The translations under genes and the position numbers were made by a program. A DNA stretch of 64,000 bases from Oceanihabitans sediminis (GTDB lineage: Bacteria > Bacteroidota > Bacteroidia > Flavobacteriales > Flavobacteriaceae), in NCBI RefSeq assembly GCF_003337215.1, contig NZ_QPIG01000001.1, forward strand, positions 620,001 to 684,000, written 5' to 3'. Of this stretch, positions 1-64,000 are shown one piece after another. The first letter of the stretch is position 1, and each line of letters opens with the position of its first letter. The notes under the pieces are model-generated. The model was not told where the DNA came from. It did not search any database and saw only the letters and a program-made list of their open reading frames with translations.

Positions 1-1103
1 TCGTATAAATCATTAAATTCAACTATGTGGATAACATCAGGGTCCAACCATGTTTTTACATAATTATTTAATTTAGGTATTTCAGAGGTTAATATAATAC
101 TTTGGACGTTAAATGAAGTAGCTGTAATGTTTCCATGAAGACTTGTTCCTGCAAAAACTCTAGAAACAGCAATTGCTAACATAATATCATAGACATTACT
201 ACTTTTTAATATCTCAACATTATTTGACTTCATGGTACTCAATATTTTCTTTAGTGCAATATCATTACTATGGCCAGGAGCATTTCCTATTGGAAGTAGT
301 AAAATTGGGAGATTATGCTTGAGCGATATTTCATCTAAATTTTTTGCAATGACATTATAATTGTTTTTTGCATATTTTAATCCGACCTGAAAACAAAAGT
401 AGTCTCTTCCAAACTTATTCACCAAATCAAGAGTTGCTTTTTCTACTTTTCTTTCTAATTCTACAATAGGAAAATAATCAGACATTATCAAAGCCGAATC
501 AGGACTTACGAAAAATTCTTTTGTTACACCTATTTCTATTAGGTTATCATATGATTTTTGATCTCTAACCGATAAGAAGTCTGAATAATTTAAAGAATTA
601 GACAAATATTTTCTAGATTTCTGACTAACAAATGATAATCCAGATGCACCAACAGCATTGTATGTGATTTTAGGTTGTGCATCTAAAAAAATTTCTTTAG
701 GTATAATAAATGGTTTTTTAATTTTAAACCCATATGTTTTGGCTAATAACCTTTCCAAAATATCTGAAGGAATTAATTTATTTGCAACACTAATTACTTT
801 AAACAATAAATCTGATTTTAAATAAGATATTATATTAATCCAGGTAGCAAACAATACTGCCCCACCTACAACAACAACTACCGTCTTATCTGTTACTTTA
901 CTATTGAACAACTCATTGCATGATTCTGTTTTAATTGCTCCAAAAGCAGATAAATTTGAATTCACACTTCCATAATATTCAATTTGAAGCTTTAAGTAGT
1001 CTTCTTTTAATTCTTGTTTAAGGTATTCTGTTATTAATATAGGAAATAATAAATCCCCATAATTATGCCTATCAATAGCTCCTATTACGATAACCTTGTC
1101 CAT
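1..1103 (-). CDS. Polysaccharide pyruvyltransferase family protein (3' end beyond window)
   Basis: I translated this by eye from the complementary strand. It starts at the ATG at 1101-1103 (MDKVIVIGAIDRHNYGDLL) and stays open to the window edge, about 367 codons. The N-terminal GAIDRHNYGDLL resembles the opening G-x-x-N-x-G-D of the PF04230 family. The late segment FAGTSLHGNITATSFNV matches the family's conserved S-x-H motif near the donor site. Members transfer pyruvate ketals or otherwise modify surface glycans. The start overlaps the end of the upstream flippase gene by 19 bp, so the two are probably co-translated and serve the same polysaccharide. The C-terminus is missing from the window. 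The exact substrate cannot be told. Confidence 0.8.
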   Translation of the reverse strand, partial: MDKVIVIGAIDRHNYGDLLFPILITEYLKQELKEDYLKLQIEYYGSVNSNLSAFGAIKTESCNELFNSKVTDKTVVVVVGGAVLFATWINIISYLKSDLLFKVISVANKLIPSDILERLLAKTYGFKIKKPFIIPKEIFLDAQPKITYNAVGASGLSFVSQKSRKYLSNSLNYSDFLSVRDQKSYDNLIEIGVTKEFFVSPDSALIMSDYFPIVELERKVEKATLDLVNKFGRDYFCFQVGLKYAKNNYNVIAKNLDEISLKHNLPILLLPIGNAPGHSNDIALKKILSTMKSNNVEILKSSNVYDIMLAIAVSRVFAGTSLHGNITATSFNVQSIILTSEIPKLNNYVKTWLDPDVIHIVEFNDLY

Positions 1104-2374
1104 ACTATAAATATTGTAAGTATTAATATTCCAAAAACACCTTTAAGATATAAATGTTTAAACTTAATCTGTTTTAAGATAAAAACATAAAAAATAATTA
1201 ATAAAATTGATGTTGAAATTAATGAAAATAATGTTCCTTTTAAACCAAAATGGAAAGTAAAAAAGATACCAAAGATTACCATTGTTGCAAAAGACAAAAT
1301 GTTTGCTTTTGCTCTTGATTTTTGTTTCCCTATTGCGGTTAGTATAATACCATAATATGACGCTAATAACCTAGTACTAACAAACAAACCAAACATTGGA
1401 ATTAGGAAAATTAATTCCTCAAATTTATTATTAAAAAAAACGTCTGAAATAACCTGATTAAAAAAGGTGAAGATTATTACAACAAACAGTCCCAATACAG
1501 CTAACAATAACCATAAATCTATAAAAATTTTAGTGTTTTTTTTACTAATTTCATTTCCTTGATGTGTAATTACACTAATTTTCGGTATGTAGATATTAGA
1601 TAAAATTGTAGAAACGCCTAAAGATCCTGATGCAAGTTTTAATCCACTATTATACGTTGCAACACCAACAGACCCAATAAAATACTTTATTATTATAGTA
1701 TCAACATTAGAATATAACACAGAAACTATACGGTCCGTTAGATATGGTAGTGACTCTACTATTAATGTTTTATACTGAATAGAATTGTTCTTAAACTTAA
1801 AGTTTGTTTTTTTACTAACAATCAATAGAGATGCTAAAAACGTACACAACCTAACAATTAACATGACCATGCAGATAACTGTTATATTGGTAGTATAATA
1901 GGATGTAACTAGACAAGATAGAACTAATATTAAAGAACCTATTAAAGTTATTATTGCTTCTATACGATAATCTTCAACAACTCTAAAAACAATGGTTGAT
2001 AATTGAAAAAAGGAAAAAGAGGAAACCGTTAAAAAAATCAAAATACTGTAAAAATCATAATTCAGTATTTTTATTAAAACAACAAAATATAAAATAAAAA
2101 CAGCTATAAAAATATAGATTTTTAGTAATAAATTATTTAAAAAGAGATTTTTAAGATTCCCCAAATCTATTCTCCCTTCTCTCAATAGCTTTTGATTTAT
2201 ACCAAAATCAATTAAGACACAAAAAATAGCTGCTAGCGAGTTATAAAAAACATAATCCCCAAAAATTGATTTGTTTAAAACCCTAGCTAAAATAATAAAT
2301 ACAACAAAACTTGCAATTAAATTTGAAAATGTTGAAATCCCAGAATAAAAAAAAGTTAAAATCTTACTTCTCAT
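1085..2374 (-). CDS. Wzx-type oligosaccharide flippase (MATE/MOP superfamily)
   Basis: A 429-residue, almost wholly hydrophobic protein with about 12 predicted membrane segments. The start MRSKILTFFYSGISTFSNLI followed by ARVLNKSIFGDYVFYNSL is typical of polysaccharide_synt/Wzx proteins, in which an early amphipathic A-R-x-L-x-x-x-x-F-G-x-Y motif follows the first helix. Wzx proteins move undecaprenyl-linked repeat units across the inner membrane. The gene sits directly before the pyruvyltransferase and in line with the dTDP-rhamnose genes, which fits an O-antigen or capsule locus. No Wzy polymerase or typical glycosyltransferase is visible here; these probably lie beyond the left edge. Sequence conservation in this family is low, so the call rests on topology, the N-terminal motif and context. 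Confidence 0.85.
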   Translation of the reverse strand: MRSKILTFFYSGISTFSNLIASFVVFIILARVLNKSIFGDYVFYNSLAAIFCVLIDFGINQKLLREGRIDLGNLKNLFLNNLLLKIYIFIAVFILYFVVLIKILNYDFYSILIFLTVSSFSFFQLSTIVFRVVEDYRIEAIITLIGSLILVLSCLVTSYYTTNITVICMVMLIVRLCTFLASLLIVSKKTNFKFKNNSIQYKTLIVESLPYLTDRIVSVLYSNVDTIIIKYFIGSVGVATYNSGLKLASGSLGVSTILSNIYIPKISVITHQGNEISKKNTKIFIDLWLLLAVLGLFVVIIFTFFNQVISDVFFNNKFEELIFLIPMFGLFVSTRLLASYYGIILTAIGKQKSRAKANILSFATMVIFGIFFTFHFGLKGTLFSLISTSILLIIFYVFILKQIKFKHLYLKGVFGILILTIFIVWTRLS

Positions 2375-2425
2375 TGATTTAATAGATTAAATATAATAGA
2401 AATTAAGTATAACCTTTTTGGTTTT

Positions 2426-2971
2426 TTAATAAAAAAACATTTCCAATCGATCTATCAATACTATTCTTGAAAAAAACATAGGATTAAACTCTCCTTCAAT
2501 AACTTTAAGAGAATAGCTTGATGAAGTTCGATTGTATTCTATAAATTTATTTGGATTAAAGTAATCAAAAAACTTATCTCCTGGTATCTCAAAAACGACA
2601 TCATCCATTTCAAAAGATGCATCAATAATATCAATTTTTGTTTCTTGATTTTTCCCTGTCATAAATAAAATTTTAATTGGAATAACATTTTCAGGAAAAT
2701 CAAAATTAATAGTCTGCATGATTTCAGAACCAATTATTTTTTTTGAAACTGAGCGTTTCTTAGAGATTTCCTTATCGTCTACATCTAAATAATAAACCGT
2801 AAACTCCTCATTACCAGAAACTATCGCGTTGATATTAAATTTTAAAATATTTTTGTTTTTTACTTCAACGTTAATACCTTCTTGCTCTGTAAATTCTTTA
2901 GATTCTTTTTTATCATTTTTACAAGCATTCAAACTTACTATTATAAGTATAGATAAGAATATTTTTTTCAT
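2426..2971 (-). CDS. Putative lipoprotein of unknown function
   Basis: A 181-residue protein. Its N-terminus MKKIFLSILIIVSLNACKND is an SPII signal with lipobox LNAC (Cys17), followed by a charged linker. Acidic residues directly after the Cys are scarce and Lys-rich, so surface export cannot be decided. The rest looks beta-rich (alternating hydrophobic strands such as ILKFNINAIVSG), with no motif I recognise. It lies between cysN and the flippase on the same strand, 18 bp after cysN would be read upstream and about 50 bp before the flippase, so it is probably in the same transcript. A role linked to the surface polysaccharide is only inferred from position. Confidence 0.65.
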   Translation of the reverse strand: MKKIFLSILIIVSLNACKNDKKESKEFTEQEGINVEVKNKNILKFNINAIVSGNEEFTVYYLDVDDKEISKKRSVSKKIIGSEIMQTINFDFPENVIPIKILFMTGKNQETKIDIIDASFEMDDVVFEIPGDKFFDYFNPNKFIEYNRTSSSYSLKVIEGEFNPMFFSRIVLIDRLEMFFY

Positions 2972-2989
2972 TATTTTGAGTATTAAAAT

Positions 2990-4243
2990 TTAAACAATCA
3001 TACCAGCTGCGACAGTTTCATTTGTGGTATCATCAACAAGAATAATACTACCTGTTGCTCTATTTTCTCTATAAGAATCCACCATTAATGGTTTTGTGGT
3101 TCTAATTCTAACTTTTGAGATATCATTCATTTTTAACTCTGTATCCCCTGTAAGACGCTCAAAAGTATTTATATCATATTTATAAATAACCTCCTTTATC
3201 ATTGCTGTTTGCTCATTAGTTGTGTGTCTAATAGAATACTTAGCGCGAGGCTTAGAAGGACTATTATTTAACCAACATAACATGACTTCAATGTCTTGAG
3301 AGGTTTCTGGCTTGTTATTAGAGCGAACAATCATATCTCCACGACTTACATCAATATCGTCTTCTAATGTAATAGAAACAGACATAGATGCTATAGCCTC
3401 ATCCAATTCACCATCTATAGTATCAATAGTTTTAATTTTAGATGTAAATCCTGAAGGTAATACTGTTACATCATCTCCTTTTCTAAAAATTCCACTAGCT
3501 ACACGTCCTGCATAACCTCTATAATCTATAAACCCATCTCTTTGAGGTCTAAGTACCGTTTGCACAGGAAAACGAGCATCTACTTTATTTATATCGCTTC
3601 CAATATGTATAGTTTCTAAAGTATGCAACATAGGTGCTCCTTGATACCAAGACATGTTTTCAGATTTATTAACCACATTATCCCCTAATAAGGCAGATAT
3701 AGGAATGAAACGTATATCTGTAACCAATAATTTAGAAGCTATTTCTTCAAATTCTGAAACAATTTTATTGTAAACCTCTTCTGAAAAATCTACTAAATCC
3801 ATTTTATTGATACAAACAATAATATGTGGGATATGTAATAAAGATGCTATAAAAGCATGCCTTTTAGTTTGTTCGATAACTCCGTGTCTAGCATCTATTA
3901 ATATAATAGCCACATTTGCTGTAGAGGCACCTGTAACCATATTACGAGTGTATTGAATATGCCCTGGAGTATCTGCAATTATAAATTTACGTTTCGGAGT
4001 GGTAAAATACCTATAAGCTACATCAATTGTAATACCTTGTTCGCGCTCATCACGCAAACCATCGGTAAACAGAGCTAGGTCTACTCCATCGTGACCTTTC
4101 TTTTTACTTGTATTTGTAATAGCTTGTAATTGGTCTTCAAAAATAGATTTTGAATCATATAGCAAACGACCTATTAAGGTACTCTTTCCGTCATCTACAC
4201 TACCCGCCGTTGTAAAACGTAATAATTGATTATTATCTATCAT
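2990..4243 (-). CDS. cysN: Sulfate adenylyltransferase subunit 1 (GTPase subunit)
   Basis: The GTPase subunit of ATP sulfurylase. With CysD it forms APS from sulfate and ATP. Visible motifs are the P-loop GSVDDGKST, the switch region DEREQGITIDVAYRYF, G3 DTPGH and G4 NKMD, followed by EF-Tu-like beta-barrel domains. I chose the ATG at 4241-4243 (MIDNNQLLRFTTAG), giving 417 residues. A frame extension starts with TTG 14 codons earlier, but CysN homologues begin close to the P-loop. The protein is shorter than the enterobacterial form, as is usual in Bacteroidota, and has no fused APS kinase because cysC is separate. Order on the strand is cysC-cysD-cysN. Confidence 0.95.
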   Translation of the reverse strand: MIDNNQLLRFTTAGSVDDGKSTLIGRLLYDSKSIFEDQLQAITNTSKKKGHDGVDLALFTDGLRDEREQGITIDVAYRYFTTPKRKFIIADTPGHIQYTRNMVTGASTANVAIILIDARHGVIEQTKRHAFIASLLHIPHIIVCINKMDLVDFSEEVYNKIVSEFEEIASKLLVTDIRFIPISALLGDNVVNKSENMSWYQGAPMLHTLETIHIGSDINKVDARFPVQTVLRPQRDGFIDYRGYAGRVASGIFRKGDDVTVLPSGFTSKIKTIDTIDGELDEAIASMSVSITLEDDIDVSRGDMIVRSNNKPETSQDIEVMLCWLNNSPSKPRAKYSIRHTTNEQTAMIKEVIYKYDINTFERLTGDTELKMNDISKVRIRTTKPLMVDSYRENRATGSIILVDDTTNETVAAGMIV

Positions 4244-4313
4244 TTTTTTGTGAAATTGTAAAAAAAACCTTTCTAACTTTACCAAAGGTCCTTTTCAAGA
4301 TTAATTGTAGTTT

Positions 4314-5219
4314 TTAAAAATACCCTAAACGCTTACGGTCTTCCATAGCAGATTCAGAGCGCTTATCATCACTTCTATTACCACGTTCTGTATTTCTCAT
4401 ACCTGCTACCTCAGCAGCTATTTTTTCAAGTGTATCTGCGTCAGATTCATCACCTCCAGTAATGGTAATATCTCCTAAGGTTCTAAAACGTATTTTTTTT
4501 GTTACAACCTCTTCATGGTCTTCTAAAATTAAAAATTCTGAATATGGAATCCAAGCGCCATCACGTCGTACTACTTCTCGTTCGTGAGCAAAATAAAGAG
4601 ATGGAATAGCGATGTTTTCGCGTTTAATATAATTCCACACGTCCATTTCTGTCCAGTTACTTATTGGGAATACTCTAAAGTGTTCTCCTTGAAAATGTTT
4701 TCCATTAAAAATATTCCATAATTCTGGTCGTTGATTTTTAGGATCCCATTGTCCAAAATCATCTCGATGTGAGAAAAAACGTTCTTTTGCTCTAGCCTTT
4801 TCTTCATCTCGTCTTCCACCACCAATAGCGCAGTCTATTTTGTTAGCTTCAATAGCATCTAATAAAGTGGTCGTCTGAAGGGCATTTCTTGTCGCATTTT
4901 TACCTTTTTCTTCTGCTACCCTCCCTTCATCAATAGATTCTTGAACAGATCCTACAATAAGTTGTACGCCCAATTCCTTTATAATATTATCTCTAAATTG
5001 AATGGTTTCAGGGAAGTTATGCCCAGTATCCACATGCATTAAAGCAAATGGAATTTTGGCTGGATAGAATGCTTTTTTAGCTAAATGTGTTACTAAAATA
5101 GAATCCTTACCTCCTGAAAATAAAATTACAGGATTTTCAAATTGCGCCCATACTTCACGTAATACGAAAATGGCTTCGCTTTCTAATTCGTCTAAATAAT
5201 TTAAATAATACTTACTCAT
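4314..5219 (-). CDS. cysD: Sulfate adenylyltransferase subunit 2
   Basis: A 301-residue catalytic subunit of ATP sulfurylase, in the adenine nucleotide alpha-hydrolase fold. The PP-loop LFSGGKDS lies near residues 33-40. The downstream GGGRRDEEKARAKERFFS and WTEMDVWNYIKRE segments are characteristic of CysD. The length equals that of E. coli CysD, and the C-terminus ends in the conserved DRKRLGYF. The gene overlaps the end of cysC by 8 bp and precedes cysN, so the pair should be made in balanced amounts. In this locus the APS made is most likely passed to CysC for PAPS. Confidence 0.97.
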   Translation of the reverse strand: MSKYYLNYLDELESEAIFVLREVWAQFENPVILFSGGKDSILVTHLAKKAFYPAKIPFALMHVDTGHNFPETIQFRDNIIKELGVQLIVGSVQESIDEGRVAEEKGKNATRNALQTTTLLDAIEANKIDCAIGGGRRDEEKARAKERFFSHRDDFGQWDPKNQRPELWNIFNGKHFQGEHFRVFPISNWTEMDVWNYIKRENIAIPSLYFAHEREVVRRDGAWIPYSEFLILEDHEEVVTKKIRFRTLGDITITGGDESDADTLEKIAAEVAGMRNTERGNRSDDKRSESAMEDRKRLGYF

Positions 5220-5814
5220 TGTTCATGGACAATTTTGGAGTTATATAATCTACGATACGCTGAGCAGCTGCTTCAACAGTTTCGTTTTCCGTTTTAATCT
5301 CTATACCTGGATTTTCTGGGGCTTCATAAGGAGCAGAAATTCCAGTCATATTTTTAATTTCGCCTGCTCTAGCTTTTTTATAAAGCCCTTTTACATCACG
5401 TCTTTCACACTCTTCAACGCTAGTATTTATGTACACCTCAACAAAGTTAGCATCTTTAACGATACTTCTAATATTCTGACGATCTTTTTTATAGGGTGAA
5501 ACAAAAGCAGCTAAAACCACTAAACCTGCGTCAATCATTAAGTTTGAAACTTCTGCTATTCTTCGAATATTTTCCGTTCTATCTTCTGGTGCAAAGGTCA
5601 AATCCTTATTAATACCTTTTCTAATATTATCGCCATCTAAGGTATAGGTTTTAATGCCTTGTTGAAATAGTTTCTGTTCTACAACATTAGCAATAGTAGA
5701 CTTTCCAGAGCCAGAAAGTCCTGTAAACCACAATAGAAGTGAGTTATGATTATTTGCTTTTCTCCTATCTTGATGAGATATATGATAGGTATGAGTGATA
5801 ATATTTTCTTTCAT
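5212..5814 (-). CDS. cysC: Adenylyl-sulfate kinase
   Basis: Phosphorylates APS to PAPS, the sulfate donor for sulfotransferases. It has 200 residues. The Walker A motif GLSGSGKST is at about 33-41, followed by the DGDNIRKGINKDL and EDRTENIRRIAEVS segments that bind APS, and the C-terminal GLYKKARAGEIKNMTGISAP loop, all diagnostic for APS kinase. It is the first of the three sulfate activation genes and overlaps cysD by 8 bp. A 95-bp gap separates it from the DUF2061 gene upstream. No cysH or sulfite reductase gene is in the window, so use of PAPS for sulfation is more likely than for assimilation. Confidence 0.97.
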   Translation of the reverse strand: MKENIITHTYHISHQDRRKANNHNSLLLWFTGLSGSGKSTIANVVEQKLFQQGIKTYTLDGDNIRKGINKDLTFAPEDRTENIRRIAEVSNLMIDAGLVVLAAFVSPYKKDRQNIRSIVKDANFVEVYINTSVEECERRDVKGLYKKARAGEIKNMTGISAPYEAPENPGIEIKTENETVEAAAQRIVDYITPKLSMNNE

Positions 5815-5909
5815 TGACTAGTTATTCTTTTACAATATAAATGAAATTATAAATAAACATAAGCCGAAGCATATTTGTTTAGTATTTTCTACCTTATACC
5901 TATACTTTA

Positions 5910-6341
5910 TTACAATGTTTTATTTCGATCTCTTAAACCGTAATCAACTCTATACCACGCACGCTCATGTAGGTAATAAAATAACATTTTTGTAACAACT
6001 TCTGCTAAACCAATTTGAAGAGCTGCTAAAGGATTTCCTGATATTATCCACGCTAAAGTCATTGTGTCTAGGGTACCTACTATTCGCCAAGTAATTGTTT
6101 TAGCAAGATGGCGTTTTCTACTCTCTAAGGACACACCTTCTTTAGATAAATTAATCTTAAACCAAACCCGCTCATGTAAATAATATAAAATACTTTTCGT
6201 GGTGATTTCAGCTAAACCTATTTTTAATCCAGCATAAGGATCGCCAGTAATAAACCATGATAATATTATAGTATCTATGGTACCTATAAACCTCCAAGTA
6301 ATGGTTTTTGCTATATGTCTTTTATAGGATTTATCTCGCAT
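5910..6341 (-). CDS. Tandem DUF2061 membrane protein
   Basis: A 143-residue protein made of two clear copies of the same unit, residues about 5-62 and 77-134. Each unit begins K-R-H-x-A-K-T-I-T-W-R, continues G-T-x-D-T with a hydrophobic stretch and G-x-P/Y-A-x-L-x-I-G-L-A-E, and ends Y-Y-L-H-E-R-x-W. This is the DUF2061 family, whose biochemical role is not known to me. Single-copy members are often encoded beside cys genes. Here it lies between cysQ (1-bp TAATG overlap) and cysC, which links it to sulfate activation. The internal duplication would give an even number of short membrane hairpins. Confidence 0.88.
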   Translation of the reverse strand: MRDKSYKRHIAKTITWRFIGTIDTIILSWFITGDPYAGLKIGLAEITTKSILYYLHERVWFKINLSKEGVSLESRKRHLAKTITWRIVGTLDTMTLAWIISGNPLAALQIGLAEVVTKMLFYYLHERAWYRVDYGLRDRNKTL

Positions 6342-7135
6342 TATTTACTAACAATAAAATAGCTATTAAGTAAATTTTCTTTATTGTAAGTTAATGTTTT
6401 TTTTGTTTCTTGAGAAATAACTTTAAGGCCAACAGCATTACAAATAGCTTGTCCAGCAGCTGTATCCCACTCCATCGTTGGTGCAAATCGCGGATAAACA
6501 TCTGCATTTCCTTCTGTAACTAAACAAAATTTTAAAGAGCTACCTTTTGAAACTACCTCAACATCGTTCCCTTGCTTTTTTATACTTTCAATAAAGTCTA
6601 ATGTGTCTTGATTCATGTGAGAACGGCTACCTACAACCTGAACAACTTTTGTATTTCCTTCTTTTGGTTGTATTGGTATAGATGCTTCTAAAACCTGCTT
6701 AACTGATACATCATGAGAGGTTAAATCTGCTTTAAAAGCTTTATTAGATTCTACATCTGCATAATATATAGTTTTTGTAGCTGGAACATAAATAACACCT
6801 AAAACAGGCATTCCGTTCGTAACTAAAGCAATATTAACCGTAAATTCTCCATTACGCTTAATGAATTCTTTTGTTCCATCAACCGGGTCAACAACCCAGC
6901 AAGTTTCCCATGTTTTTCTAACGGAATAATCTGTTTGCTTATTTTCTTCAGAAATAATTGGAATTTCCGTAGGGATTAGAAAAGAGTTAATAATATCGTT
7001 CGCTTTTGTATCAGCCTCAGTTAAAGGAGATTTGTCATCTTTAACTTCTACACCAAAAGCCGTATCATAAACTTCCATAATAACTTTTCCTGCTGCTAAT
7101 GAAGCCTCTATGGCTATTTGTAAATTTTTATCCAT
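6341..7135 (-). CDS. cysQ: 3'(2'),5'-bisphosphate nucleotidase CysQ
   Basis: Removes the 3'-phosphate of PAP, the by-product of sulfotransferases, in the inositol-monophosphatase-like superfamily. It has 264 residues. The metal-binding motifs are all present: DDKSPLTEAD near residue 34, ISEE, DPVDGTKEF near residue 83, and EWDTAAGQAI near residue 222. Its start overlaps the end of rfbD by 8 bp and its end touches the DUF2061 gene by 1 bp, which embeds it between rhamnose synthesis and sulfate activation. That pairing implies that PAPS-dependent sulfation runs at a level where PAP must be cleared. Confidence 0.95.
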   Translation of the reverse strand: MDKNLQIAIEASLAAGKVIMEVYDTAFGVEVKDDKSPLTEADTKANDIINSFLIPTEIPIISEENKQTDYSVRKTWETCWVVDPVDGTKEFIKRNGEFTVNIALVTNGMPVLGVIYVPATKTIYYADVESNKAFKADLTSHDVSVKQVLEASIPIQPKEGNTKVVQVVGSRSHMNQDTLDFIESIKKQGNDVEVVSKGSSLKFCLVTEGNADVYPRFAPTMEWDTAAGQAICNAVGLKVISQETKKTLTYNKENLLNSYFIVSK

Positions 7136-7985
7136 TATAATTTGATAGGGCTTTTTTTAAACTATCTCTCCAATAAGGAATTTCGATATTTAAACTGGTT
7201 TTTATTTTGGATTTATCTAACACACTAAAATGAGGTCTTTTAGCTGGTGTTGGGTATTCCTTGGTTTTTATTGGTAATACTTTTATGTTAATACGAGCCT
7301 CTTCAAAAATTGCTTTGGCAAAATCGTACCAACTAGCAACACCTTCGTTACTATAATGATAGATTCCGTATTCTTGATGATTTGTTGTGATGATTTTTAA
7401 AATAGTTTCTGCTAAATCTGTTGCATACGTTGGTGTACCTATTTGGTCTGCCACAACATTTAATTCATTTCTGTCGTGTGATAATTTTATCATGGTTTTC
7501 ATGAAATTATTCCCGTTTTCAGAATACAACCAAGACGTTCTAATTATAAAATGTTGATTTAAATATCTTGCAACCTCTTGTTCTCCTTCCAGCTTTGTTA
7601 AAGCGTAAATGCCGGTTGGAATGGTTGTGTCAGTTTCTATATAGGCTATTGATTTATCTCCTTTAAAAACAAAATCTGTAGAAATCTGAATCAATGTCGT
7701 TTTATTATCCTTGCAGATTCTTGCAAGATTACTAGGGCCTAGAGTGTTTATTTCCTTCGCTACTTGTTGCTCAGTCTCCGCTTTATCTACCGCTGTATAT
7801 GCAGCACAATTAATGCAATAATGAATTGTTTTATTGTTAAAAAAATTCTGAACAGCTTTTAAGTCGGTAATATCTAAAATATCAGAATCTGTATAAATAA
7901 TGTTTAGATTAGAATAATTAGATTCTATATCTTTTATACAAGTTGCTAATTGCCCATTTCCTCCTGTGACTAAGATGTTTATCAT
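7128..7985 (-). CDS. rfbD: dTDP-4-dehydrorhamnose reductase
   Basis: The final step of dTDP-L-rhamnose synthesis, an NAD(P)H-dependent reduction. It is 285 residues in the extended SDR fold. The nucleotide-binding motif GGNGQLA lies at residues 8-14, the catalytic Y-A-L-T-K (YxxxK) is near 129, and RTSWLYSENGNNF and the late PTPAKRPHFSVLDKSKI segment are typical of RmlD. It overlaps rfbC by 4 bp (ATGA) and cysQ by 8 bp. The order rfbB-rfbA-rfbC-rfbD on the strand is a complete set apart from sugar assembly enzymes. Confidence 0.96.
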   Translation of the reverse strand: MINILVTGGNGQLATCIKDIESNYSNLNIIYTDSDILDITDLKAVQNFFNNKTIHYCINCAAYTAVDKAETEQQVAKEINTLGPSNLARICKDNKTTLIQISTDFVFKGDKSIAYIETDTTIPTGIYALTKLEGEQEVARYLNQHFIIRTSWLYSENGNNFMKTMIKLSHDRNELNVVADQIGTPTYATDLAETILKIITTNHQEYGIYHYSNEGVASWYDFAKAIFEEARINIKVLPIKTKEYPTPAKRPHFSVLDKSKIKTSLNIEIPYWRDSLKKALSNYNG

Positions 7986-8527
7986 AATTCAGCATTGTCT
8001 AATGTAGGTAAAATTATATCTTTCTCAGAAACAACCAACTCATTATTAGGCAGCTGCCAATCTATATTTAGAGTTGGGTCATTATAAATAATTCCTCCTT
8101 CAGATTCCTTATTATAATAGTTATCACATTTATATGAAAAGATAGCAGTATCACTTAAAACAACAAAGCCATGTGCAAATCCTCTTGGCACATATACCTG
8201 TTTCTTATTGTCTTCAGAAAGCTCTATGGTTACATATTGGCCAAAGGTTGAAGAATTTTCTCTAACATCCACTGCTACATCTAATACTTTTCCTTTTATA
8301 ACTCTTACCAACTTAGCTTGTGCATGAACACCTCTTTGATAATGTAAACCCCTTAATACACCTTTTGTAGAAAAAGATTCATTATCCTGAATAAACTTTG
8401 AAGAAGTACCTGTTAATGTATTAAACTTATTTTCATTAAAAGATTCAAAAAAATATCCCCTTTTATCTTCAAATATCTTTGGTTCAATTATAAAGCAGCC
8501 TTCTAATTTTGTTTCTAGTACATTCAT
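7982..8527 (-). CDS. rfbC: dTDP-4-dehydrorhamnose 3,5-epimerase
   Basis: A 181-residue RmlC cupin that epimerises dTDP-4-keto-6-deoxyglucose at C3 and C5. Diagnostic segments are FIEPKIFEDKRGYFFESFNE at the N-terminus, the catalytic-His segment LRGLHYQRG, and VDVRENSSTFG followed by VPRGFAHGFVVLSD. The length is normal for the family. The start codon shares one base with the rfbA stop (TAATG) and the end overlaps rfbD by 4 bp, so translation is coupled. Confidence 0.97.
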   Translation of the reverse strand: MNVLETKLEGCFIIEPKIFEDKRGYFFESFNENKFNTLTGTSSKFIQDNESFSTKGVLRGLHYQRGVHAQAKLVRVIKGKVLDVAVDVRENSSTFGQYVTIELSEDNKKQVYVPRGFAHGFVVLSDTAIFSYKCDNYYNKESEGGIIYNDPTLNIDWQLPNNELVVSEKDIILPTLDNAEL

Positions 8528-9393
8528 TATTTTTTATTCAAAAGGCCTAATAAATTTTTACCGTATCCACTCTTCATTAAAGGCTCTGCAAGCTCTTTAA
8601 ATTGTTTTTCCGAGATATAACCCATTTCAAAAGCCGCAGCTTCAATGGAGCCTATTTTAAGCCCTTGACGCTCTTCAATAACCTCAACAAATTGTGAGGC
8701 TTGCATTAGTGACTGAAATGTCCCCGTATCTAACCAAGCTGTTCCTCTATCTAGTATGCTAACACTTAGTTTTCCTTTGCTTAGATAAGCTTTATTTACA
8801 TCTGTAATTTCAAGTTCTCCTCTATGGCTTGGTTTAATGTTTTTAGCTATTTGAACAACGGAATTATCGTAAAAATAAATACCAGGCACCGCATAATTAG
8901 ATTTAGGGTTCTCAGGTTTTTCTTCTATAGAAATTGCATGACCTTCTTTATCAAACTCTACTACACCATAGCGTTCCGGGTCATGAACTCTGTAAGCATA
9001 AATAATTCCTCCGTCTGGGTCATTATTACTTTGTAATAACTCGGATAGACCGGTTCCGTAAAAAATATTATCTCCTAATATTAAAGCAACTTTATCATCT
9101 CCAATAAATTCTTCACCAATAATAAAAGCTTCTGCTAAACCGTTTGGGCTTTCTTGGACTTCATAAGAAAAGGAACATCCTAAGCTCTTACCGTCCCCTA
9201 ATAAATCCTTAAACAGCGGTAAATCCTTAGGTGTAGAAATTATTAAAATATCTCTAATACCTGCGTACATTAAGGTTGAAAGTGGATAATAAATCATTGG
9301 TTTATCGTAAATAGGCATTAGCTGCTTACTTACTGATAAAGTTAATGGATGAAGTCTCGTTCCTGATCCTCCTGCTAGTATAATTCCTTTCAT
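8527..9393 (-). CDS. rfbA: Glucose-1-phosphate thymidylyltransferase
   Basis: Makes dTDP-glucose from dTTP and glucose-1-phosphate. It is a 288-residue nucleotidyltransferase with [11 protein letters not shown] at residues 8-18, the substrate-loop segment [25 protein letters not shown], and [20 protein letters not shown]. The C-terminal [20 protein letters not shown] also matches RmlA. It ends 1 bp into rfbC and begins 35 bp after rfbB. Confidence 0.97.
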
Positions 9394-9428
9394 AGAAAGC
9401 TATATTTTTATTACTACGAAGGTGGTAA

Positions 9429-10484
9429 TTAACTATATTGTTTTTCGTAGTAAGATTGGTAAGCGCCACTTGTAACGTTATCTAACCAATCTTTGTTAGT
9501 TAAATACCAATCGATGGTCTTTTTTAATCCTTGTTCAAAAGTTACGGATGGTTTCCAACCTAATTCTTTATTAATTTTTGATGCGTCAATAGCGTATCTT
9601 AAATCATGTCCTGGGCGATCTTTAACGTAGGTAATCAACTTTTCTGAAGAATCCTTTTCTCTCCCTAGAGCAACATCCATTTGTTGGCAAAGCAACTTGA
9701 CAAGATCGATGTTTTTCCACTCGTTAAAACCTCCGATATTATATGTTTCTCCTTGGTTTCCTTTATGAAAAACTAAATCTATAGCTATGGCGTGATCTAC
9801 AACATAAAGCCAATCTCTTGTATAATTTCCATCACCGTAAACAGGTAGTGGCTTGTTATTAATTATATTATTAATAAATAGCGGAATTAATTTTTCTGGG
9901 AACTGATTTTGTCCATAGTTATTAGAACAGTTTGTAATTACGTAAGGCAGGCCATAAGTTTCACCATAGGCTCTTACAAAATGATCGGAACTTGCTTTTG
10001 AAGCGGAATACGGAGAGTTTGGATCGTAGGAGGTAGTTTCTGTAAACAAACCAGTTTCTCCTAGGGTTCCATAAACCTCATCGGTACTAATATGATAAAA
10101 TAGTTTATTCTTGAAATTATCTTTCCAAAGATTTTTAAACGCATTTAATAAAATCATGGTTCCAATAACATTTGTTTTTACAAATGCTAAAGGATCTGTA
10201 ATAGACCTATCAACGTGAGATTCTGCTGCCAAATGAATTACAGCATCAAATTGATGCTCTGTAAAAAGGGCATTAATAAAACCTTCGTTAGTAATATCGC
10301 CTTTTATAAATGTATAATTAGAAGCGGTTTCTACATCTGTAAGATTCTCTAAGTTCCCAGCATAGGTTAAACTATCTAAATTAAAAACATGGTAATCTGG
10401 ATATTTGTTTACAAATAACCGTACAACATGAGAACCAATAAAACCTGCTCCACCAGTAATTAATATAGATTTATTATGCTTCAT
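9429..10484 (-). CDS. rfbB: dTDP-glucose 4,6-dehydratase
   Basis: A 351-residue extended SDR enzyme that turns dTDP-glucose into dTDP-4-keto-6-deoxyglucose. It shows TGGAGFIGSHVVR at residues 10-22, the HLAAESHVDRSI segment, STDEVYG, and the catalytic YSASKASSDH. The late RPGHDLRYAIDASKI segment is specific for RmlB. Its start lies inside the last 11 bp of the Wzz-like gene, which suggests that sugar synthesis and chain-length control share one transcript. Confidence 0.97.
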   Translation of the reverse strand: MKHNKSILITGGAGFIGSHVVRLFVNKYPDYHVFNLDSLTYAGNLENLTDVETASNYTFIKGDITNEGFINALFTEHQFDAVIHLAAESHVDRSITDPLAFVKTNVIGTMILLNAFKNLWKDNFKNKLFYHISTDEVYGTLGETGLFTETTSYDPNSPYSASKASSDHFVRAYGETYGLPYVITNCSNNYGQNQFPEKLIPLFINNIINNKPLPVYGDGNYTRDWLYVVDHAIAIDLVFHKGNQGETYNIGGFNEWKNIDLVKLLCQQMDVALGREKDSSEKLITYVKDRPGHDLRYAIDASKINKELGWKPSVTFEQGLKKTIDWYLTNKDWLDNVTSGAYQSYYEKQYS

Positions 10485-11529
10485 AGTTTACTATAAATCT
10501 TATGATATTTTTTCCAGTAAAAACAAAGCACAGGGTAACAAACGCAGCTAGAGGGAAAATAAGTGTGTATACTCTCCAAATTGAGGTGTACTTTTCTCCT
10601 GTATCTTGAAAACTTGATAGGGTATCAAAATAAACATCTTCTTCTACTTTTTGAGCATCTAATTCACTTAAAGCTTGTCTCAACTGCATACTTTCTTTTA
10701 GTAATTCATACTCTTTAGTTTTAGTTCGCTCTTGTATAAAACTCATTCCATCCTTGGTTGTATAAGACCCTTTGTTAGAATTTGCCTCATCATTCATCAC
10801 ATCAATATATACTTTTTGTAAAGAATCTACTTGCTTAATAGATGATAAAATATTCTGTCTTTCAATAGAGATTAAGGAATCTCTTTTTTGCATTTTCTTT
10901 ACAGAATAGGTGTTTGTGAAAGTCGTATTTAGTCCCTCCTCTAAAGATCTAAAAATATCTTTTTTATGTGAAAAAACTTCAATTTGAAATACATCTCCAG
11001 AATAAATACTTCTATTTTCAACAAATTCTTTAAAACTAATATTTTTAGCCCTAGAACTATCTATTGATTTTAGAAATTCATCGTATTGAACTATTTTATC
11101 GTTTTCATTTTCTGGTCCAGAATGAATATCAAAACTTATAATCTGTTTAGTATCTTCTTCACTGATATTGAAAATCTCCTGCAACTGTGCATAATCCTTT
11201 TCATTTATTAAAGCATTATAATATTTTATATTAGTAACTAACTGATATTTAGAATCAAAATAAGGCTTTACTAGCATTTGAGAAGTATAGACGTCTCGCT
11301 GAGTTTTTTGAATAATAAAACCTAGTATAGCTGAAACTAGAACTACTGAAGCTATTAACTTAAAGTTTCTAATAAATGGTTTTAAAGCGTAAATAAAGAA
11401 GGAAAATATTCCTTTTATTATTTTATAGAAAAAATTAATTACGCGGTTTATACTTTTCCCGAAATAATCGAAGAGAACCAATAAATCTACTTCTTCATTG
11501 TTTCTGTTTTGAGGTAATTTATCACTCAT
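10474..11529 (-). CDS. Wzz-like chain-length determinant family membrane protein
   Basis: A 351-residue protein with the polysaccharide copolymerase layout: a cytoplasmic N-terminus, a membrane helix around residues 57-75 (LIASVVLVSAILGFII), a periplasmic region with long charged helices, and a second helix around 320-340 (FPLAAFVTLCFVFTG). No C-terminal tyrosine kinase is fused. The N-terminal 50 residues are longer than in E. coli Wzz and hold an extra amphipathic, aromatic stretch. Position next to rfbB and a flippase supports a part in setting glycan chain length or in export. Sequence identity to Wzz is low to the eye, so the subfamily is uncertain. Confidence 0.75.
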   Translation of the reverse strand: MSDKLPQNRNNEEVDLLVLFDYFGKSINRVINFFYKIIKGIFSFFIYALKPFIRNFKLIASVVLVSAILGFIIQKTQRDVYTSQMLVKPYFDSKYQLVTNIKYYNALINEKDYAQLQEIFNISEEDTKQIISFDIHSGPENENDKIVQYDEFLKSIDSSRAKNISFKEFVENRSIYSGDVFQIEVFSHKKDIFRSLEEGLNTTFTNTYSVKKMQKRDSLISIERQNILSSIKQVDSLQKVYIDVMNDEANSNKGSYTTKDGMSFIQERTKTKEYELLKESMQLRQALSELDAQKVEEDVYFDTLSSFQDTGEKYTSIWRVYTLIFPLAAFVTLCFVFTGKNIIRFIVNYEA

Positions 11530-11534
11530 AGAGG

Positions 11535-13223
11535 TTAATTAAATATTTGTTCTAATATTTTTCTTGTTATTAAATAAGTTGGTTTTACTCCCGATGTTCC
11601 TAAACCACCAGAGGCTAATGTGCTTCCTGTTTCTAAAGGATTATCACTTGCATAATATGCATAACGCACTTTTACATCTTCATTGATGCTTCCTCTTACC
11701 TTAGAGGCTGCCTGAATTGCTTTTTGGTAATGTGCCCCTTCCATTTCAAGTCCGATGACATTCCAAGTTGAATTGTAGAAGAATTTTAAAATATCCTTGT
11801 TCTGTAATGAAGTTCCTAAAACAGTAATCATAGACCCTTCGTAAACTTCTAGTCCTTGCCCGTCTAAATCGGCTTTACTTAACTCATTTTTAAAAGGGTA
11901 ATTATCTGCTGTTCCTTCAAAAATATGTGCTGAAGGTATCATAATATCTCCTTTTCCTCCTTCTAAAATACCAGCTTTCCCCATAATAGAAATAGAGTCT
12001 ACATACAGGTGTATATCTGATTCTTCTTGTTTATATGGTTTTAAAAGCTCATCAATAGTTTCGTATGCTTGTTCACCAAAAGCATAATCCATTACAACAA
12101 TAATTGGCTTCTCTTCTTTTAATTTTTTAGCATTGACTTTAATATCAATTTTTGAAAAATCAATCTTATCGATATCAAAAATCTGAACATTGATATTTGT
12201 TCCAGAAGAATCTTCAACATAAATCATCCCTTTTTGTAGGGCTTCTTTTGTTACTTTGTTACGTAGGTCTGAACTATCTTTATGACTTATTGCTTCATAA
12301 ACTTGAAAAATATCTTTTTTGGCTACTAATGTTTTTAATGCATTAGGAGCAAAAAGCGTATTCATGACACTATGCATATTCGCACTTATAATATGAATTG
12401 GCCTTTCTAACAATCCATTTTTGTGTAAAATAGATTTAATATTGTTAGCCCAAATTTCTCCATGAATATGATGACCTAGTCTTTCTCTTAAAACTGGAGT
12501 AAAAGTTATGGTTCTTCTGTTGTTGTTTACAACTTCTTCTATAGCCAATTTTCCTAACCAATAAACGATGTGTAATAATCTTTCTGGTTGATTTGGTGTT
12601 GCAAATTCTTCATATACTTCTAAAATTTCATTGAAGGTTCTTCCTAAAATATTAGCAGTATGCGTAATTGCAATTTCACGTTCTGGCTGTGTAAGTTTCT
12701 TTTTAGTTGTTACAGCTTTCTCTAATTTAATCCAATCTCTAGTTGTAGCTCCGTCTTCATTAATTAAAACGCGTTTGCTAATCTTATGTGATTCAACAAA
12801 AAGGAAAGTTAAATGCGTAAGTATATCATAAATCTCCGAACGACCACGAGTAATCTCAATGTTCATTTGTTCTTCATCAATTCTATAACAATTACGTCTT
12901 CTTTTTGGCGGAATAATTGCCTTAAAATGCGAGTTAGCATAGCCTTCATCACTAGTTAAATTGATAAAAGTACACTCTTCTATTCCTATTGGTAACCTAT
13001 CTATTACGTAAAGTAGTCCTTCTAATTCTGCTTTTTCTGAACCAATAGACCCATATATTTCAGGTCTTAAAAGCAGTAAAGCTTCTCTTAATGTTTCACC
13101 AGAAACTCCCATTGGTTTATAAAAACCTCTATTAAATAGGTGTCTCATGGTAATATACATACGTTCTATAGCGTTCGAGCTTTCTTGAGCTCTTGTTCTT
13201 GCATGTTGTTTTATATTACTCAT
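11535..13223 (-). CDS. DUF6909-like conserved protein of unknown function
   Basis: A 562-residue soluble protein that I recognise as a family conserved in Bacteroidota, annotated from memory as DUF6909. No signal peptide or membrane segment is visible. The N-terminal 190 residues are mostly helical. The C-terminal third contains VIGLEMEGAHYQKAIQAA near residue 495, which resembles the nucleoside-binding E-M-E-(G/A) segment of nucleoside phosphorylases, and ends near a Gly-rich S-T-L-A-S-G-G-L-G-T-S-G. That likeness is only local; a catalytic function is not established. The gene ends 5 bp before the Wzz-like gene, in the same direction. Confidence 0.75.
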   Translation of the reverse strand: MSNIKQHARTRAQESSNAIERMYITMRHLFNRGFYKPMGVSGETLREALLLLRPEIYGSIGSEKAELEGLLYVIDRLPIGIEECTFINLTSDEGYANSHFKAIIPPKRRRNCYRIDEEQMNIEITRGRSEIYDILTHLTFLFVESHKISKRVLINEDGATTRDWIKLEKAVTTKKKLTQPEREIAITHTANILGRTFNEILEVYEEFATPNQPERLLHIVYWLGKLAIEEVVNNNRRTITFTPVLRERLGHHIHGEIWANNIKSILHKNGLLERPIHIISANMHSVMNTLFAPNALKTLVAKKDIFQVYEAISHKDSSDLRNKVTKEALQKGMIYVEDSSGTNINVQIFDIDKIDFSKIDIKVNAKKLKEEKPIIVVMDYAFGEQAYETIDELLKPYKQEESDIHLYVDSISIMGKAGILEGGKGDIMIPSAHIFEGTADNYPFKNELSKADLDGQGLEVYEGSMITVLGTSLQNKDILKFFYNSTWNVIGLEMEGAHYQKAIQAASKVRGSINEDVKVRYAYYASDNPLETGSTLASGGLGTSGVKPTYLITRKILEQIFN

Positions 13224-13251
13224 ATACTTTGTTTGACTTACAAATATAGGA

Positions 13252-14754
13252 TTATTTAGTTAACCCTAAGTCTGCTAATTTATCAGCTATTTTCCTATCA
13301 TTAGACAAGCGAGGCAATTTATTTTGTCCGCCTAGTTTTCCTATAGATTTCATATAATCCTGAAACCCTCCTTTTTTCACTTTAGTAAGCTTTAAGGGCT
13401 GCAATACTTTACCTTCTATTAAATCTAAATAATATGAATTTTGTTTTTGTAAAGATGCATCTATTTTTTGCGCTAAAGCGGAAATGTTTTCTGGTTCTTT
13501 TTCAAATTCTACAAACCATTCATGGTATGGTAATCCTTCGGAAGGACTTATTTGAGGAGCTACTGTAAACTCTGAAACTTCTGCATCGCTACCAACCAAA
13601 GCTTCTTGAATAGCCTGTTCTACTTCTTTTCCAATTACATGCTCTCCAAAAGCCGAGATAAAGTGTTTTATTCTACCGGAAACAATCACTCTATACGGTT
13701 TTGTTGAAGTAAACTGAACCGTATCTCCAATATTATAAGCCCAAAGTCCTGCAGTTGTAGAGATAATCATCACATAATTTACTCCAATTTCTACATCTGC
13801 AATCGTTATTCTTTTTGGGTTTTCGGTATAAAAATCATCTGCTTTAATAAACTCATAAAAGATTCCGGAATTTAATTGCAAAAGCATTCCTTTTTCATGT
13901 TGTTTATCTTGGTAAGCAAAAAATCCTTCGCTTGCAGGATAAAGCTCAATACTATCTACTTTTCTACCTATTAAACTTTCAAATTTTGCTCTATAGGGTT
14001 CGTAATTTACTCCACCGAAAATAAACAAATTGAAGTTTTTAAAAATATCGCCAACCTTCATTCCTGTTCTTTCTTGAAGCTTTTCAAAATACATTTGCAC
14101 CCACGAAGGAATTCCAGAAATAATAGTCATGTTTTCCGGAAGTGTCTCTTCTACAATAGCATTTACTTTAGTTTCCCAATCTTCAATACAGTTTGTTTTT
14201 AAAGATGGCATTCTATTTTTCTGTAGGTATTTAGGCACATAATGCGCTACAATACCTGAAAGCCTTCCTAATTGAATGCCGTTTTGTTTTTCTAAAACCG
14301 GAGAGCCTTGTAGGAAGATCATTTTTCCGTCTACAAACTTCGCGTTGCCTGTTTCATGAATATACATTAAAATGGCATTTCTAGCAGCCTCTACATGTGT
14401 TGGCATACTCTCTTTGGTAATAGGAATATATTTTGCACCAGAAGTAGTTCCTGAGGTTTTTGCAAAGTAAAGTGGCTTCCCTTTCCAAAGTATGTTTTCT
14501 TCTCCCGCAACTACCCTATCTACATAAGGTTTTAAAGCTTCATAATCTCTTACCGGAACGCGATTAACAAAATCGTTATGATTGTTAACACTTACAAAAT
14601 CGTGGTCTTTTCCAAATTGGGTAGAAACAGCCTCGCTAATTAGCTTTTGAAAGACTTTGTTTTGTGTTTCAATAGGGTTATTGGCCCATTTTTGAATAGA
14701 CTTATAGATGATTTTTGCAAATGGTTTTGCTAAAGCTGCTTTTAGTGATAACAT
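13252..14754 (-). CDS. GH3 auxin-responsive promoter family protein (acyl-adenylate fold)
   Basis: A 500-residue protein of the GH3 family, in the ANL adenylating superfamily. The ATP-binding motif YFAKTSGTTSGAKYIPIT is at residues 96-113, with a later LYPASEGFFAYQ and a C-terminal GRIKHFISAFGEHVIG hinge segment. Plant GH3 enzymes join amino acids to acyl acids; the bacterial substrate is not known. The gene starts immediately after the stop of the M23 peptidase gene (TAA then ATG), so they are a tight pair. This pairing suggests an envelope-related role, but only by context. Confidence 0.88.
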   Translation of the reverse strand: MLSLKAALAKPFAKIIYKSIQKWANNPIETQNKVFQKLISEAVSTQFGKDHDFVSVNNHNDFVNRVPVRDYEALKPYVDRVVAGEENILWKGKPLYFAKTSGTTSGAKYIPITKESMPTHVEAARNAILMYIHETGNAKFVDGKMIFLQGSPVLEKQNGIQLGRLSGIVAHYVPKYLQKNRMPSLKTNCIEDWETKVNAIVEETLPENMTIISGIPSWVQMYFEKLQERTGMKVGDIFKNFNLFIFGGVNYEPYRAKFESLIGRKVDSIELYPASEGFFAYQDKQHEKGMLLQLNSGIFYEFIKADDFYTENPKRITIADVEIGVNYVMIISTTAGLWAYNIGDTVQFTSTKPYRVIVSGRIKHFISAFGEHVIGKEVEQAIQEALVGSDAEVSEFTVAPQISPSEGLPYHEWFVEFEKEPENISALAQKIDASLQKQNSYYLDLIEGKVLQPLKLTKVKKGGFQDYMKSIGKLGGQNKLPRLSNDRKIADKLADLGLTK

Positions 14755-15624
14755 TTATTCGAAATCTATAAAATTGGTTGGGTTTATTGGGTAACCATCA
14801 CTCCAAAGTTCAAAATGTAAATGTGGTCCAGAACTTAATTCTCCTGTATTTCCTGACATAGCAATAACTTCTCCTGCTTTTACCAAGTCTCCTTGTTCTT
14901 TAGTTAAAGAAGCATTGTGTTTATATACAGAAATTAATCCGTGGCTATGTTCTACAATAATAACGTGCCCTGTTTTGGTTGTCCACTCTGCAAAAATTAC
15001 AATACCATCTGCAGTAGATTTAATTGGGGTGTTTTTAGCTAAAACAATATCTACAGCATAGTGTTTTTCTTTGGCGTTATATGGTGATGAAATAGTTCCG
15101 TTTGCTGGTGGAAATAATATAAAACTAGCTTTTGAAATTGCAGATTCAAACAGGTTGTATTTATCTTCTTTATCTACTTTTTCACGAAGTAAAGAATCTT
15201 CTTTTATAGGCGCAAGATCTATATCTCTTACATCTAGTTTTGCTGCTTCTACAATAGAATCTTTATTAAAATCTAAACTACTTAGTTCGCCGTGTAATAC
15301 TTTTTTGATAGACTCGAAGTAACGCTCATTAATAGCTATTACTTTTTCTAAGGAATCTGTTTTATAATTTAATATAGTAGCTTTCTTCTTTAAAGCTGTT
15401 GAAGAATAACCTGGAATATATTCTTTTAAAGGTGTAAAAGCGATTAAAATAGTTGTTGAAACTACAATAAAAATGGAAGAAAGTGCAAGCAATACAAAAA
15501 CATTCAGTCTTGTTAATTTAAAAGACAGACGTTCTTCAAAAGTATCTTCATTTAGGATAACTAGCCGATACTTGTTCAGTAGCTTTTTAGCTATTTTTTT
15601 TTCTTTTTTCTTTTTTGCTTTCAT
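14755..15624 (-). CDS. M23 family metallopeptidase (LytM/NlpD-like), membrane anchored
   Basis: A 289-residue peptidoglycan hydrolase or activator. It has a basic cytoplasmic tail (residues 1-40), one membrane helix around 43-64, a coiled linker, then a LytM domain from about 170 to 285. The full zinc set is present: His188 and Asp192 in KHYAVD, and His268/His270 in GPHLHFELW. This points to an active endopeptidase rather than a degenerate NlpD-type activator. It is the first gene of the minus-strand block and is divergent from tatA. A TAnnTTTG match lies only 8 bp upstream of the ATG, too close to be a convincing promoter. Confidence 0.92.
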   Translation of the reverse strand: MKAKKKKEKKIAKKLLNKYRLVILNEDTFEERLSFKLTRLNVFVLLALSSIFIVVSTTILIAFTPLKEYIPGYSSTALKKKATILNYKTDSLEKVIAINERYFESIKKVLHGELSSLDFNKDSIVEAAKLDVRDIDLAPIKEDSLLREKVDKEDKYNLFESAISKASFILFPPANGTISSPYNAKEKHYAVDIVLAKNTPIKSTADGIVIFAEWTTKTGHVIIVEHSHGLISVYKHNASLTKEQGDLVKAGEVIAMSGNTGELSSGPHLHFELWSDGYPINPTNFIDFE

Positions 15625-15714
15625 CTTCTAACAAAAGTATGTAAAATTATAAAGTCTCAGGTTTAATATTATACTAAAGTTGCAGTTAAAACGACATAAT
15701 TAAACTTTAATTAT

Positions 15715-15722
15715 TAACTTTG
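15715..15722 (+). promoter_or_regulatory. -7 promoter element (TAACTTTG) for tatA
   Basis: A perfect match to the Bacteroidota -7 consensus TAnnTTTG, 17 bp before the tatA start codon. No clear -33 TTG was found at the usual spacing, so this is a motif call only. Confidence 0.45.
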
Positions 15723-15739
15723 CTCTAAATTTAAAGATT

Positions 15740-15922
15740 ATGATTTTAAATATGACACCTCTTTTTATAGGTTGGCCTCAAGTAGTATTAATCGCTGTTG
15801 TAATTTTACTAATTTTTGGAGGAAAAAAGATTCCAGAACTTATGCGTGGACTAGGTAGCGGAATTAAAGAATTTAAAGACGCTAGCAAAGAAGAAGAGGA
15901 AGAGAAAAACAAGAAAGAGTAG
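15740..15922 (+). CDS. tatA: Sec-independent translocase subunit TatA/E
   Basis: A 60-residue protein with the TatA plan: a short hydrophobic helix ([15 protein letters not shown]), the hinge [21 protein letters not shown], an amphipathic helix, and an acidic/basic tail. It forms the pore of the twin-arginine export system in the inner membrane. The ATG at 15740 is used; an in-frame ATG five codons later (MTPLFIGW) is an equally good start. It stands alone on the plus strand, followed 23 bp later by a strong terminator. No tatC is in the window. Confidence 0.93.
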
Positions 15923-15945
15923 GTTACCTTATTCTTTTAAATAAG

Positions 15946-15980
15946 AAAAACCAACGTAATTGCATTACGTTGGTTTTTTT
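15946..15980 (+). terminator. Intrinsic terminator after tatA
   Basis: Stem ACCAACGTAAT / ATTACGTTGGT with a 3-base loop, followed by a run of T. It ends the tatA transcript, and the A-rich left flank may also serve the convergent minus-strand gene ending at 16003. Confidence 0.85.
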
Positions 15981-16002
15981 GTGTCTTTTAATTAAAGGAA
16001 AT

Positions 16003-16980
16003 CTACTTTATTTTTATAGACTTTACGATTGCTTCTAACTCAAACATATAATCGCGTTTGGCAACAGATGGAGCAAAGGCAAAACCTTCAACAACCACAT
16101 AACGTTGGTTTGCTTCATCTTCAATCATATAATTAACAAAAGGCCCCGACATGAATGCGTTTTTCATATCCCAAATACCTTTAGTTTCTGTTGTTGGCTT
16201 ATTGTCTACAATAATTTCTGAAAGAAAAGGAGCATAAGCTTCTTCGGTAATCATATAAGCATCTTCTGTTGGTCCTGGGATAAAGTCTTTATTTATTGAA
16301 TCTCTAACCTTAATAATTTGATTTACTAAATTTTCTTCTTTATTAATAGTTTCATACGGAATTGAATAAAGCATTAAATTGGTAGTACCGGTAGTAATAT
16401 CTTTTCTAATCCAGTACACATTATTTTCTTCCTTAGCAATTCTGTAAGCAGTAGGAAAATTGATGGTTAGGCCTAAATTATCTTCAATAGAATTGTTTTT
16501 ATGTAAGGATAAATTGATTCTACGTTGTTTTTCTTTTAACTCTTCATTTTTAAAAGCTGAAACAATTTTTTTAGCATTTTCTGTTATTTGCTGAATGATT
16601 TCCTGTTTTGTTTTTCCGGTAACTAAAACAACTTTTTGTGGGGATGCATAAACATCGCTTGTAAGCTTAACTCCTGCTTCGCTTTCTCCTAATTCTACTT
16701 TAAAAATAGTTCTATTTTTAGTTACAAAATCTGAAAAAACTTGTGGTGGTATTTGCGCCATGGTGAAAATTGGCTCATCCTGTGGTAAACCATAAATTGG
16801 AGCAGCAAGTACATTTCTAATTGCTTCACCAACGGCACCGTCCCAAAGTTCATTATCTACAACTACGGAAATATTGTTAAGAGTTCCTGAGGATTGTGGA
16901 AGGATTCGTTTAGTAGATTTTTCATCATCACAAGAAGTAAACAATAGTAATACCATTGCTACATAAAGAAAATTACGCAT
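16003..16980 (-). CDS. DUF4837 family lipoprotein
   Basis: A 325-residue lipoprotein; the signal MRNFLYVAMVLLLFTSC has its lipobox Cys at 17, followed by acidic residues (DDE). The mature part contains an early GTLNNISVVVDNELWDGAVG, typical of the family that I recall as DUF4837, which is confined to Bacteroidota. Function is unknown. It follows the MltD-like gene by 24 bp on the same strand, so a cell-wall role is possible from context only. Confidence 0.85.
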   Translation of the reverse strand: MRNFLYVAMVLLLFTSCDDEKSTKRILPQSSGTLNNISVVVDNELWDGAVGEAIRNVLAAPIYGLPQDEPIFTMAQIPPQVFSDFVTKNRTIFKVELGESEAGVKLTSDVYASPQKVVLVTGKTKQEIIQQITENAKKIVSAFKNEELKEKQRRINLSLHKNNSIEDNLGLTINFPTAYRIAKEENNVYWIRKDITTGTTNLMLYSIPYETINKEENLVNQIIKVRDSINKDFIPGPTEDAYMITEEAYAPFLSEIIVDNKPTTETKGIWDMKNAFMSGPFVNYMIEDEANQRYVVVEGFAFAPSVAKRDYMFELEAIVKSIKIK

Positions 16981-17004
16981 AATTATTTTATTTTTATAGA
17001 AGTA

Positions 17005-18594
17005 TTAGCCTTTAGAAACAATAAGCTTCATTCCTGGTTTTAAATTGTTACCACTAATATCGTTCCAATCTCGAATATTTTGAACAGAAACTCCAGGATA
17101 TTTTTGCGAAATACTCCAAAGGGAGTCTCCACTCCTTACGGTATAGGTTTTAGCATTAGCAGGAATTGGAGTGTTTACCTTTGGTTTTGAAGCACTTGCC
17201 GTTCTTGCTGCTGTGTTTCTAGGATAAATTGTTAATCGCTGGCCAATACGTAAATCATTACTTCGTAAACCATTCCATTGTTTTAGTTGACTTACACGAA
17301 CTCCATATTTTCTTGCAATTTTTCCGAGGTAATCACCACTTCTAACGGTGTATCTTGTTTTACTTTCCGAATTAAAAAACTGTGGTAATGGTTTTTCACG
17401 TTCATCTAATTCGGCTTTAGCTAAAGCATAAATAGCTTTTTCATTGGTTACAAACTTCCCTACTGCATGTCTTGGCAGGCGTAGAGTATAGTTTTTTCCT
17501 TCTATATACGGAATAATATCCAGCTTATACGAAGGGTTTAAAAACTGAAGCGTTTCTACCTCTACTCCTACACTTTCACTAACTTGATCTAAGGTAATCA
17601 TTTGTTTAACGTGAATAGTATCTGTTTCTATGTATTGAAATTCTGGTTTTAGAGGCTTGAATCCGTGTTCTTCAGCAAATTCAAAAATATACATAGTTGC
17701 TAAAAATGCAGGAACATAACCTGCTGTTTCACGTGGAAGATTATGTCGAATATTCCAATAATTCTGATATCCTCCAGAACGTCTTATAGCTTTACTTACG
17801 TTTCCTGGACCCGAATTATAAGCTGCAAGTGCTAAATCCCAATCGCCAAAAATCTCATACAATCTAGATAAATATTTAGATGCAGCTTCGGTAGATTTTA
17901 TAGGGTCACTACGCTCATCTACATAAGAACTAACATCTAAACCGTATTGTTTACCTGTTGCAAACATAAATTGCCACAAACCGGTTGCACCAACTCTAGA
18001 ACGTGCTCTTGGTTTTAAAGCAGACTCTACAATGGCAAGGTATTTCATTTCTAAAGGAATGTTATAATTGTCTAGCTCACGCTCAAACATTGGAAAATAA
18101 TAATGGCTTATTCCCATTAGTTTTTCAAAAGATTTTCTTCTGTTTTTTAAAAATGACTTAATAACGCTTTCTAAAGAAGGATTGTATTCTACATTAAATG
18201 GAGTTCTTGCATTTAGCTTTGCAAGCCGTTCTTTTAAAACTTCTGTGGTTAATTCTGGGTAATAAACATCTTTATAGTCTAGTTCGCTAACTGTTCTGTA
18301 AATAGTGTCGTATAAAGAATTGCTATATAATTCTTCTAACCACTTCTCGTCTATTTTTGCAGCGTGCTCATGATCTTCAAACTCTTTATTTTCATCTAAT
18401 TCTTCTGCTAGTTTGATTTCTTTTTTATAAAAAGTTTGACCGTCTATTATAGTATCTATAATATAGTTTTTACCTGCTTCCAGTTCATTCTCTGAAAGCC
18501 TTAAAGTATCTACAGAAACCTGTAAGCTGTCTTGCGCATTGACCACAGCAAAACTTAAAAAAGAACAAAAAATAAATAGTTTATGTATCTGCAT
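17005..18594 (-). CDS. MltD-like membrane-bound lytic murein transglycosylase with LysM domains
   Basis: A 529-residue secreted protein with an N-terminal signal (MQIHKLFIFCSFLSFAVVNAQ). An SLT domain spans about residues 165-310 and has the catalytic-Glu segment AIVESALKPRARS, followed by GATGLWQFM and AAYNSGPGNV, all hallmarks of family-1 transglycosylases. Two clear LysM repeats follow near 413-458 (YTVRSGDYLGKIARKYGV) and 485-528 (YTVRSGDSLWSISQKYPG), with a weaker LysM-like segment before them. It cleaves glycan strands of peptidoglycan. The gene is the first of a two-gene unit with the DUF4837 lipoprotein. Confidence 0.94.
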   Translation of the reverse strand: MQIHKLFIFCSFLSFAVVNAQDSLQVSVDTLRLSENELEAGKNYIIDTIIDGQTFYKKEIKLAEELDENKEFEDHEHAAKIDEKWLEELYSNSLYDTIYRTVSELDYKDVYYPELTTEVLKERLAKLNARTPFNVEYNPSLESVIKSFLKNRRKSFEKLMGISHYYFPMFERELDNYNIPLEMKYLAIVESALKPRARSRVGATGLWQFMFATGKQYGLDVSSYVDERSDPIKSTEAASKYLSRLYEIFGDWDLALAAYNSGPGNVSKAIRRSGGYQNYWNIRHNLPRETAGYVPAFLATMYIFEFAEEHGFKPLKPEFQYIETDTIHVKQMITLDQVSESVGVEVETLQFLNPSYKLDIIPYIEGKNYTLRLPRHAVGKFVTNEKAIYALAKAELDEREKPLPQFFNSESKTRYTVRSGDYLGKIARKYGVRVSQLKQWNGLRSNDLRIGQRLTIYPRNTAARTASASKPKVNTPIPANAKTYTVRSGDSLWSISQKYPGVSVQNIRDWNDISGNNLKPGMKLIVSKG

Positions 18595-18662
18595 GATTAT
18601 ATAAGGTTTTCTTTAAAACGGGAAAGTTACTACTTTCTTATTTAACCTAACAAAAATCTATT

Positions 18663-21275
18663 TTAGAAAAAATAATTAACCTTGAACAACATACTTCTTC
18701 CTAAATTGGTAGAGATGTTTTCTATTCGAAACAATGAAGACTGTAAGATACTTGTATTAAACCTAGTTGCTAATACATTATAACCGTTTAAAGATATGTC
18801 TAGATACTTTAATTTATTTGTAAAACGGAATTCGAAATCTAAAGAAGAAAATGCTTTTTCATTAGCAATTTCTGAATAATTATATGCTGTTTTAACTAAA
18901 AAATTGGAGAGAAAATGATATTCTATTTTAGATTGAAACCCTATAGATTCGAAGTCTCTAGAATTTAAACCAACTTTTTGAGTATTATAAGCTAGATAAG
19001 GTTTAAAATAGATGTTTGGTAACGCTTTAAAATTCGTTTTAAATCTAGGCGAAAAGTTTATTCTTTTGTTGGCTACCTCTTGGTTTTCTAGTAAATCTAT
19101 ATGTTTAACAGATTCTGAATATGTTAAACTAACCCCTGCTTCCCAAGTATTAAATAAGTAAAAAAAGGAATTTCTTGATCTGAAATTAAATCCGTTTTTA
19201 GCTTGATTGTAATATGTTGAAACACTATTTATATCATTAAAAATATAGGATTTTTCTAGAGTGTTTTTAAATATCTGAAAACTACTTATTGAATTAAAGG
19301 AATAGTTTTTAGGAATATTATAATCTGTGTATTTTAAAACAAAATTTTGGGTTGTAGACTTATTTAAATCTATATTACCTATTGTAACTGTATTATAGTT
19401 ATTGACAGCATAATAGTCATCTAGTTGATTTACTTTTGGTAAGTTAATGTTGCTATTATAATTAAAAGTAATTTGTTTTTTTGTATTGATGAAATACCTA
19501 ATATTTGTAAAAGGATTAAATACAGTTTCTGAAGAAGTATTCTCTAAATTATACTTTTTAATTTTTAGTGAAAACATATGTACAACACCACCGAAATCCA
19601 CATTCCAATTATCTTTTTTGTAGTTATAATTTAATTTAAAATCTGATTGCATAGTATGAAAACGCAATTTTGAGTTGAAATTACTTCCTAAATAATATGC
19701 ACTTTCATTCTCCAATAATTGGTTTTGATTGTTTGTTAAATCAGCAAAATCATAACTTGTTTTATTACTGGCAAAAAGTGTATTGTTTTGATTTAGATTG
19801 TAGTAATAAATAGCTCCTAATTGCACATTAAATTCACTTTTACGATGATTTTTATCTAGAGAATAAAGGTTTTGATCTAACCATGGTATTTGTTCCTCTA
19901 AGAAACCTTGATTACTCGCTAATAAATTATTTTCATTGCTATTTGTGTAGCTTAAGTTAGATCCATAAACTAAAGTCTCATTGTCTGTTAAAGCTAACAC
20001 TTCTTCAAAAATAGAATTTATACTAAGGTTTTCTCCTCTACTGGAAGTAGCATAGTCTCTGTTTCCTAAACCACTAATAGATGCTGTTTTATTATGGTTT
20101 GTATCATTATTTATTACAATAGCATTTGCAAAAAGCCTTTCTTTTTTAGTGTTTTTTAAATAGTTTGTTGCCCGAAAATAAAAGGATTTATTCTGAATGT
20201 TTTCAAACTCCTGTCTTGTGTCTATACTATTATTATTGAGGTATTCTGTTTTTTCTGTAAACGATTTTTCTTTATTTACTAAATTATAATAACTCAAAAA
20301 ATCCCAAGTAGAGTTTTTGTTAATTCGTTTAGCATTTAGAGCCACTATTTTATTGTCAATTTTAGAAAACTCATTTTTATCAATACCGTAGGCAATAGGT
20401 GTTTCTATTAAATTAAAAAGTTCTGAGTTAATATTAGAAAATGCCTCTGCTTCATTATTTCCTATTAATTGTTGGGCAATATTATTGGCATTAACAATAA
20501 GATTATTTTGATTTTTTCTTTTAAACTGAAAAAAGGATGCCTGTGCTTCATAAAAGTTACTAAAATCTGAACCCCCTGAAACATTACCAAAAATAATAGA
20601 TTTTCTATCTTTTTTTAGTACTAGATTAATAACCTGTTGCTCTGTCCTACGATTACTTTTTAATAAATTTGATTTACTATAGTTGGATATTACTTCTAGC
20701 TTTTCAAGCGCATCTGCAGGAATATTTTCTAATCCTAATTTTGTACCTCCTCCAAAAAATTCTTCGTTTTCTACTAATAGTTTTGTGATCTTTTCTCCCT
20801 TAAAATAAAGACTACCATCTTCTTGAATGGTTAATCCTGGTAGTTTTTCTACCAAATCCTTTAACTTCCTATCATTATCGTCTATATATTTAGATAAATT
20901 AAAAGATATGGTATCTCTTCTTACTTTTACTTTAGGTTTTTCGTGCTTTATAATAACTTCTTCTAGCGCATGATTATTGGGGCTTAAAAAAATGGAGATT
21001 TTATTTTCTTTAGCTGGATTAAAACCAACAATAGTGTCTTTAAAACTTAAATGCTTTGTCTTTAACACATACTTTTTATTACTGTTTAAAGAAACTTTAA
21101 AAGCACCTAAAGAATCTGAAATTAAAATATTTTCTGGTGTTTGTTGACTTAAAGAATCTGAAACTATAACTACAACTTGCTCAATGGTATTCCCGCTTAT
21201 ATCTTTTACCAAACCAGTAAACTCTTGTTGTGCAAAACAGCAAGTAGATATAAGAAAAAACAGTAATATACGCAT
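18663..21275 (-). CDS. Outer-membrane receptor-like beta-barrel with carboxypeptidase-like regulatory domain
   Basis: An 870-residue protein with signal MRILLFFLISTCCFAQ and then a carboxypeptidase-regulatory-like domain (about 17-110). A plug-like segment follows (DLVEKLPGLTIQEDGSLYF ... VENEEFFGGGTKLGLENIPA), and then a long barrel rich in alternating aromatic and Asn residues that ends in a terminal Phe (MLFKVNYFF). This is the TonB-receptor-like class found beside GLPGLI genes. No convincing TonB box was seen. It lies 72 bp downstream of the GLPGLI gene, with a hairpin between them. The substrate is unknown. Confidence 0.85.
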   Translation of the reverse strand: MRILLFFLISTCCFAQQEFTGLVKDISGNTIEQVVVIVSDSLSQQTPENILISDSLGAFKVSLNSNKKYVLKTKHLSFKDTIVGFNPAKENKISIFLSPNNHALEEVIIKHEKPKVKVRRDTISFNLSKYIDDNDRKLKDLVEKLPGLTIQEDGSLYFKGEKITKLLVENEEFFGGGTKLGLENIPADALEKLEVISNYSKSNLLKSNRRTEQQVINLVLKKDRKSIIFGNVSGGSDFSNFYEAQASFFQFKRKNQNNLIVNANNIAQQLIGNNEAEAFSNINSELFNLIETPIAYGIDKNEFSKIDNKIVALNAKRINKNSTWDFLSYYNLVNKEKSFTEKTEYLNNNSIDTRQEFENIQNKSFYFRATNYLKNTKKERLFANAIVINNDTNHNKTASISGLGNRDYATSSRGENLSINSIFEEVLALTDNETLVYGSNLSYTNSNENNLLASNQGFLEEQIPWLDQNLYSLDKNHRKSEFNVQLGAIYYYNLNQNNTLFASNKTSYDFADLTNNQNQLLENESAYYLGSNFNSKLRFHTMQSDFKLNYNYKKDNWNVDFGGVVHMFSLKIKKYNLENTSSETVFNPFTNIRYFINTKKQITFNYNSNINLPKVNQLDDYYAVNNYNTVTIGNIDLNKSTTQNFVLKYTDYNIPKNYSFNSISSFQIFKNTLEKSYIFNDINSVSTYYNQAKNGFNFRSRNSFFYLFNTWEAGVSLTYSESVKHIDLLENQEVANKRINFSPRFKTNFKALPNIYFKPYLAYNTQKVGLNSRDFESIGFQSKIEYHFLSNFLVKTAYNYSEIANEKAFSSLDFEFRFTNKLKYLDISLNGYNVLATRFNTSILQSSLFRIENISTNLGRSMLFKVNYFF

Positions 21276-21296
21276 GTAATAAAAGTTTATAATAAA

Positions 21297-21326
21297 AATA
21301 ACGTTACTTAAATAAGCAACGTTATT
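21297..21326 (-). terminator. Hairpin between GLPGLI gene and receptor gene
   Basis: Arms AATAACGTT / AACGTTATT, with further pairing of CTTA/TAAG inside, followed on the minus strand by TTTATTATAA. It lies 20 bp past the GLPGLI stop and 22 bp before the receptor start. It may be a full or partial terminator that sets the ratio of the two products. Confidence 0.6.
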
Positions 21327-21346
21327 AAGAGTAAAATAGCTTGTTT

Positions 21347-22102
21347 TTAATTTCCGCCTTGTATTATAATTCGCTTGTATCTTCTTTTAATATCCTCTCT
21401 AGTATTAATAAACTCTTCATCTGTTAATACTTCATGTTTAGATAATTTTTTTGGTTTTAGTTTCGAACTATAGGTGTCATTAAAAGCTATTTTTTTTGCT
21501 GTATATCTTATGTTTTCAATATTAAGTTCTATAATTAAACCTGGTAAACCGTGATAGTGCAATGGCCCAAAGGGCAATGGCAAATCTGTGGTAAACCAAG
21601 CGTAAATGGATTTCTCAGTAACTAGATACCAAAGGTTTTTTCCGGTGTAAGTTGCATAATAACAAGTATAGCCATCAATTTTTTTAGATTTGCTAAAATC
21701 TATTTTCCACTTGCTATTTAGGTCTACAGAAATGCTTACTAATTTATCCCAATAATCCATACTTGCGGTTGCAGTTTTAGTTGCAACACTATAGGTATAA
21801 TCAGGCTCGCCATTTGCTTTATACAAAGCCTCATGATCTAGATTATAATTTTTTGTATCATAATCCCTTAACAGAAAAGATTGGCTACTTTTTTTAGTGA
21901 AAGCTACTCCCAGCTCTACAGCGTTCATTAAGCTATCCCTAACTAGTGTTCTTTGGTATCCTTCTTCATAGTCTCTTCTAAATTCATCAGAATAAAAAAA
22001 AGGCTCAGTTAGAGACACTTGATAGATAATATGACCAGTATTCTTGCTGTTTTGAGCAATTAAAAACTGAAACGGAAGGAATAAAAAGAATAGGTATTTC
22101 AT
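21347..22102 (-). CDS. GLPGLI family protein
   Basis: A 251-residue exported protein from the ATG at 22100-22102 (MKYLFFLFLPFQFLIAQ, a clean signal peptide). The defining GLPGLI hexamer is at residues 185-190, after LPFGPLHYH. A longer frame begins at a TTG 20 codons earlier, but it reads through a tetranucleotide repeat into a low-complexity Phe/Ser/Cys stretch, so it is not the likely start. The family is typical of Bacteroidota, of unknown function, and often sits next to a TonB-receptor-like gene, as here. It is probably periplasmic or at the outer membrane. Confidence 0.9.
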   Translation of the reverse strand: MKYLFFLFLPFQFLIAQNSKNTGHIIYQVSLTEPFFYSDEFRRDYEEGYQRTLVRDSLMNAVELGVAFTKKSSQSFLLRDYDTKNYNLDHEALYKANGEPDYTYSVATKTATASMDYWDKLVSISVDLNSKWKIDFSKSKKIDGYTCYYATYTGKNLWYLVTEKSIYAWFTTDLPLPFGPLHYHGLPGLIIELNIENIRYTAKKIAFNDTYSSKLKPKKLSKHEVLTDEEFINTREDIKRRYKRIIIQGGN

Positions 22103-22125
22103 TTTAAAAGACTTTACAAAACAAC

Positions 22126-22150
22126 AAGAAAGAAAGAAAGAAAGAAAGAA
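22126..22150. repeat. Tetranucleotide microsatellite (AAAG)6
   Basis: Six G at exactly 4-base spacing (22128, 22132, 22136, 22140, 22144, 22148) in an otherwise pure A tract. It lies 24-48 bp upstream of the GLPGLI start codon, between that codon and a weak promoter-like motif (caaattaa at 22160-22167, near-match to TAnnTTTG on the minus strand). Confidence 0.9.
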
Positions 22151-22209
22151 TAACAAAAACAAATTAATACCTAAGAAAAATCGTTTTTATTTATCAACTA
22201 TCGCTGTAT

Positions 22210-23397
22210 TTACTCTAAAATAGCAGCAATTCCCGGTAGTGTTTTACCCTCTAAGCTTTCTAGCATAGCACCTCCTCCTGTACTTACATAGCTCACTTTT
22301 TTCTCAAAACCAAATTGTTTTACTGCTGCAACTGAGTCTCCTCCTCCTACTAACGAAAAAGCACCATTTTTTGTTGCATCTGCAATAGCATAACCCAAAG
22401 CAATAGTCCCTTTTGCAAAATTATTCATTTCAAAAACTCCTAAGGGTCCATTCCATAAAATGGTTTTAGATTGCGCAATGATTTTTGCAAAAGCAGCTTC
22501 GGTATTAGGCCCAACATCTAAAGCCATCCAACCATCTGGAATTTCGTTTACAGCACAGGTATCTGTATGCGCATCGTTACTAAAAGCATCTGCAATTACA
22601 GCATCTGTTGGTAAATGCACTTGTACATTTTTGTTTTTAGCTTTTTCTAATATTTCTAAGGCAAGTTCCATTTTGTCATCTTCCACTAAGGAGTTTCCTA
22701 TTTTTCCTCCTTGTGCTTTTATAAATGTAAAAGTCATTCCTCCACCAATAATAAGGTGATCTATTTTATCTAAAATATTATCGATAATTGTTATTTTAGA
22801 AGACACTTTTGCCCCGCCAAGTATTGCTGTAACAGGTTTTTCGCCTGTTTCCATTACCTTTTTAATGCTTTCAATTTCTTTAGCTAACAAATGACCAAAA
22901 CATTTATTTCCTGGAAAAAACTGAGCAACAACGGTAGTAGATGCATGTGCTCTATGCGCTGTACCAAAAGCATCATTCACATAAATATCTCCTAATTTAG
23001 AAAGGGATTCAGCGAAGTCTTTATCGCCAGATGTTTCTTCTTCATGAAATCGTAAGTTTTCTAATAATAAAATTTCACCTGGTTTTAATTTTTTTGCTGC
23101 TTCTTCGGCTTCCGCACCAACGCAATTAGTTACAAACTTAGTTTCCACACCTATTACGTCTTCAATCGTACTTACAATATGACGTAAGGAAAATGCATCT
23201 TGCACGCCTTTTGGTCTTCCTAAGTGAGACATTAAAATACAGCTTCCGCCATCTTCTAAAACTTTAATAATAGTTGGTTTTTCCGAAACAATTCTATTAC
23301 TATCGGTTACTTTAAAGTCTTCATCTAAGGGCACGTTAAAATCTACTCTTATTAGGGCTTTCTTGTTTTTAAAATTGAAGTCGTTAAGTGTTTTCAT
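22210..23397 (-). CDS. pgk: Phosphoglycerate kinase
   Basis: A 395-residue glycolytic enzyme that transfers phosphate from 1,3-bisphosphoglycerate to ADP. Signatures are RVDFNVPLD near residue 17, the SHLGRPKG substrate motif, [12 protein letters not shown], the [14 protein letters not shown]-site segment, and the late WNGPLGVFE and [15 protein letters not shown] nucleotide motifs. It is full length. The 273-bp space upstream to holB is divergent and holds both promoters, with no other gene visible. Confidence 0.98.
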
Positions 23398-23638
23398 TTG
23401 TATGAGATATATAAATTGTGCGTTTATTTAAAAGTTTAAAGGTCAATAAAAATAACAAAATGCACAATATTTTATTTATTTAAAGTTACATCTTAAACAA
23501 TTATGAAGCATAGGCATTAAAACCTTTGTTTATATTTTATTAAAAATGACAACTTGACTATCTTGTGATTTTTAGAATCTGCTTGATTTTTCTTATTTCA
23601 ATGAAAAATGTCTCGAGATTCAAAACAAAACAACTTCA

Positions 23639-23646
23639 TATATTTG
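23639..23646 (+). promoter_or_regulatory. -7 promoter element (TATATTTG) for holB
   Basis: A perfect TAnnTTTG match 25 bp before the holB ATG. A second copy of the same 8-mer at 23660-23667 is too near the ATG to be the main element unless the message is leaderless. Confidence 0.45.
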
Positions 23647-23671
23647 ATAAATTTTAAGGTATATTTGCTTC

Positions 23672-24835
23672 ATGCTTTTTAGTGAAATTATAGGACAAGA
23701 ACATATAAAAAACCATTTAACACAAAGTGTAGATAATGGTAGAATTGCGCATGCACAACTTTTTGTAGGACCCGAAGGTTGCGGAACACTTCCTATGGCT
23801 ATTGCTTATGCGCAATACCTTTTATGTAAAAATACGGGCAAAGAAAACAATAATGGTAATGCTGCTTGCAACTTAAAATTTGAGAATCTTTCGCATCCAG
23901 ATTTACACTTTGCTTTTCCTGTAACTACAAGCGATAAAGTAAAAAGCAAACCAGTTTCTAAATACTATTTAGAAGAATGGAGAGAACTACTAAAAGAACA
24001 GCCTTACGGAAATTTATTTGACTGGTACAAACGTCTTGGAGTTGATAATAAACAAGGACTTATTAATGTAGAAGAAGCAAATGAAATTGTAAAATCTCTT
24101 ACACTTAAATCATATGAAGGTGGATATAAAGTCATGCTCATTTGGATGGCTGAAAAAATGCATATTTCGGCTGCCAATAAGCTTTTAAAACTGATTGAAG
24201 AGCCACCAAACAAAACCATATTTATTCTTATTGCTGAAGACGAAGAACAAATAATTAATACGATTAAATCTCGTTGCCAAATTTTACACTTCCCTCCTTT
24301 AGCTGAAAACGATATTAAAAACTCGCTAATCAAGAAATACAATCTAGAAGATAGTGTTGCAACAAAAATTGCTCACCAAGCTAATGGTAATTACAACAAA
24401 GCTTGTGATCTAGTTTATCATGATAGTGAAGATATTCAATTTGAAACTTGGTTTATTTTCTGGATTAGAAGCGCGTTTAAAGCAAAAGGAAACAAAGCAG
24501 CTATTCACGATTTAATTTCATGGAGTGAAGAAATAGCAAAAACAGGAAGAGAAACGCAAAAACAATTTCTACATTTTTGTGTAGAATTTTTCCGACAAGC
24601 TTTACTTATGAATTATAATGCGAATGATTTAGTTTATTTTGAACCTAAAACCGAAAAATTTAAACTAGAGAACTTTGCTCCTTTTATACATGACAATAAT
24701 ATTTTAGAAATCTCTGAAGAATTACAAAACGCTATCTATCATATAGAGCGTAACGGAAACTCTAAAATTATCCTAACAGATTTATCTATAAAACTAACCA
24801 GATTACTGCATAAAAAAAGTCAGACAACTGCCTGA
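23672..24835 (+). CDS. holB: DNA polymerase III subunit delta'
   Basis: A 387-residue AAA+ clamp-loader subunit. It opens with the standard FSEIIGQEHIKNHLTQSV and FVGPEGCGTLPMAIAYA. The P-loop lacks the usual Lys (GPEGCGT-L), which agrees with delta' being unable to bind ATP. AANKLLKLIEEPPNKTIFIL (sensor 1 region) and TIKSRCQILHF are typical. Only part of the zinc-module Cys set is seen. It is monocistronic on the plus strand and its stop codon lies inside the terminator stem that follows. Confidence 0.93.
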   Translation: MLFSEIIGQEHIKNHLTQSVDNGRIAHAQLFVGPEGCGTLPMAIAYAQYLLCKNTGKENNNGNAACNLKFENLSHPDLHFAFPVTTSDKVKSKPVSKYYLEEWRELLKEQPYGNLFDWYKRLGVDNKQGLINVEEANEIVKSLTLKSYEGGYKVMLIWMAEKMHISAANKLLKLIEEPPNKTIFILIAEDEEQIINTIKSRCQILHFPPLAENDIKNSLIKKYNLEDSVATKIAHQANGNYNKACDLVYHDSEDIQFETWFIFWIRSAFKAKGNKAAIHDLISWSEEIAKTGRETQKQFLHFCVEFFRQALLMNYNANDLVYFEPKTEKFKLENFAPFIHDNNILEISEELQNAIYHIERNGNSKIILTDLSIKLTRLLHKKSQTTA

Positions 24836-24841
24836 CTTTTT
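24814..24841. terminator. Bidirectional terminator shared by holB and the OmpH-like gene
   Basis: Stem AAAAAGTCAG / CTGACTTTTT with an 8-base loop. It overlaps the holB stop codon and lies 22 bp past the end of the convergent OmpH-like gene, with A/T tails suitable for both strands. Confidence 0.85.
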
Positions 24842-24862
24842 AATACTCTTAAAATAGTTTTT

Positions 24863-25372
24863 TTATTTCTTATAACTAGCATTTAAAGCTTCTGTTACAG
24901 GTTCTGTAATATCGTTAGCTTCACTACCATACAGAACACTACCTGCTTCGTTTTTACCTAAGATATACGTATAACCGTGCTTCTTTCCGTAGTCTGCAAC
25001 AAAGTCTTTCACTTTTACTAAAACGGAATCAATTTCCGTTTGAAACTCATTCTGCATTACTTGTTGCTGCATTTGAATTTGTCTTTGTAATCCTTGTTGC
25101 TTTTGTATTAACTCTTGGTATTTTTCTTCTGCTTTTTTCTGTGCCATTTTTCCAGCAGCCATTTCAAAAGCTTTTGCCTCTACTTGAAAAGCATTTGCTA
25201 AACTATCTGTATTCTTTTTAAAAGCTTCGTCTTTAAGTTTGAATTTTTCTTCAATATCAATTTTAGCTTGATAATTATTAATTAATTCTCCGTTATCAAT
25301 AAAAGCAATTTTTTGTTGCTCGCAAGAAGTAAAAACCAAAACAGTTAAGAGTGCATAAATTATTTTTTTCAT
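24863..25372 (-). CDS. OmpH/Skp family lipoprotein
   Basis: A 169-residue protein. The signal MKKIIYALLTVLVFTSCEQQ carries a lipobox (TSC, Cys17), unlike soluble Skp. The mature part starts with IAFIDNGELINNYQ, the usual Skp strand, and then forms a long charged helical hairpin rich in Gln/Lys/Glu (about residues 40-120). It ends with YGKKHGYTYILGKNEAGSVLYG, typical of OmpH proteins. It probably acts as a periplasmic chaperone for outer-membrane proteins, here tethered to a membrane. Confidence 0.88.
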   Translation of the reverse strand: MKKIIYALLTVLVFTSCEQQKIAFIDNGELINNYQAKIDIEEKFKLKDEAFKKNTDSLANAFQVEAKAFEMAAGKMAQKKAEEKYQELIQKQQGLQRQIQMQQQVMQNEFQTEIDSVLVKVKDFVADYGKKHGYTYILGKNEAGSVLYGSEANDITEPVTEALNASYKK

Positions 25373-25394
25373 TTTTATATTTTTTATTAGACCA

Positions 25395-25402
25395 CAAATG
25401 TA
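25395..25402 (-). promoter_or_regulatory. -7 promoter element (TACATTTG) for the OmpH-like gene
   Basis: A perfect TAnnTTTG match read on the minus strand, about 22 bp before the start codon, which allows a short normal leader. Confidence 0.5.
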
Positions 25403-25576
25403 GAAAAAGGAAAGGAAATACTAATTATAAAAGATTGTTATAGTATTTGAAATAAGAATAAAGAAACACTATTAAAAATAACTTAAAATAAAGCGTTTTA
25501 AGAGCGAAACAGAAATTAGTCGTGTATTTCGTTGTTGCGACTAAAAATCATCAAATAAACCTTCTATAAATAAGAA

Positions 25577-26452
25577 TTAGCTATTTTTTAAGATGTAAAT
25601 TAAGGAAGAATACTCTCCAGATCGTTTTGCAAGCCAATTAGATCGAAAACCAATCCAAAAAGCTTTAAACGGATTCATAAATCCATTTTGATATTTTTCT
25701 GAAAGTAGACTTACATAATAAGAATCAAATTTCATTGGAAGCGTATTCACCACTTTCATATTTTCTTTTGAAAAAAGAGAAGCTATAGAATCTTGATTAA
25801 AATGCCAAAGATGTCTAGGAACATCATAAGCTGCCCAAAAGTTTTTATAATGTTTTGCATCGAAACTTTTATAATTAGGAACAGCTACGATTAAAACTCC
25901 ATTTTCTTTTAGTAGTTTTTTAAATACAGAAATTTGCTCTTCTAAGTTTGGTACATGTTCTAAAACATGCCAAAGGGTAATAACATCGAAACTTTGATCT
26001 TCAATTTTATTTAAATGTTCAGAGTTAAAAACAGCATTAGTCGTTTTTGAATTTGCAATTTCTCTTGCTTGTTGGTTTGGTTCAATCCCTAAAACTTTCC
26101 AATTATTTTTTTGTGCAGTTTGTAAAAAATCTCCAGTACCACATCCAAAATCTAGAAGCGATTTTTTTTCAGAAGAATCAAAATTATTTGCACGCTCAGA
26201 AAACGAATTAATGATTTTTAGTTTTCGTTTTAAAGAAATACTTCTAACCAAGTGATATGCTTTTTCAAACAAATTTCTTTTAGAATCTGTATGCGAAATA
26301 TAGTCTTCGGTTTTATAATATTCAGAAAGATTTTCTTCTTTTGGTTGCGGAACCGTTTCTAAAAATCCGTAGGATTTATTTTGAACTAATTCAAATTCTT
26401 CTCCAGAAACAGAATAATCTTTTACCTTAAAATAACTTTCTTTTTTTTTCAT
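25577..26452 (-). CDS. Class I SAM-dependent methyltransferase
   Basis: A 291-residue protein with a Rossmann-type methyltransferase core. Motif I LLDFGCGTGDFLQTAQ is near residue 97, motif II is VLGIEPNQQAREIA, and FDVITLWHVLEHVPNLEEQ is followed by LKENGVLIVAVPNYKSFDA. The N-terminal 80 residues (YKTEDYISHTDSKRNLFEKAYHLVR) resemble methyltransferases of the Methyltransf_11/23 type. The substrate cannot be predicted. It is followed downstream by a 200-bp space before the OmpH-like gene, in which I see nothing definite. Confidence 0.88.
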   Translation of the reverse strand: MKKKESYFKVKDYSVSGEEFELVQNKSYGFLETVPQPKEENLSEYYKTEDYISHTDSKRNLFEKAYHLVRSISLKRKLKIINSFSERANNFDSSEKKSLLDFGCGTGDFLQTAQKNNWKVLGIEPNQQAREIANSKTTNAVFNSEHLNKIEDQSFDVITLWHVLEHVPNLEEQISVFKKLLKENGVLIVAVPNYKSFDAKHYKNFWAAYDVPRHLWHFNQDSIASLFSKENMKVVNTLPMKFDSYYVSLLSEKYQNGFMNPFKAFWIGFRSNWLAKRSGEYSSLIYILKNS

Positions 26453-26524
26453 TTTGAATAAAACCGGAACTAATTCTAAAAGGACAAATCAGAACAATTT
26501 GTCGCAAATACATATGTGTTTTTC

Positions 26525-26563
26525 ATATAAAAAAAACAGATGTTCCACGTGGAACATCTGTTT
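26525..26563 (-). terminator. Intrinsic terminator of mnmG built on a parS-like palindrome
   Basis: A perfect 30-bp palindrome (26534-26563; left arm AAACAGATGTTCCAC) lies 14 bp past the mnmG stop. On the minus strand the arm is extended by a run of T, as in an intrinsic terminator. Its 16-bp core is the parS-like site at 26541-26556. Confidence 0.75.
26541..26556. other. parS-like ParB binding site, copy 1
   Basis: TGTTCCACGTGGAACA, a perfect 16-bp palindrome. It differs from the widely conserved parS consensus (TGTTTCACGTGAAACA) by one symmetric base pair in each half. It lies just downstream of mnmG; an identical second copy lies just upstream of mnmG, and parS sites near mnmG (gidA) are a known origin-region arrangement. 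Confidence 0.88.
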
Positions 26564-26576
26564 GATTCCTTAAAAA

Positions 26577-28448
26577 TTATCTGCCCATATAAACTAATAA
26601 TACAGAAATATCATTAGGAGATACTCCACTAATTCTTGAAGCTTGTGCAATAGAAGTTGGTTGAATAGATTTTAATTTTTCACGCGCTTCAAAACTCATA
26701 GATTTGATTTTTGAATAGTCAAAATCACTTGGGATTTTCACGTACTCTAACCTATTTAATTTATAGGCATTTTGTTTTTCTTTAGCTATATATCCAGAAT
26801 ATTTAACTTGAATTTCTGTCTGTTCAATAACTTCATTATCTAGGTTATTTTCTTGAATATAATTCTCTACAGCATTAAATTTTCTAACATCATCTATAGT
26901 GATATTAGGTCTAGAAAATATCTTAAACATCTTGTCTTGCTGTTTCACTGGAGAAGAATTCTTTTCTTCTAAAACCGGATTTGCTTCTTCAGGTTTTACA
27001 CTTGTGTCTTTAAAGAACTGTACAAAATCTGCCGCCTTAGAATGCTTTTCTTCCATACGTTTTAAACGTTTTTCAGAAGCAATTCCTAAATCATATGCTT
27101 TAGGAGTAAGACGCAAATCGGCATTATCTTGTCTTAACAAGGTTCTATATTCGGCACGAGAAGTAAACATTCTATAAGGCTCTTCTGTTCCTTTTGTAAT
27201 TAAATCATCGATTAAAACCCCAATATATGCCTCGTCTCTTTGTAGCGTAAAAGGATCTTTTTCTAGAACTTTTAAACTAGCATTTATTCCTGCCATTAAA
27301 CCTTGAGAAGCCGCTTCTTCGTATCCAGTTGTACCATTAATTTGTCCTGCAAAATAAAGTCCTTCTACAAGCTTTGTTTCCAAAGTATGCTTTAACTGTG
27401 TAGGTGGGAAATAATCATATTCAATCGCATAACCTGGACGGAAAAATTTCACATTTTCAAATCCAACTACAGAACGCAATGCTTTAAATTGAACATCTTC
27501 TGGAAGCGATGTAGAGAAACCATTAATGTAATATTCACATGTATTCCAACCTTCCGGTTCCACAAATAATTGATGTCTATCCTTATCAGCAAAACGATTA
27601 ATTTTATCTTCAATAGATGGACAATATCTTGGACCTAAACTTTTAATTCTACCATTGAACATTGGTGAACGATCAAATCCTTCACGAAGTAAATCATGTA
27701 CCTTTTCACTAGTATAAGACATGTGACAAGAACGTTGTTTAGTTAAAGGTTTTGTTACATCAAGAAAAGAAAATTTCTCTGGCTTTTCATCTCCTGGTTG
27801 CTCCGTCATTTTAGAAAAATCTAAAGATCTTCCATCCACTCTTGGCGGTGTTCCAGTTTTCATTCTACCAGATTCAAAACCTAATTCTACTAATTCTTCT
27901 GTAATACCTGTAGCAGCTTTTTCTCCAGCTCTACCACCACCAAAACTTTTATCTCCAATATGTATTAAACCATTAAGAAAAGTACCATTAGTTAGAACAA
28001 CTGTTTTGGCTTTTATTTTTAATCCTAGTGAAGTTTTAACTCCAATAATTTTATGATTTTCCACTAACAAACCAGCAACCATTTCCTGATAAAAATCAAG
28101 ATTTTTAGTCTGCTCTAACATCATTCTCCAATCTTCAGCAAAACGCATTCGGTCGCTTTGCACTCTCGGACTCCACATTGCAGGTCCTTTAGATTTATTA
28201 AGCATCTTGAATTGTATAGCAGAAGTATCACTTACAATACCACTATAACCTCCAAGCGCATCAATTTCACGAACTATTTGCCCTTTTGCTATTCCTCCCA
28301 TTGCGGGATTACAAGACATTTGTGCAATGTTTTGTAAATTCATGGTTATTAGCAATGTTTTGCTTCCCATGTTTGCAGCAGCAGCAGCAGCTTCACTTCC
28401 TGCGTGACCACCTCCTACAACAATTACATCATATACTTCGTTGAACAT
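26577..28448 (-). CDS. mnmG: tRNA uridine-5-carboxymethylaminomethyl synthesis enzyme MnmG (GidA)
   Basis: A 623-residue FAD enzyme that acts with MnmE on wobble U34 of tRNAs. The FAD-binding GGGHAGSEAAAAAANMG is at residues 12-28. Further family signatures are SCNPAMGGIAKG, MLNKSKGPAMWSPRVQSDR, KTGTPPRVDGRSLD, and GLYFAGQINGTTGYEEAASQG, with the C-terminal helical MnmE-binding domain ending RISGVSPNDISVLLVYMG. It is full length. The gene is bracketed by two identical parS-like sites, one in its leader and one in its terminator. Confidence 0.98.
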   Translation of the reverse strand: MFNEVYDVIVVGGGHAGSEAAAAAANMGSKTLLITMNLQNIAQMSCNPAMGGIAKGQIVREIDALGGYSGIVSDTSAIQFKMLNKSKGPAMWSPRVQSDRMRFAEDWRMMLEQTKNLDFYQEMVAGLLVENHKIIGVKTSLGLKIKAKTVVLTNGTFLNGLIHIGDKSFGGGRAGEKAATGITEELVELGFESGRMKTGTPPRVDGRSLDFSKMTEQPGDEKPEKFSFLDVTKPLTKQRSCHMSYTSEKVHDLLREGFDRSPMFNGRIKSLGPRYCPSIEDKINRFADKDRHQLFVEPEGWNTCEYYINGFSTSLPEDVQFKALRSVVGFENVKFFRPGYAIEYDYFPPTQLKHTLETKLVEGLYFAGQINGTTGYEEAASQGLMAGINASLKVLEKDPFTLQRDEAYIGVLIDDLITKGTEEPYRMFTSRAEYRTLLRQDNADLRLTPKAYDLGIASEKRLKRMEEKHSKAADFVQFFKDTSVKPEEANPVLEEKNSSPVKQQDKMFKIFSRPNITIDDVRKFNAVENYIQENNLDNEVIEQTEIQVKYSGYIAKEKQNAYKLNRLEYVKIPSDFDYSKIKSMSFEAREKLKSIQPTSIAQASRISGVSPNDISVLLVYMGR

Positions 28449-28520
28449 GTATTATTCTTTTAACTAATTTTACTTTATTTAAAGTCTTTCTGAGCTATAA
28501 TAAATTCAGAAAAACATAAT

Positions 28521-28536
28521 TGTTCCACGTGGAACA
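28521..28536. other. parS-like ParB binding site, copy 2
   Basis: TGTTCCACGTGGAACA, identical to the copy at 26541-26556, in the 135-bp space between ybeY and mnmG. The flanks are not palindromic here, so the 16-bp core is what is shared. Confidence 0.88.
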
Positions 28537-28564
28537 TTGACTTTTTCACGATTAAAAAATCGTG

Positions 28565-28572
28565 CAAATATA
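28565..28572 (-). promoter_or_regulatory. -7 promoter element (TATATTTG) for mnmG
   Basis: A perfect TAnnTTTG match on the minus strand, about 117 bp before the mnmG ATG. If used, it puts parS copy 2 inside the mnmG leader. A small inverted repeat, CACGAT/ATCGTG, lies immediately downstream (28547-28563). Confidence 0.5.
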
Positions 28573-28583
28573 CAAGGAATCTT

Positions 28584-29000
28584 CTAATTAGAAGAAAGTT
28601 GATTTAGATAGAAGTTTTCCTTTTCACGCATCAACTTAGCTTCTTCTTCTGTTTTATCTTTATAACCGCAGTAGTGCAAAACACCATGAACAAGTACTCT
28701 TTGAAGTTCTTCAGAAAAGGGTACTTCAAAATCTTTTGCATTGTCTTCTACTCTTTCGGTGGAAATAAAAATATCACCTTGTACAATTTTTCCTACAGAA
28801 TAATCGAAGCTAATAATATCTGTAAGGGTATCATGATTTAAAAATTCTACATTTAATTTATGTAGATAATCATCATCACAGAAGATATAATTAATATCCC
28901 CTTCTTTACATTCTTCAGCTATAATTACAGAAGAAATCCATGACGATAAAACTTCTTCGTTTTCTAAATTAAAATTGTTTTCGTAGTTAAAACTAATCAT
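28584..29000 (-). CDS. ybeY: Endoribonuclease YbeY (rRNA maturation factor)
   Basis: A 138-residue single-domain metalloprotein for 16S rRNA 3'-end maturation and ribosome quality control. It has the LNVEFLNHDTLTDIISFDY substrate segment and the zinc motif HGVLHYCGYKDKTEEE. The third canonical His of H-x3-H-x5-H is replaced here by Asp (GYKD rather than GYDH), a variation I believe is common in Bacteroidota. The start overlaps the end of the DUF4175 gene by 8 bp. Confidence 0.93.
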   Translation of the reverse strand: MISFNYENNFNLENEEVLSSWISSVIIAEECKEGDINYIFCDDDYLHKLNVEFLNHDTLTDIISFDYSVGKIVQGDIFISTERVEDNAKDFEVPFSEELQRVLVHGVLHYCGYKDKTEEEAKLMREKENFYLNQLSSN

Positions 29001-32000
29001 CCTTTTGTTTAAAATACTCTTGTACTTTCTTTTTATAAATAGGTTGCAAAGGTAAACTTTGTCTGTTTAATATTTCAGTAGTATTAAAATATTGTTTTGC
29101 GGTAGGTATTTGGCTTTTAGTTTTATTATCGAATTGTTTTTTATTTGTTTGTGCTTCTCTTTTTTCTTCTTGTCCTTGCTCTAAAACAGCTTCTTCTAAT
29201 TTTAGTAATTCATGTTTTAGATGCATCATTTTTTCTAAAGTTTTATTTGTAAAGCCTTTGTTTAATAAATCTAATTCTATCTGTTCCATTTCCTTTAGAA
29301 GATTGTTTCCTGCACCATTTAAGCCTTTTTTATTCAACATATCTTGAAGCGCTTGACGTAATTGCTGTTGTTGCTGATAGATTCTGTAAATTTCACCATT
29401 CATTTGCTCACTATTACCTTCTCCCTCACCCTGCTTAGAGCCACCTTCTCCATTTTCTTTACCAGATTCTCCGTCTTTACCTTTTTCTCCATCTTCACCT
29501 TCCTTTTTACCTTTGTCGCCTTTTTTCATACCTTCTTGCATTTCTTTTGCAAGTTCTTCTTGACTTTTTATAATATCTGGTAGTCCGCCATCACCTTGTC
29601 CTTGACCTGGCTTAGGTTGTCCTTCTCCACCACTACCCTGACCACTCATTTGCATTTGCATATTTTCAAGAATATTACTTAAAAAATCTGCAAGATTATT
29701 GGCAGAGGTAATTACATATTGTTGTCTAGAAACACCTTTATATATTTGATTTTCTGAGAATTCACCTAAGGATTTATCTATATTATAAAAAACTTCATGA
29801 ATTTCTTTATTCACTCGTTCAGAAATCTTAGGTTGCCTTATAGATAAAGCGAATAGACTATCATCAATATGTGAGAAATGCTCTCTTAAATGGTGTTGCT
29901 TACGTAAGTGAGAAGCGTATTTATTATGATTGATTTCTATATTTTGAAATTGATCCATTAAAGACTCTTGATCGAAAGAAAATAGTAATAAATTATCCAG
30001 GATTTGACGAAGCATAGTCACATCTTCAGCAATTCTCTCTCCAGAAGAAGCAGACATAGCTGCTTGCATTTTCTTGCTCATTTCCTTCATCTTTTCAGCT
30101 GCTTGTTTTTGTTTTTGCTTAGCTGATTTTTGACTATCGGAAGTTTTTTCTTGTTCTTCCTGTTCCTTTTTCTCTTCTAATTTATCAGATGCCTCTTGTT
30201 GATCCTCCTTAACTTTTTCCTCCCCTTTAAGGTCACGATCAATTTTTTCTGGCTGCCTTAATTCTAGATTTTCCTTTTCTAAAGCATCCATTTCCTTTTG
30301 GAATTCTTCAAATTCTTTATTGAGCTCGTCTTGCTTTTCTTTAGTGTTATTTTTAGGAGATTCCTCAGAAAGTTTCTCTTGCTTTTCGGCTAATTTTTCT
30401 AATTCTTGTTGAAGTTTTTCTAATTTTTTAGCTACATAGTATTTTTTAGTAAGTTCTAATAGTTGTTCTAAACTTCGCTTCTGACTTTTATTTTGCTTAG
30501 AAAGCTCTTCAAGTTTCTCACTTAATTCTTCCTTATCTATTTTTTCTTGTAGTTTTTCAAGCTCCTCTAGAAGTTTTTCATCTTTTTTGAGCTGCTCTTC
30601 ATTTTCTTTTAATCGCTCTTTTAAATCTTCTTTAAAAGTGTCTAATTCTTCATTTTCTTTCTGAAATTCTTCTAAGTTTTCTTTTAACTGCTTATTGAAG
30701 TTTTTCATCATTTCTTCTTGCTGCTTTTGGCGCTTTAAGAAATTATCTAATTTACGTTTATCATTAAAATTAAGTGTAGCTTTTTCTTTCTGTGTTTTTG
30801 AAAGTTCTTGCAGTTCTTTTTCGCGTTCTTTAAAATTTTCTAAGGTTTCGTTTAGATCTTTTATAGTTTCCTTTTGTTCTTGTAACTGCTTTTGTTCTTC
30901 TTCATCTTTAGTCAATTTAATATAAGAAAAGATCTCACTTTTGGTGCTTTTATATTTATTAATCTCATCATTATCAAATATTTGAAAATATAATTCATAG
31001 CTTACACCTTCTTTTAGTTCTAGATTATCCGGGAAGGCGCTAATAAAATCGGCTACATTTGCATTGTTGATAGGTATATTTTTAACGGTTTTATTCTTTT
31101 CATCTTCCGTTGGATAATAAACCATTTGAAGTTTAGATAATCCGTAATCATCACTAACTTGTCCGTAGAAATACAAACTTTGCTGATCTAAACTATCTAC
31201 TTGCATTTTTAAATTTAGCTCTGGGTATTCATCTTTAATAACATCTATATTAAAGGCTAATTTCTCGTAATCTTTTAGGTTTTTATTACTAGTTGTAAGT
31301 TGATACTTTAAATTCTTATAAACGCGCTTAGAAGCTTCAAAAACACCTTTAGAATTAGTTTGAAACTCTAAAGTATCTGCAGTATACAAACGAACTCGCT
31401 CTGTTGCTTTTGTATGTAATTTCCAAGTAATTTTGGTTCCTTGTGGAACAACAGCGTTACCAGTACTTTTTAAAATTTCATCTTGCATTTTTGTATGGCT
31501 TGGATAGTTTAAAACCATATCAAAATACAAAAGTGTTGGTGCTTCAATAACTTTTATAGTGTAAGATTTTGAAGTCACTTTATTTGCCGAAAGTTGAAAT
31601 GTAATATCTTGTTTTGGTTTACTTATTACATACTCATAATCACCAATAGCTTTTTGTTGTAATAAATAAGTTTCGTTATTATAAGTAATTTGTGCATTTT
31701 CTGGAAGCACCTCTCCTGCAGCTTTAATAATTAATTTGAAGTCTTTGTTTTCGGTTGCTTGTAGGTTTTCATTTAAAACATAAAACTGAAACGGAGCAGG
31801 TGGCTCATAAGCAGTTTTATAATTTACCACACGTTCATAACTATCACTAAAAAGGTTGAATCTTCCAGAAACCGAAGCTAAAAGCAAAATAAGAACTGGA
31901 ATTACAGCATATTTTAAATACTTGATGTTCTTTTTAAAATTTATAGCAAGTTTAAACGGAATTAGCTTTAATTCAATAGACTTTTGTTCAATACTAGCAA

Positions 32001-32376
32001 GAAGAAGTTCCGATTGGGATGCAGATTGTTGTAGTTGAATAACATTAAGAAGTTTATCATTTACTTCTGGGAAATGCTCACCAATAATTCTAGAAGCATC
32101 TTCGTAATCTATTCCTTTTTGAAGCTTTATTAATTTAGAAAAAGACAAAGCAATAAATTGGATAAATAACAAAGCTTCAACCGCAACAAAAAGCCAAAAT
32201 AAAATGGTTCTTCCTATTGGACTTAACCATAAAAAATGTTCGATTAGAAGGGTAAATAAAAAATACAACAAACCGATACTAAAAAATAGAATACTACCTT
32301 TTATGAGTTCATTAGTGTAATATCTTCTAATAAACGCTTCTAATTTTGCTTGTATGTTTTTAAAATTCTGCAACAT
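28993..32376 (-). CDS. DUF4175 family large membrane/coiled-coil protein
   Basis: A 1127-residue protein. Three hydrophobic segments lie in the N-terminal 170 residues (about 28-45, 55-75 and 150-167), followed by beta-rich periplasmic domains to about 480. Then comes a very long Glu/Lys/Gln coiled coil (about 490-770), a conserved helical block (RQILDNLLLFSFDQESLMDQF), a Gly/Gln/Lys-rich low-complexity stretch (about 920-1010), and a helical tail. This matches the family I recall as DUF4175, with no known function. It would span the periplasm from an inner-membrane anchor. It is co-translated with ybeY. Confidence 0.85.
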   Translation of the reverse strand: MLQNFKNIQAKLEAFIRRYYTNELIKGSILFFSIGLLYFLFTLLIEHFLWLSPIGRTILFWLFVAVEALLFIQFIALSFSKLIKLQKGIDYEDASRIIGEHFPEVNDKLLNVIQLQQSASQSELLLASIEQKSIELKLIPFKLAINFKKNIKYLKYAVIPVLILLLASVSGRFNLFSDSYERVVNYKTAYEPPAPFQFYVLNENLQATENKDFKLIIKAAGEVLPENAQITYNNETYLLQQKAIGDYEYVISKPKQDITFQLSANKVTSKSYTIKVIEAPTLLYFDMVLNYPSHTKMQDEILKSTGNAVVPQGTKITWKLHTKATERVRLYTADTLEFQTNSKGVFEASKRVYKNLKYQLTTSNKNLKDYEKLAFNIDVIKDEYPELNLKMQVDSLDQQSLYFYGQVSDDYGLSKLQMVYYPTEDEKNKTVKNIPINNANVADFISAFPDNLELKEGVSYELYFQIFDNDEINKYKSTKSEIFSYIKLTKDEEEQKQLQEQKETIKDLNETLENFKEREKELQELSKTQKEKATLNFNDKRKLDNFLKRQKQQEEMMKNFNKQLKENLEEFQKENEELDTFKEDLKERLKENEEQLKKDEKLLEELEKLQEKIDKEELSEKLEELSKQNKSQKRSLEQLLELTKKYYVAKKLEKLQQELEKLAEKQEKLSEESPKNNTKEKQDELNKEFEEFQKEMDALEKENLELRQPEKIDRDLKGEEKVKEDQQEASDKLEEKKEQEEQEKTSDSQKSAKQKQKQAAEKMKEMSKKMQAAMSASSGERIAEDVTMLRQILDNLLLFSFDQESLMDQFQNIEINHNKYASHLRKQHHLREHFSHIDDSLFALSIRQPKISERVNKEIHEVFYNIDKSLGEFSENQIYKGVSRQQYVITSANNLADFLSNILENMQMQMSGQGSGGEGQPKPGQGQGDGGLPDIIKSQEELAKEMQEGMKKGDKGKKEGEDGEKGKDGESGKENGEGGSKQGEGEGNSEQMNGEIYRIYQQQQQLRQALQDMLNKKGLNGAGNNLLKEMEQIELDLLNKGFTNKTLEKMMHLKHELLKLEEAVLEQGQEEKREAQTNKKQFDNKTKSQIPTAKQYFNTTEILNRQSLPLQPIYKKKVQEYFKQKDD

Positions 32377-32624
32377 GAAACTATTTAACCTATAAAACTA
32401 CAATTTTATTTTTTAGCATAAGCTAGTAAAATATATAACATTCTGTTAATTAGCTAACACAATCATGCTACGTTTTTTTCTTTTCAAAGAAGATTAAAAA
32501 CGAATAACTACAAAGGAAACAAAAAGGAAATACTTAGCTATGTATGTAATAATAGTAACCAATAAGCCAACTTCATTTAACAAACTTTTGAACTTTAATA
32601 ATCTGTTATGAATTTCAAAAAATC

Positions 32625-32632
32625 TATCTTTG
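32625..32632 (+). promoter_or_regulatory. -7 promoter element (TATCTTTG) for gltX
   Basis: A perfect TAnnTTTG match 21 bp before the gltX ATG. It covers the TTG codon of the longer possible frame at 32630, which argues that the ATG at 32654 is the real start. Confidence 0.55.
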
Positions 32633-32653
32633 CAGCTTCAAAAGACAAACACA

Positions 32654-34162
32654 ATGACCAAGAACGTTAGAGTGCGTTTTGCACCAAGTCCAACAGGACC
32701 ATTACACATAGGAGGAGTTCGTACGGCTCTATTCAATTATTTATTTGCTAAAAAACACAACGGAACCTTTGTATTACGTGTTGAAGATACAGACCAAAAC
32801 CGTTATGTAGAAGGCGCTGAAAAATATATTATTGATGCTTTAAATTGGTGTAATATTCCTTTTGATGAAGGGCCAAATAAAAACGAAAAATTTGGACCAT
32901 ACAGACAAAGTGAGCGTAAGGAAATTTACAAACAATATGCAGATCAATTAATCGCTTCTGGTAATGCATATTATGCTTTTGATACTGCAGAGGAATTAAA
33001 TGCGCACAGAAAAGATCATGAAGCAAAGAAAAAGACCTTTATTTACAATTGGCATAATCGTTTAAAACTAAATAACTCTTTATCTCTATCTGCTGAAGAA
33101 GTTCAAGCAAAATTAGATGCAGGAGAAGATTATGTAATTCGTTTTAAATCTCCTCAAGATGAAACTTTACACCTAAATGATATTATTAGAGGTAATATTA
33201 GCATAGACACTAATATTCTTGATGATAAGGTGCTTTTTAAGAGTGACGGTATGCCAACTTATCATTTAGCAAACATTGTAGATGACCATTTAATGGAAAT
33301 CACGCATGTTATACGTGGTGAAGAATGGTTACCAAGTTTAGCACTACACTATTTATTATATAAAGCTTTTGGTTGGGAAGCTCCTGAATTTGCACATTTA
33401 CCACTAATTTTAAAACCTACAGGAAAAGGTAAATTAAGTAAGCGTGACGGAGATAAATTAGGATTCCCTGTATTTCCATTAGAATGGAATTCACCAGATG
33501 GAGAGGTTTCTAGAGGTTATAAAGAAGATGGTTATTTTGCAGACGCTATGATTAATTTCCTTGCCTTTTTAGGATGGAATCCAGGTACAGAGCAAGAAAT
33601 ATTTAGCCTTAAGGAATTGGTTGAAGCATTCGATTTGAAACGTGTTAATAAAGCTGGAGCAAGATTTGATCCAGATAAAATAAAATGGTTTAATCATCAA
33701 TATATGCAAGAGCAAGATAATGATGACTTAGCAGCATTATTTAAACAAAAGCACGAAAACTTAAAAGATATTGATGTAAATTATATTTCATTAGTGGTAG
33801 GTTTAGTTAAAGAACGTGCAACTTTTGTTAGTGATTTTTGGGATTTAAGCCATTACTTTTTTCAAGCTCCAGAGAGCTATGATGAAAAAGCATATAAAAA
33901 GGCAATGAAAGAAGATACTCGCGAATTACTGAGTGAACTTTCAAATATTATAAACACAGTAGACGATTTTGAAGTAGAAAATCTTACTACTACTGTAAAA
34001 TCATGGATAACAAGTAAAGAAATTGGTTTTGGTAAAGTAATGATGCCATTACGACTAGCTTTAGTTGGTGCACTACAAGGTCCAGATGTATTTGATATTA
34101 TGTATATGATTGGTAAAAACCAATCGATAGAACGAATAAAAAACTTAGCAACAGCTATGTAA
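32654..34162 (+). CDS. gltX: Glutamate--tRNA ligase
   Basis: A class I synthetase of 502 residues from the ATG at 32654 (MTKNVRVRFAPSPTG). The HIGH-type motif is PLHIGG and the KMSKS-type motif is KLSKRDG. GVRTALFNYLFAKKH, LRVEDTDQNR and YHLANIVDDHLMEITHVIRGEEW are typical. It charges tRNA-Glu and is essential. I rejected the TTG eight codons upstream because it lies in the -7 element. It is monocistronic, with its own terminator. The 276 bp upstream, shared with the divergent DUF4175 gene, shows no other gene. Confidence 0.97.
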   Translation: MTKNVRVRFAPSPTGPLHIGGVRTALFNYLFAKKHNGTFVLRVEDTDQNRYVEGAEKYIIDALNWCNIPFDEGPNKNEKFGPYRQSERKEIYKQYADQLIASGNAYYAFDTAEELNAHRKDHEAKKKTFIYNWHNRLKLNNSLSLSAEEVQAKLDAGEDYVIRFKSPQDETLHLNDIIRGNISIDTNILDDKVLFKSDGMPTYHLANIVDDHLMEITHVIRGEEWLPSLALHYLLYKAFGWEAPEFAHLPLILKPTGKGKLSKRDGDKLGFPVFPLEWNSPDGEVSRGYKEDGYFADAMINFLAFLGWNPGTEQEIFSLKELVEAFDLKRVNKAGARFDPDKIKWFNHQYMQEQDNDDLAALFKQKHENLKDIDVNYISLVVGLVKERATFVSDFWDLSHYFFQAPESYDEKAYKKAMKEDTRELLSELSNIINTVDDFEVENLTTTVKSWITSKEIGFGKVMMPLRLALVGALQGPDVFDIMYMIGKNQSIERIKNLATAM

Positions 34163-34168
34163 AAACAA

Positions 34169-34198
34169 AAAAGCGAGCTAAATAAGCTCGCTTTTTTT
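34169..34198 (+). terminator. Intrinsic terminator after gltX
   Basis: Stem AAGCGAGCT / AGCTCGCTT with a 5-base loop and a run of T, starting 7 bp after the gltX stop. It can also serve the convergent barrel protein gene that ends at 34218. Confidence 0.88.
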
Positions 34199-34217
34199 AT
34201 GTTTATATAAATAGTTA

Positions 34218-34904
34218 CTAAAAAGTAATCATTGCGCTAATAGCAAACATAGATTGATTTCCGTTAAACTTACTATCCTTATTTCCAGAAGTATCTAAAT
34301 CATTCTTATTTAATTTGCTTAGCATATTTGTAAAGCCATAAATATATTGAGCTTTAATTCTAAAGTGACTAAGTCCTGCAGATAAACCTACTGCTCCATC
34401 AATATTAAATTTTGAAATATCACTAATTTCTTCTGCAAGAAGATTATTATAATTAGTAATAATATAGTTTTTATACTTATCGTCTTTTAGTTCTAATTCG
34501 CCATTGTATTGTAGCATTGGTCCAACATCTAATGTCAAATAACTACCTATAAGCTTTATGTGCGCTTGTAAAGTAATTTGTGCAGCAAATAATTTATAAT
34601 CTATATACTCACTAGTAGGAGAAACAAGTGTAGGTCTTGCGGCAATACCAATAGTATTTTCAGAAAGTTGAATACTATAACTTACGTTATACCATTTATG
34701 GGTTAAATCTACCGTAGCCGACCCTCCTACTACAAAACCATTTCCTTTTTGAGTCTCAAAATTATCTGTAATTATATCGAATTGCGTGAGTCCACCGTGA
34801 AGTCCTAAACCATTTTTTATAGGTACTTGTCTATGTTGAGCAAAATTAATTGTAACAAAACCTATAGTACATGCTACTAATAGGATATATTGTTTTAAAT
34901 TCAT
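34218..34904 (-). CDS. Outer-membrane beta-barrel (porin-like) protein
   Basis: A 228-residue protein with a signal (MNLKQYILLVACTIGFVTINFAQ) followed by alternating amphipathic strands and a C-terminal strand ending in Phe (MFAISAMITF). These features suit a small outer-membrane barrel of about 8-10 strands. No specific family motif was recognised. It is transcribed alone, with a good -7 element upstream. Confidence 0.72.
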   Translation of the reverse strand: MNLKQYILLVACTIGFVTINFAQHRQVPIKNGLGLHGGLTQFDIITDNFETQKGNGFVVGGSATVDLTHKWYNVSYSIQLSENTIGIAARPTLVSPTSEYIDYKLFAAQITLQAHIKLIGSYLTLDVGPMLQYNGELELKDDKYKNYIITNYNNLLAEEISDISKFNIDGAVGLSAGLSHFRIKAQYIYGFTNMLSKLNKNDLDTSGNKDSKFNGNQSMFAISAMITF

Positions 34905-34925
34905 AAATTATGTTTAAGTATCAAA

Positions 34926-34933
34926 CAAATATA
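34926..34933 (-). promoter_or_regulatory. -7 promoter element (TATATTTG) for the porin-like gene
   Basis: A perfect TAnnTTTG on the minus strand, 21 bp before the start codon. Confidence 0.5.
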
Positions 34934-34979
34934 GTTTATTTTTAAAATTTTAACCTTTTAACTAATAAAAATCAATTTT

Positions 34980-35927
34980 ATGGGACAATTTATTTTAATT
35001 CCGTTAATATTCTTCGGATTAATCATTTTAGCATCATCCTTTTTCATGGTGAAACAGCAAACCGCAGCAATTATTGAACGTTTCGGTAGATTTAACAGTA
35101 TTCGTCATTCTGGTTTACAGATGAAAATTCCGTTAATAGACCGTGTTGCTGGTAGATTAAGTTTAAAAATTCAACAATTAGATGTAATTGTGGAAACAAA
35201 AACCTTAGATGATGTATTTGTGAAACTAAAAGTTTCTGTACAGTATAAGGTAGTTACAGAAAAAGTTTACGATGCTTTTTACAAATTAGATTATCCGCAT
35301 GAGCAAATCACCTCATATGTTTTTGATGTGGTACGTGCCGAAGTTCCAAAAATGAAATTAGATGATGTTTTTGTGAAGAAAGATGATATTGCAGTAGCTG
35401 TAAAAAGTGAGTTAAACGACGCTATGATGGATTATGGTTTTGATATTATTAGAACTTTAGTAACAGATATTGATCCAGATCCTCAAGTAAAAATAGCGAT
35501 GAACCGTATTAATGCTGCCGATAGAGAAAAAACAGCAGCGCAATATGAAGGAGATGCACAACGTATTTTAATTGTTGAAAAAGCAAAAGCTGAAGCAGAA
35601 AGCAAGCGACTACAAGGACAAGGTATCGCCGATCAACGTCGTGAAATTGCAAGAGGTTTAGAAGAGTCTGTAGATGTATTAAACCGTGTAGGTATTAATA
35701 GCCAAGAAGCTTCAGCGTTAATTGTTGTTACGCAACATTACGATACCTTACAGGCTATTGGAAGTGAAACGAACTCTAACTTAATCTTATTACCAAATTC
35801 ACCACAGGCAGGAAGCCAAATGCTAAATGATATGGTTGCAAGTTTTACAGCAAGTAATCAAATTGGTGAAGCAATGAAAGATGCTAAGAAAAAGAAAGAT
35901 AGCAACAAGGGAGCTAACAATGAATAA
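34980..35927 (+). CDS. SPFH/Band 7 domain protein
   Basis: A 315-residue membrane protein of the stomatin/prohibitin/flotillin group. It has one N-terminal membrane helix (residues 4-24), then the SPFH domain beginning VKQQTAAIIERFGRFNSIRHSGLQMKIPLIDRV. A charged helical region follows (AADREKTAAQYEGDAQRILIVEKAKAEAESKRLQ), ending with the ESVDVLNRVGINSQEASALIVVTQHYDTL segment of YbbK/QmcA-type members. Such proteins scaffold membrane microdomains and regulate proteases. Its last 8 bp overlap the next gene. Confidence 0.92.
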   Translation: MGQFILIPLIFFGLIILASSFFMVKQQTAAIIERFGRFNSIRHSGLQMKIPLIDRVAGRLSLKIQQLDVIVETKTLDDVFVKLKVSVQYKVVTEKVYDAFYKLDYPHEQITSYVFDVVRAEVPKMKLDDVFVKKDDIAVAVKSELNDAMMDYGFDIIRTLVTDIDPDPQVKIAMNRINAADREKTAAQYEGDAQRILIVEKAKAEAESKRLQGQGIADQRREIARGLEESVDVLNRVGINSQEASALIVVTQHYDTLQAIGSETNSNLILLPNSPQAGSQMLNDMVASFTASNQIGEAMKDAKKKKDSNKGANNE

Positions 35928-36441
35928 AATTTTCCTCCTATTGTTTTTGTGTAGCGGAATAAGCATTGCCCAAAACAAAGAAATATTGAAAGAATTAGCT
36001 TTAAGAAACGCCAAAACAACAAGTGAGGCTACCATTTCTGAAGATTATAAAACAGTTTTAAAACATACCCATCCATATCTTATAAACCTTATGGGTGGGA
36101 ATGAAAATGCTTCAGAAATAATTAAAGCATCTTTTAAAGAGCTTCGTTCTAAAGGAATAGTTTATGAAAAAGCCGAAATACTAAGTGTTTCAGATGTAGT
36201 TTTTGAACAAGACGAATACAGGTGTCTTGTAAAAGGCTATAACCAAATGAAATTACCTAATCTAAGAGTAAAAGCTACTAGTTACTTAATGGGTTTTTAT
36301 AATGCAAAAGATAGTATTTGGTATTTTATTGAAGCAGATAAAATGAATAATAAAGAGCTTGCTGATACTTTATTTCCAGGATTTAAAACCAAATTGGAGA
36401 TTCCGAAAGACGTAGTAGAAACTGAAGAAATTAAAGAATAG
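35920..36441 (+). CDS. Exported protein of unknown function, coupled to the SPFH gene
   Basis: A 173-residue protein from the ATG at 35920 (MNKIFLLLFLCSGISIAQN), which gives a clean signal peptide; the 13-codon longer frame would destroy it. The mature protein has an NTF2-like or similar alpha+beta look: HTHPYLINLMGG, then ELRSKGIVYEKAEILSVSDVVF and MGFYNAKDSIWYFIEADKMN. I do not recognise a named family. The ATG lies inside the last codons of the SPFH gene (8-bp overlap), so the two are translationally coupled. Confidence 0.75.
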   Translation: MNKIFLLLFLCSGISIAQNKEILKELALRNAKTTSEATISEDYKTVLKHTHPYLINLMGGNENASEIIKASFKELRSKGIVYEKAEILSVSDVVFEQDEYRCLVKGYNQMKLPNLRVKATSYLMGFYNAKDSIWYFIEADKMNNKELADTLFPGFKTKLEIPKDVVETEEIKE

Positions 36442-36497
36442 TAGTTATTTAACAGTTAAAAAACGTAACAAAAAATCAAATAAACTCATTTTCAAGT

Positions 36498-36505
36498 TAT
36501 ATTTG
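36498..36505 (+). promoter_or_regulatory. -7 promoter element (TATATTTG)
   Basis: A perfect TAnnTTTG, 60 bp before the start of the gene at 36566, in the 124-bp space after the preceding gene. Confidence 0.45.
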
Positions 36506-36565
36506 TTTGTATAGATACGAAATTGTATCTTAAATTTATTACAAATTAAAAAACACAGTACAATT

Positions 36566-37267
36566 ATGTTAAGAATTTTTGGATTATTTATATTATTAAT
36601 TTCACCTAGTTTGGTTACATCGCAGAGTATGCTAATTGATACTGGTGGAGATGTTGCTGGTAGAGGCGCAGGCTTAATTGAAACATCTCCTGTTATAATT
36701 AACGAAACCTATAAAGGTACACCATATCTTAATGAAGATTATTCTGTAATTTCTATAAATAAAATAGAAGGGGAAACTTTTAGCGCACGTTTTAATGCAG
36801 CAGCAGATGCTATGGAAATTTTAGTGAAAGACGGAAAAGCTTATAACCTTTCTCGTGATACAAACTTAGAAGTTACCTTTTTAATATCTAATAAAAAGTA
36901 TCGTGTTTTTTATTATAAAAACGAAAACAACTCTAATAGAAACGGCTATTTCGTAGTTTTAAATGATGATGATATAAAACTTTTAAAGAAGGAAATCATT
37001 AAATTTCATGATGAAAAACTAGCAACAAATAGTTATGATAGTGCTAGACCAGCTGAATTTAAAAGAGAAAAAGATAAATATTACTTCTTATTAAAAGATC
37101 AAATTTATGTTACAGAAGTTCCTAAAAGAAAAAAGGACTTGGTATACGCTCTTAATTTAGATTCTGAAAAGAAAGATAAAGTAGAGAAGTTTATGAAGAA
37201 AAATAGAATAAAAACAAACAAAGAAGAAGGTTTAATAGAGCTATTTAATTATATAAATACTCTATAA
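36566..37267 (+). CDS. Secreted hypothetical protein
   Basis: A 233-residue protein with signal MLRIFGLFILLISPSLVTSQ. An early TPYLNEDYSVISINKIEGETFSAR segment is followed by FNAAADAMEILVKDGKAYNL and then a Lys-rich C-terminal half. The pattern suggests a small secreted beta-rich protein of the kind common in flavobacteria. No known catalytic motif is visible. It has its own promoter element and strong terminator. Confidence 0.75.
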   Translation: MLRIFGLFILLISPSLVTSQSMLIDTGGDVAGRGAGLIETSPVIINETYKGTPYLNEDYSVISINKIEGETFSARFNAAADAMEILVKDGKAYNLSRDTNLEVTFLISNKKYRVFYYKNENNSNRNGYFVVLNDDDIKLLKKEIIKFHDEKLATNSYDSARPAEFKREKDKYYFLLKDQIYVTEVPKRKKDLVYALNLDSEKKDKVEKFMKKNRIKTNKEEGLIELFNYINTL

Positions 37268-37284
37268 ATACCTGTTAAATACTA

Positions 37285-37320
37285 AAAAAGCTCCAAGTTC
37301 TTACTTGGAGCTTTTTTTTT
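37285..37320 (+). terminator. Intrinsic terminator
   Basis: Stem AAAGCTCCAAG / CTTGGAGCTTT with a 6-base loop and nine T. It overlaps the last 20 bp of the convergent small gene ending at 37301. Confidence 0.88.
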
Positions 37321-37519
37321 GCTTATTAATATATTTCTTAAATACTGTTTTAAGACTGGATAAATAATCTTCTAAACATTTTTTATCTACAGTAGACTGA
37401 TGTAGTGTAGGTATAGCAATAGGATTTTCATCTAAATGCACATACAATTCATGATGATTATTCTGAATATCTAGTAAAAGTTCAGAAATCTTAGTTAATA
37501 ATTTTTGTTGTGTTTTCAT
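37301..37519 (-). CDS. Small conserved-looking hypothetical protein
   Basis: A 72-residue protein (MKTQQKLLTKISELLLDIQ...). It has an amphipathic helix, a short central segment YVHLDENPIAIPTLH, and a second helix KCLEDYLSSLKTVFKKYINK. The pattern of two helices around an LDE-x-P-I-x-I-P loop resembles small flavobacterial proteins that I have seen but cannot name. Codon use looks coding. Its last codons lie in the terminator of the gene that faces it. Confidence 0.6.
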   Translation of the reverse strand: MKTQQKLLTKISELLLDIQNNHHELYVHLDENPIAIPTLHQSTVDKKCLEDYLSSLKTVFKKYINKQKKSSK

Positions 37520-37593
37520 AATTCAATACATTTAAAATCAACAATTTAAGTTAATAAATTATATTCAATTTTCAAAATTATTATACTATTAGA

Positions 37594-38751
37594 TTATTTA
37601 AAAGGATGACGTTCTTGCCAATCTCTAATAGGATTCAAATATTTAACTAAAAGTTTTAAAAAAGTATTGCCAATAAAGTTATTTGTATGCTTTAAATAAA
37701 CGTGCATTACATGCGGTTTTGCTCCAATAGAACTTTTAATTTCCATAGCTGTTCTTGCAAAAACAATACTTTCAAAATTATTTTCAATACCATAAATGGT
37801 CATTTGGTAAAGCATATTTAAATATAGCTGGTGTTCCTGCTGTAAATCTTGCTTATATCCTAAAAAATAGGTTTCTATCGTGTTATCATTTAAAATCAAG
37901 GTATAAAAACCAATTAACTCTTCCTTTAAAAAACAACCAAAAACCTTGAAGTCTTCATTTAAGTATTCTTTTAACTTATAAAAATGATTTGGAGCAAGTT
38001 TAAAGGAATTTACCCCTGCATTATCAGATACATTCTCATAAAGAGTATAAAGTATCTTAGATTGCTTCTTTATAGATTCTAAATCTAATTCCCTTGTTTG
38101 AATCAAATAGGCTTTCTTTCTGGCTCTTTTGTACCTATCTCTATATTTTTTATTGAAAGCTGCAATATAATCTTCTGTGCTAGTCCATTGCTTTGGAATT
38201 GAAAAAAGCATATTTGGTTGCACTTGGACTTTATACAAGTTTTCCTTTTTAAAAAATGCTGTATTTGTGTGAATTGGATCTTCTTCAAAGAAATCTTTAA
38301 ATGCTATTATTCTAATCTTCTTCTGATATTGCTTTTTAATATCCTTTTTAAGTTGATGTATGGCTTGACTTAATTGTTTGAAATACGCTTCCATAGAAAT
38401 TTCTTCGGAAAGAAAAAATATACCATGCTGGCCAGTATGCATTAGGTTTCCAATTATCAATGCATTTCCTTTTACAATCTTTGCAAAAAGTTTTTTACCA
38501 AGAAATTTTAAATTATTTGAGGAGGTATTTCGAAATATATCATCGGTATACATCTGTACACGTTGAATAACCGCAATACCGACTAGTTTTTCGGCTTTAT
38601 ACACACACAAATAGTTACTATATATGTTTGCAGGAGAAGATTGTTCTAAAGCGCTTAAAAAAGCTTTTTTTAAGAAAATATCACACGTAGGAAGTGCATC
38701 CCAAGTATTTGGAAGTTCATTTGTATTCTTAAAAAGTTTAAAGTGTACCAA
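37594..38751 (-). CDS. GNAT-superfamily N-acyltransferase, BioF2/FemAB-like
   Basis: A 385-residue two-lobed protein. The first lobe begins FKLFKNTNELPNTWDAL with CVYKAEKLVGIAVIQRV; the second contains HFYKLKEYLNEDFKVFGCFLKEELIGFYTLILNDN and FLGYKQDLQQEHQLYLNMLYQMT, the shape of Acetyltransf_6-type GNAT domains. Homologues join amino acids or acyl groups in envelope synthesis. The only start in frame near the expected position is a TTG at 38749-38751, so the exact start is uncertain. Confidence 0.78.
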   Translation of the reverse strand: MVHFKLFKNTNELPNTWDALPTCDIFLKKAFLSALEQSSPANIYSNYLCVYKAEKLVGIAVIQRVQMYTDDIFRNTSSNNLKFLGKKLFAKIVKGNALIIGNLMHTGQHGIFFLSEEISMEAYFKQLSQAIHQLKKDIKKQYQKKIRIIAFKDFFEEDPIHTNTAFFKKENLYKVQVQPNMLFSIPKQWTSTEDYIAAFNKKYRDRYKRARKKAYLIQTRELDLESIKKQSKILYTLYENVSDNAGVNSFKLAPNHFYKLKEYLNEDFKVFGCFLKEELIGFYTLILNDNTIETYFLGYKQDLQQEHQLYLNMLYQMTIYGIENNFESIVFARTAMEIKSSIGAKPHVMHVYLKHTNNFIGNTFLKLLVKYLNPIRDWQERHPFK

Positions 38752-38762
38752 ATAGAAAAAAT

Positions 38763-38794
38763 AAAAGACTGAAAATATACACTTTCAGTCTTTT
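38763..38794. terminator. Bidirectional-type terminator
   Basis: Stem AAAAGACTGAAA / TTTCAGTCTTTT with an 8-base loop, between the DUF1761 gene end and the start of the GNAT gene; it ends the DUF1761 transcript on the minus strand. Confidence 0.78.
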
Positions 38795-38818
38795 AATATA
38801 TTAAATCATTACAATCTT

Positions 38819-39301
38819 TTATAATCCGCAAAGAAGTGCACCCATTACCGTAAGTGTTAGAATCCAATATCCTGCGTTTATAAAAATATATCTAAAGCTT
38901 TTACGCTCGAATAAAGCATTGGTACCGAGAATTGGTAAAGCACCTAAAACACCAAACATTGCACCGTGTAAAGCACCATGTTTAAAAGTTCTAAAAGCAC
39001 TACCGTAGTCTTCCATAAAAGCAACATAGGATGGTAAAGAATTTGTAGCATCCCCTCCTATCATACCTAATGCACCAAACTGGTGGTTGGTAAATTGCAT
39101 TAACAAAAAGGCTAATAGGGCTGAAAAAACTAGAGACAAACCAAAAATTATTGCCATGTTTCCTCCTTTTATTTTTTCTTCTGTCATGCCAGATTCACGC
39201 ATCCAAACAGTTCCAAAAACCTTAGGATTGTACCAGAAAGCGCCAATTAGTAATGCGGAAACAGCAGCTATAGGAATAGCCCATGGATTAATTAATTGCA
39301 T
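38819..39301 (-). CDS. DUF1761 family membrane protein
   Basis: A 160-residue membrane protein with about four helices. The opening NPWAIPIAAVSALLIGAFWYNPKVFGTVWMRESGMTEE is characteristic of DUF1761: a conserved W-Y-x-P-x-x-F-G-x-x-W followed by a G-M-T-E-E motif. HGALHGAMFGVLGALPILG and ALFERKSFRYIFINAGYWI complete the pattern. Function is unknown. It is separate from glnS by 56 bp. Confidence 0.88.
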   Translation of the reverse strand: MQLINPWAIPIAAVSALLIGAFWYNPKVFGTVWMRESGMTEEKIKGGNMAIIFGLSLVFSALLAFLLMQFTNHQFGALGMIGGDATNSLPSYVAFMEDYGSAFRTFKHGALHGAMFGVLGALPILGTNALFERKSFRYIFINAGYWILTLTVMGALLCGL

Positions 39302-39357
39302 ATATATTTATTTTATAGTTCGTCTTTTAAAGGTACGTAAAAATTATAGTTTTTTTA

Positions 39358-41370
39358 TTATAAGTTTTGTGCTTCAGCAACTAATATTTCGTTTTTATCT
39401 TCTAGTGCTTTATTAATAAAATCGTCTATCGCTTCGTTTTTTTCTAAACCGTTTTTCAATAAAATACTTAAAGTAAGCATAGCAGCAATTCTAGTTCCGG
39501 CCTTTTTAACAGCTGTTCCAAAAAGAGGTTCTAATTCTTCAAAAGTAACCTCTTTAGCAAGTTCTAAAATTTCAGCTCTTACTTTTTGTTGTTTTTCTTC
39601 TGAAAGATTAGTGTATTTCTTACCTAACTGCTGAATCACATTAATAGCTTTCTTTTGAGCTTGTTGCTGTGGTTTTGCTTGTTTATTAGAAGTTCCAGCG
39701 GAAGCTTTTGGTTTTGCTTTAGCCCAAGAATCACGTAAACCAACTGTTTTATTAAAAACTAATTTTTCAGCTGTAGCATCATCATCTACATTAAAATATC
39801 CTATACGTTGAAATTGAAACTGCTCTCCTTGCTTCGCATCTGCTAGACTTGGCTCAATAAAAGCATTCACGATTTTTAAAGAATTAGGGTTAATAAATTC
39901 CATAAAATCTTTTTCTGAATGACTATCTGGAGCTGCATCTAAAAATAACCTATCGTATTCTCTAACTTCAGCTTGAATAGCATGTTTTATAGAAACCCAA
40001 TGCAAGGTTCCTTTTACTTTCTTAGTAGTATCTTCGATATAAGTACAGTGAATTTCTTCTATGTTTCCGTTTGCATCTTTTACAACACTTTCAGCTTTGA
40101 TTATATAAGCGTTTTTAAGTCTAACTTCACCTCCTAGTTTTAATCTAAAAAACTTACTACCAGCTTCTTCTTTAAAATCTTCTTTTTCTATATAAATTTC
40201 TCTTGAAAAAGGAACTTTTCTAGTTCCAGCTGAAGCATCTTCTGGATTATTTTCAGCTTCAAACCATTCTTCTTTATCTTCAGGGTAATTAGTAATTACG
40301 ACTTTTATAGGATCTAGAACAGCCATAATTCTAGGTGCCGTTTTATTTAAATCTTCACGAACACAGAATTCTAAAAGAGAAACATCAATCACGTTTTCAC
40401 GTTTTGCTACTCCTACTTTTTTAATAAACTGTCTGATAGAATTTGGTGTATAACCTCTTCTTCTTAATCCTGAAATTGTTGGCATTCTAGGATCATCCCA
40501 ACCAGAAACTACGCCGTCTTCTACCAATTTAAGTAGCTTACGCTTACTCATAATGGTATAGCTTAAGTTTAAACGAGCAAACTCACGTTGTTTTGGTAAT
40601 AATGGATATTCTTTGGAAGCATAAGTATATACTTGCTCTTTAAACCAATCATACAGTTTTCTGTGTGGTTTAAATTCTAAAGAACATAAAGAATGTGAAA
40701 TTTGTTCTAAATAATCGCTTTCACCATGTGTCCAATCGTACATTGGATAAATACACCAATCGTTTCCAGTTCTGTGGTGTTTTGCATGCATAACACGGTA
40801 CATGATAGGATCACGCATAAGCATATTAGGATCTTCCATATCTATTTTAGCACGAAGTACGTGAGTTCCAGCAGGGAATTCACCATCTTTCATACGCTCA
40901 AATAAATCTAGATTTTCGGCTACGCTTCTATTTCTATACGGACTATTTGTTCCTACTTGAGTTGGGGTTCCCTTCTGCTCTGCCATAGCTTCGCTAGATT
41001 GAGAATCTACATAGGCTTTTCCATCTTTAATCATTAAAACAGCCCAATCATATAACTGTTGAAAATAATCTGATGAGTATAATTCGTTTGCCCATTGGTA
41101 ACCTAACCAAGAAATATCACGCTTAATAGCATCTACGTATTCTTGTTCTTCTTTTGAAGGGTTTGTATCGTCAAAACGAAGGTTTACAGGTGCATTATAT
41201 TTTTCACCTAAACCAAAACTAATTCCGATGGCTTTTGTATGACCAATATGTAAATAACCATTTGGTTCTGGTGGAAAACGAAAACGTAAATGCTCTTTAG
41301 GCATTCCGTTTTTTAAATCTTCTTCTATAATATGCTCAATAAAGTGGAGCGATTTAGTTTCTTCAGACAT
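39358..41370 (-). CDS. glnS: Glutamine--tRNA ligase with C-terminal extension
   Basis: A class I synthetase of 670 residues. The HIGH motif is PEPNGYLHIGHTKAI near residue 33 and the KMSKS-type motif is IMSKRKLLKLV. FDDTNPSKEEQEYVDAI and DWTHGESDYLEQISHSLCSLEF are standard GlnRS segments. After about residue 555 it carries an Ala/Lys/Gln-rich linker and a helical domain (IQQLGKKYTNLSEEKQQKVRAEILELAK) that the 554-residue E. coli enzyme lacks; this may be a tRNA-binding appendix. Confidence 0.97.
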   Translation of the reverse strand: MSEETKSLHFIEHIIEEDLKNGMPKEHLRFRFPPEPNGYLHIGHTKAIGISFGLGEKYNAPVNLRFDDTNPSKEEQEYVDAIKRDISWLGYQWANELYSSDYFQQLYDWAVLMIKDGKAYVDSQSSEAMAEQKGTPTQVGTNSPYRNRSVAENLDLFERMKDGEFPAGTHVLRAKIDMEDPNMLMRDPIMYRVMHAKHHRTGNDWCIYPMYDWTHGESDYLEQISHSLCSLEFKPHRKLYDWFKEQVYTYASKEYPLLPKQREFARLNLSYTIMSKRKLLKLVEDGVVSGWDDPRMPTISGLRRRGYTPNSIRQFIKKVGVAKRENVIDVSLLEFCVREDLNKTAPRIMAVLDPIKVVITNYPEDKEEWFEAENNPEDASAGTRKVPFSREIYIEKEDFKEEAGSKFFRLKLGGEVRLKNAYIIKAESVVKDANGNIEEIHCTYIEDTTKKVKGTLHWVSIKHAIQAEVREYDRLFLDAAPDSHSEKDFMEFINPNSLKIVNAFIEPSLADAKQGEQFQFQRIGYFNVDDDATAEKLVFNKTVGLRDSWAKAKPKASAGTSNKQAKPQQQAQKKAINVIQQLGKKYTNLSEEKQQKVRAEILELAKEVTFEELEPLFGTAVKKAGTRIAAMLTLSILLKNGLEKNEAIDDFINKALEDKNEILVAEAQNL

Positions 41371-41508
41371 ATATTTCTTTTATCTATAAGGTTTTTCTGT
41401 GAAGAATAACCTGCTTAAAATAGGCTGTAAAATTACGGAAAATACTACACAATTGTAACAAAGTTTTTGTTTCTTCTACTTATAAGTATAACTAAAGGGA
41501 AACTTAAG

Positions 41509-41718
41509 ATGAGAAATATGAATTATACCTGTCCTAAATGTGCAAATACAACCTACGAATTAGATCAAATACAAGCAACGGGAGGACTTTTTACAAAGTT
41601 GTTTAATATTCAAAATAAGAAGTTTACCTCGGTAACATGTAAAAAATGTACCTATACGGAGTTTTTTAAGACTAAAAGTAGCGCAATAAGTAATATCTTT
41701 GATTTTTTTACAAACTAA
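41509..41718 (+). CDS. Small zinc-ribbon protein
   Basis: A 69-residue protein from the ATG at 41509 (MRNMNYTCPKCANTTYE). Two Cys pairs, CPKC and CKKC, about 40 residues apart form a zinc ribbon. The middle part, TGGLFTKLFNIQNKKFTSVTC, is typical of short zinc-ribbon proteins thought to bind nucleic acid. A longer frame starts at a TTG 14 codons upstream and is unlikely. The stop shares a base with the folB start (TAATG), so the two are coupled. Confidence 0.82.
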   Translation: MRNMNYTCPKCANTTYELDQIQATGGLFTKLFNIQNKKFTSVTCKKCTYTEFFKTKSSAISNIFDFFTN

Positions 41719-42089
41719 TGGGAATAATAAAAGTTGAAAATATTCGTGTTTTTGCAAATCATGGTTGCTTAACCGAAGAGACGAAAATTGGTAGTGATTA
41801 TCGTGTAGATTTAAAAGTGAAAGCCGACTTACAGAAAAGTGCAAATACAGATGATTTAAAAGATACTGTAGATTATGTATTTTTAAATAAGGTGGTTAGA
41901 GAGGAAATGGCAAAACCTTCTAGATTACTAGAAACAGTTGCAAAACGTATTTTATCTCGTATCTTTGCAGAAGACAAACTTATTACTATAGCTACTGTTG
42001 CAGTAAGTAAAATTAACCCTCCAATAGGTGGAGATGTGGAGATGGTAACTATAGAAATGACAGAGAAAAGAAAAATTGCATCTAAGTAG
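41718..42089 (+). CDS. folB: Dihydroneopterin aldolase
   Basis: A 123-residue folate-synthesis enzyme that forms 6-hydroxymethyl-dihydropterin. FANHGCLTEETKIGSDYRVDL holds the conserved substrate-binding Glu, and the C-terminal AVSKINPPIGGDVEMVTIEM holds the catalytic Lys. DTVDYVFLNKVVREEM and SRLLETVAKRIL are also typical. It follows a zinc-ribbon gene with a TAATG junction and precedes tRNA-Cys by 70 bp. Confidence 0.95.
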   Translation: MGIIKVENIRVFANHGCLTEETKIGSDYRVDLKVKADLQKSANTDDLKDTVDYVFLNKVVREEMAKPSRLLETVAKRILSRIFAEDKLITIATVAVSKINPPIGGDVEMVTIEMTEKRKIASK

Positions 42090-42109
42090 GGTTAAAATAG
42101 AATTATTTT

Positions 42110-42117
42110 TATATTTG
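42110..42117 (+). promoter_or_regulatory. -7 promoter element (TATATTTG) for tRNA-Cys
   Basis: A perfect TAnnTTTG, 42 bp before the 5' end of the mature tRNA-Cys. Confidence 0.5.
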
Positions 42118-42159
42118 CCCTCTCGTTAAATAAAGCGATTTTTTTAATTGAGAATATAA

Positions 42160-42230
42160 GGTGTCGTGGCCGAGTGGCTAGGCAGTGGTCTGCAACACCA
42201 TCTACAGCGGTTCGAATCCGCTCGACACCT
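42160..42230 (+). tRNA. tRNA-Cys (anticodon GCA)
   Basis: A 71-nt cloverleaf. Acceptor arms are GGTGTCG / CGACACC, discriminator T; D-arm GCC...GGC; anticodon stem GTGGT / ACCAT with loop CTGCAAC (anticodon GCA at 42191-42193); T-arm AGCGG / CCGCT with loop TTCGAAT. CCA is not encoded. It is followed at once by a terminator and then by a repeated array of its own 3' half. Confidence 0.96.
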
Positions 42231-42660
42231 CAAAAACCTTCAAGTAAATCTTGGAGGTTTTTTTATTTCTAATTTTTATGAAAAATTATGATTAAATATA
42301 TAACACCATCTACAGCGGTTTAAATCTATTCGACACCTCAAAAACCTTCAAGTAAACCTTGGAGGTTTTTTTATTTCTAATTTTTATGAAAAATTATGAT
42401 TAAATATATAACACCATCTACAGCGGTTTAAATCTATTCGACACCTCAAAACCTTCAAGTAAACCTTGGAGGTTTTTTTATTTCTAATTTTTATGAAAAA
42501 TTATGATTAAATATATAACACTATCTACAGCGGTTTAAATCTACTCGAAACCTCAAAAACCATATAGAAAACTAAGATACTTTTATGTTTAATTTTTATG
42601 AAAGATTATAATTAAATGTATCACCAACTACAGCGGTTCGAATCTACTAGAAACAACAAA
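42194..42660 (+). repeat. Tandem array of tRNA-Cys 3' half plus terminator (about 108-bp unit)
   Basis: The unit begins AACACCATCTACAGCGG (inside the tRNA, from the 3' side of the anticodon loop) and runs through the tRNA 3' end, the terminator hairpin and an AT spacer ending in AAATATAT. Unit starts are 42194 (the real tRNA), 42302, 42410, 42517 and about 42621, so periods are 108, 108, 107 and about 104. Copies 1 and 2 are near-identical to each other. Copies 3 and 4 are more diverged. None of copies 1-4 has the 5' half of the tRNA, so none can fold as a tRNA. Confidence 0.93.
42232..42264 (+). terminator. Terminator of tRNA-Cys, repeated in the array
   Basis: Stem AAACCTTCAAG / CTTGGAGGTTT (one G-T pair) followed by T7. 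Near-identical copies recur about 108 and 215 bp further on, as part of the tandem units. Confidence 0.8.
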
Positions 42661-42700
42661 AAAATTGGAATATTTTTTTATCTCTTGTACAGAAAATTGA

Positions 42701-42729
42701 AAAGCCTTCAAAAGTTACTCGAAGGCTTT
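42701..42729 (-). terminator. Terminator of the GspG-like gene
   Basis: Stem AAAGCCTTC / GAAGGCTTT with an 11-base loop. On the minus strand it is followed by TTCAATTTTCTG. It lies 36 bp beyond the stop of the GspG-like gene. Confidence 0.6.
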
Positions 42730-42764
42730 GATGTTTATAGTAGTTATGAACTTAAAAATTCTAG

Positions 42765-43235
42765 TTATTTTTCCGATTGAATATCATCTTCAGTTCCAAA
42801 TATTCCATCAGAACCGGCAGAAATAATTAAAAATCCTTTACCATTTTTGGTAATCTTAAATTTATATTCTCGATTCCAAGCATCTTTTTTCCAATCTTGT
42901 CTTATAGGACTATTTCCTATTAATTGGTTAATATCTTGAGGATATTGGCCAAATTTTTCATTCCAACTTTCCATTCTTTTACTCATTTCAGATATTTCAA
43001 TTTTAGTTTTATCAGGAAAAACAGATGTTCTTTGATAAGTAAAAAATAGAACTGTACTTAACATGAATACAATAAAAATAGTTAGAAATATTAATACACT
43101 TGGTTGTAAAAAATACTTTTGAATTGGTCTTTTAATTCCGTCTTCTTTTACTCTTTTATTTATTCGCTTATGATGTTTAAAATCTTCACGAATTAGACCA
43201 AATTCAGCTAAAAAAGAAAGTATTATTTCTAACAT
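42765..43235 (-). CDS. GspG-like C-terminal domain protein with one membrane helix
   Basis: A 156-residue protein from the ATG at 43233-43235. A longer frame starting at TTG (43298) would overlap the upstream gene by 55 bp. A basic N-terminal part precedes one membrane helix (VLIFLTIFIVFMLSTVLFF, near residues 47-66). The C-terminal third reads MESWNEKFGQYPQDINQLI ... DAWNREYKFKI ... FLIISAGSDGIFGTEDDI. The last segment matches the conserved calcium-binding end of type II secretion major pseudopilins (GspG). There is no prepilin peptidase site, so it is not a pseudopilin. It follows the 44.4-kb barrel gene by 8 bp. Confidence 0.72.
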   Translation of the reverse strand: MLEIILSFLAEFGLIREDFKHHKRINKRVKEDGIKRPIQKYFLQPSVLIFLTIFIVFMLSTVLFFTYQRTSVFPDKTKIEISEMSKRMESWNEKFGQYPQDINQLIGNSPIRQDWKKDAWNREYKFKITKNGKGFLIISAGSDGIFGTEDDIQSEK

Positions 43236-43243
43236 TGATTTGG

Positions 43244-44431
43244 TTAAAAGATGGTATAACCAAATATAACAGACATAGTTTTGTACTCTGAGTTCCAAAA
43301 TACATAGTCACTTAAAATATCTCTTTTAGTGTTATATCTAAACTCTATGCTATACTTGTCGTTGTATTTATAACCTATACCAACTGCCATATTATTTCCT
43401 TCATTTATATCTATATCTTCATATTTTTCATAAGTAACTGAAGAATTCATACTAAGATCATAGATAAAAGATCCATTGATAAATATTTTAGAATTATCAT
43501 TAAGAAAGAAATAATGTCTTAATCCTATAGGGAATTCAATAGACTTATAATCAACTTTAGAAGATGTAATTTTTAATTCCTTTTCAACTTTATAGTCTTG
43601 ATAAGTAGGCTCGAAAATAATAGCCCATTTATTTTTGTTAAAAGGCAAAATTACTTCTGCTTCAAGACCAATTCTAAATCCAGATTTATTACCAAAATCA
43701 GCATCCCTAGAATTTGTTTTAGAATTATCTACATAAAGTGATGAGCTTTTAAAACCAGGACGAATATTTAAATTAAATAAATCTTGTTTTACTTTAGTTT
43801 CATAATTTGTAAAATCTTGATTATTACATTCGTTATAATCTATAAAAAAATCTATTAGTCTGTTCTTGCTGTATTTAAGCTTTTCTACTTTAGAAACTTT
43901 AATGCTTTCACATTTTAAATCATTCCAAAGTTGTTGTTTATATCTAGTGTTTTCTCCTATTTGATTATCATCTGTTAGATATTTTTTATACACCAATTGT
44001 TCTATATCAGAGTGATCCTTATTATAAAAATATCTAATAATATTCCCTTCCACAAAAGAATATAAGCTTGCTTTTCCTTCAACTAAAACTTTTAAAAAAA
44101 GTTCTTCTTCATTAAAAGAAACATATTTATCATTACTTAATTCGGAAACAATACTACTGGATCTGTCTATATTAACGGTTTGTTTTGTGTATTTGAAAAT
44201 ATTATAAACCCCAAACTCTTTAACAGTGTTAAGTGTAGCAATGTTTTTATCTGAATTTTCGGTTAATTTATATTCAAATGAAGTTGGATTATCTTTCCAA
44301 TCAACATTTTTAATTAAGCAATCCACTTTATTCCCTGAATTGTCAATATAATAGCCATTTTCATAAATAATTTGTGAATAGCAATTTGCACTTAAAATTA
44401 CGATTAAAATAAATAGTAGATTTTTTTTCAT
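43244..44431 (-). CDS. Outer-membrane beta-barrel protein of unknown function
   Basis: A 395-residue exported protein (signal MKKNLLFILIVILSANCYSQ). The N-terminal half opens with GYYIDNSGNKVDCLIKNVDWKDNPTSFEYKL, a beta-rich domain seen in many flavobacterial barrel proteins. The C-terminal half (from about 215) is a barrel of alternating strands with FEPTYQDYKV and IEFPIGLRHYFFLNDN, ending in a terminal Phe (MSVIFGYTIF). It is the first of a two-gene unit with the GspG-like gene, just past the tRNA-Cys array. Confidence 0.78.
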   Translation of the reverse strand: MKKNLLFILIVILSANCYSQIIYENGYYIDNSGNKVDCLIKNVDWKDNPTSFEYKLTENSDKNIATLNTVKEFGVYNIFKYTKQTVNIDRSSSIVSELSNDKYVSFNEEELFLKVLVEGKASLYSFVEGNIIRYFYNKDHSDIEQLVYKKYLTDDNQIGENTRYKQQLWNDLKCESIKVSKVEKLKYSKNRLIDFFIDYNECNNQDFTNYETKVKQDLFNLNIRPGFKSSSLYVDNSKTNSRDADFGNKSGFRIGLEAEVILPFNKNKWAIIFEPTYQDYKVEKELKITSSKVDYKSIEFPIGLRHYFFLNDNSKIFINGSFIYDLSMNSSVTYEKYEDIDINEGNNMAVGIGYKYNDKYSIEFRYNTKRDILSDYVFWNSEYKTMSVIFGYTIF

Positions 44432-44539
44432 GGTTAGTTTACTTATTATTAATTTATTAAATGATTATTCTTAAAATATTTTACTGTTTTTTTGGTTTAT
44501 ACTTTTTGAATTGAATCTTCTAAAATAGATATTTTTTAT

Positions 44540-44579
44540 AAAAAAAAGAATCCCAATAGAATTTAATTCTACTGGGATT
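44540..44579 (-). terminator. Terminator of the LysE-type gene
   Basis: Arms AATCCCAATAGAATT / AATTCTACTGGGATT with a single mispair. On the minus strand it is followed by a run of T. It lies 38 bp past the stop of the LysE-type gene. Confidence 0.85.
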
Positions 44580-44616
44580 TATATGTGTTTTGCAAATAGA
44601 TACTTAAATAAACCTA

Positions 44617-45297
44617 TTAGTTTATAGGGTTAAGTTGTTCAATTTTTTCTTTAATTAATTCTTTTTCTTTTGGGAAGAAGCCTTGGACTAAAAGTAAAAT
44701 TCCGAAACCTAAAATAACAAGTGCTATGATTTTTTTGGTTTTAAAAATTCGTCTAGGAGTAAGTTTACTTTTAAGTGTTTTTGCTGCAAATATTTTTAAT
44801 AAATCTACTAAAAAATAAACTAATAAAATGGTTCCTAAAAATACTTGAAGCTCGTAGGTATTTGCTGTTAGAGAATTTCCAATTACAATAAAACCAAGCC
44901 ATCCTAATAAAACGCCAATATTTATAAAGTTTAGCAAAAAACCTTTTACAAATAGTTTTCCGTAATTTTTTTTGAATTCCACTTTATGATATTCTCTTAC
45001 AATTTCTCTAAAAGATTTAGATGTTTTTATAAAGGAAATGATACCGTAAACTGTTAGTAATACCCCACCAAATATGAGAAAACTAGGGTCGTCTTTCATT
45101 TTGTCTAGTAGCTTACTAGTACTATAAAAAGCAACTATAATGAAGATAATATCTGCTAAAATTACTCCAAAATCAAAAATTAAAGCACTTCTAACTCCTT
45201 TTGTAGCACTAGTTTCTAGTAATACAAAAAAAACAGGTCCTATGGTGAAGGATAATATAATACCGAATGGAATAGCTGTTAGAATAGCATCTAGCAT
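44617..45297 (-). CDS. LysE/RhtB family translocator
   Basis: A 226-residue membrane protein with six predicted helices. The start AILTAIPFGIILSFTIGPVFFVLLETSATKGVRSALIFDFGVILAD is the LysE/RhtB signature (G-P-x-x-x-x-x-x-x-x-x-x-G-x-R-x-x-x-x-x-x-G). It probably exports amino acids or related metabolites. A Lys-rich stretch TLKSKLTPRRIFKTKKI precedes the last helix. It appears monocistronic, about 40 bp after the GIN-domain gene. Confidence 0.9.
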   Translation of the reverse strand: MLDAILTAIPFGIILSFTIGPVFFVLLETSATKGVRSALIFDFGVILADIIFIIVAFYSTSKLLDKMKDDPSFLIFGGVLLTVYGIISFIKTSKSFREIVREYHKVEFKKNYGKLFVKGFLLNFINIGVLLGWLGFIVIGNSLTANTYELQVFLGTILLVYFLVDLLKIFAAKTLKSKLTPRRIFKTKKIIALVILGFGILLLVQGFFPKEKELIKEKIEQLNPIN

Positions 45298-45336
45298 GAG
45301 ATAGTCTTTCTTACAAAGCTAATAAAAATGATAGGA

Positions 45337-46014
45337 TTATTCTTCAATAATAATTTTTCCTCCTAAAATAGTGTCTTGTTCAAGAGTTTCTGGATTTCCA
45401 TAAATATAAATACTACCTCCTGCTCTTACTTTTGCAATTGCTTTTTTGGTGGTATTTACATGAGCAACTCCTGCTGCTTTGATTGTAACTGTAGAATTTT
45501 CGGCAATTAGTTTTTTTGCATTGTAAGCACCACCTGTAGTAATATCTATGGTTTGATGTACTACATTACCAGAAAGAGAAACACTTCCACCAGTAACAGC
45601 TTTAACGTCTAAAAATCTAACATCTTTTAAAGCGAGTTTAACAACTCCTCCTTCTTGTGTTTTTATCTTAAGGTCAAACTGGTCCATAATATCATTAGAA
45701 CCTATAAAAGTACCTTCATTTGCATCTATAACATCTAAAGAGGTATAATAAACTTGAACGGTAGTTTCATCACCCTTAAAAGCTGTTTTAAAAGTCATTC
45801 TAATTTTTAGAATATCATTTTTATGAACAATAACTACATCCTTAGTGTTTTTACCAGTGATGACCACTTTGTTTTCATCTGCTTTGATAAGTTCAACCTC
45901 TATCCTATCATAGACTTTAATTTCGCTAAATTCTCCAATGGATTGTTCTTTAGTTTCTTGAGCGAAAGTTGTGATACTTGTTATTAAAAATAACAGATAT
46001 AAAATCTTTTTCAT
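45337..46014 (-). CDS. GIN domain (DUF2807) secreted protein
   Basis: A 225-residue protein with signal MKKILYLLFLITSITTFAQ. The mature part starts GEFSEIKVYDRIEVELIKADENKVVITG, the opening of the putative auto-transporter adhesin head GIN domain, and continues as a right-handed beta-helix with repeated strands (GGVVKLALKDVRFLDVKAVTGGSVSLSGNV). It ends shortly after an Asp/Gly-rich turn. It is probably periplasmic or surface located. It is 72 bp downstream of the YbjQ gene. Confidence 0.87.
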   Translation of the reverse strand: MKKILYLLFLITSITTFAQETKEQSIGEFSEIKVYDRIEVELIKADENKVVITGKNTKDVVIVHKNDILKIRMTFKTAFKGDETTVQVYYTSLDVIDANEGTFIGSNDIMDQFDLKIKTQEGGVVKLALKDVRFLDVKAVTGGSVSLSGNVVHQTIDITTGGAYNAKKLIAENSTVTIKAAGVAHVNTTKKAIAKVRAGGSIYIYGNPETLEQDTILGGKIIIEE

Positions 46015-46086
46015 CTTATGTTTTTTATTTTAATAACGAGTAAAAGTAGAAAATTGGTATAGCTTAAAAATGTTTATAAGTGGCTT

Positions 46087-46386
46087 TTAGACAACTTTAA
46101 CAGCTGTACCAGTTACTGAAACAATGTTTATACCATAAGTTGGTTGCGTTTCTAAGTCTACTTTAATTCCTACAACGGCATTAGCTTTTAAGGCTTTAGC
46201 ATTTTCTTGTAATTTTTGAAAAGCTTCTTCTTTAATGCTATTTATATTTTCGTTTAAAGCATCTAAATATTTACTGGTTTTAAAGGAAAAACTAGATTTT
46301 CGGAGTTGTACACCAACTCCGGTTACTATCCCTAAATAATCAATAATTTTAAATCCTTCAATAGAATTTGTTGTAGTAAGAATCAT
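46087..46386 (-). CDS. YbjQ/UPF0145 family protein
   Basis: A 99-residue protein of the family often called heavy-metal-binding, with TTNSIEGFKIIDYLGIVTG and the closing KALKANAVVGIKVDLETQ ... VTGTAVKV. Members form pentamers in the bacterial cytoplasm; the real function is unclear. It lies 22 bp after the RNase R gene on the same strand. Confidence 0.88.
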   Translation of the reverse strand: MILTTTNSIEGFKIIDYLGIVTGVGVQLRKSSFSFKTSKYLDALNENINSIKEEAFQKLQENAKALKANAVVGIKVDLETQPTYGINIVSVTGTAVKVV

Positions 46387-46408
46387 TGGATTTTAGTTTA
46401 AAAATGAT

Positions 46409-48646
46409 TTATTCTGCTTTTCCAACTAAGGTAAAATCTAAATGTTTTTTAACTAAATCTGCATTTTTAACACGTACAATAACTTCATCACCTAGCTGGT
46501 ACATTTTTTTACTGTTTCGTCCTATAATTGCAAATTGCTTTTCGTCAAAATCGTAATGATCGTCTTTAATATCACGCATTCTAACCATTCCTTCACATTT
46601 ATTAGAAATAATTTCTACATAAATTCCCCAATCGGTTGCTCCAGAAATAACTCCCACAAATTCTTCGTCTTGATGATCTTGCATGAATTTTACTTGCATG
46701 TATTTAATAGAATCTCTTTCGGCTTTGGTAGCTAGATATTCCATATTACTAGAATGCTTGCATTTATCTTCATAAACCGCTTCGTTTACCGATTTTCCTT
46801 TGTCTAAATAATGCTGTAAAAGTCTGTGTGCCATTACATCTGGATAACGACGAATTGGCGAAGTAAAGTGACTGTAATAGTTGAAAGCTAAACCATAGTG
46901 ACCAATATTTTTGGTAGTATATTCGGCTTTACTCATTGTACGTATAGTAAGCGTATCTACAAGATTTTGTTCTTTTTTACCGTTTACTTCGGTTAGTAAA
47001 TTATTTAAAGAAGCCGCAATTGTTTTACTGTCTTTTAAATTTAATTTATAACCAAATTTAGAAACTACACCTTGTAAAGCTGCTAGTTTACTTTGATCTG
47101 GCTCGTCATGCACACGATAAATAAAAGTCTTTTTTGGAGATTGTTTTCCTATAAATTCTGCTACTTTTTTATTTGCAAGAAGCATAAATTCTTCAATTAA
47201 CTTATTGGCATCCTTACTAGTTTTATAGAAAATTCCAATAGGATTTGCGTTTTCGTCTAAATTGAATTTTACTTCTACTTTATCAAATGAAATTGCACCA
47301 CTTCCCATACGTTTAACACGCATAATTTTTGCTAGCTCATTTAGTTTTAAGGTTGCAAAAGCAACTTCTGGAGAAGTTTGATATTCTTTTCCACTAATAG
47401 CTACTTCTGAAGGAATAGTAGTATCAATTTCTTTTAATTGCGTAGCTTGAATATTGTTTAAATCTGCATTATTTTCAATAATAGCTTGTGATTCTTCATA
47501 AGCAAATCTTGCATTAGAATAAGTAACTGTTCTACCAAACCATTGATTTAAAATTTCGGTTTTATCGTTAATTTCAAAAACAGCAGAAAAAGTATATTTT
47601 TCTTCATTTGGTCTTAAAGAACAAGCGTTATTTGAAAGAACTTCTGGTAACATTGGTACTACTCTATCTACTAAATAAACCGAAGTTGCACGCTCGTAAG
47701 CTTCATCATCTAAAATGGTTCCTTCTTGTAAATAGTGAGAAACGTCTGCAATATGAATTCCAACCTCGTAATTTCCGTTTTTAAGAACTTGAAAGGATAA
47801 TGCATCATCAAAATCTTTTGCATCCTTAGGATCTATTGTAAAGGTTAAAACGTCTCGCATATCGCGGCGTTTAGCAATTTCTTCTTTTGTAATAGAAGTA
47901 TCTATCTGATTAGCAAACTCTTCCACCTCATGAGGGAATTCATTTGGAAGTCCGTAATCTGCTAAAATAGAATGAATTTCGGTATTATGTTCTCCTGGTT
48001 TTCCAAGTACTTTTAACACTTTTCCGTAAGGAGAATCGGCATTTTCTGGCCAATCTTCTAGAGAAACTAGAACTTTATCGCCGTCTTTAGCTTTGTTAAT
48101 TTTATTAATTGGCACAAAAATATCTTTGTGCATTTTATTAGAATCGGCTATAAAAAATGCGAAGTTTTTCTTTTCGTGAATTTGAATAACACCAACATAT
48201 TCGCTCTTAGCGCGTTTAATAATATTAGTTATTTCGCCTTCTAGCTTTCCTTGTTTTTTTCTTTTGTAAACATATAGCTCTACTTCATCTCCGTGTAAAG
48301 CTTTGTTAATATTATTAGAAGCAATAAAAATATCGTCTTCAAAATCATCACAAACCACGTAACCATTCCCTTTAGAGTTTAAATCTAAAATTCCTGTATG
48401 GTATTCGGTATTGTTTACTATTTGAAATTTACCACGATCAATTTCTTGAATTTCATCTTTAGCTTTAAGTTGGGATAATTTTTTAATGATCTGGTTTCTG
48501 CTACTAGCGTCATTAACACCAAGTTTAGCAGCAATTTGTTTATAATTAAAAGCTTGATTTCTTTCTTTTTTTAAAATACTAATTATTGTATTTGTAAGGT
48601 TGGAAATCTTGTTATGTGAAGGTTTCCTATGTTTCTTTTTACTCAT
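46409..48646 (-). CDS. rnr: Ribonuclease R
   Basis: A 745-residue 3'-5' exoribonuclease. In order it has a winged-helix N-terminus (residues 10-70), two cold-shock domains, the RNB catalytic domain with the metal-binding DPKDAKDFDDAL near residue 270, and the RVHDEPDQSKL and HFTSPIRRYPDVMAHRLLQ segments, then a C-terminal S1 domain with GVISGATDWGIYVEI. It degrades structured RNA. It borders the large gene-free stretch at 48.65-49.39 kb. Confidence 0.96.
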   Translation of the reverse strand: MSKKKHRKPSHNKISNLTNTIISILKKERNQAFNYKQIAAKLGVNDASSRNQIIKKLSQLKAKDEIQEIDRGKFQIVNNTEYHTGILDLNSKGNGYVVCDDFEDDIFIASNNINKALHGDEVELYVYKRKKQGKLEGEITNIIKRAKSEYVGVIQIHEKKNFAFFIADSNKMHKDIFVPINKINKAKDGDKVLVSLEDWPENADSPYGKVLKVLGKPGEHNTEIHSILADYGLPNEFPHEVEEFANQIDTSITKEEIAKRRDMRDVLTFTIDPKDAKDFDDALSFQVLKNGNYEVGIHIADVSHYLQEGTILDDEAYERATSVYLVDRVVPMLPEVLSNNACSLRPNEEKYTFSAVFEINDKTEILNQWFGRTVTYSNARFAYEESQAIIENNADLNNIQATQLKEIDTTIPSEVAISGKEYQTSPEVAFATLKLNELAKIMRVKRMGSGAISFDKVEVKFNLDENANPIGIFYKTSKDANKLIEEFMLLANKKVAEFIGKQSPKKTFIYRVHDEPDQSKLAALQGVVSKFGYKLNLKDSKTIAASLNNLLTEVNGKKEQNLVDTLTIRTMSKAEYTTKNIGHYGLAFNYYSHFTSPIRRYPDVMAHRLLQHYLDKGKSVNEAVYEDKCKHSSNMEYLATKAERDSIKYMQVKFMQDHQDEEFVGVISGATDWGIYVEIISNKCEGMVRMRDIKDDHYDFDEKQFAIIGRNSKKMYQLGDEVIVRVKNADLVKKHLDFTLVGKAE

Positions 48647-48797
48647 GTAATTTATTAAATGTATTGAATTTCTAAAGTTAGTGAAATTCTGTTATTCTAA
48701 ACTTAATTTTAGAGAAGAGAAGTAATTAAGTTTTTACAAACTTACGTCTTTTATATTTAATCGATATTTCCTTAAGGTTAAATCTCAAAAAAAGTAG

Positions 48798-48806
48798 TTA
48801 TCCACA
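48798..48806 (+). promoter_or_regulatory. DnaA box (TTATCCACA), perfect
   Basis: An exact match to the classic high-affinity DnaA box, at the left edge of an AT tract in the candidate origin. Confidence 0.65.
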
Positions 48807-48980
48807 TATATATATATAATCATCTTTTTCTTTTAAAAATTTAAAAAAATAATACTGTTTATTATTGCTTGTTAATATCGGTATAACTTTTTTAGATTTT
48901 AGTTTGATTGTTTGACTAAAGTACTCTATTAACAAGTTATCAATTTGATAATCTCTTCATTTTTAAAGGATTTAATTTCG

Positions 48981-49000
48981 TTATTAACAACTGTTAATAA
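48981..49000. promoter_or_regulatory. Inverted pair of DnaA-box-like sites
   Basis: TTATTAACA and its reverse complement TGTTAATAA, separated by AC. Each arm differs at one position from TTATNCACA. The symmetric pairing with a 2-bp gap is unlikely to be a plain AT-rich accident. Confidence 0.45.
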
Positions 49001-49391
49001 GTCTAACTAACAGAAATTGTTTAATAAATATTTAAAATTTTGACGTTGATAAAGTGAAATTGTATGCGGATAAGTTTTCTAAAAATTTCGGCTAACTAAT
49101 TTGCATATTAACTTCCAGTTTTGGTTTGTAATTTTTTATCAATATTCCTAATTAAAGTTTTAAAAAAGAATAAGAAGATATTAACATGTTATCCTCACTA
49201 TATTGATAGTTATTAAGACTATTGTTGATTACTGTAAGAATATAGAAAATTAAAATATAAGTATCATAAAATCAATTAATTAGGTTTTATTTCGTAAATT
49301 TATAATCCTCTCTTTAAATTTAAAATTACACTGTTAATAGTTTCGGTTTGAAAACCGAGAAGAATTTTTGTTTCATTTAAACTATTTACAG

Positions 49392-50699
49392 ATGAAAAAT
49401 TTTTACACACTTCTATTATGTATTGTTATTACATGTCAAATTCATGCACAATACACACTTATTCCAGACCCTATTTTTGAGCAACATTTGATAGATCAAG
49501 CTATTGACAGTGAAGGAACACTAGACGGACAGGTATTAACAAGTGATTTGGCTATTGTTAATAACTTAGATATTTCTTATTTAAATATAACAGATTTAAC
49601 AGGTATTCAGGATTTTACGGTATTAACACATTTAAATGCTTCACAAACTAGAATTATAAATCTTGATTTAAGTGGATTAACTACTTTACAAGATTTAAAT
49701 TTATTTGCTAGTTGGAGCATTGATAAATTAAATCTAACTGGTTGTACAGGATTAACCGATTTAGATTTAAGACTCACCTCTCTTAATAGTTTAGATCTAA
49801 GTACTTGTTCAGCACTTACAAATTTAGATTTTTATAAAGGTAACAACATACAGGACTTAGATCTTCAAGGTTTGAGTTCTTTAGTTAGAGTTGATGTAAG
49901 TGAATCTTCTTTGCATACTATAAATCTTACAGGTTGTACTTCTTTACAATATATTAATATTAGTGAAACAAGTATTGCTTCGCTAGATATAATAGATAAC
50001 CCAGTGATAAACAATGTTGGTTTGTATGATTGTAATATTCAAAATTTAAATTTAGAAAATTGTCCAAATCTTGAAAAGCTAACCCTTTCGCTGTGTCTTT
50101 CTTTCAATGAATTAAGCATATCTAATTGTAATAGTTTTAAAAATCTAACTTTAAATCACGTTGATCTTTCAAATTTTGATTTTAGCGGTTTAGCAGGTTT
50201 AGAAAGTTTAACTGTACAGGAATCAACTGTTTTGGATATAGATTTGTCTAATAGCCCTAATTTACACACTTTAATACTTCATTATAGTGGAACCAATTCC
50301 CTAGATTTAAGAAATGGAAACAATATAAATCTTAGTAATTTTAATGTGATTACTACAAATTAAACCTGTATGAATGTAGATAATGAAGTTTATTCTACTG
50401 CCAATTGGGATAATGATAATAACTCCTTTATTTTTAGCGAAGACTGTGAGCTAATAAATACTATTAACAATAAACTATCTAATGTAAATATCTATCCAAA
50501 TCCAGTGGTACATACATTATATATTGATATTGAAAATAAGCAACAATTACAAGATGTTAGTATTATTAATATGGAAGGAAAAGAATTGTTAATAAGTACA
50601 GAAAATGAAATCGACTTATCTTCTTTAAGCAGCGGAATTTACTTTGCAGTAATGAATATTAACCAAAATAAAATAGTAAAGAAGATTTTAAAACATTAA
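49392..50699 (+). pseudogene. Leucine-rich-repeat T9SS cargo protein interrupted by an in-frame stop
   Basis: From the ATG at 49392 (MKNFYTLLLCIVITCQIHAQ, signal peptide) the frame encodes about 13 short leucine-rich repeats of about 21 residues (pattern L-x-x-L-D-L-S-x-x-x-x-L). It then meets TAA at 50361-50363. The same frame continues for another 112 codons and ends in a T9SS type A sorting domain (NVNIYPNPVVHTLYIDIEN ... SGIYFAVMNINQNKIVKKIL). Related proteins have the segment N-L-T-C-x-x-V-D here; the window has N-stop-T-C-M-N-V-D, and TTA (Leu) to TAA is one base change. Without the sorting domain the shorter product could not be retained on the surface. The halves are 49392-50363 and 50364-50699. 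Confidence 0.82.
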
Positions 50700-50771
50700 A
50701 ATGTCTTGCTTCATTTTTTAGTTTTAGTACCTTTATCCTGTTAAAACAACAACAACTAAATACTACAATTA

Positions 50772-51209
50772 ATGAAAATATCTATCGGAAACGATCATGC
50801 AGGAACAGATTACAAATTTGCAGTAATCAAACATTTAGAAGCTAAAGGATTTACTGTTACAAACTACGGAACAGATAGCAATGATAGTGTAGATTATCCA
50901 GATTTTGTACACCCAGTAGCTAAAGATGTAGCATCTAAAAAAGCCGATTTTGGTATCATAATCTGCGGAAGTGGAAATGGTGCAAATATGACTGCAAATA
51001 AATACCAAAGTGTACGTTCTGCTTTATGTTGGACTAAAGAAATTGTAGCGCTTGCAAGACAACATAATAATGCAAATATTTTAAGTATCCCTGCTCGTTT
51101 TACGGCATTACCACAAGTTTTAGAAATGGTTGATACATTTTTTGAAACTGCTTTTGAAGGTGGAAGACATGAAAATAGAATAAATAAAATTCCTACTACT
51201 TCTTGTTAA
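50772..51209 (+). CDS. rpiB: Ribose 5-phosphate isomerase B
   Basis: A 145-residue isomerase (LacAB_rpiB family) for ribose-5-P/ribulose-5-P. The start ISIGNDHAGTDYK, the active-site GIIICGSGNGANMTANKY with the catalytic Cys, and HNNANILSIPARF are all characteristic. It is monocistronic or joined with the following acetyltransferase gene, 91 bp later. Confidence 0.95.
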   Translation: MKISIGNDHAGTDYKFAVIKHLEAKGFTVTNYGTDSNDSVDYPDFVHPVAKDVASKKADFGIIICGSGNGANMTANKYQSVRSALCWTKEIVALARQHNNANILSIPARFTALPQVLEMVDTFFETAFEGGRHENRINKIPTTSC

Positions 51210-51300
51210 TATAATAATTCGGCTTTTTTAATTATTGGCTTAAATAAATAGTCTTTTATTTTAAAGCCTAGCTAATTATGCAAAAAAATATCCATAGATT

Positions 51301-51744
51301 ATGATAACAATTATTACCAAAACCTTTCAAGAATTAAGCACTCAAGAATTGTATGCTTTATTACAATTAAGAAGTGAAGTTTTTGTTGTAGAGCAAAATT
51401 GTGTCTATCAAGATATTGATGGAAAAGATGAAAAAGCACTTCATGTTTTAGCTTACAAAGAAGGACAATTAGTTGCTTATACTCGTGTTTTTAAACCTGG
51501 AATTTATTTTAAAGAAGCAAGTATAGGTAGAGTTTTAGTTGCTGAAAAACAAAGAAAACATAAATATGGTTATGCTATTATGGAATCTTCCATCGAAGCT
51601 ATAAAAAACTATTATAATGAAAAAACTATTAAAATTTCAGCACAGACTTATTTAAGAAAATTCTATAATAACTTAGGATTTGTAGCAATTGGAGAAGAAT
51701 ATCTTGAAGATGGAATTCCGCATATAGAAATGCTTAAAAACTAG
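51301..51744 (+). CDS. ElaA-type GNAT N-acetyltransferase
   Basis: A 147-residue acetyltransferase. The start FQELSTQELYALLQLRSEVFVVEQNCVYQDIDGKD is diagnostic for the ElaA family, and the acetyl-CoA loop is ASIGRVLVAEKQRKHKYGYAIMESSI. The substrate is unknown. The gene ends head-on against the OmpA gene, overlapping it by 4 bp. Confidence 0.93.
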   Translation: MITIITKTFQELSTQELYALLQLRSEVFVVEQNCVYQDIDGKDEKALHVLAYKEGQLVAYTRVFKPGIYFKEASIGRVLVAEKQRKHKYGYAIMESSIEAIKNYYNEKTIKISAQTYLRKFYNNLGFVAIGEEYLEDGIPHIEMLKN

Positions 51745-52607
51745 CGTTTTTTTGCAACATGTGTGATTAAAATTTCTACTCGTCTGTCGTATTTTGGATC
51801 TCCTCCTAAAGGAAATTTTCTTCGCATACCAATATATCGCATACGTCTTTTATTCACTCCTTTTTTAAGTAGATAATCATAAATGAATTTAGCTCTTGCT
51901 AACGACAAGTTACGCTGATTTGTTTTGCGGTTTACAGCATCTCTAGAGTTTTGTGTACAGCATACATGCCCTTCAACAGAAAAGTAAATATTATCGTGTT
52001 CTACAAGTATGTTTGCTATTTCGTCTAAGGTAGATTTAGATTCTTTTGCTAGTTCCGCATAACCGGTTTTAAAGTAAATATTTTTTAATCTAATTTTATC
52101 ACCAGCTACAATATTACCACTAGAAATATCTTCTGTAGTTTTTTCGTTTTTAGCTCTTTGTTTTACTTCTTCTTTAGGTTTTTCAACTACAACTTCCTTT
52201 TTCTTTTTGGTAACAATTATTTCTACCTTCCTGTTTAAACCTCTTATTTTATCAATTTGATCCTCTTTTATAATCTTCAGTAGCACTTTTCCTTTTCCGT
52301 CTACATTACTTATTAAAGATTCGTCTATTTCGTTATTAGAAAATATGGTTTTTATAGCATTTGCTCTGTTTTGTGATAAGGTTAGATTATAGTTTTCGCT
52401 TCCTCTATCATCACAAAATCCGTAGATAGATATTTTATCAATATCCATTTCTGCTAGTTGGGAAATAAATAGTAGTAACCTGTTTTCTTCTGTAGATAGA
52501 ACCTGAAAATCATCTGTTTCAAAATAAACTTCATGTGTTAGTTTTTCTTGAGCTAACAAGGAAAAAGAACACAGAAAAAGAAAGAGATATAGGTTAATTT
52601 TATTCAT
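51741..52607 (-). CDS. OmpA family protein with two OmpA-like domains
   Basis: A 288-residue exported protein (signal MNKINLYLFLFLCSFSLLAQ). The first OmpA-like domain (about 25-135) reads VYFETDDFQVLSTEENRLLL ... ISIYGFCDDRGSENYNLTLSQNRA. The second (about 168-283) reads LKNIYFKTGYAELAKESKSTLDEIA ... VEGHVCCTQNSRDAVNRKTNQRNLSLARA. The linker is Lys-rich. Both contain the peptidoglycan-binding pattern, with N-x-x-L-S-x-x-R-A. It probably anchors the outer membrane to the cell wall. Confidence 0.9.
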   Translation of the reverse strand: MNKINLYLFLFLCSFSLLAQEKLTHEVYFETDDFQVLSTEENRLLLFISQLAEMDIDKISIYGFCDDRGSENYNLTLSQNRANAIKTIFSNNEIDESLISNVDGKGKVLLKIIKEDQIDKIRGLNRKVEIIVTKKKKEVVVEKPKEEVKQRAKNEKTTEDISSGNIVAGDKIRLKNIYFKTGYAELAKESKSTLDEIANILVEHDNIYFSVEGHVCCTQNSRDAVNRKTNQRNLSLARAKFIYDYLLKKGVNKRRMRYIGMRRKFPLGGDPKYDRRVEILITHVAKKR

Positions 52608-52651
52608 TTAAAATATCAAGGCCAAGAATAAATATACAAGAATTTTTGATA

Positions 52652-54286
52652 TTATTTTAAATAGCTTTGATATTTTGAAGGTTTTGCTAGAATTTGAGTT
52701 GCGGTTTTAATTTCTTCATTATGAATTTTATAGTATTCATATAAGCCTTCTCTGTAAACATTTCTTTTCACGATTTCGTCTGTTAATAAACCAAGAATTT
52801 GTTCTTTGTTTTTGTCTATAGCTTTGTTTTTAGACTGGTTTAAATTATTTATTAACGTGTTGTAATCTTTTTGAATATCTGTATCTAGCTCTTCTTTTTC
52901 AGCTTCTATTAAAACCTCTGCTAATGCTTTTTCGGTTTTTGTTTCAAAATTAAAATCTGAAGCATTTACATAGTTTTTAAAGTCAGTAAAATCGGCATCT
53001 GTTAGTTTAAAACTATTAATATCTTCTATATTGTTTTTGTAATAATATTCGGTTGCATAATCAAATATTAAGAAGTTACCGCTTATGGCTTTGGTGATAG
53101 GTGAAAGTTTAGAATTATCTAGGTTTTCATCTGGTAAAACGCCTCCTCCATCAAAAACTTTTCTACCGTTTTTGGTTTTGAAAACATGATAATTTTCTTG
53201 TTTTACACGAGTGGCATTTCCTTCTTCATCTCTATTCCAATAATCTAGTGCTTGAATACATCTTCCGGATGGCGTATAATATCTAGAAATAGTTACTTTT
53301 AATTGTGTACCATAAGTTAATAATTTAGGCCTTTGAACCAATCCTTTTCCAAAACTTCTAGAACCTACAATAACAGCTCTGTCAAGGTCTTGTAGCGATC
53401 CTGAAACAATTTCACTTGCTGATGCGCTATTTCCGTTTATTAAAACCACCAAAGGAATTTCTGTATCTAAAGGTTCTTTTTGGGTGTAGTAGGTTTTGTT
53501 ATACTTTTTTACCTTAGATTTTGTAGTAACTACCAATTGCCCTTTAGGAACAAAAAGGTTTACAATATTCACTGCTTCACTTAGTAATCCTCCAGGATTG
53601 TTTCTTAAATCTAAAATAATATTTTCTGCTCCTTGCGCTTTTAAATCTTTTAAAGCATAAGAAGTTTGACTTGTAGTTTTGGTATTGAATTTACTTAATA
53701 CAATATAGCCTGTTTTATCGTTTATCATAGAAAAGTGAGGCACAGCATCAATTTCTATTTCAGAACGCTTAATAGTGGCTGTATTTTCTTTTCCAAGCCT
53801 TAAATAGGTAACATCTACAGTTGAGTTTGGTGCTCCTTTAAGTAAGTTTACTGCGTCATCTTTATAATCTTCAATAGAAACCCCATTGATTTTAATTATT
53901 TGGTCACCTGCTTTTAATCCTGCTTTGTCTGCTGGATAATCTTTATATGGTTCTATAATAATTAATTTATCTTTTAAAGTTCTAATGTTTGCTCCTATTC
54001 CTGTATAGTCTCCGGTACGTTTAATACGCTCTGCTTCTACGTCTTGTTCGTTATAAAATTGGGTATACGGATCTAAGTTGTTAAGCATGCTTTTTATAGC
54101 AGAATCCATTAGTTCACCAGGATTGGTTTCATCTACATAATTCATGTTTAGCTCTTTAAACAGTGTTGTAAAAATTTCAATCTGTTTAGCTATTTCAAAA
54201 AAGTCATTTTTAAATGCAGATCCGGTAAATAGAATACTTGCCGCAAATATTGGAATAAGTATTCTTCTAGTAAGTAGTTTTTTCAT
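52652..54286 (-). CDS. S41 family carboxy-terminal processing protease (CtpA-like)
   Basis: A 544-residue exported serine protease. It has an N-terminal signal or membrane anchor (residues 7-25), a PDZ domain around 85-165 (GIGANIRTLKDKLIIIEPYKDYPADKAGLKAGDQI), then the S41 catalytic domain with Ser289 in NGNSASASEI and Lys314 in GSRSFGKGLVQ, spaced 25 residues as in Prc. A C-terminal helical domain (residues 400-544) is typical of the family. It is 5 bp from the DUF4349 gene in the rnpA unit. Confidence 0.94.
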   Translation of the reverse strand: MKKLLTRRILIPIFAASILFTGSAFKNDFFEIAKQIEIFTTLFKELNMNYVDETNPGELMDSAIKSMLNNLDPYTQFYNEQDVEAERIKRTGDYTGIGANIRTLKDKLIIIEPYKDYPADKAGLKAGDQIIKINGVSIEDYKDDAVNLLKGAPNSTVDVTYLRLGKENTATIKRSEIEIDAVPHFSMINDKTGYIVLSKFNTKTTSQTSYALKDLKAQGAENIILDLRNNPGGLLSEAVNIVNLFVPKGQLVVTTKSKVKKYNKTYYTQKEPLDTEIPLVVLINGNSASASEIVSGSLQDLDRAVIVGSRSFGKGLVQRPKLLTYGTQLKVTISRYYTPSGRCIQALDYWNRDEEGNATRVKQENYHVFKTKNGRKVFDGGGVLPDENLDNSKLSPITKAISGNFLIFDYATEYYYKNNIEDINSFKLTDADFTDFKNYVNASDFNFETKTEKALAEVLIEAEKEELDTDIQKDYNTLINNLNQSKNKAIDKNKEQILGLLTDEIVKRNVYREGLYEYYKIHNEEIKTATQILAKPSKYQSYLK

Positions 54287-54291
54287 CTGTA

Positions 54292-55110
54292 TTATTTTTT
54301 ATTTTTCTTATGAAGCCACCTTCTAAAGAAAAAGATAACAATAAGTGCTATAAGAATAAAAGGCCATATATATAATATACCTAGAAAGAATAAAGATATA
54401 CCATTAAAACCAGATTTAACAGCATTCCACATTTTTGTTCCGTAGGAAACGGTTACACCAGTTTCTGCTGTTTGTTTATAAAATTCGATATTTAGCGTAC
54501 TTAAAGAAACTCTGTTTTGTAAGTACTTTAATCGGCCTTGTTTGGCTTCAATTTCTTCTCTAATAGCTGAAAGTTCTCTTTCTATTTCTAGAATTTCTTT
54601 TACATTTTTAGCTTTTGAAAGAAGTTCTAGATATCTAGTTTCTAATGTTTTTTTCGCTTTTAAACGTGCTTCAATATCTATAAATTCTTCGGTTACATCT
54701 TTTGAAGAAATACGTTTGGTATCAAAATAAGCAACATGATTGCTTATAGAATCTATAGTTTTTTGAAAATTACTAGAAGGCATTCTAATAATTAAATTTC
54801 TACTTATAGTATTGTAAGATTTACTAGCATTATCATCTTGTATAAAACCTTCGTTTGCTTTTACAAATTGAATAATTTGTTGGTAGGTTTTTTCTAAATC
54901 TTGTGTTTGAAAACGTAGGTAAGATTCTTTTATTAGCTTTTGCTCCATTTCATTTGGGGTAGCTTGAATATTTCCGTTTGGAAAAGCTTCCTTTTCTATA
55001 ACCATTTCTTTTACTTCGAAATCATCGTAAGAGCTTTCAGATTTGCTACTTCCGGTATTAGAACATGCTAATGGAAGGATAAGTATAAAAATGGATATTA
55101 GAAATTTCAT
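54292..55110 (-). CDS. DUF4349 domain lipoprotein
   Basis: A 272-residue lipoprotein; signal MKFLISIFILILPLACSNTG with the lipobox Cys at 16. The DUF4349 pattern runs from EQKLIKESYLRFQTQDLEKTYQQIIQFVKANEGF through DVTEEFIDIEARLKAKKTLETRYLELLSKAKNVKEILEIERELSAIREEIEAKQGRLKYL (described here by its ends only; it is a coiled coil, near 130-200). One C-terminal membrane helix follows (about 245-265) with a basic tail RRWLHKKNKK. It overlaps rnpA by 4 bp. Confidence 0.88.
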   Translation of the reverse strand: MKFLISIFILILPLACSNTGSSKSESSYDDFEVKEMVIEKEAFPNGNIQATPNEMEQKLIKESYLRFQTQDLEKTYQQIIQFVKANEGFIQDDNASKSYNTISRNLIIRMPSSNFQKTIDSISNHVAYFDTKRISSKDVTEEFIDIEARLKAKKTLETRYLELLSKAKNVKEILEIERELSAIREEIEAKQGRLKYLQNRVSLSTLNIEFYKQTAETGVTVSYGTKMWNAVKSGFNGISLFFLGILYIWPFILIALIVIFFFRRWLHKKNKK

Positions 55111-55490
55111 GAATTATTGTTTTTGGTTTTTACTAAAAATTTATCAAACATCTTTTTAGTTGCAGCTTCTACTTCTATAAAAGTAGGTTTTTCTTTACCT
55201 ACATACAAAATCATAAACGCATATTGTGTAGATATGTTGTTAGAAACCAAATGCTTGTTAAGTCTGTAAGCTTCCCGCATTAATCGTTTTATTCTAATTC
55301 TATCTACTGCTTTTTTAAAATTTCGTTTTGGTACAGAAACACCAGTTTTTAAGGAAACTGCATCTTGAAAAGTAGTTTTTAAAAATACTAGTCGCAAAGG
55401 ATATGCCGAAACAGATTTTCCTTCAGTAAAAAGTTTAGTAATAAGCTTTTCACTTTTAAGTTTTTCGGATTTGTTATAAGTAAATTTCAA
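55107..55490 (-). CDS. rnpA: Ribonuclease P protein component
   Basis: A basic protein of 127 residues that helps RNase P RNA process tRNA 5' ends. It has KSEKLKSEKLITKLFTEGKSVSAYPLRLVFLK at the start and the RNP-R signature KKAVDRIRIKRLMREAYRLNK. No ATG is available: two TTG codons are possible, at 55511 and at 55490. I use the second (LKFTYNKSEKLKSEKL), which matches where homologues begin. rnpA sits away from dnaA/rpmH, as is usual in Bacteroidota, and heads the unit rnpA-DUF4349-S41. Confidence 0.9.
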   Translation of the reverse strand: MKFTYNKSEKLKSEKLITKLFTEGKSVSAYPLRLVFLKTTFQDAVSLKTGVSVPKRNFKKAVDRIRIKRLMREAYRLNKHLVSNNISTQYAFMILYVGKEKPTFIEVEAATKKMFDKFLVKTKNNNS

Positions 55491-55523
55491 ACAATTAATT
55501 TTAGTCTTCAAAGGTAATGAAAT

Positions 55524-55556
55524 AAAAAAACCACTTAACAGCTATTTAAGTGGTTT
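55524..55556 (-). terminator. Terminator of the M1 peptidase gene
   Basis: Arms AAACCACTTAA / TTAAGTGGTTT with a 7-base loop, then seven T on the minus strand. It lies 26 bp beyond the stop of the M1 peptidase gene and shortly before rnpA. Confidence 0.85.
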
Positions 55557-55581
55557 TAAAAAATTATTTAAATAGAAGTAT

Positions 55582-57396
55582 TTACTTCATATTGTTTTCT
55601 TTATTGATATCTGCTATCATTTCTGTTGGGTCTATTTGAACACTTTTAACTGCTTTTGAAGCTTCAAAAGTATAGGTTGGATATGCCCAAGCCCAATCTG
55701 CTTTAATAGTTGCGTTTGTTGGTTTTTCACCACGCATCATTTGTAAAGGAATGTAAATATCTTCTGTAGTTCCATCTGTATAAGTAACGGTTAGATCTAT
55801 AGGCATTGGCATAAGACCAATTCTTTCTAGTGTTACTTTGTTTCCTTCAATATCTTTTACAGCATAATCTATCGTGTTGGTAGTTTGTGTAAAATCTATT
55901 AAATACCAGTTTAGTTCTAATCCAGAAACTTTTTCAGCTGTACGGATGAAGTCTATTGGTCTAGGATGTGTAAACGCGAAATCATTGAAATACTTTTTAA
56001 GTGTTTTCTGAAGGTTTTCTTCTCCAATAATATATCCTAATTGTCCTAAGAAAACAGCTCCTTTACTATAAGCTGAAGCACCGTATGCTGTATTAAAATT
56101 ATAACGATCTGCATGTGTAGAAAGTGGCTGTTCAACTCCTGAAGTAGCTAATCTTATATAGCTTTTATAAGATCCTTCTAAAGGATTTTCTTGTTGATAA
56201 TCCATTACATGATCCATTGCTAAATCGCTTATATAACTTGTAAAACCTTCGTCCATCCATTCGTGTTTAGACTCGTTTGTAGCAAGTAAGAATTGAAACC
56301 AAACGTGAGCAATTTCATGAGCAGTTACCCCTACAAGACTTCCAAAGGAACGTTGTCCTGTAATTAAAGTACACATGGCATACTCCATTCCGCCATCTCC
56401 TCCTTGAATAACAGAGTATTGATCGTAAGGATACTTACCGATCTTTTCAGAGAAAAAATTCATTAAATCGGCTGTTTTTGGCTGTAAATCTTTCCAATAT
56501 TGTAAATGTTCTTCCGATAAATCTTTCTTGTAATAGAAGTTTAATAAAGGTCCGTTAGGCATTTGTAAAGTATCATGAATATAATCTGGATCTGCTGCCC
56601 AAGTAAAATCATGAACTTCTGGAGCATAATAACGAAGCGTTTTTTTGTTTCCTTTTATTTCTGGTTCCCCTTGTAAATATCCTGTTCCGCCAACTACATA
56701 ATCTTTATCAATAGTTAGGTTTACTGTATAATTACCCCAAACACCATGGAATTCTCTTCCAATATAAGGGTCTGCGTGCCATCCTTCAAAATCGTATTCG
56801 GCTAATTTAGGATACCATTGCGACATAGATAATGCTACTCCTTCTTTACTATTTCTTCCAGAACGACGTATTTGTACAGGTACTTGCGCATCATAAACCA
56901 TATCGAAAGTTACTTTTTCTCCTGGTTGAATTGGTTCTGCTAAGTCTACTTCTAGAATAGTACCAACTGTTTCATATTTTAACGGCGTACCGTTTTGTTT
57001 TAGAGAAGAAACTTTAATGTAACCAATTTCATCCGGACTTAATTTGCTAATTCTGTCTCCTACTCTTTTGTCTGGATCTGCAATTGTACGGGAACGTACA
57101 TCCATTTCACTTCCTGGTTGAAAAGCATTAAAGAATAAATGATAATAAACTCTATTTATAACATCTGGAGAGTTGTTTGTATAAACTAAGTTTTGTGTTC
57201 CTTTATATTGATATTTATTTACATCCATATCAATATCCATGTTGTATTCTACATGTTGTTGCCAATAGGTAGATTTCACATTAGAATTTGTTGAAACAGC
57301 CGGTGTTAATGGTGTTAAAGGAGTGGATGTAGTGGTACTTGTAGTACCACATGAAACCAAACTCAACCCAAAAACAAGTAGAAGTAATTTTTTCAT
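55582..57396 (-). CDS. M1 family metallopeptidase, lipoprotein
   Basis: A 604-residue exported peptidase; signal MKKLLLLVFGLSLVSCGTTS with lipobox Cys16. The zinc motif HEIAHVWFQFLLATNESKHEWMDEGF (HExxH-x18-E) is near residue 352, and the upstream GGDGGMEYAMCTLITG takes the place of the GxMEN exopeptidase motif, with Tyr-Ala rather than Asn. This is common in bacterial M1 members of the TonB-independent type. It probably cleaves peptides at the outer membrane. It lies after the S8 gene, with a terminator between. Confidence 0.92.
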   Translation of the reverse strand: MKKLLLLVFGLSLVSCGTTSTTTSTPLTPLTPAVSTNSNVKSTYWQQHVEYNMDIDMDVNKYQYKGTQNLVYTNNSPDVINRVYYHLFFNAFQPGSEMDVRSRTIADPDKRVGDRISKLSPDEIGYIKVSSLKQNGTPLKYETVGTILEVDLAEPIQPGEKVTFDMVYDAQVPVQIRRSGRNSKEGVALSMSQWYPKLAEYDFEGWHADPYIGREFHGVWGNYTVNLTIDKDYVVGGTGYLQGEPEIKGNKKTLRYYAPEVHDFTWAADPDYIHDTLQMPNGPLLNFYYKKDLSEEHLQYWKDLQPKTADLMNFFSEKIGKYPYDQYSVIQGGDGGMEYAMCTLITGQRSFGSLVGVTAHEIAHVWFQFLLATNESKHEWMDEGFTSYISDLAMDHVMDYQQENPLEGSYKSYIRLATSGVEQPLSTHADRYNFNTAYGASAYSKGAVFLGQLGYIIGEENLQKTLKKYFNDFAFTHPRPIDFIRTAEKVSGLELNWYLIDFTQTTNTIDYAVKDIEGNKVTLERIGLMPMPIDLTVTYTDGTTEDIYIPLQMMRGEKPTNATIKADWAWAYPTYTFEASKAVKSVQIDPTEMIADINKENNMK

Positions 57397-57415
57397 TTTG
57401 TTAAATTTAATTAAT

Positions 57416-57447
57416 AAAAAAAGGCATCAAAAAAAGTTGATGCCTTT
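57416..57447 (-). terminator. Terminator between S8 and M1 peptidase genes
   Basis: Arms AAAGGCATCAA / TTGATGCCTTT followed on the minus strand by T7. It lies 18 bp past the S8 stop and only about 20 bp before the M1 start, so M1 expression depends on read-through or on a promoter within the hairpin flank. Confidence 0.82.
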
Positions 57448-57464
57448 AAGATTATAAAAGATTA

Positions 57465-59069
57465 TTATTTAGATAATTGATCTGCCATAATTAAAGCATT
57501 GTAAGCATTTACAACTCTTCCAGATTTTGAAATATCTGAAAAAGGCTTCACATTTGAAGAATCTCCTCCAACAACCACTTTCGTTGTTAATGGTAAACCA
57601 GATTCTAAAATCACTTGCTTTACTTGCGCTGCAGTTAATTTTGGATAGTAAGAACGTACTAAAGCAACAACACCAGCAACACCTGGAGCAGCCATAGAAG
57701 TTCCGCTAATAGCTTTATATTCGTTTTCTGGGAATGTAGAATAGATTGCAGAACCAGGAGCAAATACATCTACGTTTTTCTTTCCGTAGTTAGAGAAACT
57801 AGAAACCATACTAGAACCGTATTTAGAAGTTAATGCACCAACTCTGATATACGTGTCAGACACTTCAACAAAATTCACATTATCGTCTGGGAAGTTAGGT
57901 TCTACATCAATATTTTCGCTTGAGTTACCTGCTGCATGTACAAATACTACATCGTTATCTGAAGCGTATTTAATTGCATCTCTTACTTTATCTGCATGTG
58001 GAGAGAAAGATTTTCCGAAACTTCCGTTAATAACTTTAGCACCGTTATCTACTGCATAACGAATAGCTAATGCAACATCTTTATCGTACTCATCTCCATT
58101 AGGTACTGCTCTAATAGACATGATTTCAACGTTGTTTGCAACACCATTCATTCCAATGCCGTTATCGCGCATAGCAGCAATAATTCCTGCAACGTGTGTA
58201 CCGTGAGATTCGTCTTTCTTTACTGGTTTTACGTTATTGTCTCCGTATCCAATTTCAGAAAAATCATTGATATCATCCCCTGTAGTTCTTCCGTTGAAGT
58301 CTACATTTAAAAGGAAGTTTAAACGCTCGTTAATACTTACTAAAGCACCGTTAATTTCACCAATTGCTTCTTGTAAAGTTAATCCGTTAGCATTCATTCC
58401 GTTTGCTACTTGAATAGCTTGAGATAATGCTTCATCTTCTGTTTCAATATTATTAACTTCTTCTAGTGTATAATCTTCTTTACCTAAGTGATTAGCTAAA
58501 GTTTCATTAGCACCTTTTACAGCTTGTGCAATTTGATCGTACTGCGCTTTACGGCCAGTCCATAAATCGTAATCTTCTTCTAATTGAGCTTTTGCAGCTT
58601 CGTAATCTGGGTTTGAAGTATCTCCAGAAGCTACAATTCTTGTGTGCTCTAATTGCTCATCATAAGCTTCTCCTAAGAAATTCCAACCGTGAATATCATC
58701 TACATAACCATTGTTATCATCATCAATTCCGTTTCCAGGAATTTCTCCTTTGTTCGTCCAAATTACACCGTTTAAATCTTCATGATCGATATCGATACCA
58801 GAATCTATTACTGCAACGATTACTTTTTGTCCTTTTTTGTTTTTAATGATTTCTGCATAAGCTTTTTCAACGCTCATTCCAGGAATCGTATCTTTTACAA
58901 GGTCTAAATGTCCCCATTTATTTTTTTCTACATCTGTTAAGTCAGAAACTTTTAATGGTAAAGCATCTATATTTTCAATAGGTGTTGAAAGGATTTCACT
59001 TGTACTTCCACAACCTGTTAAAACAAGTGCAAAGCTCCCTGCAAGTAGGAAGGATTTAATAATTCTCAT
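57465..59069 (-). CDS. S8 family serine peptidase (subtilase), lipoprotein
   Basis: A 534-residue lipoprotein (signal with lipobox LTGC, Cys20). The triad is Asp89 in VIDSGID, His289 in SHGTHVAG and Ser458 in GTSMAAPG, with the oxyanion Asn382 in AAGNSS. An acidic calcium-like loop DDDNNGYVDD follows the Asp motif near 116-125. The Asp-His interval is about 200 residues, instead of the usual few tens, because of a helical insert at about 140-260. No T9SS sorting domain was seen, so it is likely held by its lipid anchor. Confidence 0.94.
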   Translation of the reverse strand: MRIIKSFLLAGSFALVLTGCGSTSEILSTPIENIDALPLKVSDLTDVEKNKWGHLDLVKDTIPGMSVEKAYAEIIKNKKGQKVIVAVIDSGIDIDHEDLNGVIWTNKGEIPGNGIDDDNNGYVDDIHGWNFLGEAYDEQLEHTRIVASGDTSNPDYEAAKAQLEEDYDLWTGRKAQYDQIAQAVKGANETLANHLGKEDYTLEEVNNIETEDEALSQAIQVANGMNANGLTLQEAIGEINGALVSINERLNFLLNVDFNGRTTGDDINDFSEIGYGDNNVKPVKKDESHGTHVAGIIAAMRDNGIGMNGVANNVEIMSIRAVPNGDEYDKDVALAIRYAVDNGAKVINGSFGKSFSPHADKVRDAIKYASDNDVVFVHAAGNSSENIDVEPNFPDDNVNFVEVSDTYIRVGALTSKYGSSMVSSFSNYGKKNVDVFAPGSAIYSTFPENEYKAISGTSMAAPGVAGVVALVRSYYPKLTAAQVKQVILESGLPLTTKVVVGGDSSNVKPFSDISKSGRVVNAYNALIMADQLSK

Positions 59070-59091
59070 AGTTTAGTTTTAGTTTATTTAT

Positions 59092-59949
59092 TTATAAAAT
59101 GTCATTACATGTAAAAACCTTATCTAGTCGCACGCCTTTTTCGGTGTGTTTTACTGTAATGATTTCATTCTGTGCGTCGTGCTCCAAAAATAAGTAATAA
59201 TTATTATCTGCTGCCAAATTGAGGAAAGTTTCTTTTTCATCAAGTGTTAGCAAAGGTCTTGTGTCATAGCCCATTACAAAAGGTAGCGGTAAATGCCCAA
59301 CAGTAGGTAGTAAGTCTGCCATAAAACAAATGGTTTTTCCTTTGTAGTTAATCATAGGAATCATTTGTTTATCTGTATGCCCATTTGCAAAGAAAATATC
59401 AAAACCTAATTCTGAATTTTTTAGAATTGTTTCGTTTGGAAGCGAAGTAAATTTTAAATGTCCACTTTCTTCCATAGGAAGTATATTCTCTTTTAAAAAA
59501 GAAGCTTTTTCGCGATTATTAGGTTTGGTTGCCCATTCCCAATGGTTTTTGTTGCTCCAAAAGTTTGCGTTTTTAAAAGCTGGCTCGTAACCTGTTCTAT
59601 CTTTATTCCATTGAATACTTCCTCCGCAATGATCAAAATGTAAATGCGTCATGAATACATCTGTGATATCATCTCGATGAAAACCGTGTGCCTTTAGGGA
59701 TTTATCTATACTATCATCTCCCCACAGGTGGTAATAACCAAAGAATTTTTCGCTTTGCTTATCTCCCATTCCTGTATCTATTAGGGTTAAACGATTTCCG
59801 TCTTCAATTAATAAACAACGTGCTGCAATATCTATCATATTGTTAGCATCTGCCGGATTGGTTCTTGTCCATAAAGATTTTGGTACTACACCAAACATAG
59901 CACCACCATCTAACTTAAAATTTCCAGAGTTTATAGGGTATAATTTCAT
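59092..59949 (-). CDS. MBL-fold metallo-hydrolase
   Basis: A 285-residue cytoplasmic-looking protein. The zinc motif THLHFDHCGG near residue 112, an earlier LIDTGMGDKQSEKFFGYY, and later ANGHTDKQMIPMINYKGKTICFMADL complete the metallo-beta-lactamase fold. The layout is like the lactonase/aryl hydrolase branch (AiiA/PqsE-like), but substrate specificity is not predictable. It is 22 bp before the S8 gene. Confidence 0.9.
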   Translation of the reverse strand: MKLYPINSGNFKLDGGAMFGVVPKSLWTRTNPADANNMIDIAARCLLIEDGNRLTLIDTGMGDKQSEKFFGYYHLWGDDSIDKSLKAHGFHRDDITDVFMTHLHFDHCGGSIQWNKDRTGYEPAFKNANFWSNKNHWEWATKPNNREKASFLKENILPMEESGHLKFTSLPNETILKNSELGFDIFFANGHTDKQMIPMINYKGKTICFMADLLPTVGHLPLPFVMGYDTRPLLTLDEKETFLNLAADNNYYLFLEHDAQNEIITVKHTEKGVRLDKVFTCNDIL

Positions 59950-60221
59950 AAGTGCAAATTACTAAATAAGATGCATAAGTTATAAAACGTTAAGAGTATA
60001 TTAAGAAATTACTTGTTTTTACAAGATTTATTTTTTGTGCTTGTTGAAAAAAGTGTTTCCATATTTTTAATTAATTATAAGAAAATGAAAGACTTATAGT
60101 GCTAAAAACGCCCCGTAATTTTTTTAATTAAAAACATTTTAAGGAATATTTAATTATCATAAAATCAATCAATCTATTTATTAGTTACAATTATTTATTA
60201 TTTTCACAAAAAAACATGTAG

Positions 60222-62075
60222 ATGATAGAATTAGCAGGAATAATCATTTTAGGAATATTGGCACAATGGGTTGCTTGGAAATTTAAGATTCCAGCAATAT
60301 TACCTTTAATTCTAATTGGATTATTAGTAGGTCCTATCGCAGCAGAGTATTTATCTGCAGATGGATCTAAATGGATAGAGCCTGTTTGGGACGGAACCAA
60401 AGGGTTATTTCCTGGAGATGGTTTGTATTATTTTGTATCCTTAGCCATAAGTATTATTCTTTTTGAAGGAGGTTTAACCCTTAAAAGATCTGAAATAAAA
60501 AATGTAGGTCCAGTAATTACTAAGTTAATTACATTAGGTTCTGCAGTTACTTTTTTTGGAGCAGGTATTGTTGCTCATTATGTTTTTGAGCTAAGCTGGG
60601 AGCTATCTTTCTTATTTTCGGGATTGATTATAGTAACAGGACCAACGGTAATTACCCCAATTTTAAGAAATATTCCTTTAAAAAAGGATGTTTCTGCAGT
60701 TCTTAAATGGGAAGGTATTCTTATTGATCCTATTGGAGCTTTGGTTGCCGTTTTGGTATTTGAGTTTATAAGTGTAGGTGGCGAAGGAGGTTTTACTAAA
60801 AACGCTTTAATGGAGTTTGGTAAAATTATACTCTTCGGAACAACTTTCGGGTTTACATTTGCCCATGCTTTAGCTTATGCCATTAACAAGAAATTCATTC
60901 CACATTATCTGCTTAATGTAGTTTCTTTATCTACCGTTTTATTAGTTTTTGTCGAGTCTGAAGTATTTGCTCATGAATCTGGTTTATTGGCTGTAGTGGT
61001 TATGGGAATGGTTTTAGGAAACGGAAAATTAGAAAACATAAAAGAACTACTTTATTTTAAAGAATCTCTGAGTGTTTTATTAATTTCTATACTATTTATC
61101 CTTCTTGCAGCAAACATCGATATGGATGATTTACTGCTTCTTTATAATTGGAAAACAGCAGTATTATTCGCCATAGTAGTGTTTGTAATTAGACCTTTAG
61201 GAGTGTTTTTAAGTACAGCCGGCTCCAAACTCAAATTCAATGAAAAATTATTTATTAGTTGGGTAGGACCACGCGGAATTGTAGCTGCAGGTATAGCTTC
61301 ACTTTTTGGAAGTAAGTTGCTTAAATTAGGTATTCCTGGTGCGGAATATATTACTCCACTAGTGTTTATGATTGTTTTAGGAACGGTTTTATTAAATGCT
61401 ACAACTGCTAGATTATTTGCTAAGATTGTTGGTGTGTTCTTAAAAAAATCGGAAGGTATTTTAATTATTGGAGCTTCCAAAGTTTCTAGGCTATTAGGGC
61501 AATACCTAGAAAATAACGGAAGACATGTTGTGTTAATTGATAGTAACCATAATAATATTGCTAAAGCAAATGCAGTGGGCTTAGAAGCTTTTGGAACTAA
61601 TATTTATTCGGAAACCCTAACCGATAATATTGAGTTGAATGATGTTGGTTATTTAATGGCGTTAACCGGAAACACAGATATTAACAAATACGCAATAAAT
61701 AAATTTAGCAGTCAGTTTGGTGAAAATGGTTCTTTTAGATTGGTTTCTTCAGAAGAAATGCAAGACAAAAATAATACGCCAGAGCAAGGATTGTTTTCAA
61801 GTACCGACGATTTTAATTCTTTAAACGAATTAACTAAAAGATATCCTTCTATTCAAGAAATTGATATTAAGGATACCGAAAATTATAAGTTTTTAATTGA
61901 GATAACGAATAAGGATAAAGACATGATTCCGTTGTTTATTAAAGATGACAAAGGAAATCTAGAAATTATACCTTCTCATAATACTGAGGTTGATGAAGTT
62001 GGTAAGAATTGGAAATTAGTGTATCTTGGGAAAACATTTGAAGAGGAATCTGATGCACAGAAATCGGCCTCTTAA
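60222..62075 (+). CDS. CPA1-type cation:proton antiporter with C-terminal TrkA-N domain
   Basis: A 617-residue inner-membrane protein. The first 400 residues form about 12-13 helices, starting MIELAGIIILGILAQWVAWKFKIPAILPLILIGLLVGP, with conserved ILFEGGLTLKRSEI, LVAVLVFEF, and ISWVGPRGIVAAGIASLFG motifs of Na+/H+ antiporters. From about 412 an RCK/TrkA-N domain follows (ILIIGASKVSRLLGQYLENNGRHVVLIDSNHN), which should sense NAD(H), so gating by redox state or ligand is probable. It is preceded by a 272-bp AT-rich space in which I see no gene. Confidence 0.93.
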   Translation: MIELAGIIILGILAQWVAWKFKIPAILPLILIGLLVGPIAAEYLSADGSKWIEPVWDGTKGLFPGDGLYYFVSLAISIILFEGGLTLKRSEIKNVGPVITKLITLGSAVTFFGAGIVAHYVFELSWELSFLFSGLIIVTGPTVITPILRNIPLKKDVSAVLKWEGILIDPIGALVAVLVFEFISVGGEGGFTKNALMEFGKIILFGTTFGFTFAHALAYAINKKFIPHYLLNVVSLSTVLLVFVESEVFAHESGLLAVVVMGMVLGNGKLENIKELLYFKESLSVLLISILFILLAANIDMDDLLLLYNWKTAVLFAIVVFVIRPLGVFLSTAGSKLKFNEKLFISWVGPRGIVAAGIASLFGSKLLKLGIPGAEYITPLVFMIVLGTVLLNATTARLFAKIVGVFLKKSEGILIIGASKVSRLLGQYLENNGRHVVLIDSNHNNIAKANAVGLEAFGTNIYSETLTDNIELNDVGYLMALTGNTDINKYAINKFSSQFGENGSFRLVSSEEMQDKNNTPEQGLFSSTDDFNSLNELTKRYPSIQEIDIKDTENYKFLIEITNKDKDMIPLFIKDDKGNLEIIPSHNTEVDEVGKNWKLVYLGKTFEEESDAQKSAS

Positions 62076-62112
62076 AAAGTAAATATAGTAGTGTTAATTA
62101 TGTTTATAAACG

Positions 62113-62147
62113 AAAAAAAGATTCCAGCAAAAGCGGAATCTTTTTTT
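62113..62147. terminator. Bidirectional terminator of the antiporter gene and lepA
   Basis: Stem AAAAAGATTCC / GGAATCTTTTT with a 10-base loop, between two convergent genes; it has A and T runs on both sides. Confidence 0.88.
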
Positions 62148-62191
62148 ATTTAAGGACTTTGGTAATCCTCTTATTTTAATTGTTTTTTCGT

Positions 62192-63988
62192 TTAGTCATT
62201 CAGTTTTAAAACTGCCATGAAAGCTTCTTGAGGTATTTCTACATTACCTACTTGACGCATACGTTTCTTTCCTTTCTTTTGCTTTTCAAGTAGCTTACGC
62301 TTTCTAGAAATATCTCCACCATAACATTTTGCTGTTACATCTTTACGAAGTGCTTTTACCGTTTCACGAGCAATAATTTTAGCCCCAATTGCTGCCTGAA
62401 TTGGAATATCGAATTGCTGGCGTGGTATTAATTCCTTCAGCTTTTCTGTCATTTTTTTACCAATATTATGCGCGTTATCAGCGTGAATTAATGCTGAAAG
62501 TGCATCTACTGGTTGTCCGTTTAATAAAACGTCTACACGTACTAGTTTAGATGTCTTCATTCCGATAGGATGATAGTCAAAAGATGCATATCCTTTAGAA
62601 ACTGTTTTTAAACGATCATAAAAATCGAATACAATTTCTGCTAATGGCATATCGAAACTTAATTCTACTCTTTCTGGAGTTAAATATGTTTGGTTTGTGA
62701 TAATACCACGTTTTTCAATACATAAAGACATAACGTTACCAACAAAATCTGATTTGGTAATAATAGTTGCTTTTATATAAGGTTCCTCCACACGATCAAG
62801 TGTAGAAGGGTCTGGTAAATCACTTGGGTTATTTACTATAATTGGAGTTTCAGGGTACTTTCTAGTATAAGCATAGTAACTTACGTTAGGTACTGTGGTA
62901 ATTACCGTCATGTTGAACTCGCGTTCTAAACGTTCTTGGATAATTTCCATGTGAAGCATTCCTAAGAATCCACAACGGAAACCAAAACCTAATGCCGCCG
63001 AACTTTCTGGTAAGAAAATTAACGAAGCATCGTTAAGTTGTAGTTTTTCCATCGAGTTTCTTAACTCTTCATAATCTTCAGTATCTACTGGGTAAATTCC
63101 TGCAAAAACCATTGGTTTTACATCCTCAAAACCTGCAATAGGATTGGTTGTTGGATTTTTAGCATCAGTAATAGTATCTCCTACTTTTACTTCTTTTGCT
63201 TCTTTAATTCCTGTAATTACGTAACCAACATCTCCAGCTTTTATTTCTTTTCTAGGATATTGCTTCAGTTTTAAAGTTCCAATTTCATCTGCAAAGTAAT
63301 TTTTATCTGTTGCAATGAATTTTATGTTTTGGCCTTTTTTAATAGAACCATTTATAACTCTAAAGTACGTTTCTACTCCACGAAATGGGTTATAAACCGA
63401 GTCAAAAATTAATGCTTGAAGTGGTTCATCTACATTACCACTTGGGGCAGGAATACGCTCGATGATTGCTGTTAGAATATCTTTAATTCCTAAACCAGTT
63501 TTAGCACTAGCAGGAATTACATCTTCAGGTTTACAACCAAGAAGGTCTACTATATCATCTGTTACTTCTTCCGGATTTGCACTTGGTAAATCTACTTTAT
63601 TTAGTACCGGAATAATTTCTAAATCATTCTCTAAAGCTAAATATAAGTTAGAAATAGTTTGTGCTTGTATGCTTTGTGCAGCATCTACAATAAGTAAAGC
63701 TCCTTCACAAGCTGCAATAGAACGGGAAACTTCATAAGAGAAATCTACGTGACCAGGAGTATCAATAAGGTTTAAGACATATTCTTCTCCTTTATGAATA
63801 TATTCCATTTGTATGGCGTGCGATTTAATGGTAATACCACGTTCTCGCTCTAAGTCCATACTATCTAAAAGTTGATCTTGTTTTTCTCTATCTGTCACAG
63901 ATCCAGTAAAATCCAGCAATCTGTCTGCTAGCGTGCTTTTTCCGTGGTCAATATGTGCAATAATGCAAAAGTTTCTAATGTGCTTCAT
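62192..63988 (-). CDS. lepA: Elongation factor 4 (LepA)
   Basis: A 598-residue translation GTPase that back-translocates stalled ribosomes. G1 is HIDHGKST, G2 [10 protein letters not shown]3 [12 protein letters not shown] and G4 NKVDLP. The C-terminal region contains the LepA-specific KMKELIP-like segment ([29 protein letters not shown]) and [24 protein letters not shown]. It is full length; the start ATG is 12 bp from the window edge, so its promoter is cut off. Confidence 0.98.
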
Positions 63989-64000
63989 AATCCAATTTAT

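Follow-up and report, generated by a model that had tools for sequence, protein, structure and literature searches.

Why should the 3' half of a transfer RNA gene be found several times over, in tandem, behind the intact gene? The question arises in a 64,000-nucleotide stretch of the Oceanihabitans sediminis genome (hereafter, "the window"), in which ARAGORN finds a single tRNA, tRNA-Cys(gca). The parent unit of the repeat is 108 bp long (42194-42301) and comprises the 3' part of this tRNA, a terminator, and an AT-rich palindrome; four tandem copies follow it (Table 1). The units start at 42194 (the third anticodon base, within the gene), 42302, 42410, 42517, and approximately 42620. Tandem Repeats Finder describes 42194-42662 as an array with a period of 108, 4.4 copies, 90% matches, and a score of 693; the second-best tandem array of the window scores only 78.

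The start-to-start spacings are 108, 108, 107, and 103 bp, and an initial annotation made from the sequence had thus been accurate to within a base (108, 108, 107, and about 104). Its account of the relatedness of the copies also holds. Copies 1 and 2 are 99% alike, copies 3 and 4 are more diverged, and identity to the tRNA unit drops with distance from the gene (93, 92, 77, and 69% for copies 1-4; the last unit was trimmed at a set length and some flanking DNA may be in it, so its identity is biased low). The T-arm of copies 1 and 2 differs from that of the tRNA, as had been noted, by G:C to A:T transitions only: cgaatccgc has become taaatctat, which amounts to five of them. The motif ttcgaat is retained in copy 4, the oldest copy, and an AT-palindrome spacer separates successive copies. 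A terminator hairpin had been ascribed to every unit; terminator prediction bears this out for copies 1 and 2 but not for copies 3 and 4. The tandem array of the tRNA-Cys 3' half is confirmed as a real feature of the window.

Table 1. Coordinates of the tRNA-Cys array and its neighbours in the window
Feature	Position	Strand	Basis
folB (dihydroneopterin aldolase), upstream gene	41718..42089	+	PF02152
Intact tRNA-Cys(GCA) gene from which the array derives	42160..42231	+	ARAGORN; RF00005 61.3 bits
3' part of tRNA-Cys that recurs in the copies	42194-42231	+	inside the complete gene
Terminator of the tRNA gene (42232-42262), followed by the AT-palindrome spacer (TAATTTTTATGAAAAATTA)	42232..42301	+	sequence, folding, terminator prediction
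Copy 1: anticodon-to-3'-end segment, T-arm transitions, terminator 42340-42370, spacer; 93% to tRNA unit	42302..42409	+	
Copy 2: near-duplicate of copy 1 (99%), with terminator 42448-42476	42410..42516	+	
Copy 3: 77% to tRNA unit; terminator prediction negative	42517..42619	+	
Copy 4: most diverged; tRNA-derived part only; terminator prediction negative	42620..42662	+	
Predicted terminator of the convergent gene 42765-43298	42701..42729	-	terminator prediction
T2SSG-like gene, first after the array, convergent	42765-43298	-	T2SSG match, E 1.7e-6
LysE-family gene, 2461 bp from the tRNA-Cys start	44617..45297	-	PF01810

The order of the locus is folB, tRNA-Cys, array, and a convergent lysE; folB, recognised by eye, also lies upstream of tRNA-Cys in the relatives examined. 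Two minus-strand genes (42765-44431) separate the array from the lysE-family gene in the window; one is T2SSG-like and the other is weakly outer-membrane-barrel-like, its match falling below the profile cut-off. The interval from the end of lysE to the start of tRNA-Cys is 109-303 bp in 40 of 55 array-less genera and 594-1708 bp in 4, with lysE absent from the fetched stretch in the other 11. At array loci in which lysE was found, this distance is 241-3685 bp, and it is greater there because of the array itself and, often, because of extra genes.

The array is not a one-off; it recurs at tRNA-Cys in scattered families of Bacteroidota. The initial annotation had named the lack of a related array in any relative, together with a lack of transcription, as an outcome that would count against it, and such arrays are found across this phylum; it had foreseen neither this recurrence nor the T-loop palindromes described below. 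All seven genomes of the genus, our own included, match a 601-base query, some over the terminator only, and six of them carry copies behind tRNA-Cys (the window's genome, G001, G002, G004, G005, and G006), that of G004 being a single decayed copy. In the seventh, G003, the contig begins inside a unit. A strict pattern gave 11 matches in 397 genomes of the family, namely eight tRNA-Cys arrays and three unrelated matched strings. The same pattern scores zero for the decayed copies in G004, G019, G044, and G097, so the family count is at least 12 of 397. A search of 120 genomes for the tRNA-Cys motif matched 59, one per genus, and downstream copies were found in 4 of those 59 (local score of at least 15; weaker scores of 10-13 in others are close to what chance would give and were not counted). 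Among 148 genomes from the family to which Parachryseolinea belongs, 3 match, the query centre included.

Further, a scan of a species-level genome collection returned 26 stretches, of which 23, from 22 assemblies, carry 3'-half copies. The remaining three comprise two Chitinophaga loci with two complete tRNA-Cys genes (L142 and L145) and one, L155, that meets the contig edge in its second copy. The 3'-half arrays belong to Gelidibacter, Lacinutrix, Oceanihabitans, Winogradskyella, Robertkochia, Salinimicrobium, Salegentibacter, Hanstruepera, Psychroserpens, Parachryseolinea, Chryseolinea, Marinoscillum, and several MAGs; all titles are Bacteroidota, but the search pattern is a Bacteroidota-type tRNA-Cys that does not fairly cover other phyla. 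In total, we observed the same architecture at tRNA-Cys in 29 genomes (30 rows, as G006 is in two pieces), drawn from Flavobacteriaceae, Cytophagales, and other Bacteroidota, and amounting to a minority of each family. An exact-pattern search of viral contigs yielded no arrays; only one viral contig matched the tRNA-Cys 3' pattern, and what it carries is a complete tRNA-Cys.

How did the array come about? In our best reading, which we regard as probable, it is a satellite confined to a single locus, born of a duplication that began in the anticodon loop, enlarged by unequal recombination or slippage, and then left to decay. The first step would have been an old tandem duplication of the segment from the tRNA-Cys anticodon to its 3' end, along with the terminator and spacer; the necessary break, in or beside the anticodon loop, could have come from a template switch at stalled replication or from site-specific integration. 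Next, to judge from repeat patterns seen mostly in relatives, unequal recombination or slippage would have lengthened and shortened the array and made its units more alike, at times by a dimer at a step, as the edge units decayed. In a third step, which can be followed in the sequences themselves, the copies decay behind an upstream gene that remains whole: substitutions, or palindromes set into the T-loop, disrupt their T-arms, and the older copies lose the terminator.

The second of these steps has left the clearest traces. G005 has a dimeric higher-order repeat in which units of the same parity are 79-99% alike and those of opposite parity 65-73%. Among the copies of Winogradskyella ouciana, higher-order partners are 88 and 75% alike, compared to 62-63% for neighbours, and G249 has a weak pattern of this type; such higher-order units are absent from the window's own short array. 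In 8 of the 11 arrays compared, it is the distal unit that has diverged most from the parent; the exceptions are G005, G002, and W. ouciana. Unequal exchange or slippage leaves such higher-order units and distal decay. The stepwise growth and decay proposed in the initial annotation are thus borne out by the identity gradient of the window, the dimeric repeats of relatives, and the divergence of distal units. Later expansion by exchange between units is better supported than is the seed event.

As to that event, the spacers of three arrays (Parachryseolinea L140, L149, and L151) contain an inverted copy of the anticodon arm that was matched in 0 of 200 shuffles each. Such copies look like products of template switching. 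L137 and L154 show them weakly (2 of 200 shuffles each), and they were not seen in the other 21 of the 26 arrays tested, which include that of the window; by title, none of the positives is from Flavobacteriaceae.

The manner of decay was surveyed in 68 copies from 28 arrays (from the 30 rows, we dropped G006a, which was too short, and G019, which was without a chain). The acceptor 8-mer is intact in 35 copies, the T-loop 10-mer in 15, and the 15-mer of the T-arm in 7; because the ACAGCGGTTC core was the means of recognising copies, its own conservation is partly an effect of the search. In point-change counts from 21 genomes, with insertions left out, the acceptor 3' strand has changed less than have the terminator and spacer (22 of 210 versus 243 of 1149 sites). 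Such a low rate would not be predicted by plain neutral decay. Selection for point changes in the T-arm was considered and rejected, as 40 of 189 sites are changed in the T-loop and 3' stem and 265 of 1359 in the acceptor, terminator, and spacer (p 0.31). T-arm point changes are not enriched, and only the palindromes stay notable. In 13 of the 29 genomes, at least one copy has a palindrome, in some cases imperfect, that replaces part of the T-loop (as read by eye). Most are of the form TCCCGA..TCGGGA and lie at the junction GGTTC/CGC. Palindromes of this type occur elsewhere in some genomes, too (12 of the 30 searched have a match); when preceded by GTTC, 4 of 6 matches in 20 genomes sit in tRNA-Cys arrays.

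The foremost rival to the satellite reading invokes tyrosine recombinases. Under it, serial integration in the anticodon loop left 3' fragments with their terminators as scars; the elements later disappeared, and the fragments multiplied. Islander lists the anticodon loop among the crossover subsites of integrases (PMC4383910), and the copies begin at the anticodon, both in the window and in the young copies of G200, G225, and G272. The T-loop, another such subsite (PMC4383910), is where copies start at tRNA-Met in the window's genome, at tRNA-Pro in Gelidibacter, and at tyrT of E. coli. Since the unit start coincides with a known crossover subsite, the seed may have been an integration. Further, the window's genome has a truncated Arm-DNA-bind_5 domain (the N-terminus of an integrase, E 4.2e-6) between two copies of a tRNA-Asn 3' end and terminator. 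That locus is likely an integration scar.

At tRNA-Cys itself, however, the machinery for such events is not in evidence. No PF00589 integrase lies near the array in the seven genomes of the genus (the G006 contigs break off within the array, leaving its middle out of view). In 72 further genomes, the nearest Arm-DNA-bind_5 on the tRNA-Cys contig is about 69 kb away among the matches listed, the distances having been compared by eye for the 64 genomes with a located tRNA-Cys. Nor did we detect an integrase, by eye, among the extra ORFs at array loci; those of the window alone were scanned with profiles. If the extra genes were cargo, a tRNA fragment might mark their far end, but none with a score of at least 12 occurs beyond the array in the 12 array loci with extra genes (the window and 11 others), and none occurs in the full set of 18 loci that also takes in 2 array loci without extra genes and 4 array-less ones. 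Viral contigs have no array, as stated above, and higher-order repeats require exchange between units whatever the seed. We therefore think it unlikely, albeit worth keeping in view, that serial integration produced the arrays. Genomic islands found by Islander (PMC4383910) resemble the array in leaving a tRNA 3' fragment downstream of an intact gene, in their case from the anticodon-loop subsite; unlike them, the array has units of about 100 bp in several copies, each originally with a terminator, and neither an island nor an integrase was found with it.

The initial annotation had suggested looking behind the other tRNA genes of the genome. We compared 33 distinct tRNA 3' ends of the window's genome (30 of 37 tRNA places) with up to 1.5 kb of downstream sequence. 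Single extra copies occur: tRNA-Met has one extra 3' end with terminator, and tRNA-Asn has one extra. More than one extra copy, as in an array, is found at tRNA-Cys only. tRNA-Val is repeated as a whole gene, and a short tRNA-Gly match was discarded, as it lies in the T-arm of a neighbouring tRNA-Leu. In Gelidibacter G249 (33 compared, 30 of 34 places), there is a Cys array, one extra copy at Pro, a repeat of the 3' flank alone at Arg(tcg), and a whole-gene repeat at Lys. The copying process is thus not unique to Cys, which is its main seat in these two genomes. Whole-gene tandem duplications (Cys in the Chitinophaga loci, Val in the window's genome, and Lys in Gelidibacter) are likewise tandem at a tRNA locus, but they retain the 5' half, which the array copies examined do not.

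A second alternative holds that the array has a selected function, be it an rttR-like RNA, an insulator of several terminators between tRNA-Cys and its convergent neighbour, or a decoy target for an integrase or a DNA-binding protein. Several features are in keeping with selection: spacers are alike across genera (see below), terminators were detected in 34 of the 68 copies against a background of 3.8%, the palindrome recurs at the same T-loop junction, and E. coli rttR, a stable RNA that is released from tyrT with tRNA processing, offers a precedent. Yet the array is missing from most sampled genera, and older copies have lost the terminator and the T-stem.

In the window, plus-strand terminators are predicted at 42232-42262, 42340-42370, and 42448-42476, compared to 0.2 for the shuffled region on both strands together. 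The first of these is the tRNA gene's own, and copies 3 and 4 have none, so the array contributes two extra; the claim of at least three successive terminators holds in number as a prediction, with only two of them added by the array. When folded, a unit shows two hairpins, that of the terminator and an AT hairpin. None of 200 shuffles folds as well as the parent unit does as DNA (z -5.0); as RNA, copy 1 is equalled or bettered by 2 of 200, and its T-stem fails to form. The strength of these hairpins counts in favour of the satellite reading. No plus-strand promoter-like site was found at the array with a scan model that is not one of Bacteroidota promoters. The short RNAs with a tRNA 3' half that had been envisaged are accordingly unsupported: copies 1-3 each lie behind a predicted terminator, the scan gave no promoter-like site, and copy 1 forms no T-stem.

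Comparison with known RNAs points the same way. RtT (RF00391) has no match in window positions 41400-43500 up to E 1, and none at gathering score in eight array relatives, with four matches in the E. coli control. At gathering score, the only Rfam match in the array region is the tRNA, as is likewise true of the eight relatives; two sub-threshold sRNA matches (E 0.08 and 0.48) were set aside. The tyrT/tyrV locus of E. coli is similar in having tandem repeats directly 3' of a tRNA gene, each with a tRNA 3' end; on re-measurement, the tyrT repeats have a period of 178 bp and number 3.1, and every copy includes the final 19 nt of tRNA-Tyr. They differ in the tRNA concerned and in that copies start in the T-loop (AATCC...), whereas the window array starts in the anticodon. 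The idea that the E. coli repeats, too, have an interrupted T-arm was dropped, as 109 of 1000 shuffles did equally well or better. E. coli tyrT/rttR is the nearest known relative, sharing the principle but neither sequence nor unit boundary, and the arrays are not RtT members. A function for the array finds no support in this analysis, and we consider selection for one improbable. The array is probably passive, providing at most redundant terminators between tRNA-Cys and the convergent gene.

Spacer likeness between genera is in keeping with the satellite reading, but in scattered genera it could also mean selection or horizontal spread. One may imagine an old, gene-less element at Bacteroidota tRNA-Cys, with a unit of about 100 bp (tRNA 3' half, often a palindrome-filled T-loop, terminator, and AT-palindrome), that has recurrently been kept or re-acquired at this one site, whether because a recombinase moved it in trans or because it was selected as a decoy, RNA or DNA. 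A first test left the T-runs of terminators in, relied on simple shuffles, and treated two Winogradskyella as separate genera; in it, 55 of 174 between-genus pairs of array spacers exceeded the 99.9th shuffled percentile, versus 24 of 1485 array-less controls. Omitting T-runs and using dinucleotide shuffles, we obtained 29 of 193 pairs (controls, 27 of 1485), or 6 of 91 when each genus contributed a single spacer. The stricter result is weaker, though still above control; the inference is weakened with it, and the odds of a gene-less element are lowered; we accord this idea little credence. On a LysE tree of 57 rows, 15 of them with arrays (four array loci had no gene suitable for the tree), the array label requires 7 changes, compared to 13.5 when shuffled; arrays are clustered yet scattered, and starred branches force at least three changes. 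The window's genus, G044, and Hanstruepera form a group in which all have arrays (support 94, not starred). The tree and the spacers together suggest that an old array has often been lost or that it has spread between lineages.

Finally, an artefact of assembly is very improbable: repeats are error-prone, and the truncated contigs of G006 and G003 noted above show where assemblies falter, but the window copies differ from one another within a contig of 1.28 Mb, and homologous arrays are present in many unrelated assemblies, two of which are single-contig genomes (G002 and G225). Near-identical units could be under-counted in assembly.

Our literature searches found no paper describing such tRNA-Cys arrays. 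They show that short bacterial satellites arise repeatedly on the downstream side of a tRNA gene, in several families of one phylum, and they provide a natural series, from one decayed copy to seven, with dimers and palindrome-broken T-loops, for studying how arrays are born, spread, and die. The series gives the E. coli tyrT repeats a comparative frame. For island finders, it means that a tRNA 3' fragment downstream of a tRNA does not, by itself, prove an integration scar. The importance of the arrays would be greater if the similar spacers or palindromic T-loops prove functional.

Several observations were made at other tRNA genes. The tRNA-Met copy of the window's genome, which begins in the T-loop, is part of a single repeat of the 3' end, flank, and terminator about 170 bp on (L039 1576-1790; C16 near 109305). 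In Gelidibacter G249, the tRNA-Pro 3' end with CCA, its terminator, and its spacer are repeated at about 163 bp (L178; C2 near 950000), and a gcataagcga-like motif, spotted by eye, is common to this repeat and the tRNA-Met spacer. A 72-bp 3'-flank repeat follows tRNA-Arg(tcg) in G249, in about four copies with no tRNA sequence in the match (L188; C1 near 329400). The tRNA-Asn 3' end and terminator of the window's genome are copied about 340 bp on (L020; C11 ~520500-520941, minus strand). Five integrase genes in that genome lie about 0.5-3 kb from other tRNAs (Ser, Arg(acg), Met, Leu, and a Thr cluster), with none near tRNA-Cys. Behind tRNA-Pro in Salegentibacter (L164), the sequence ggctgaaggttc-palindrome-ctaccac resembles, by eye, a tRNA 3' copy interrupted in its T-loop.
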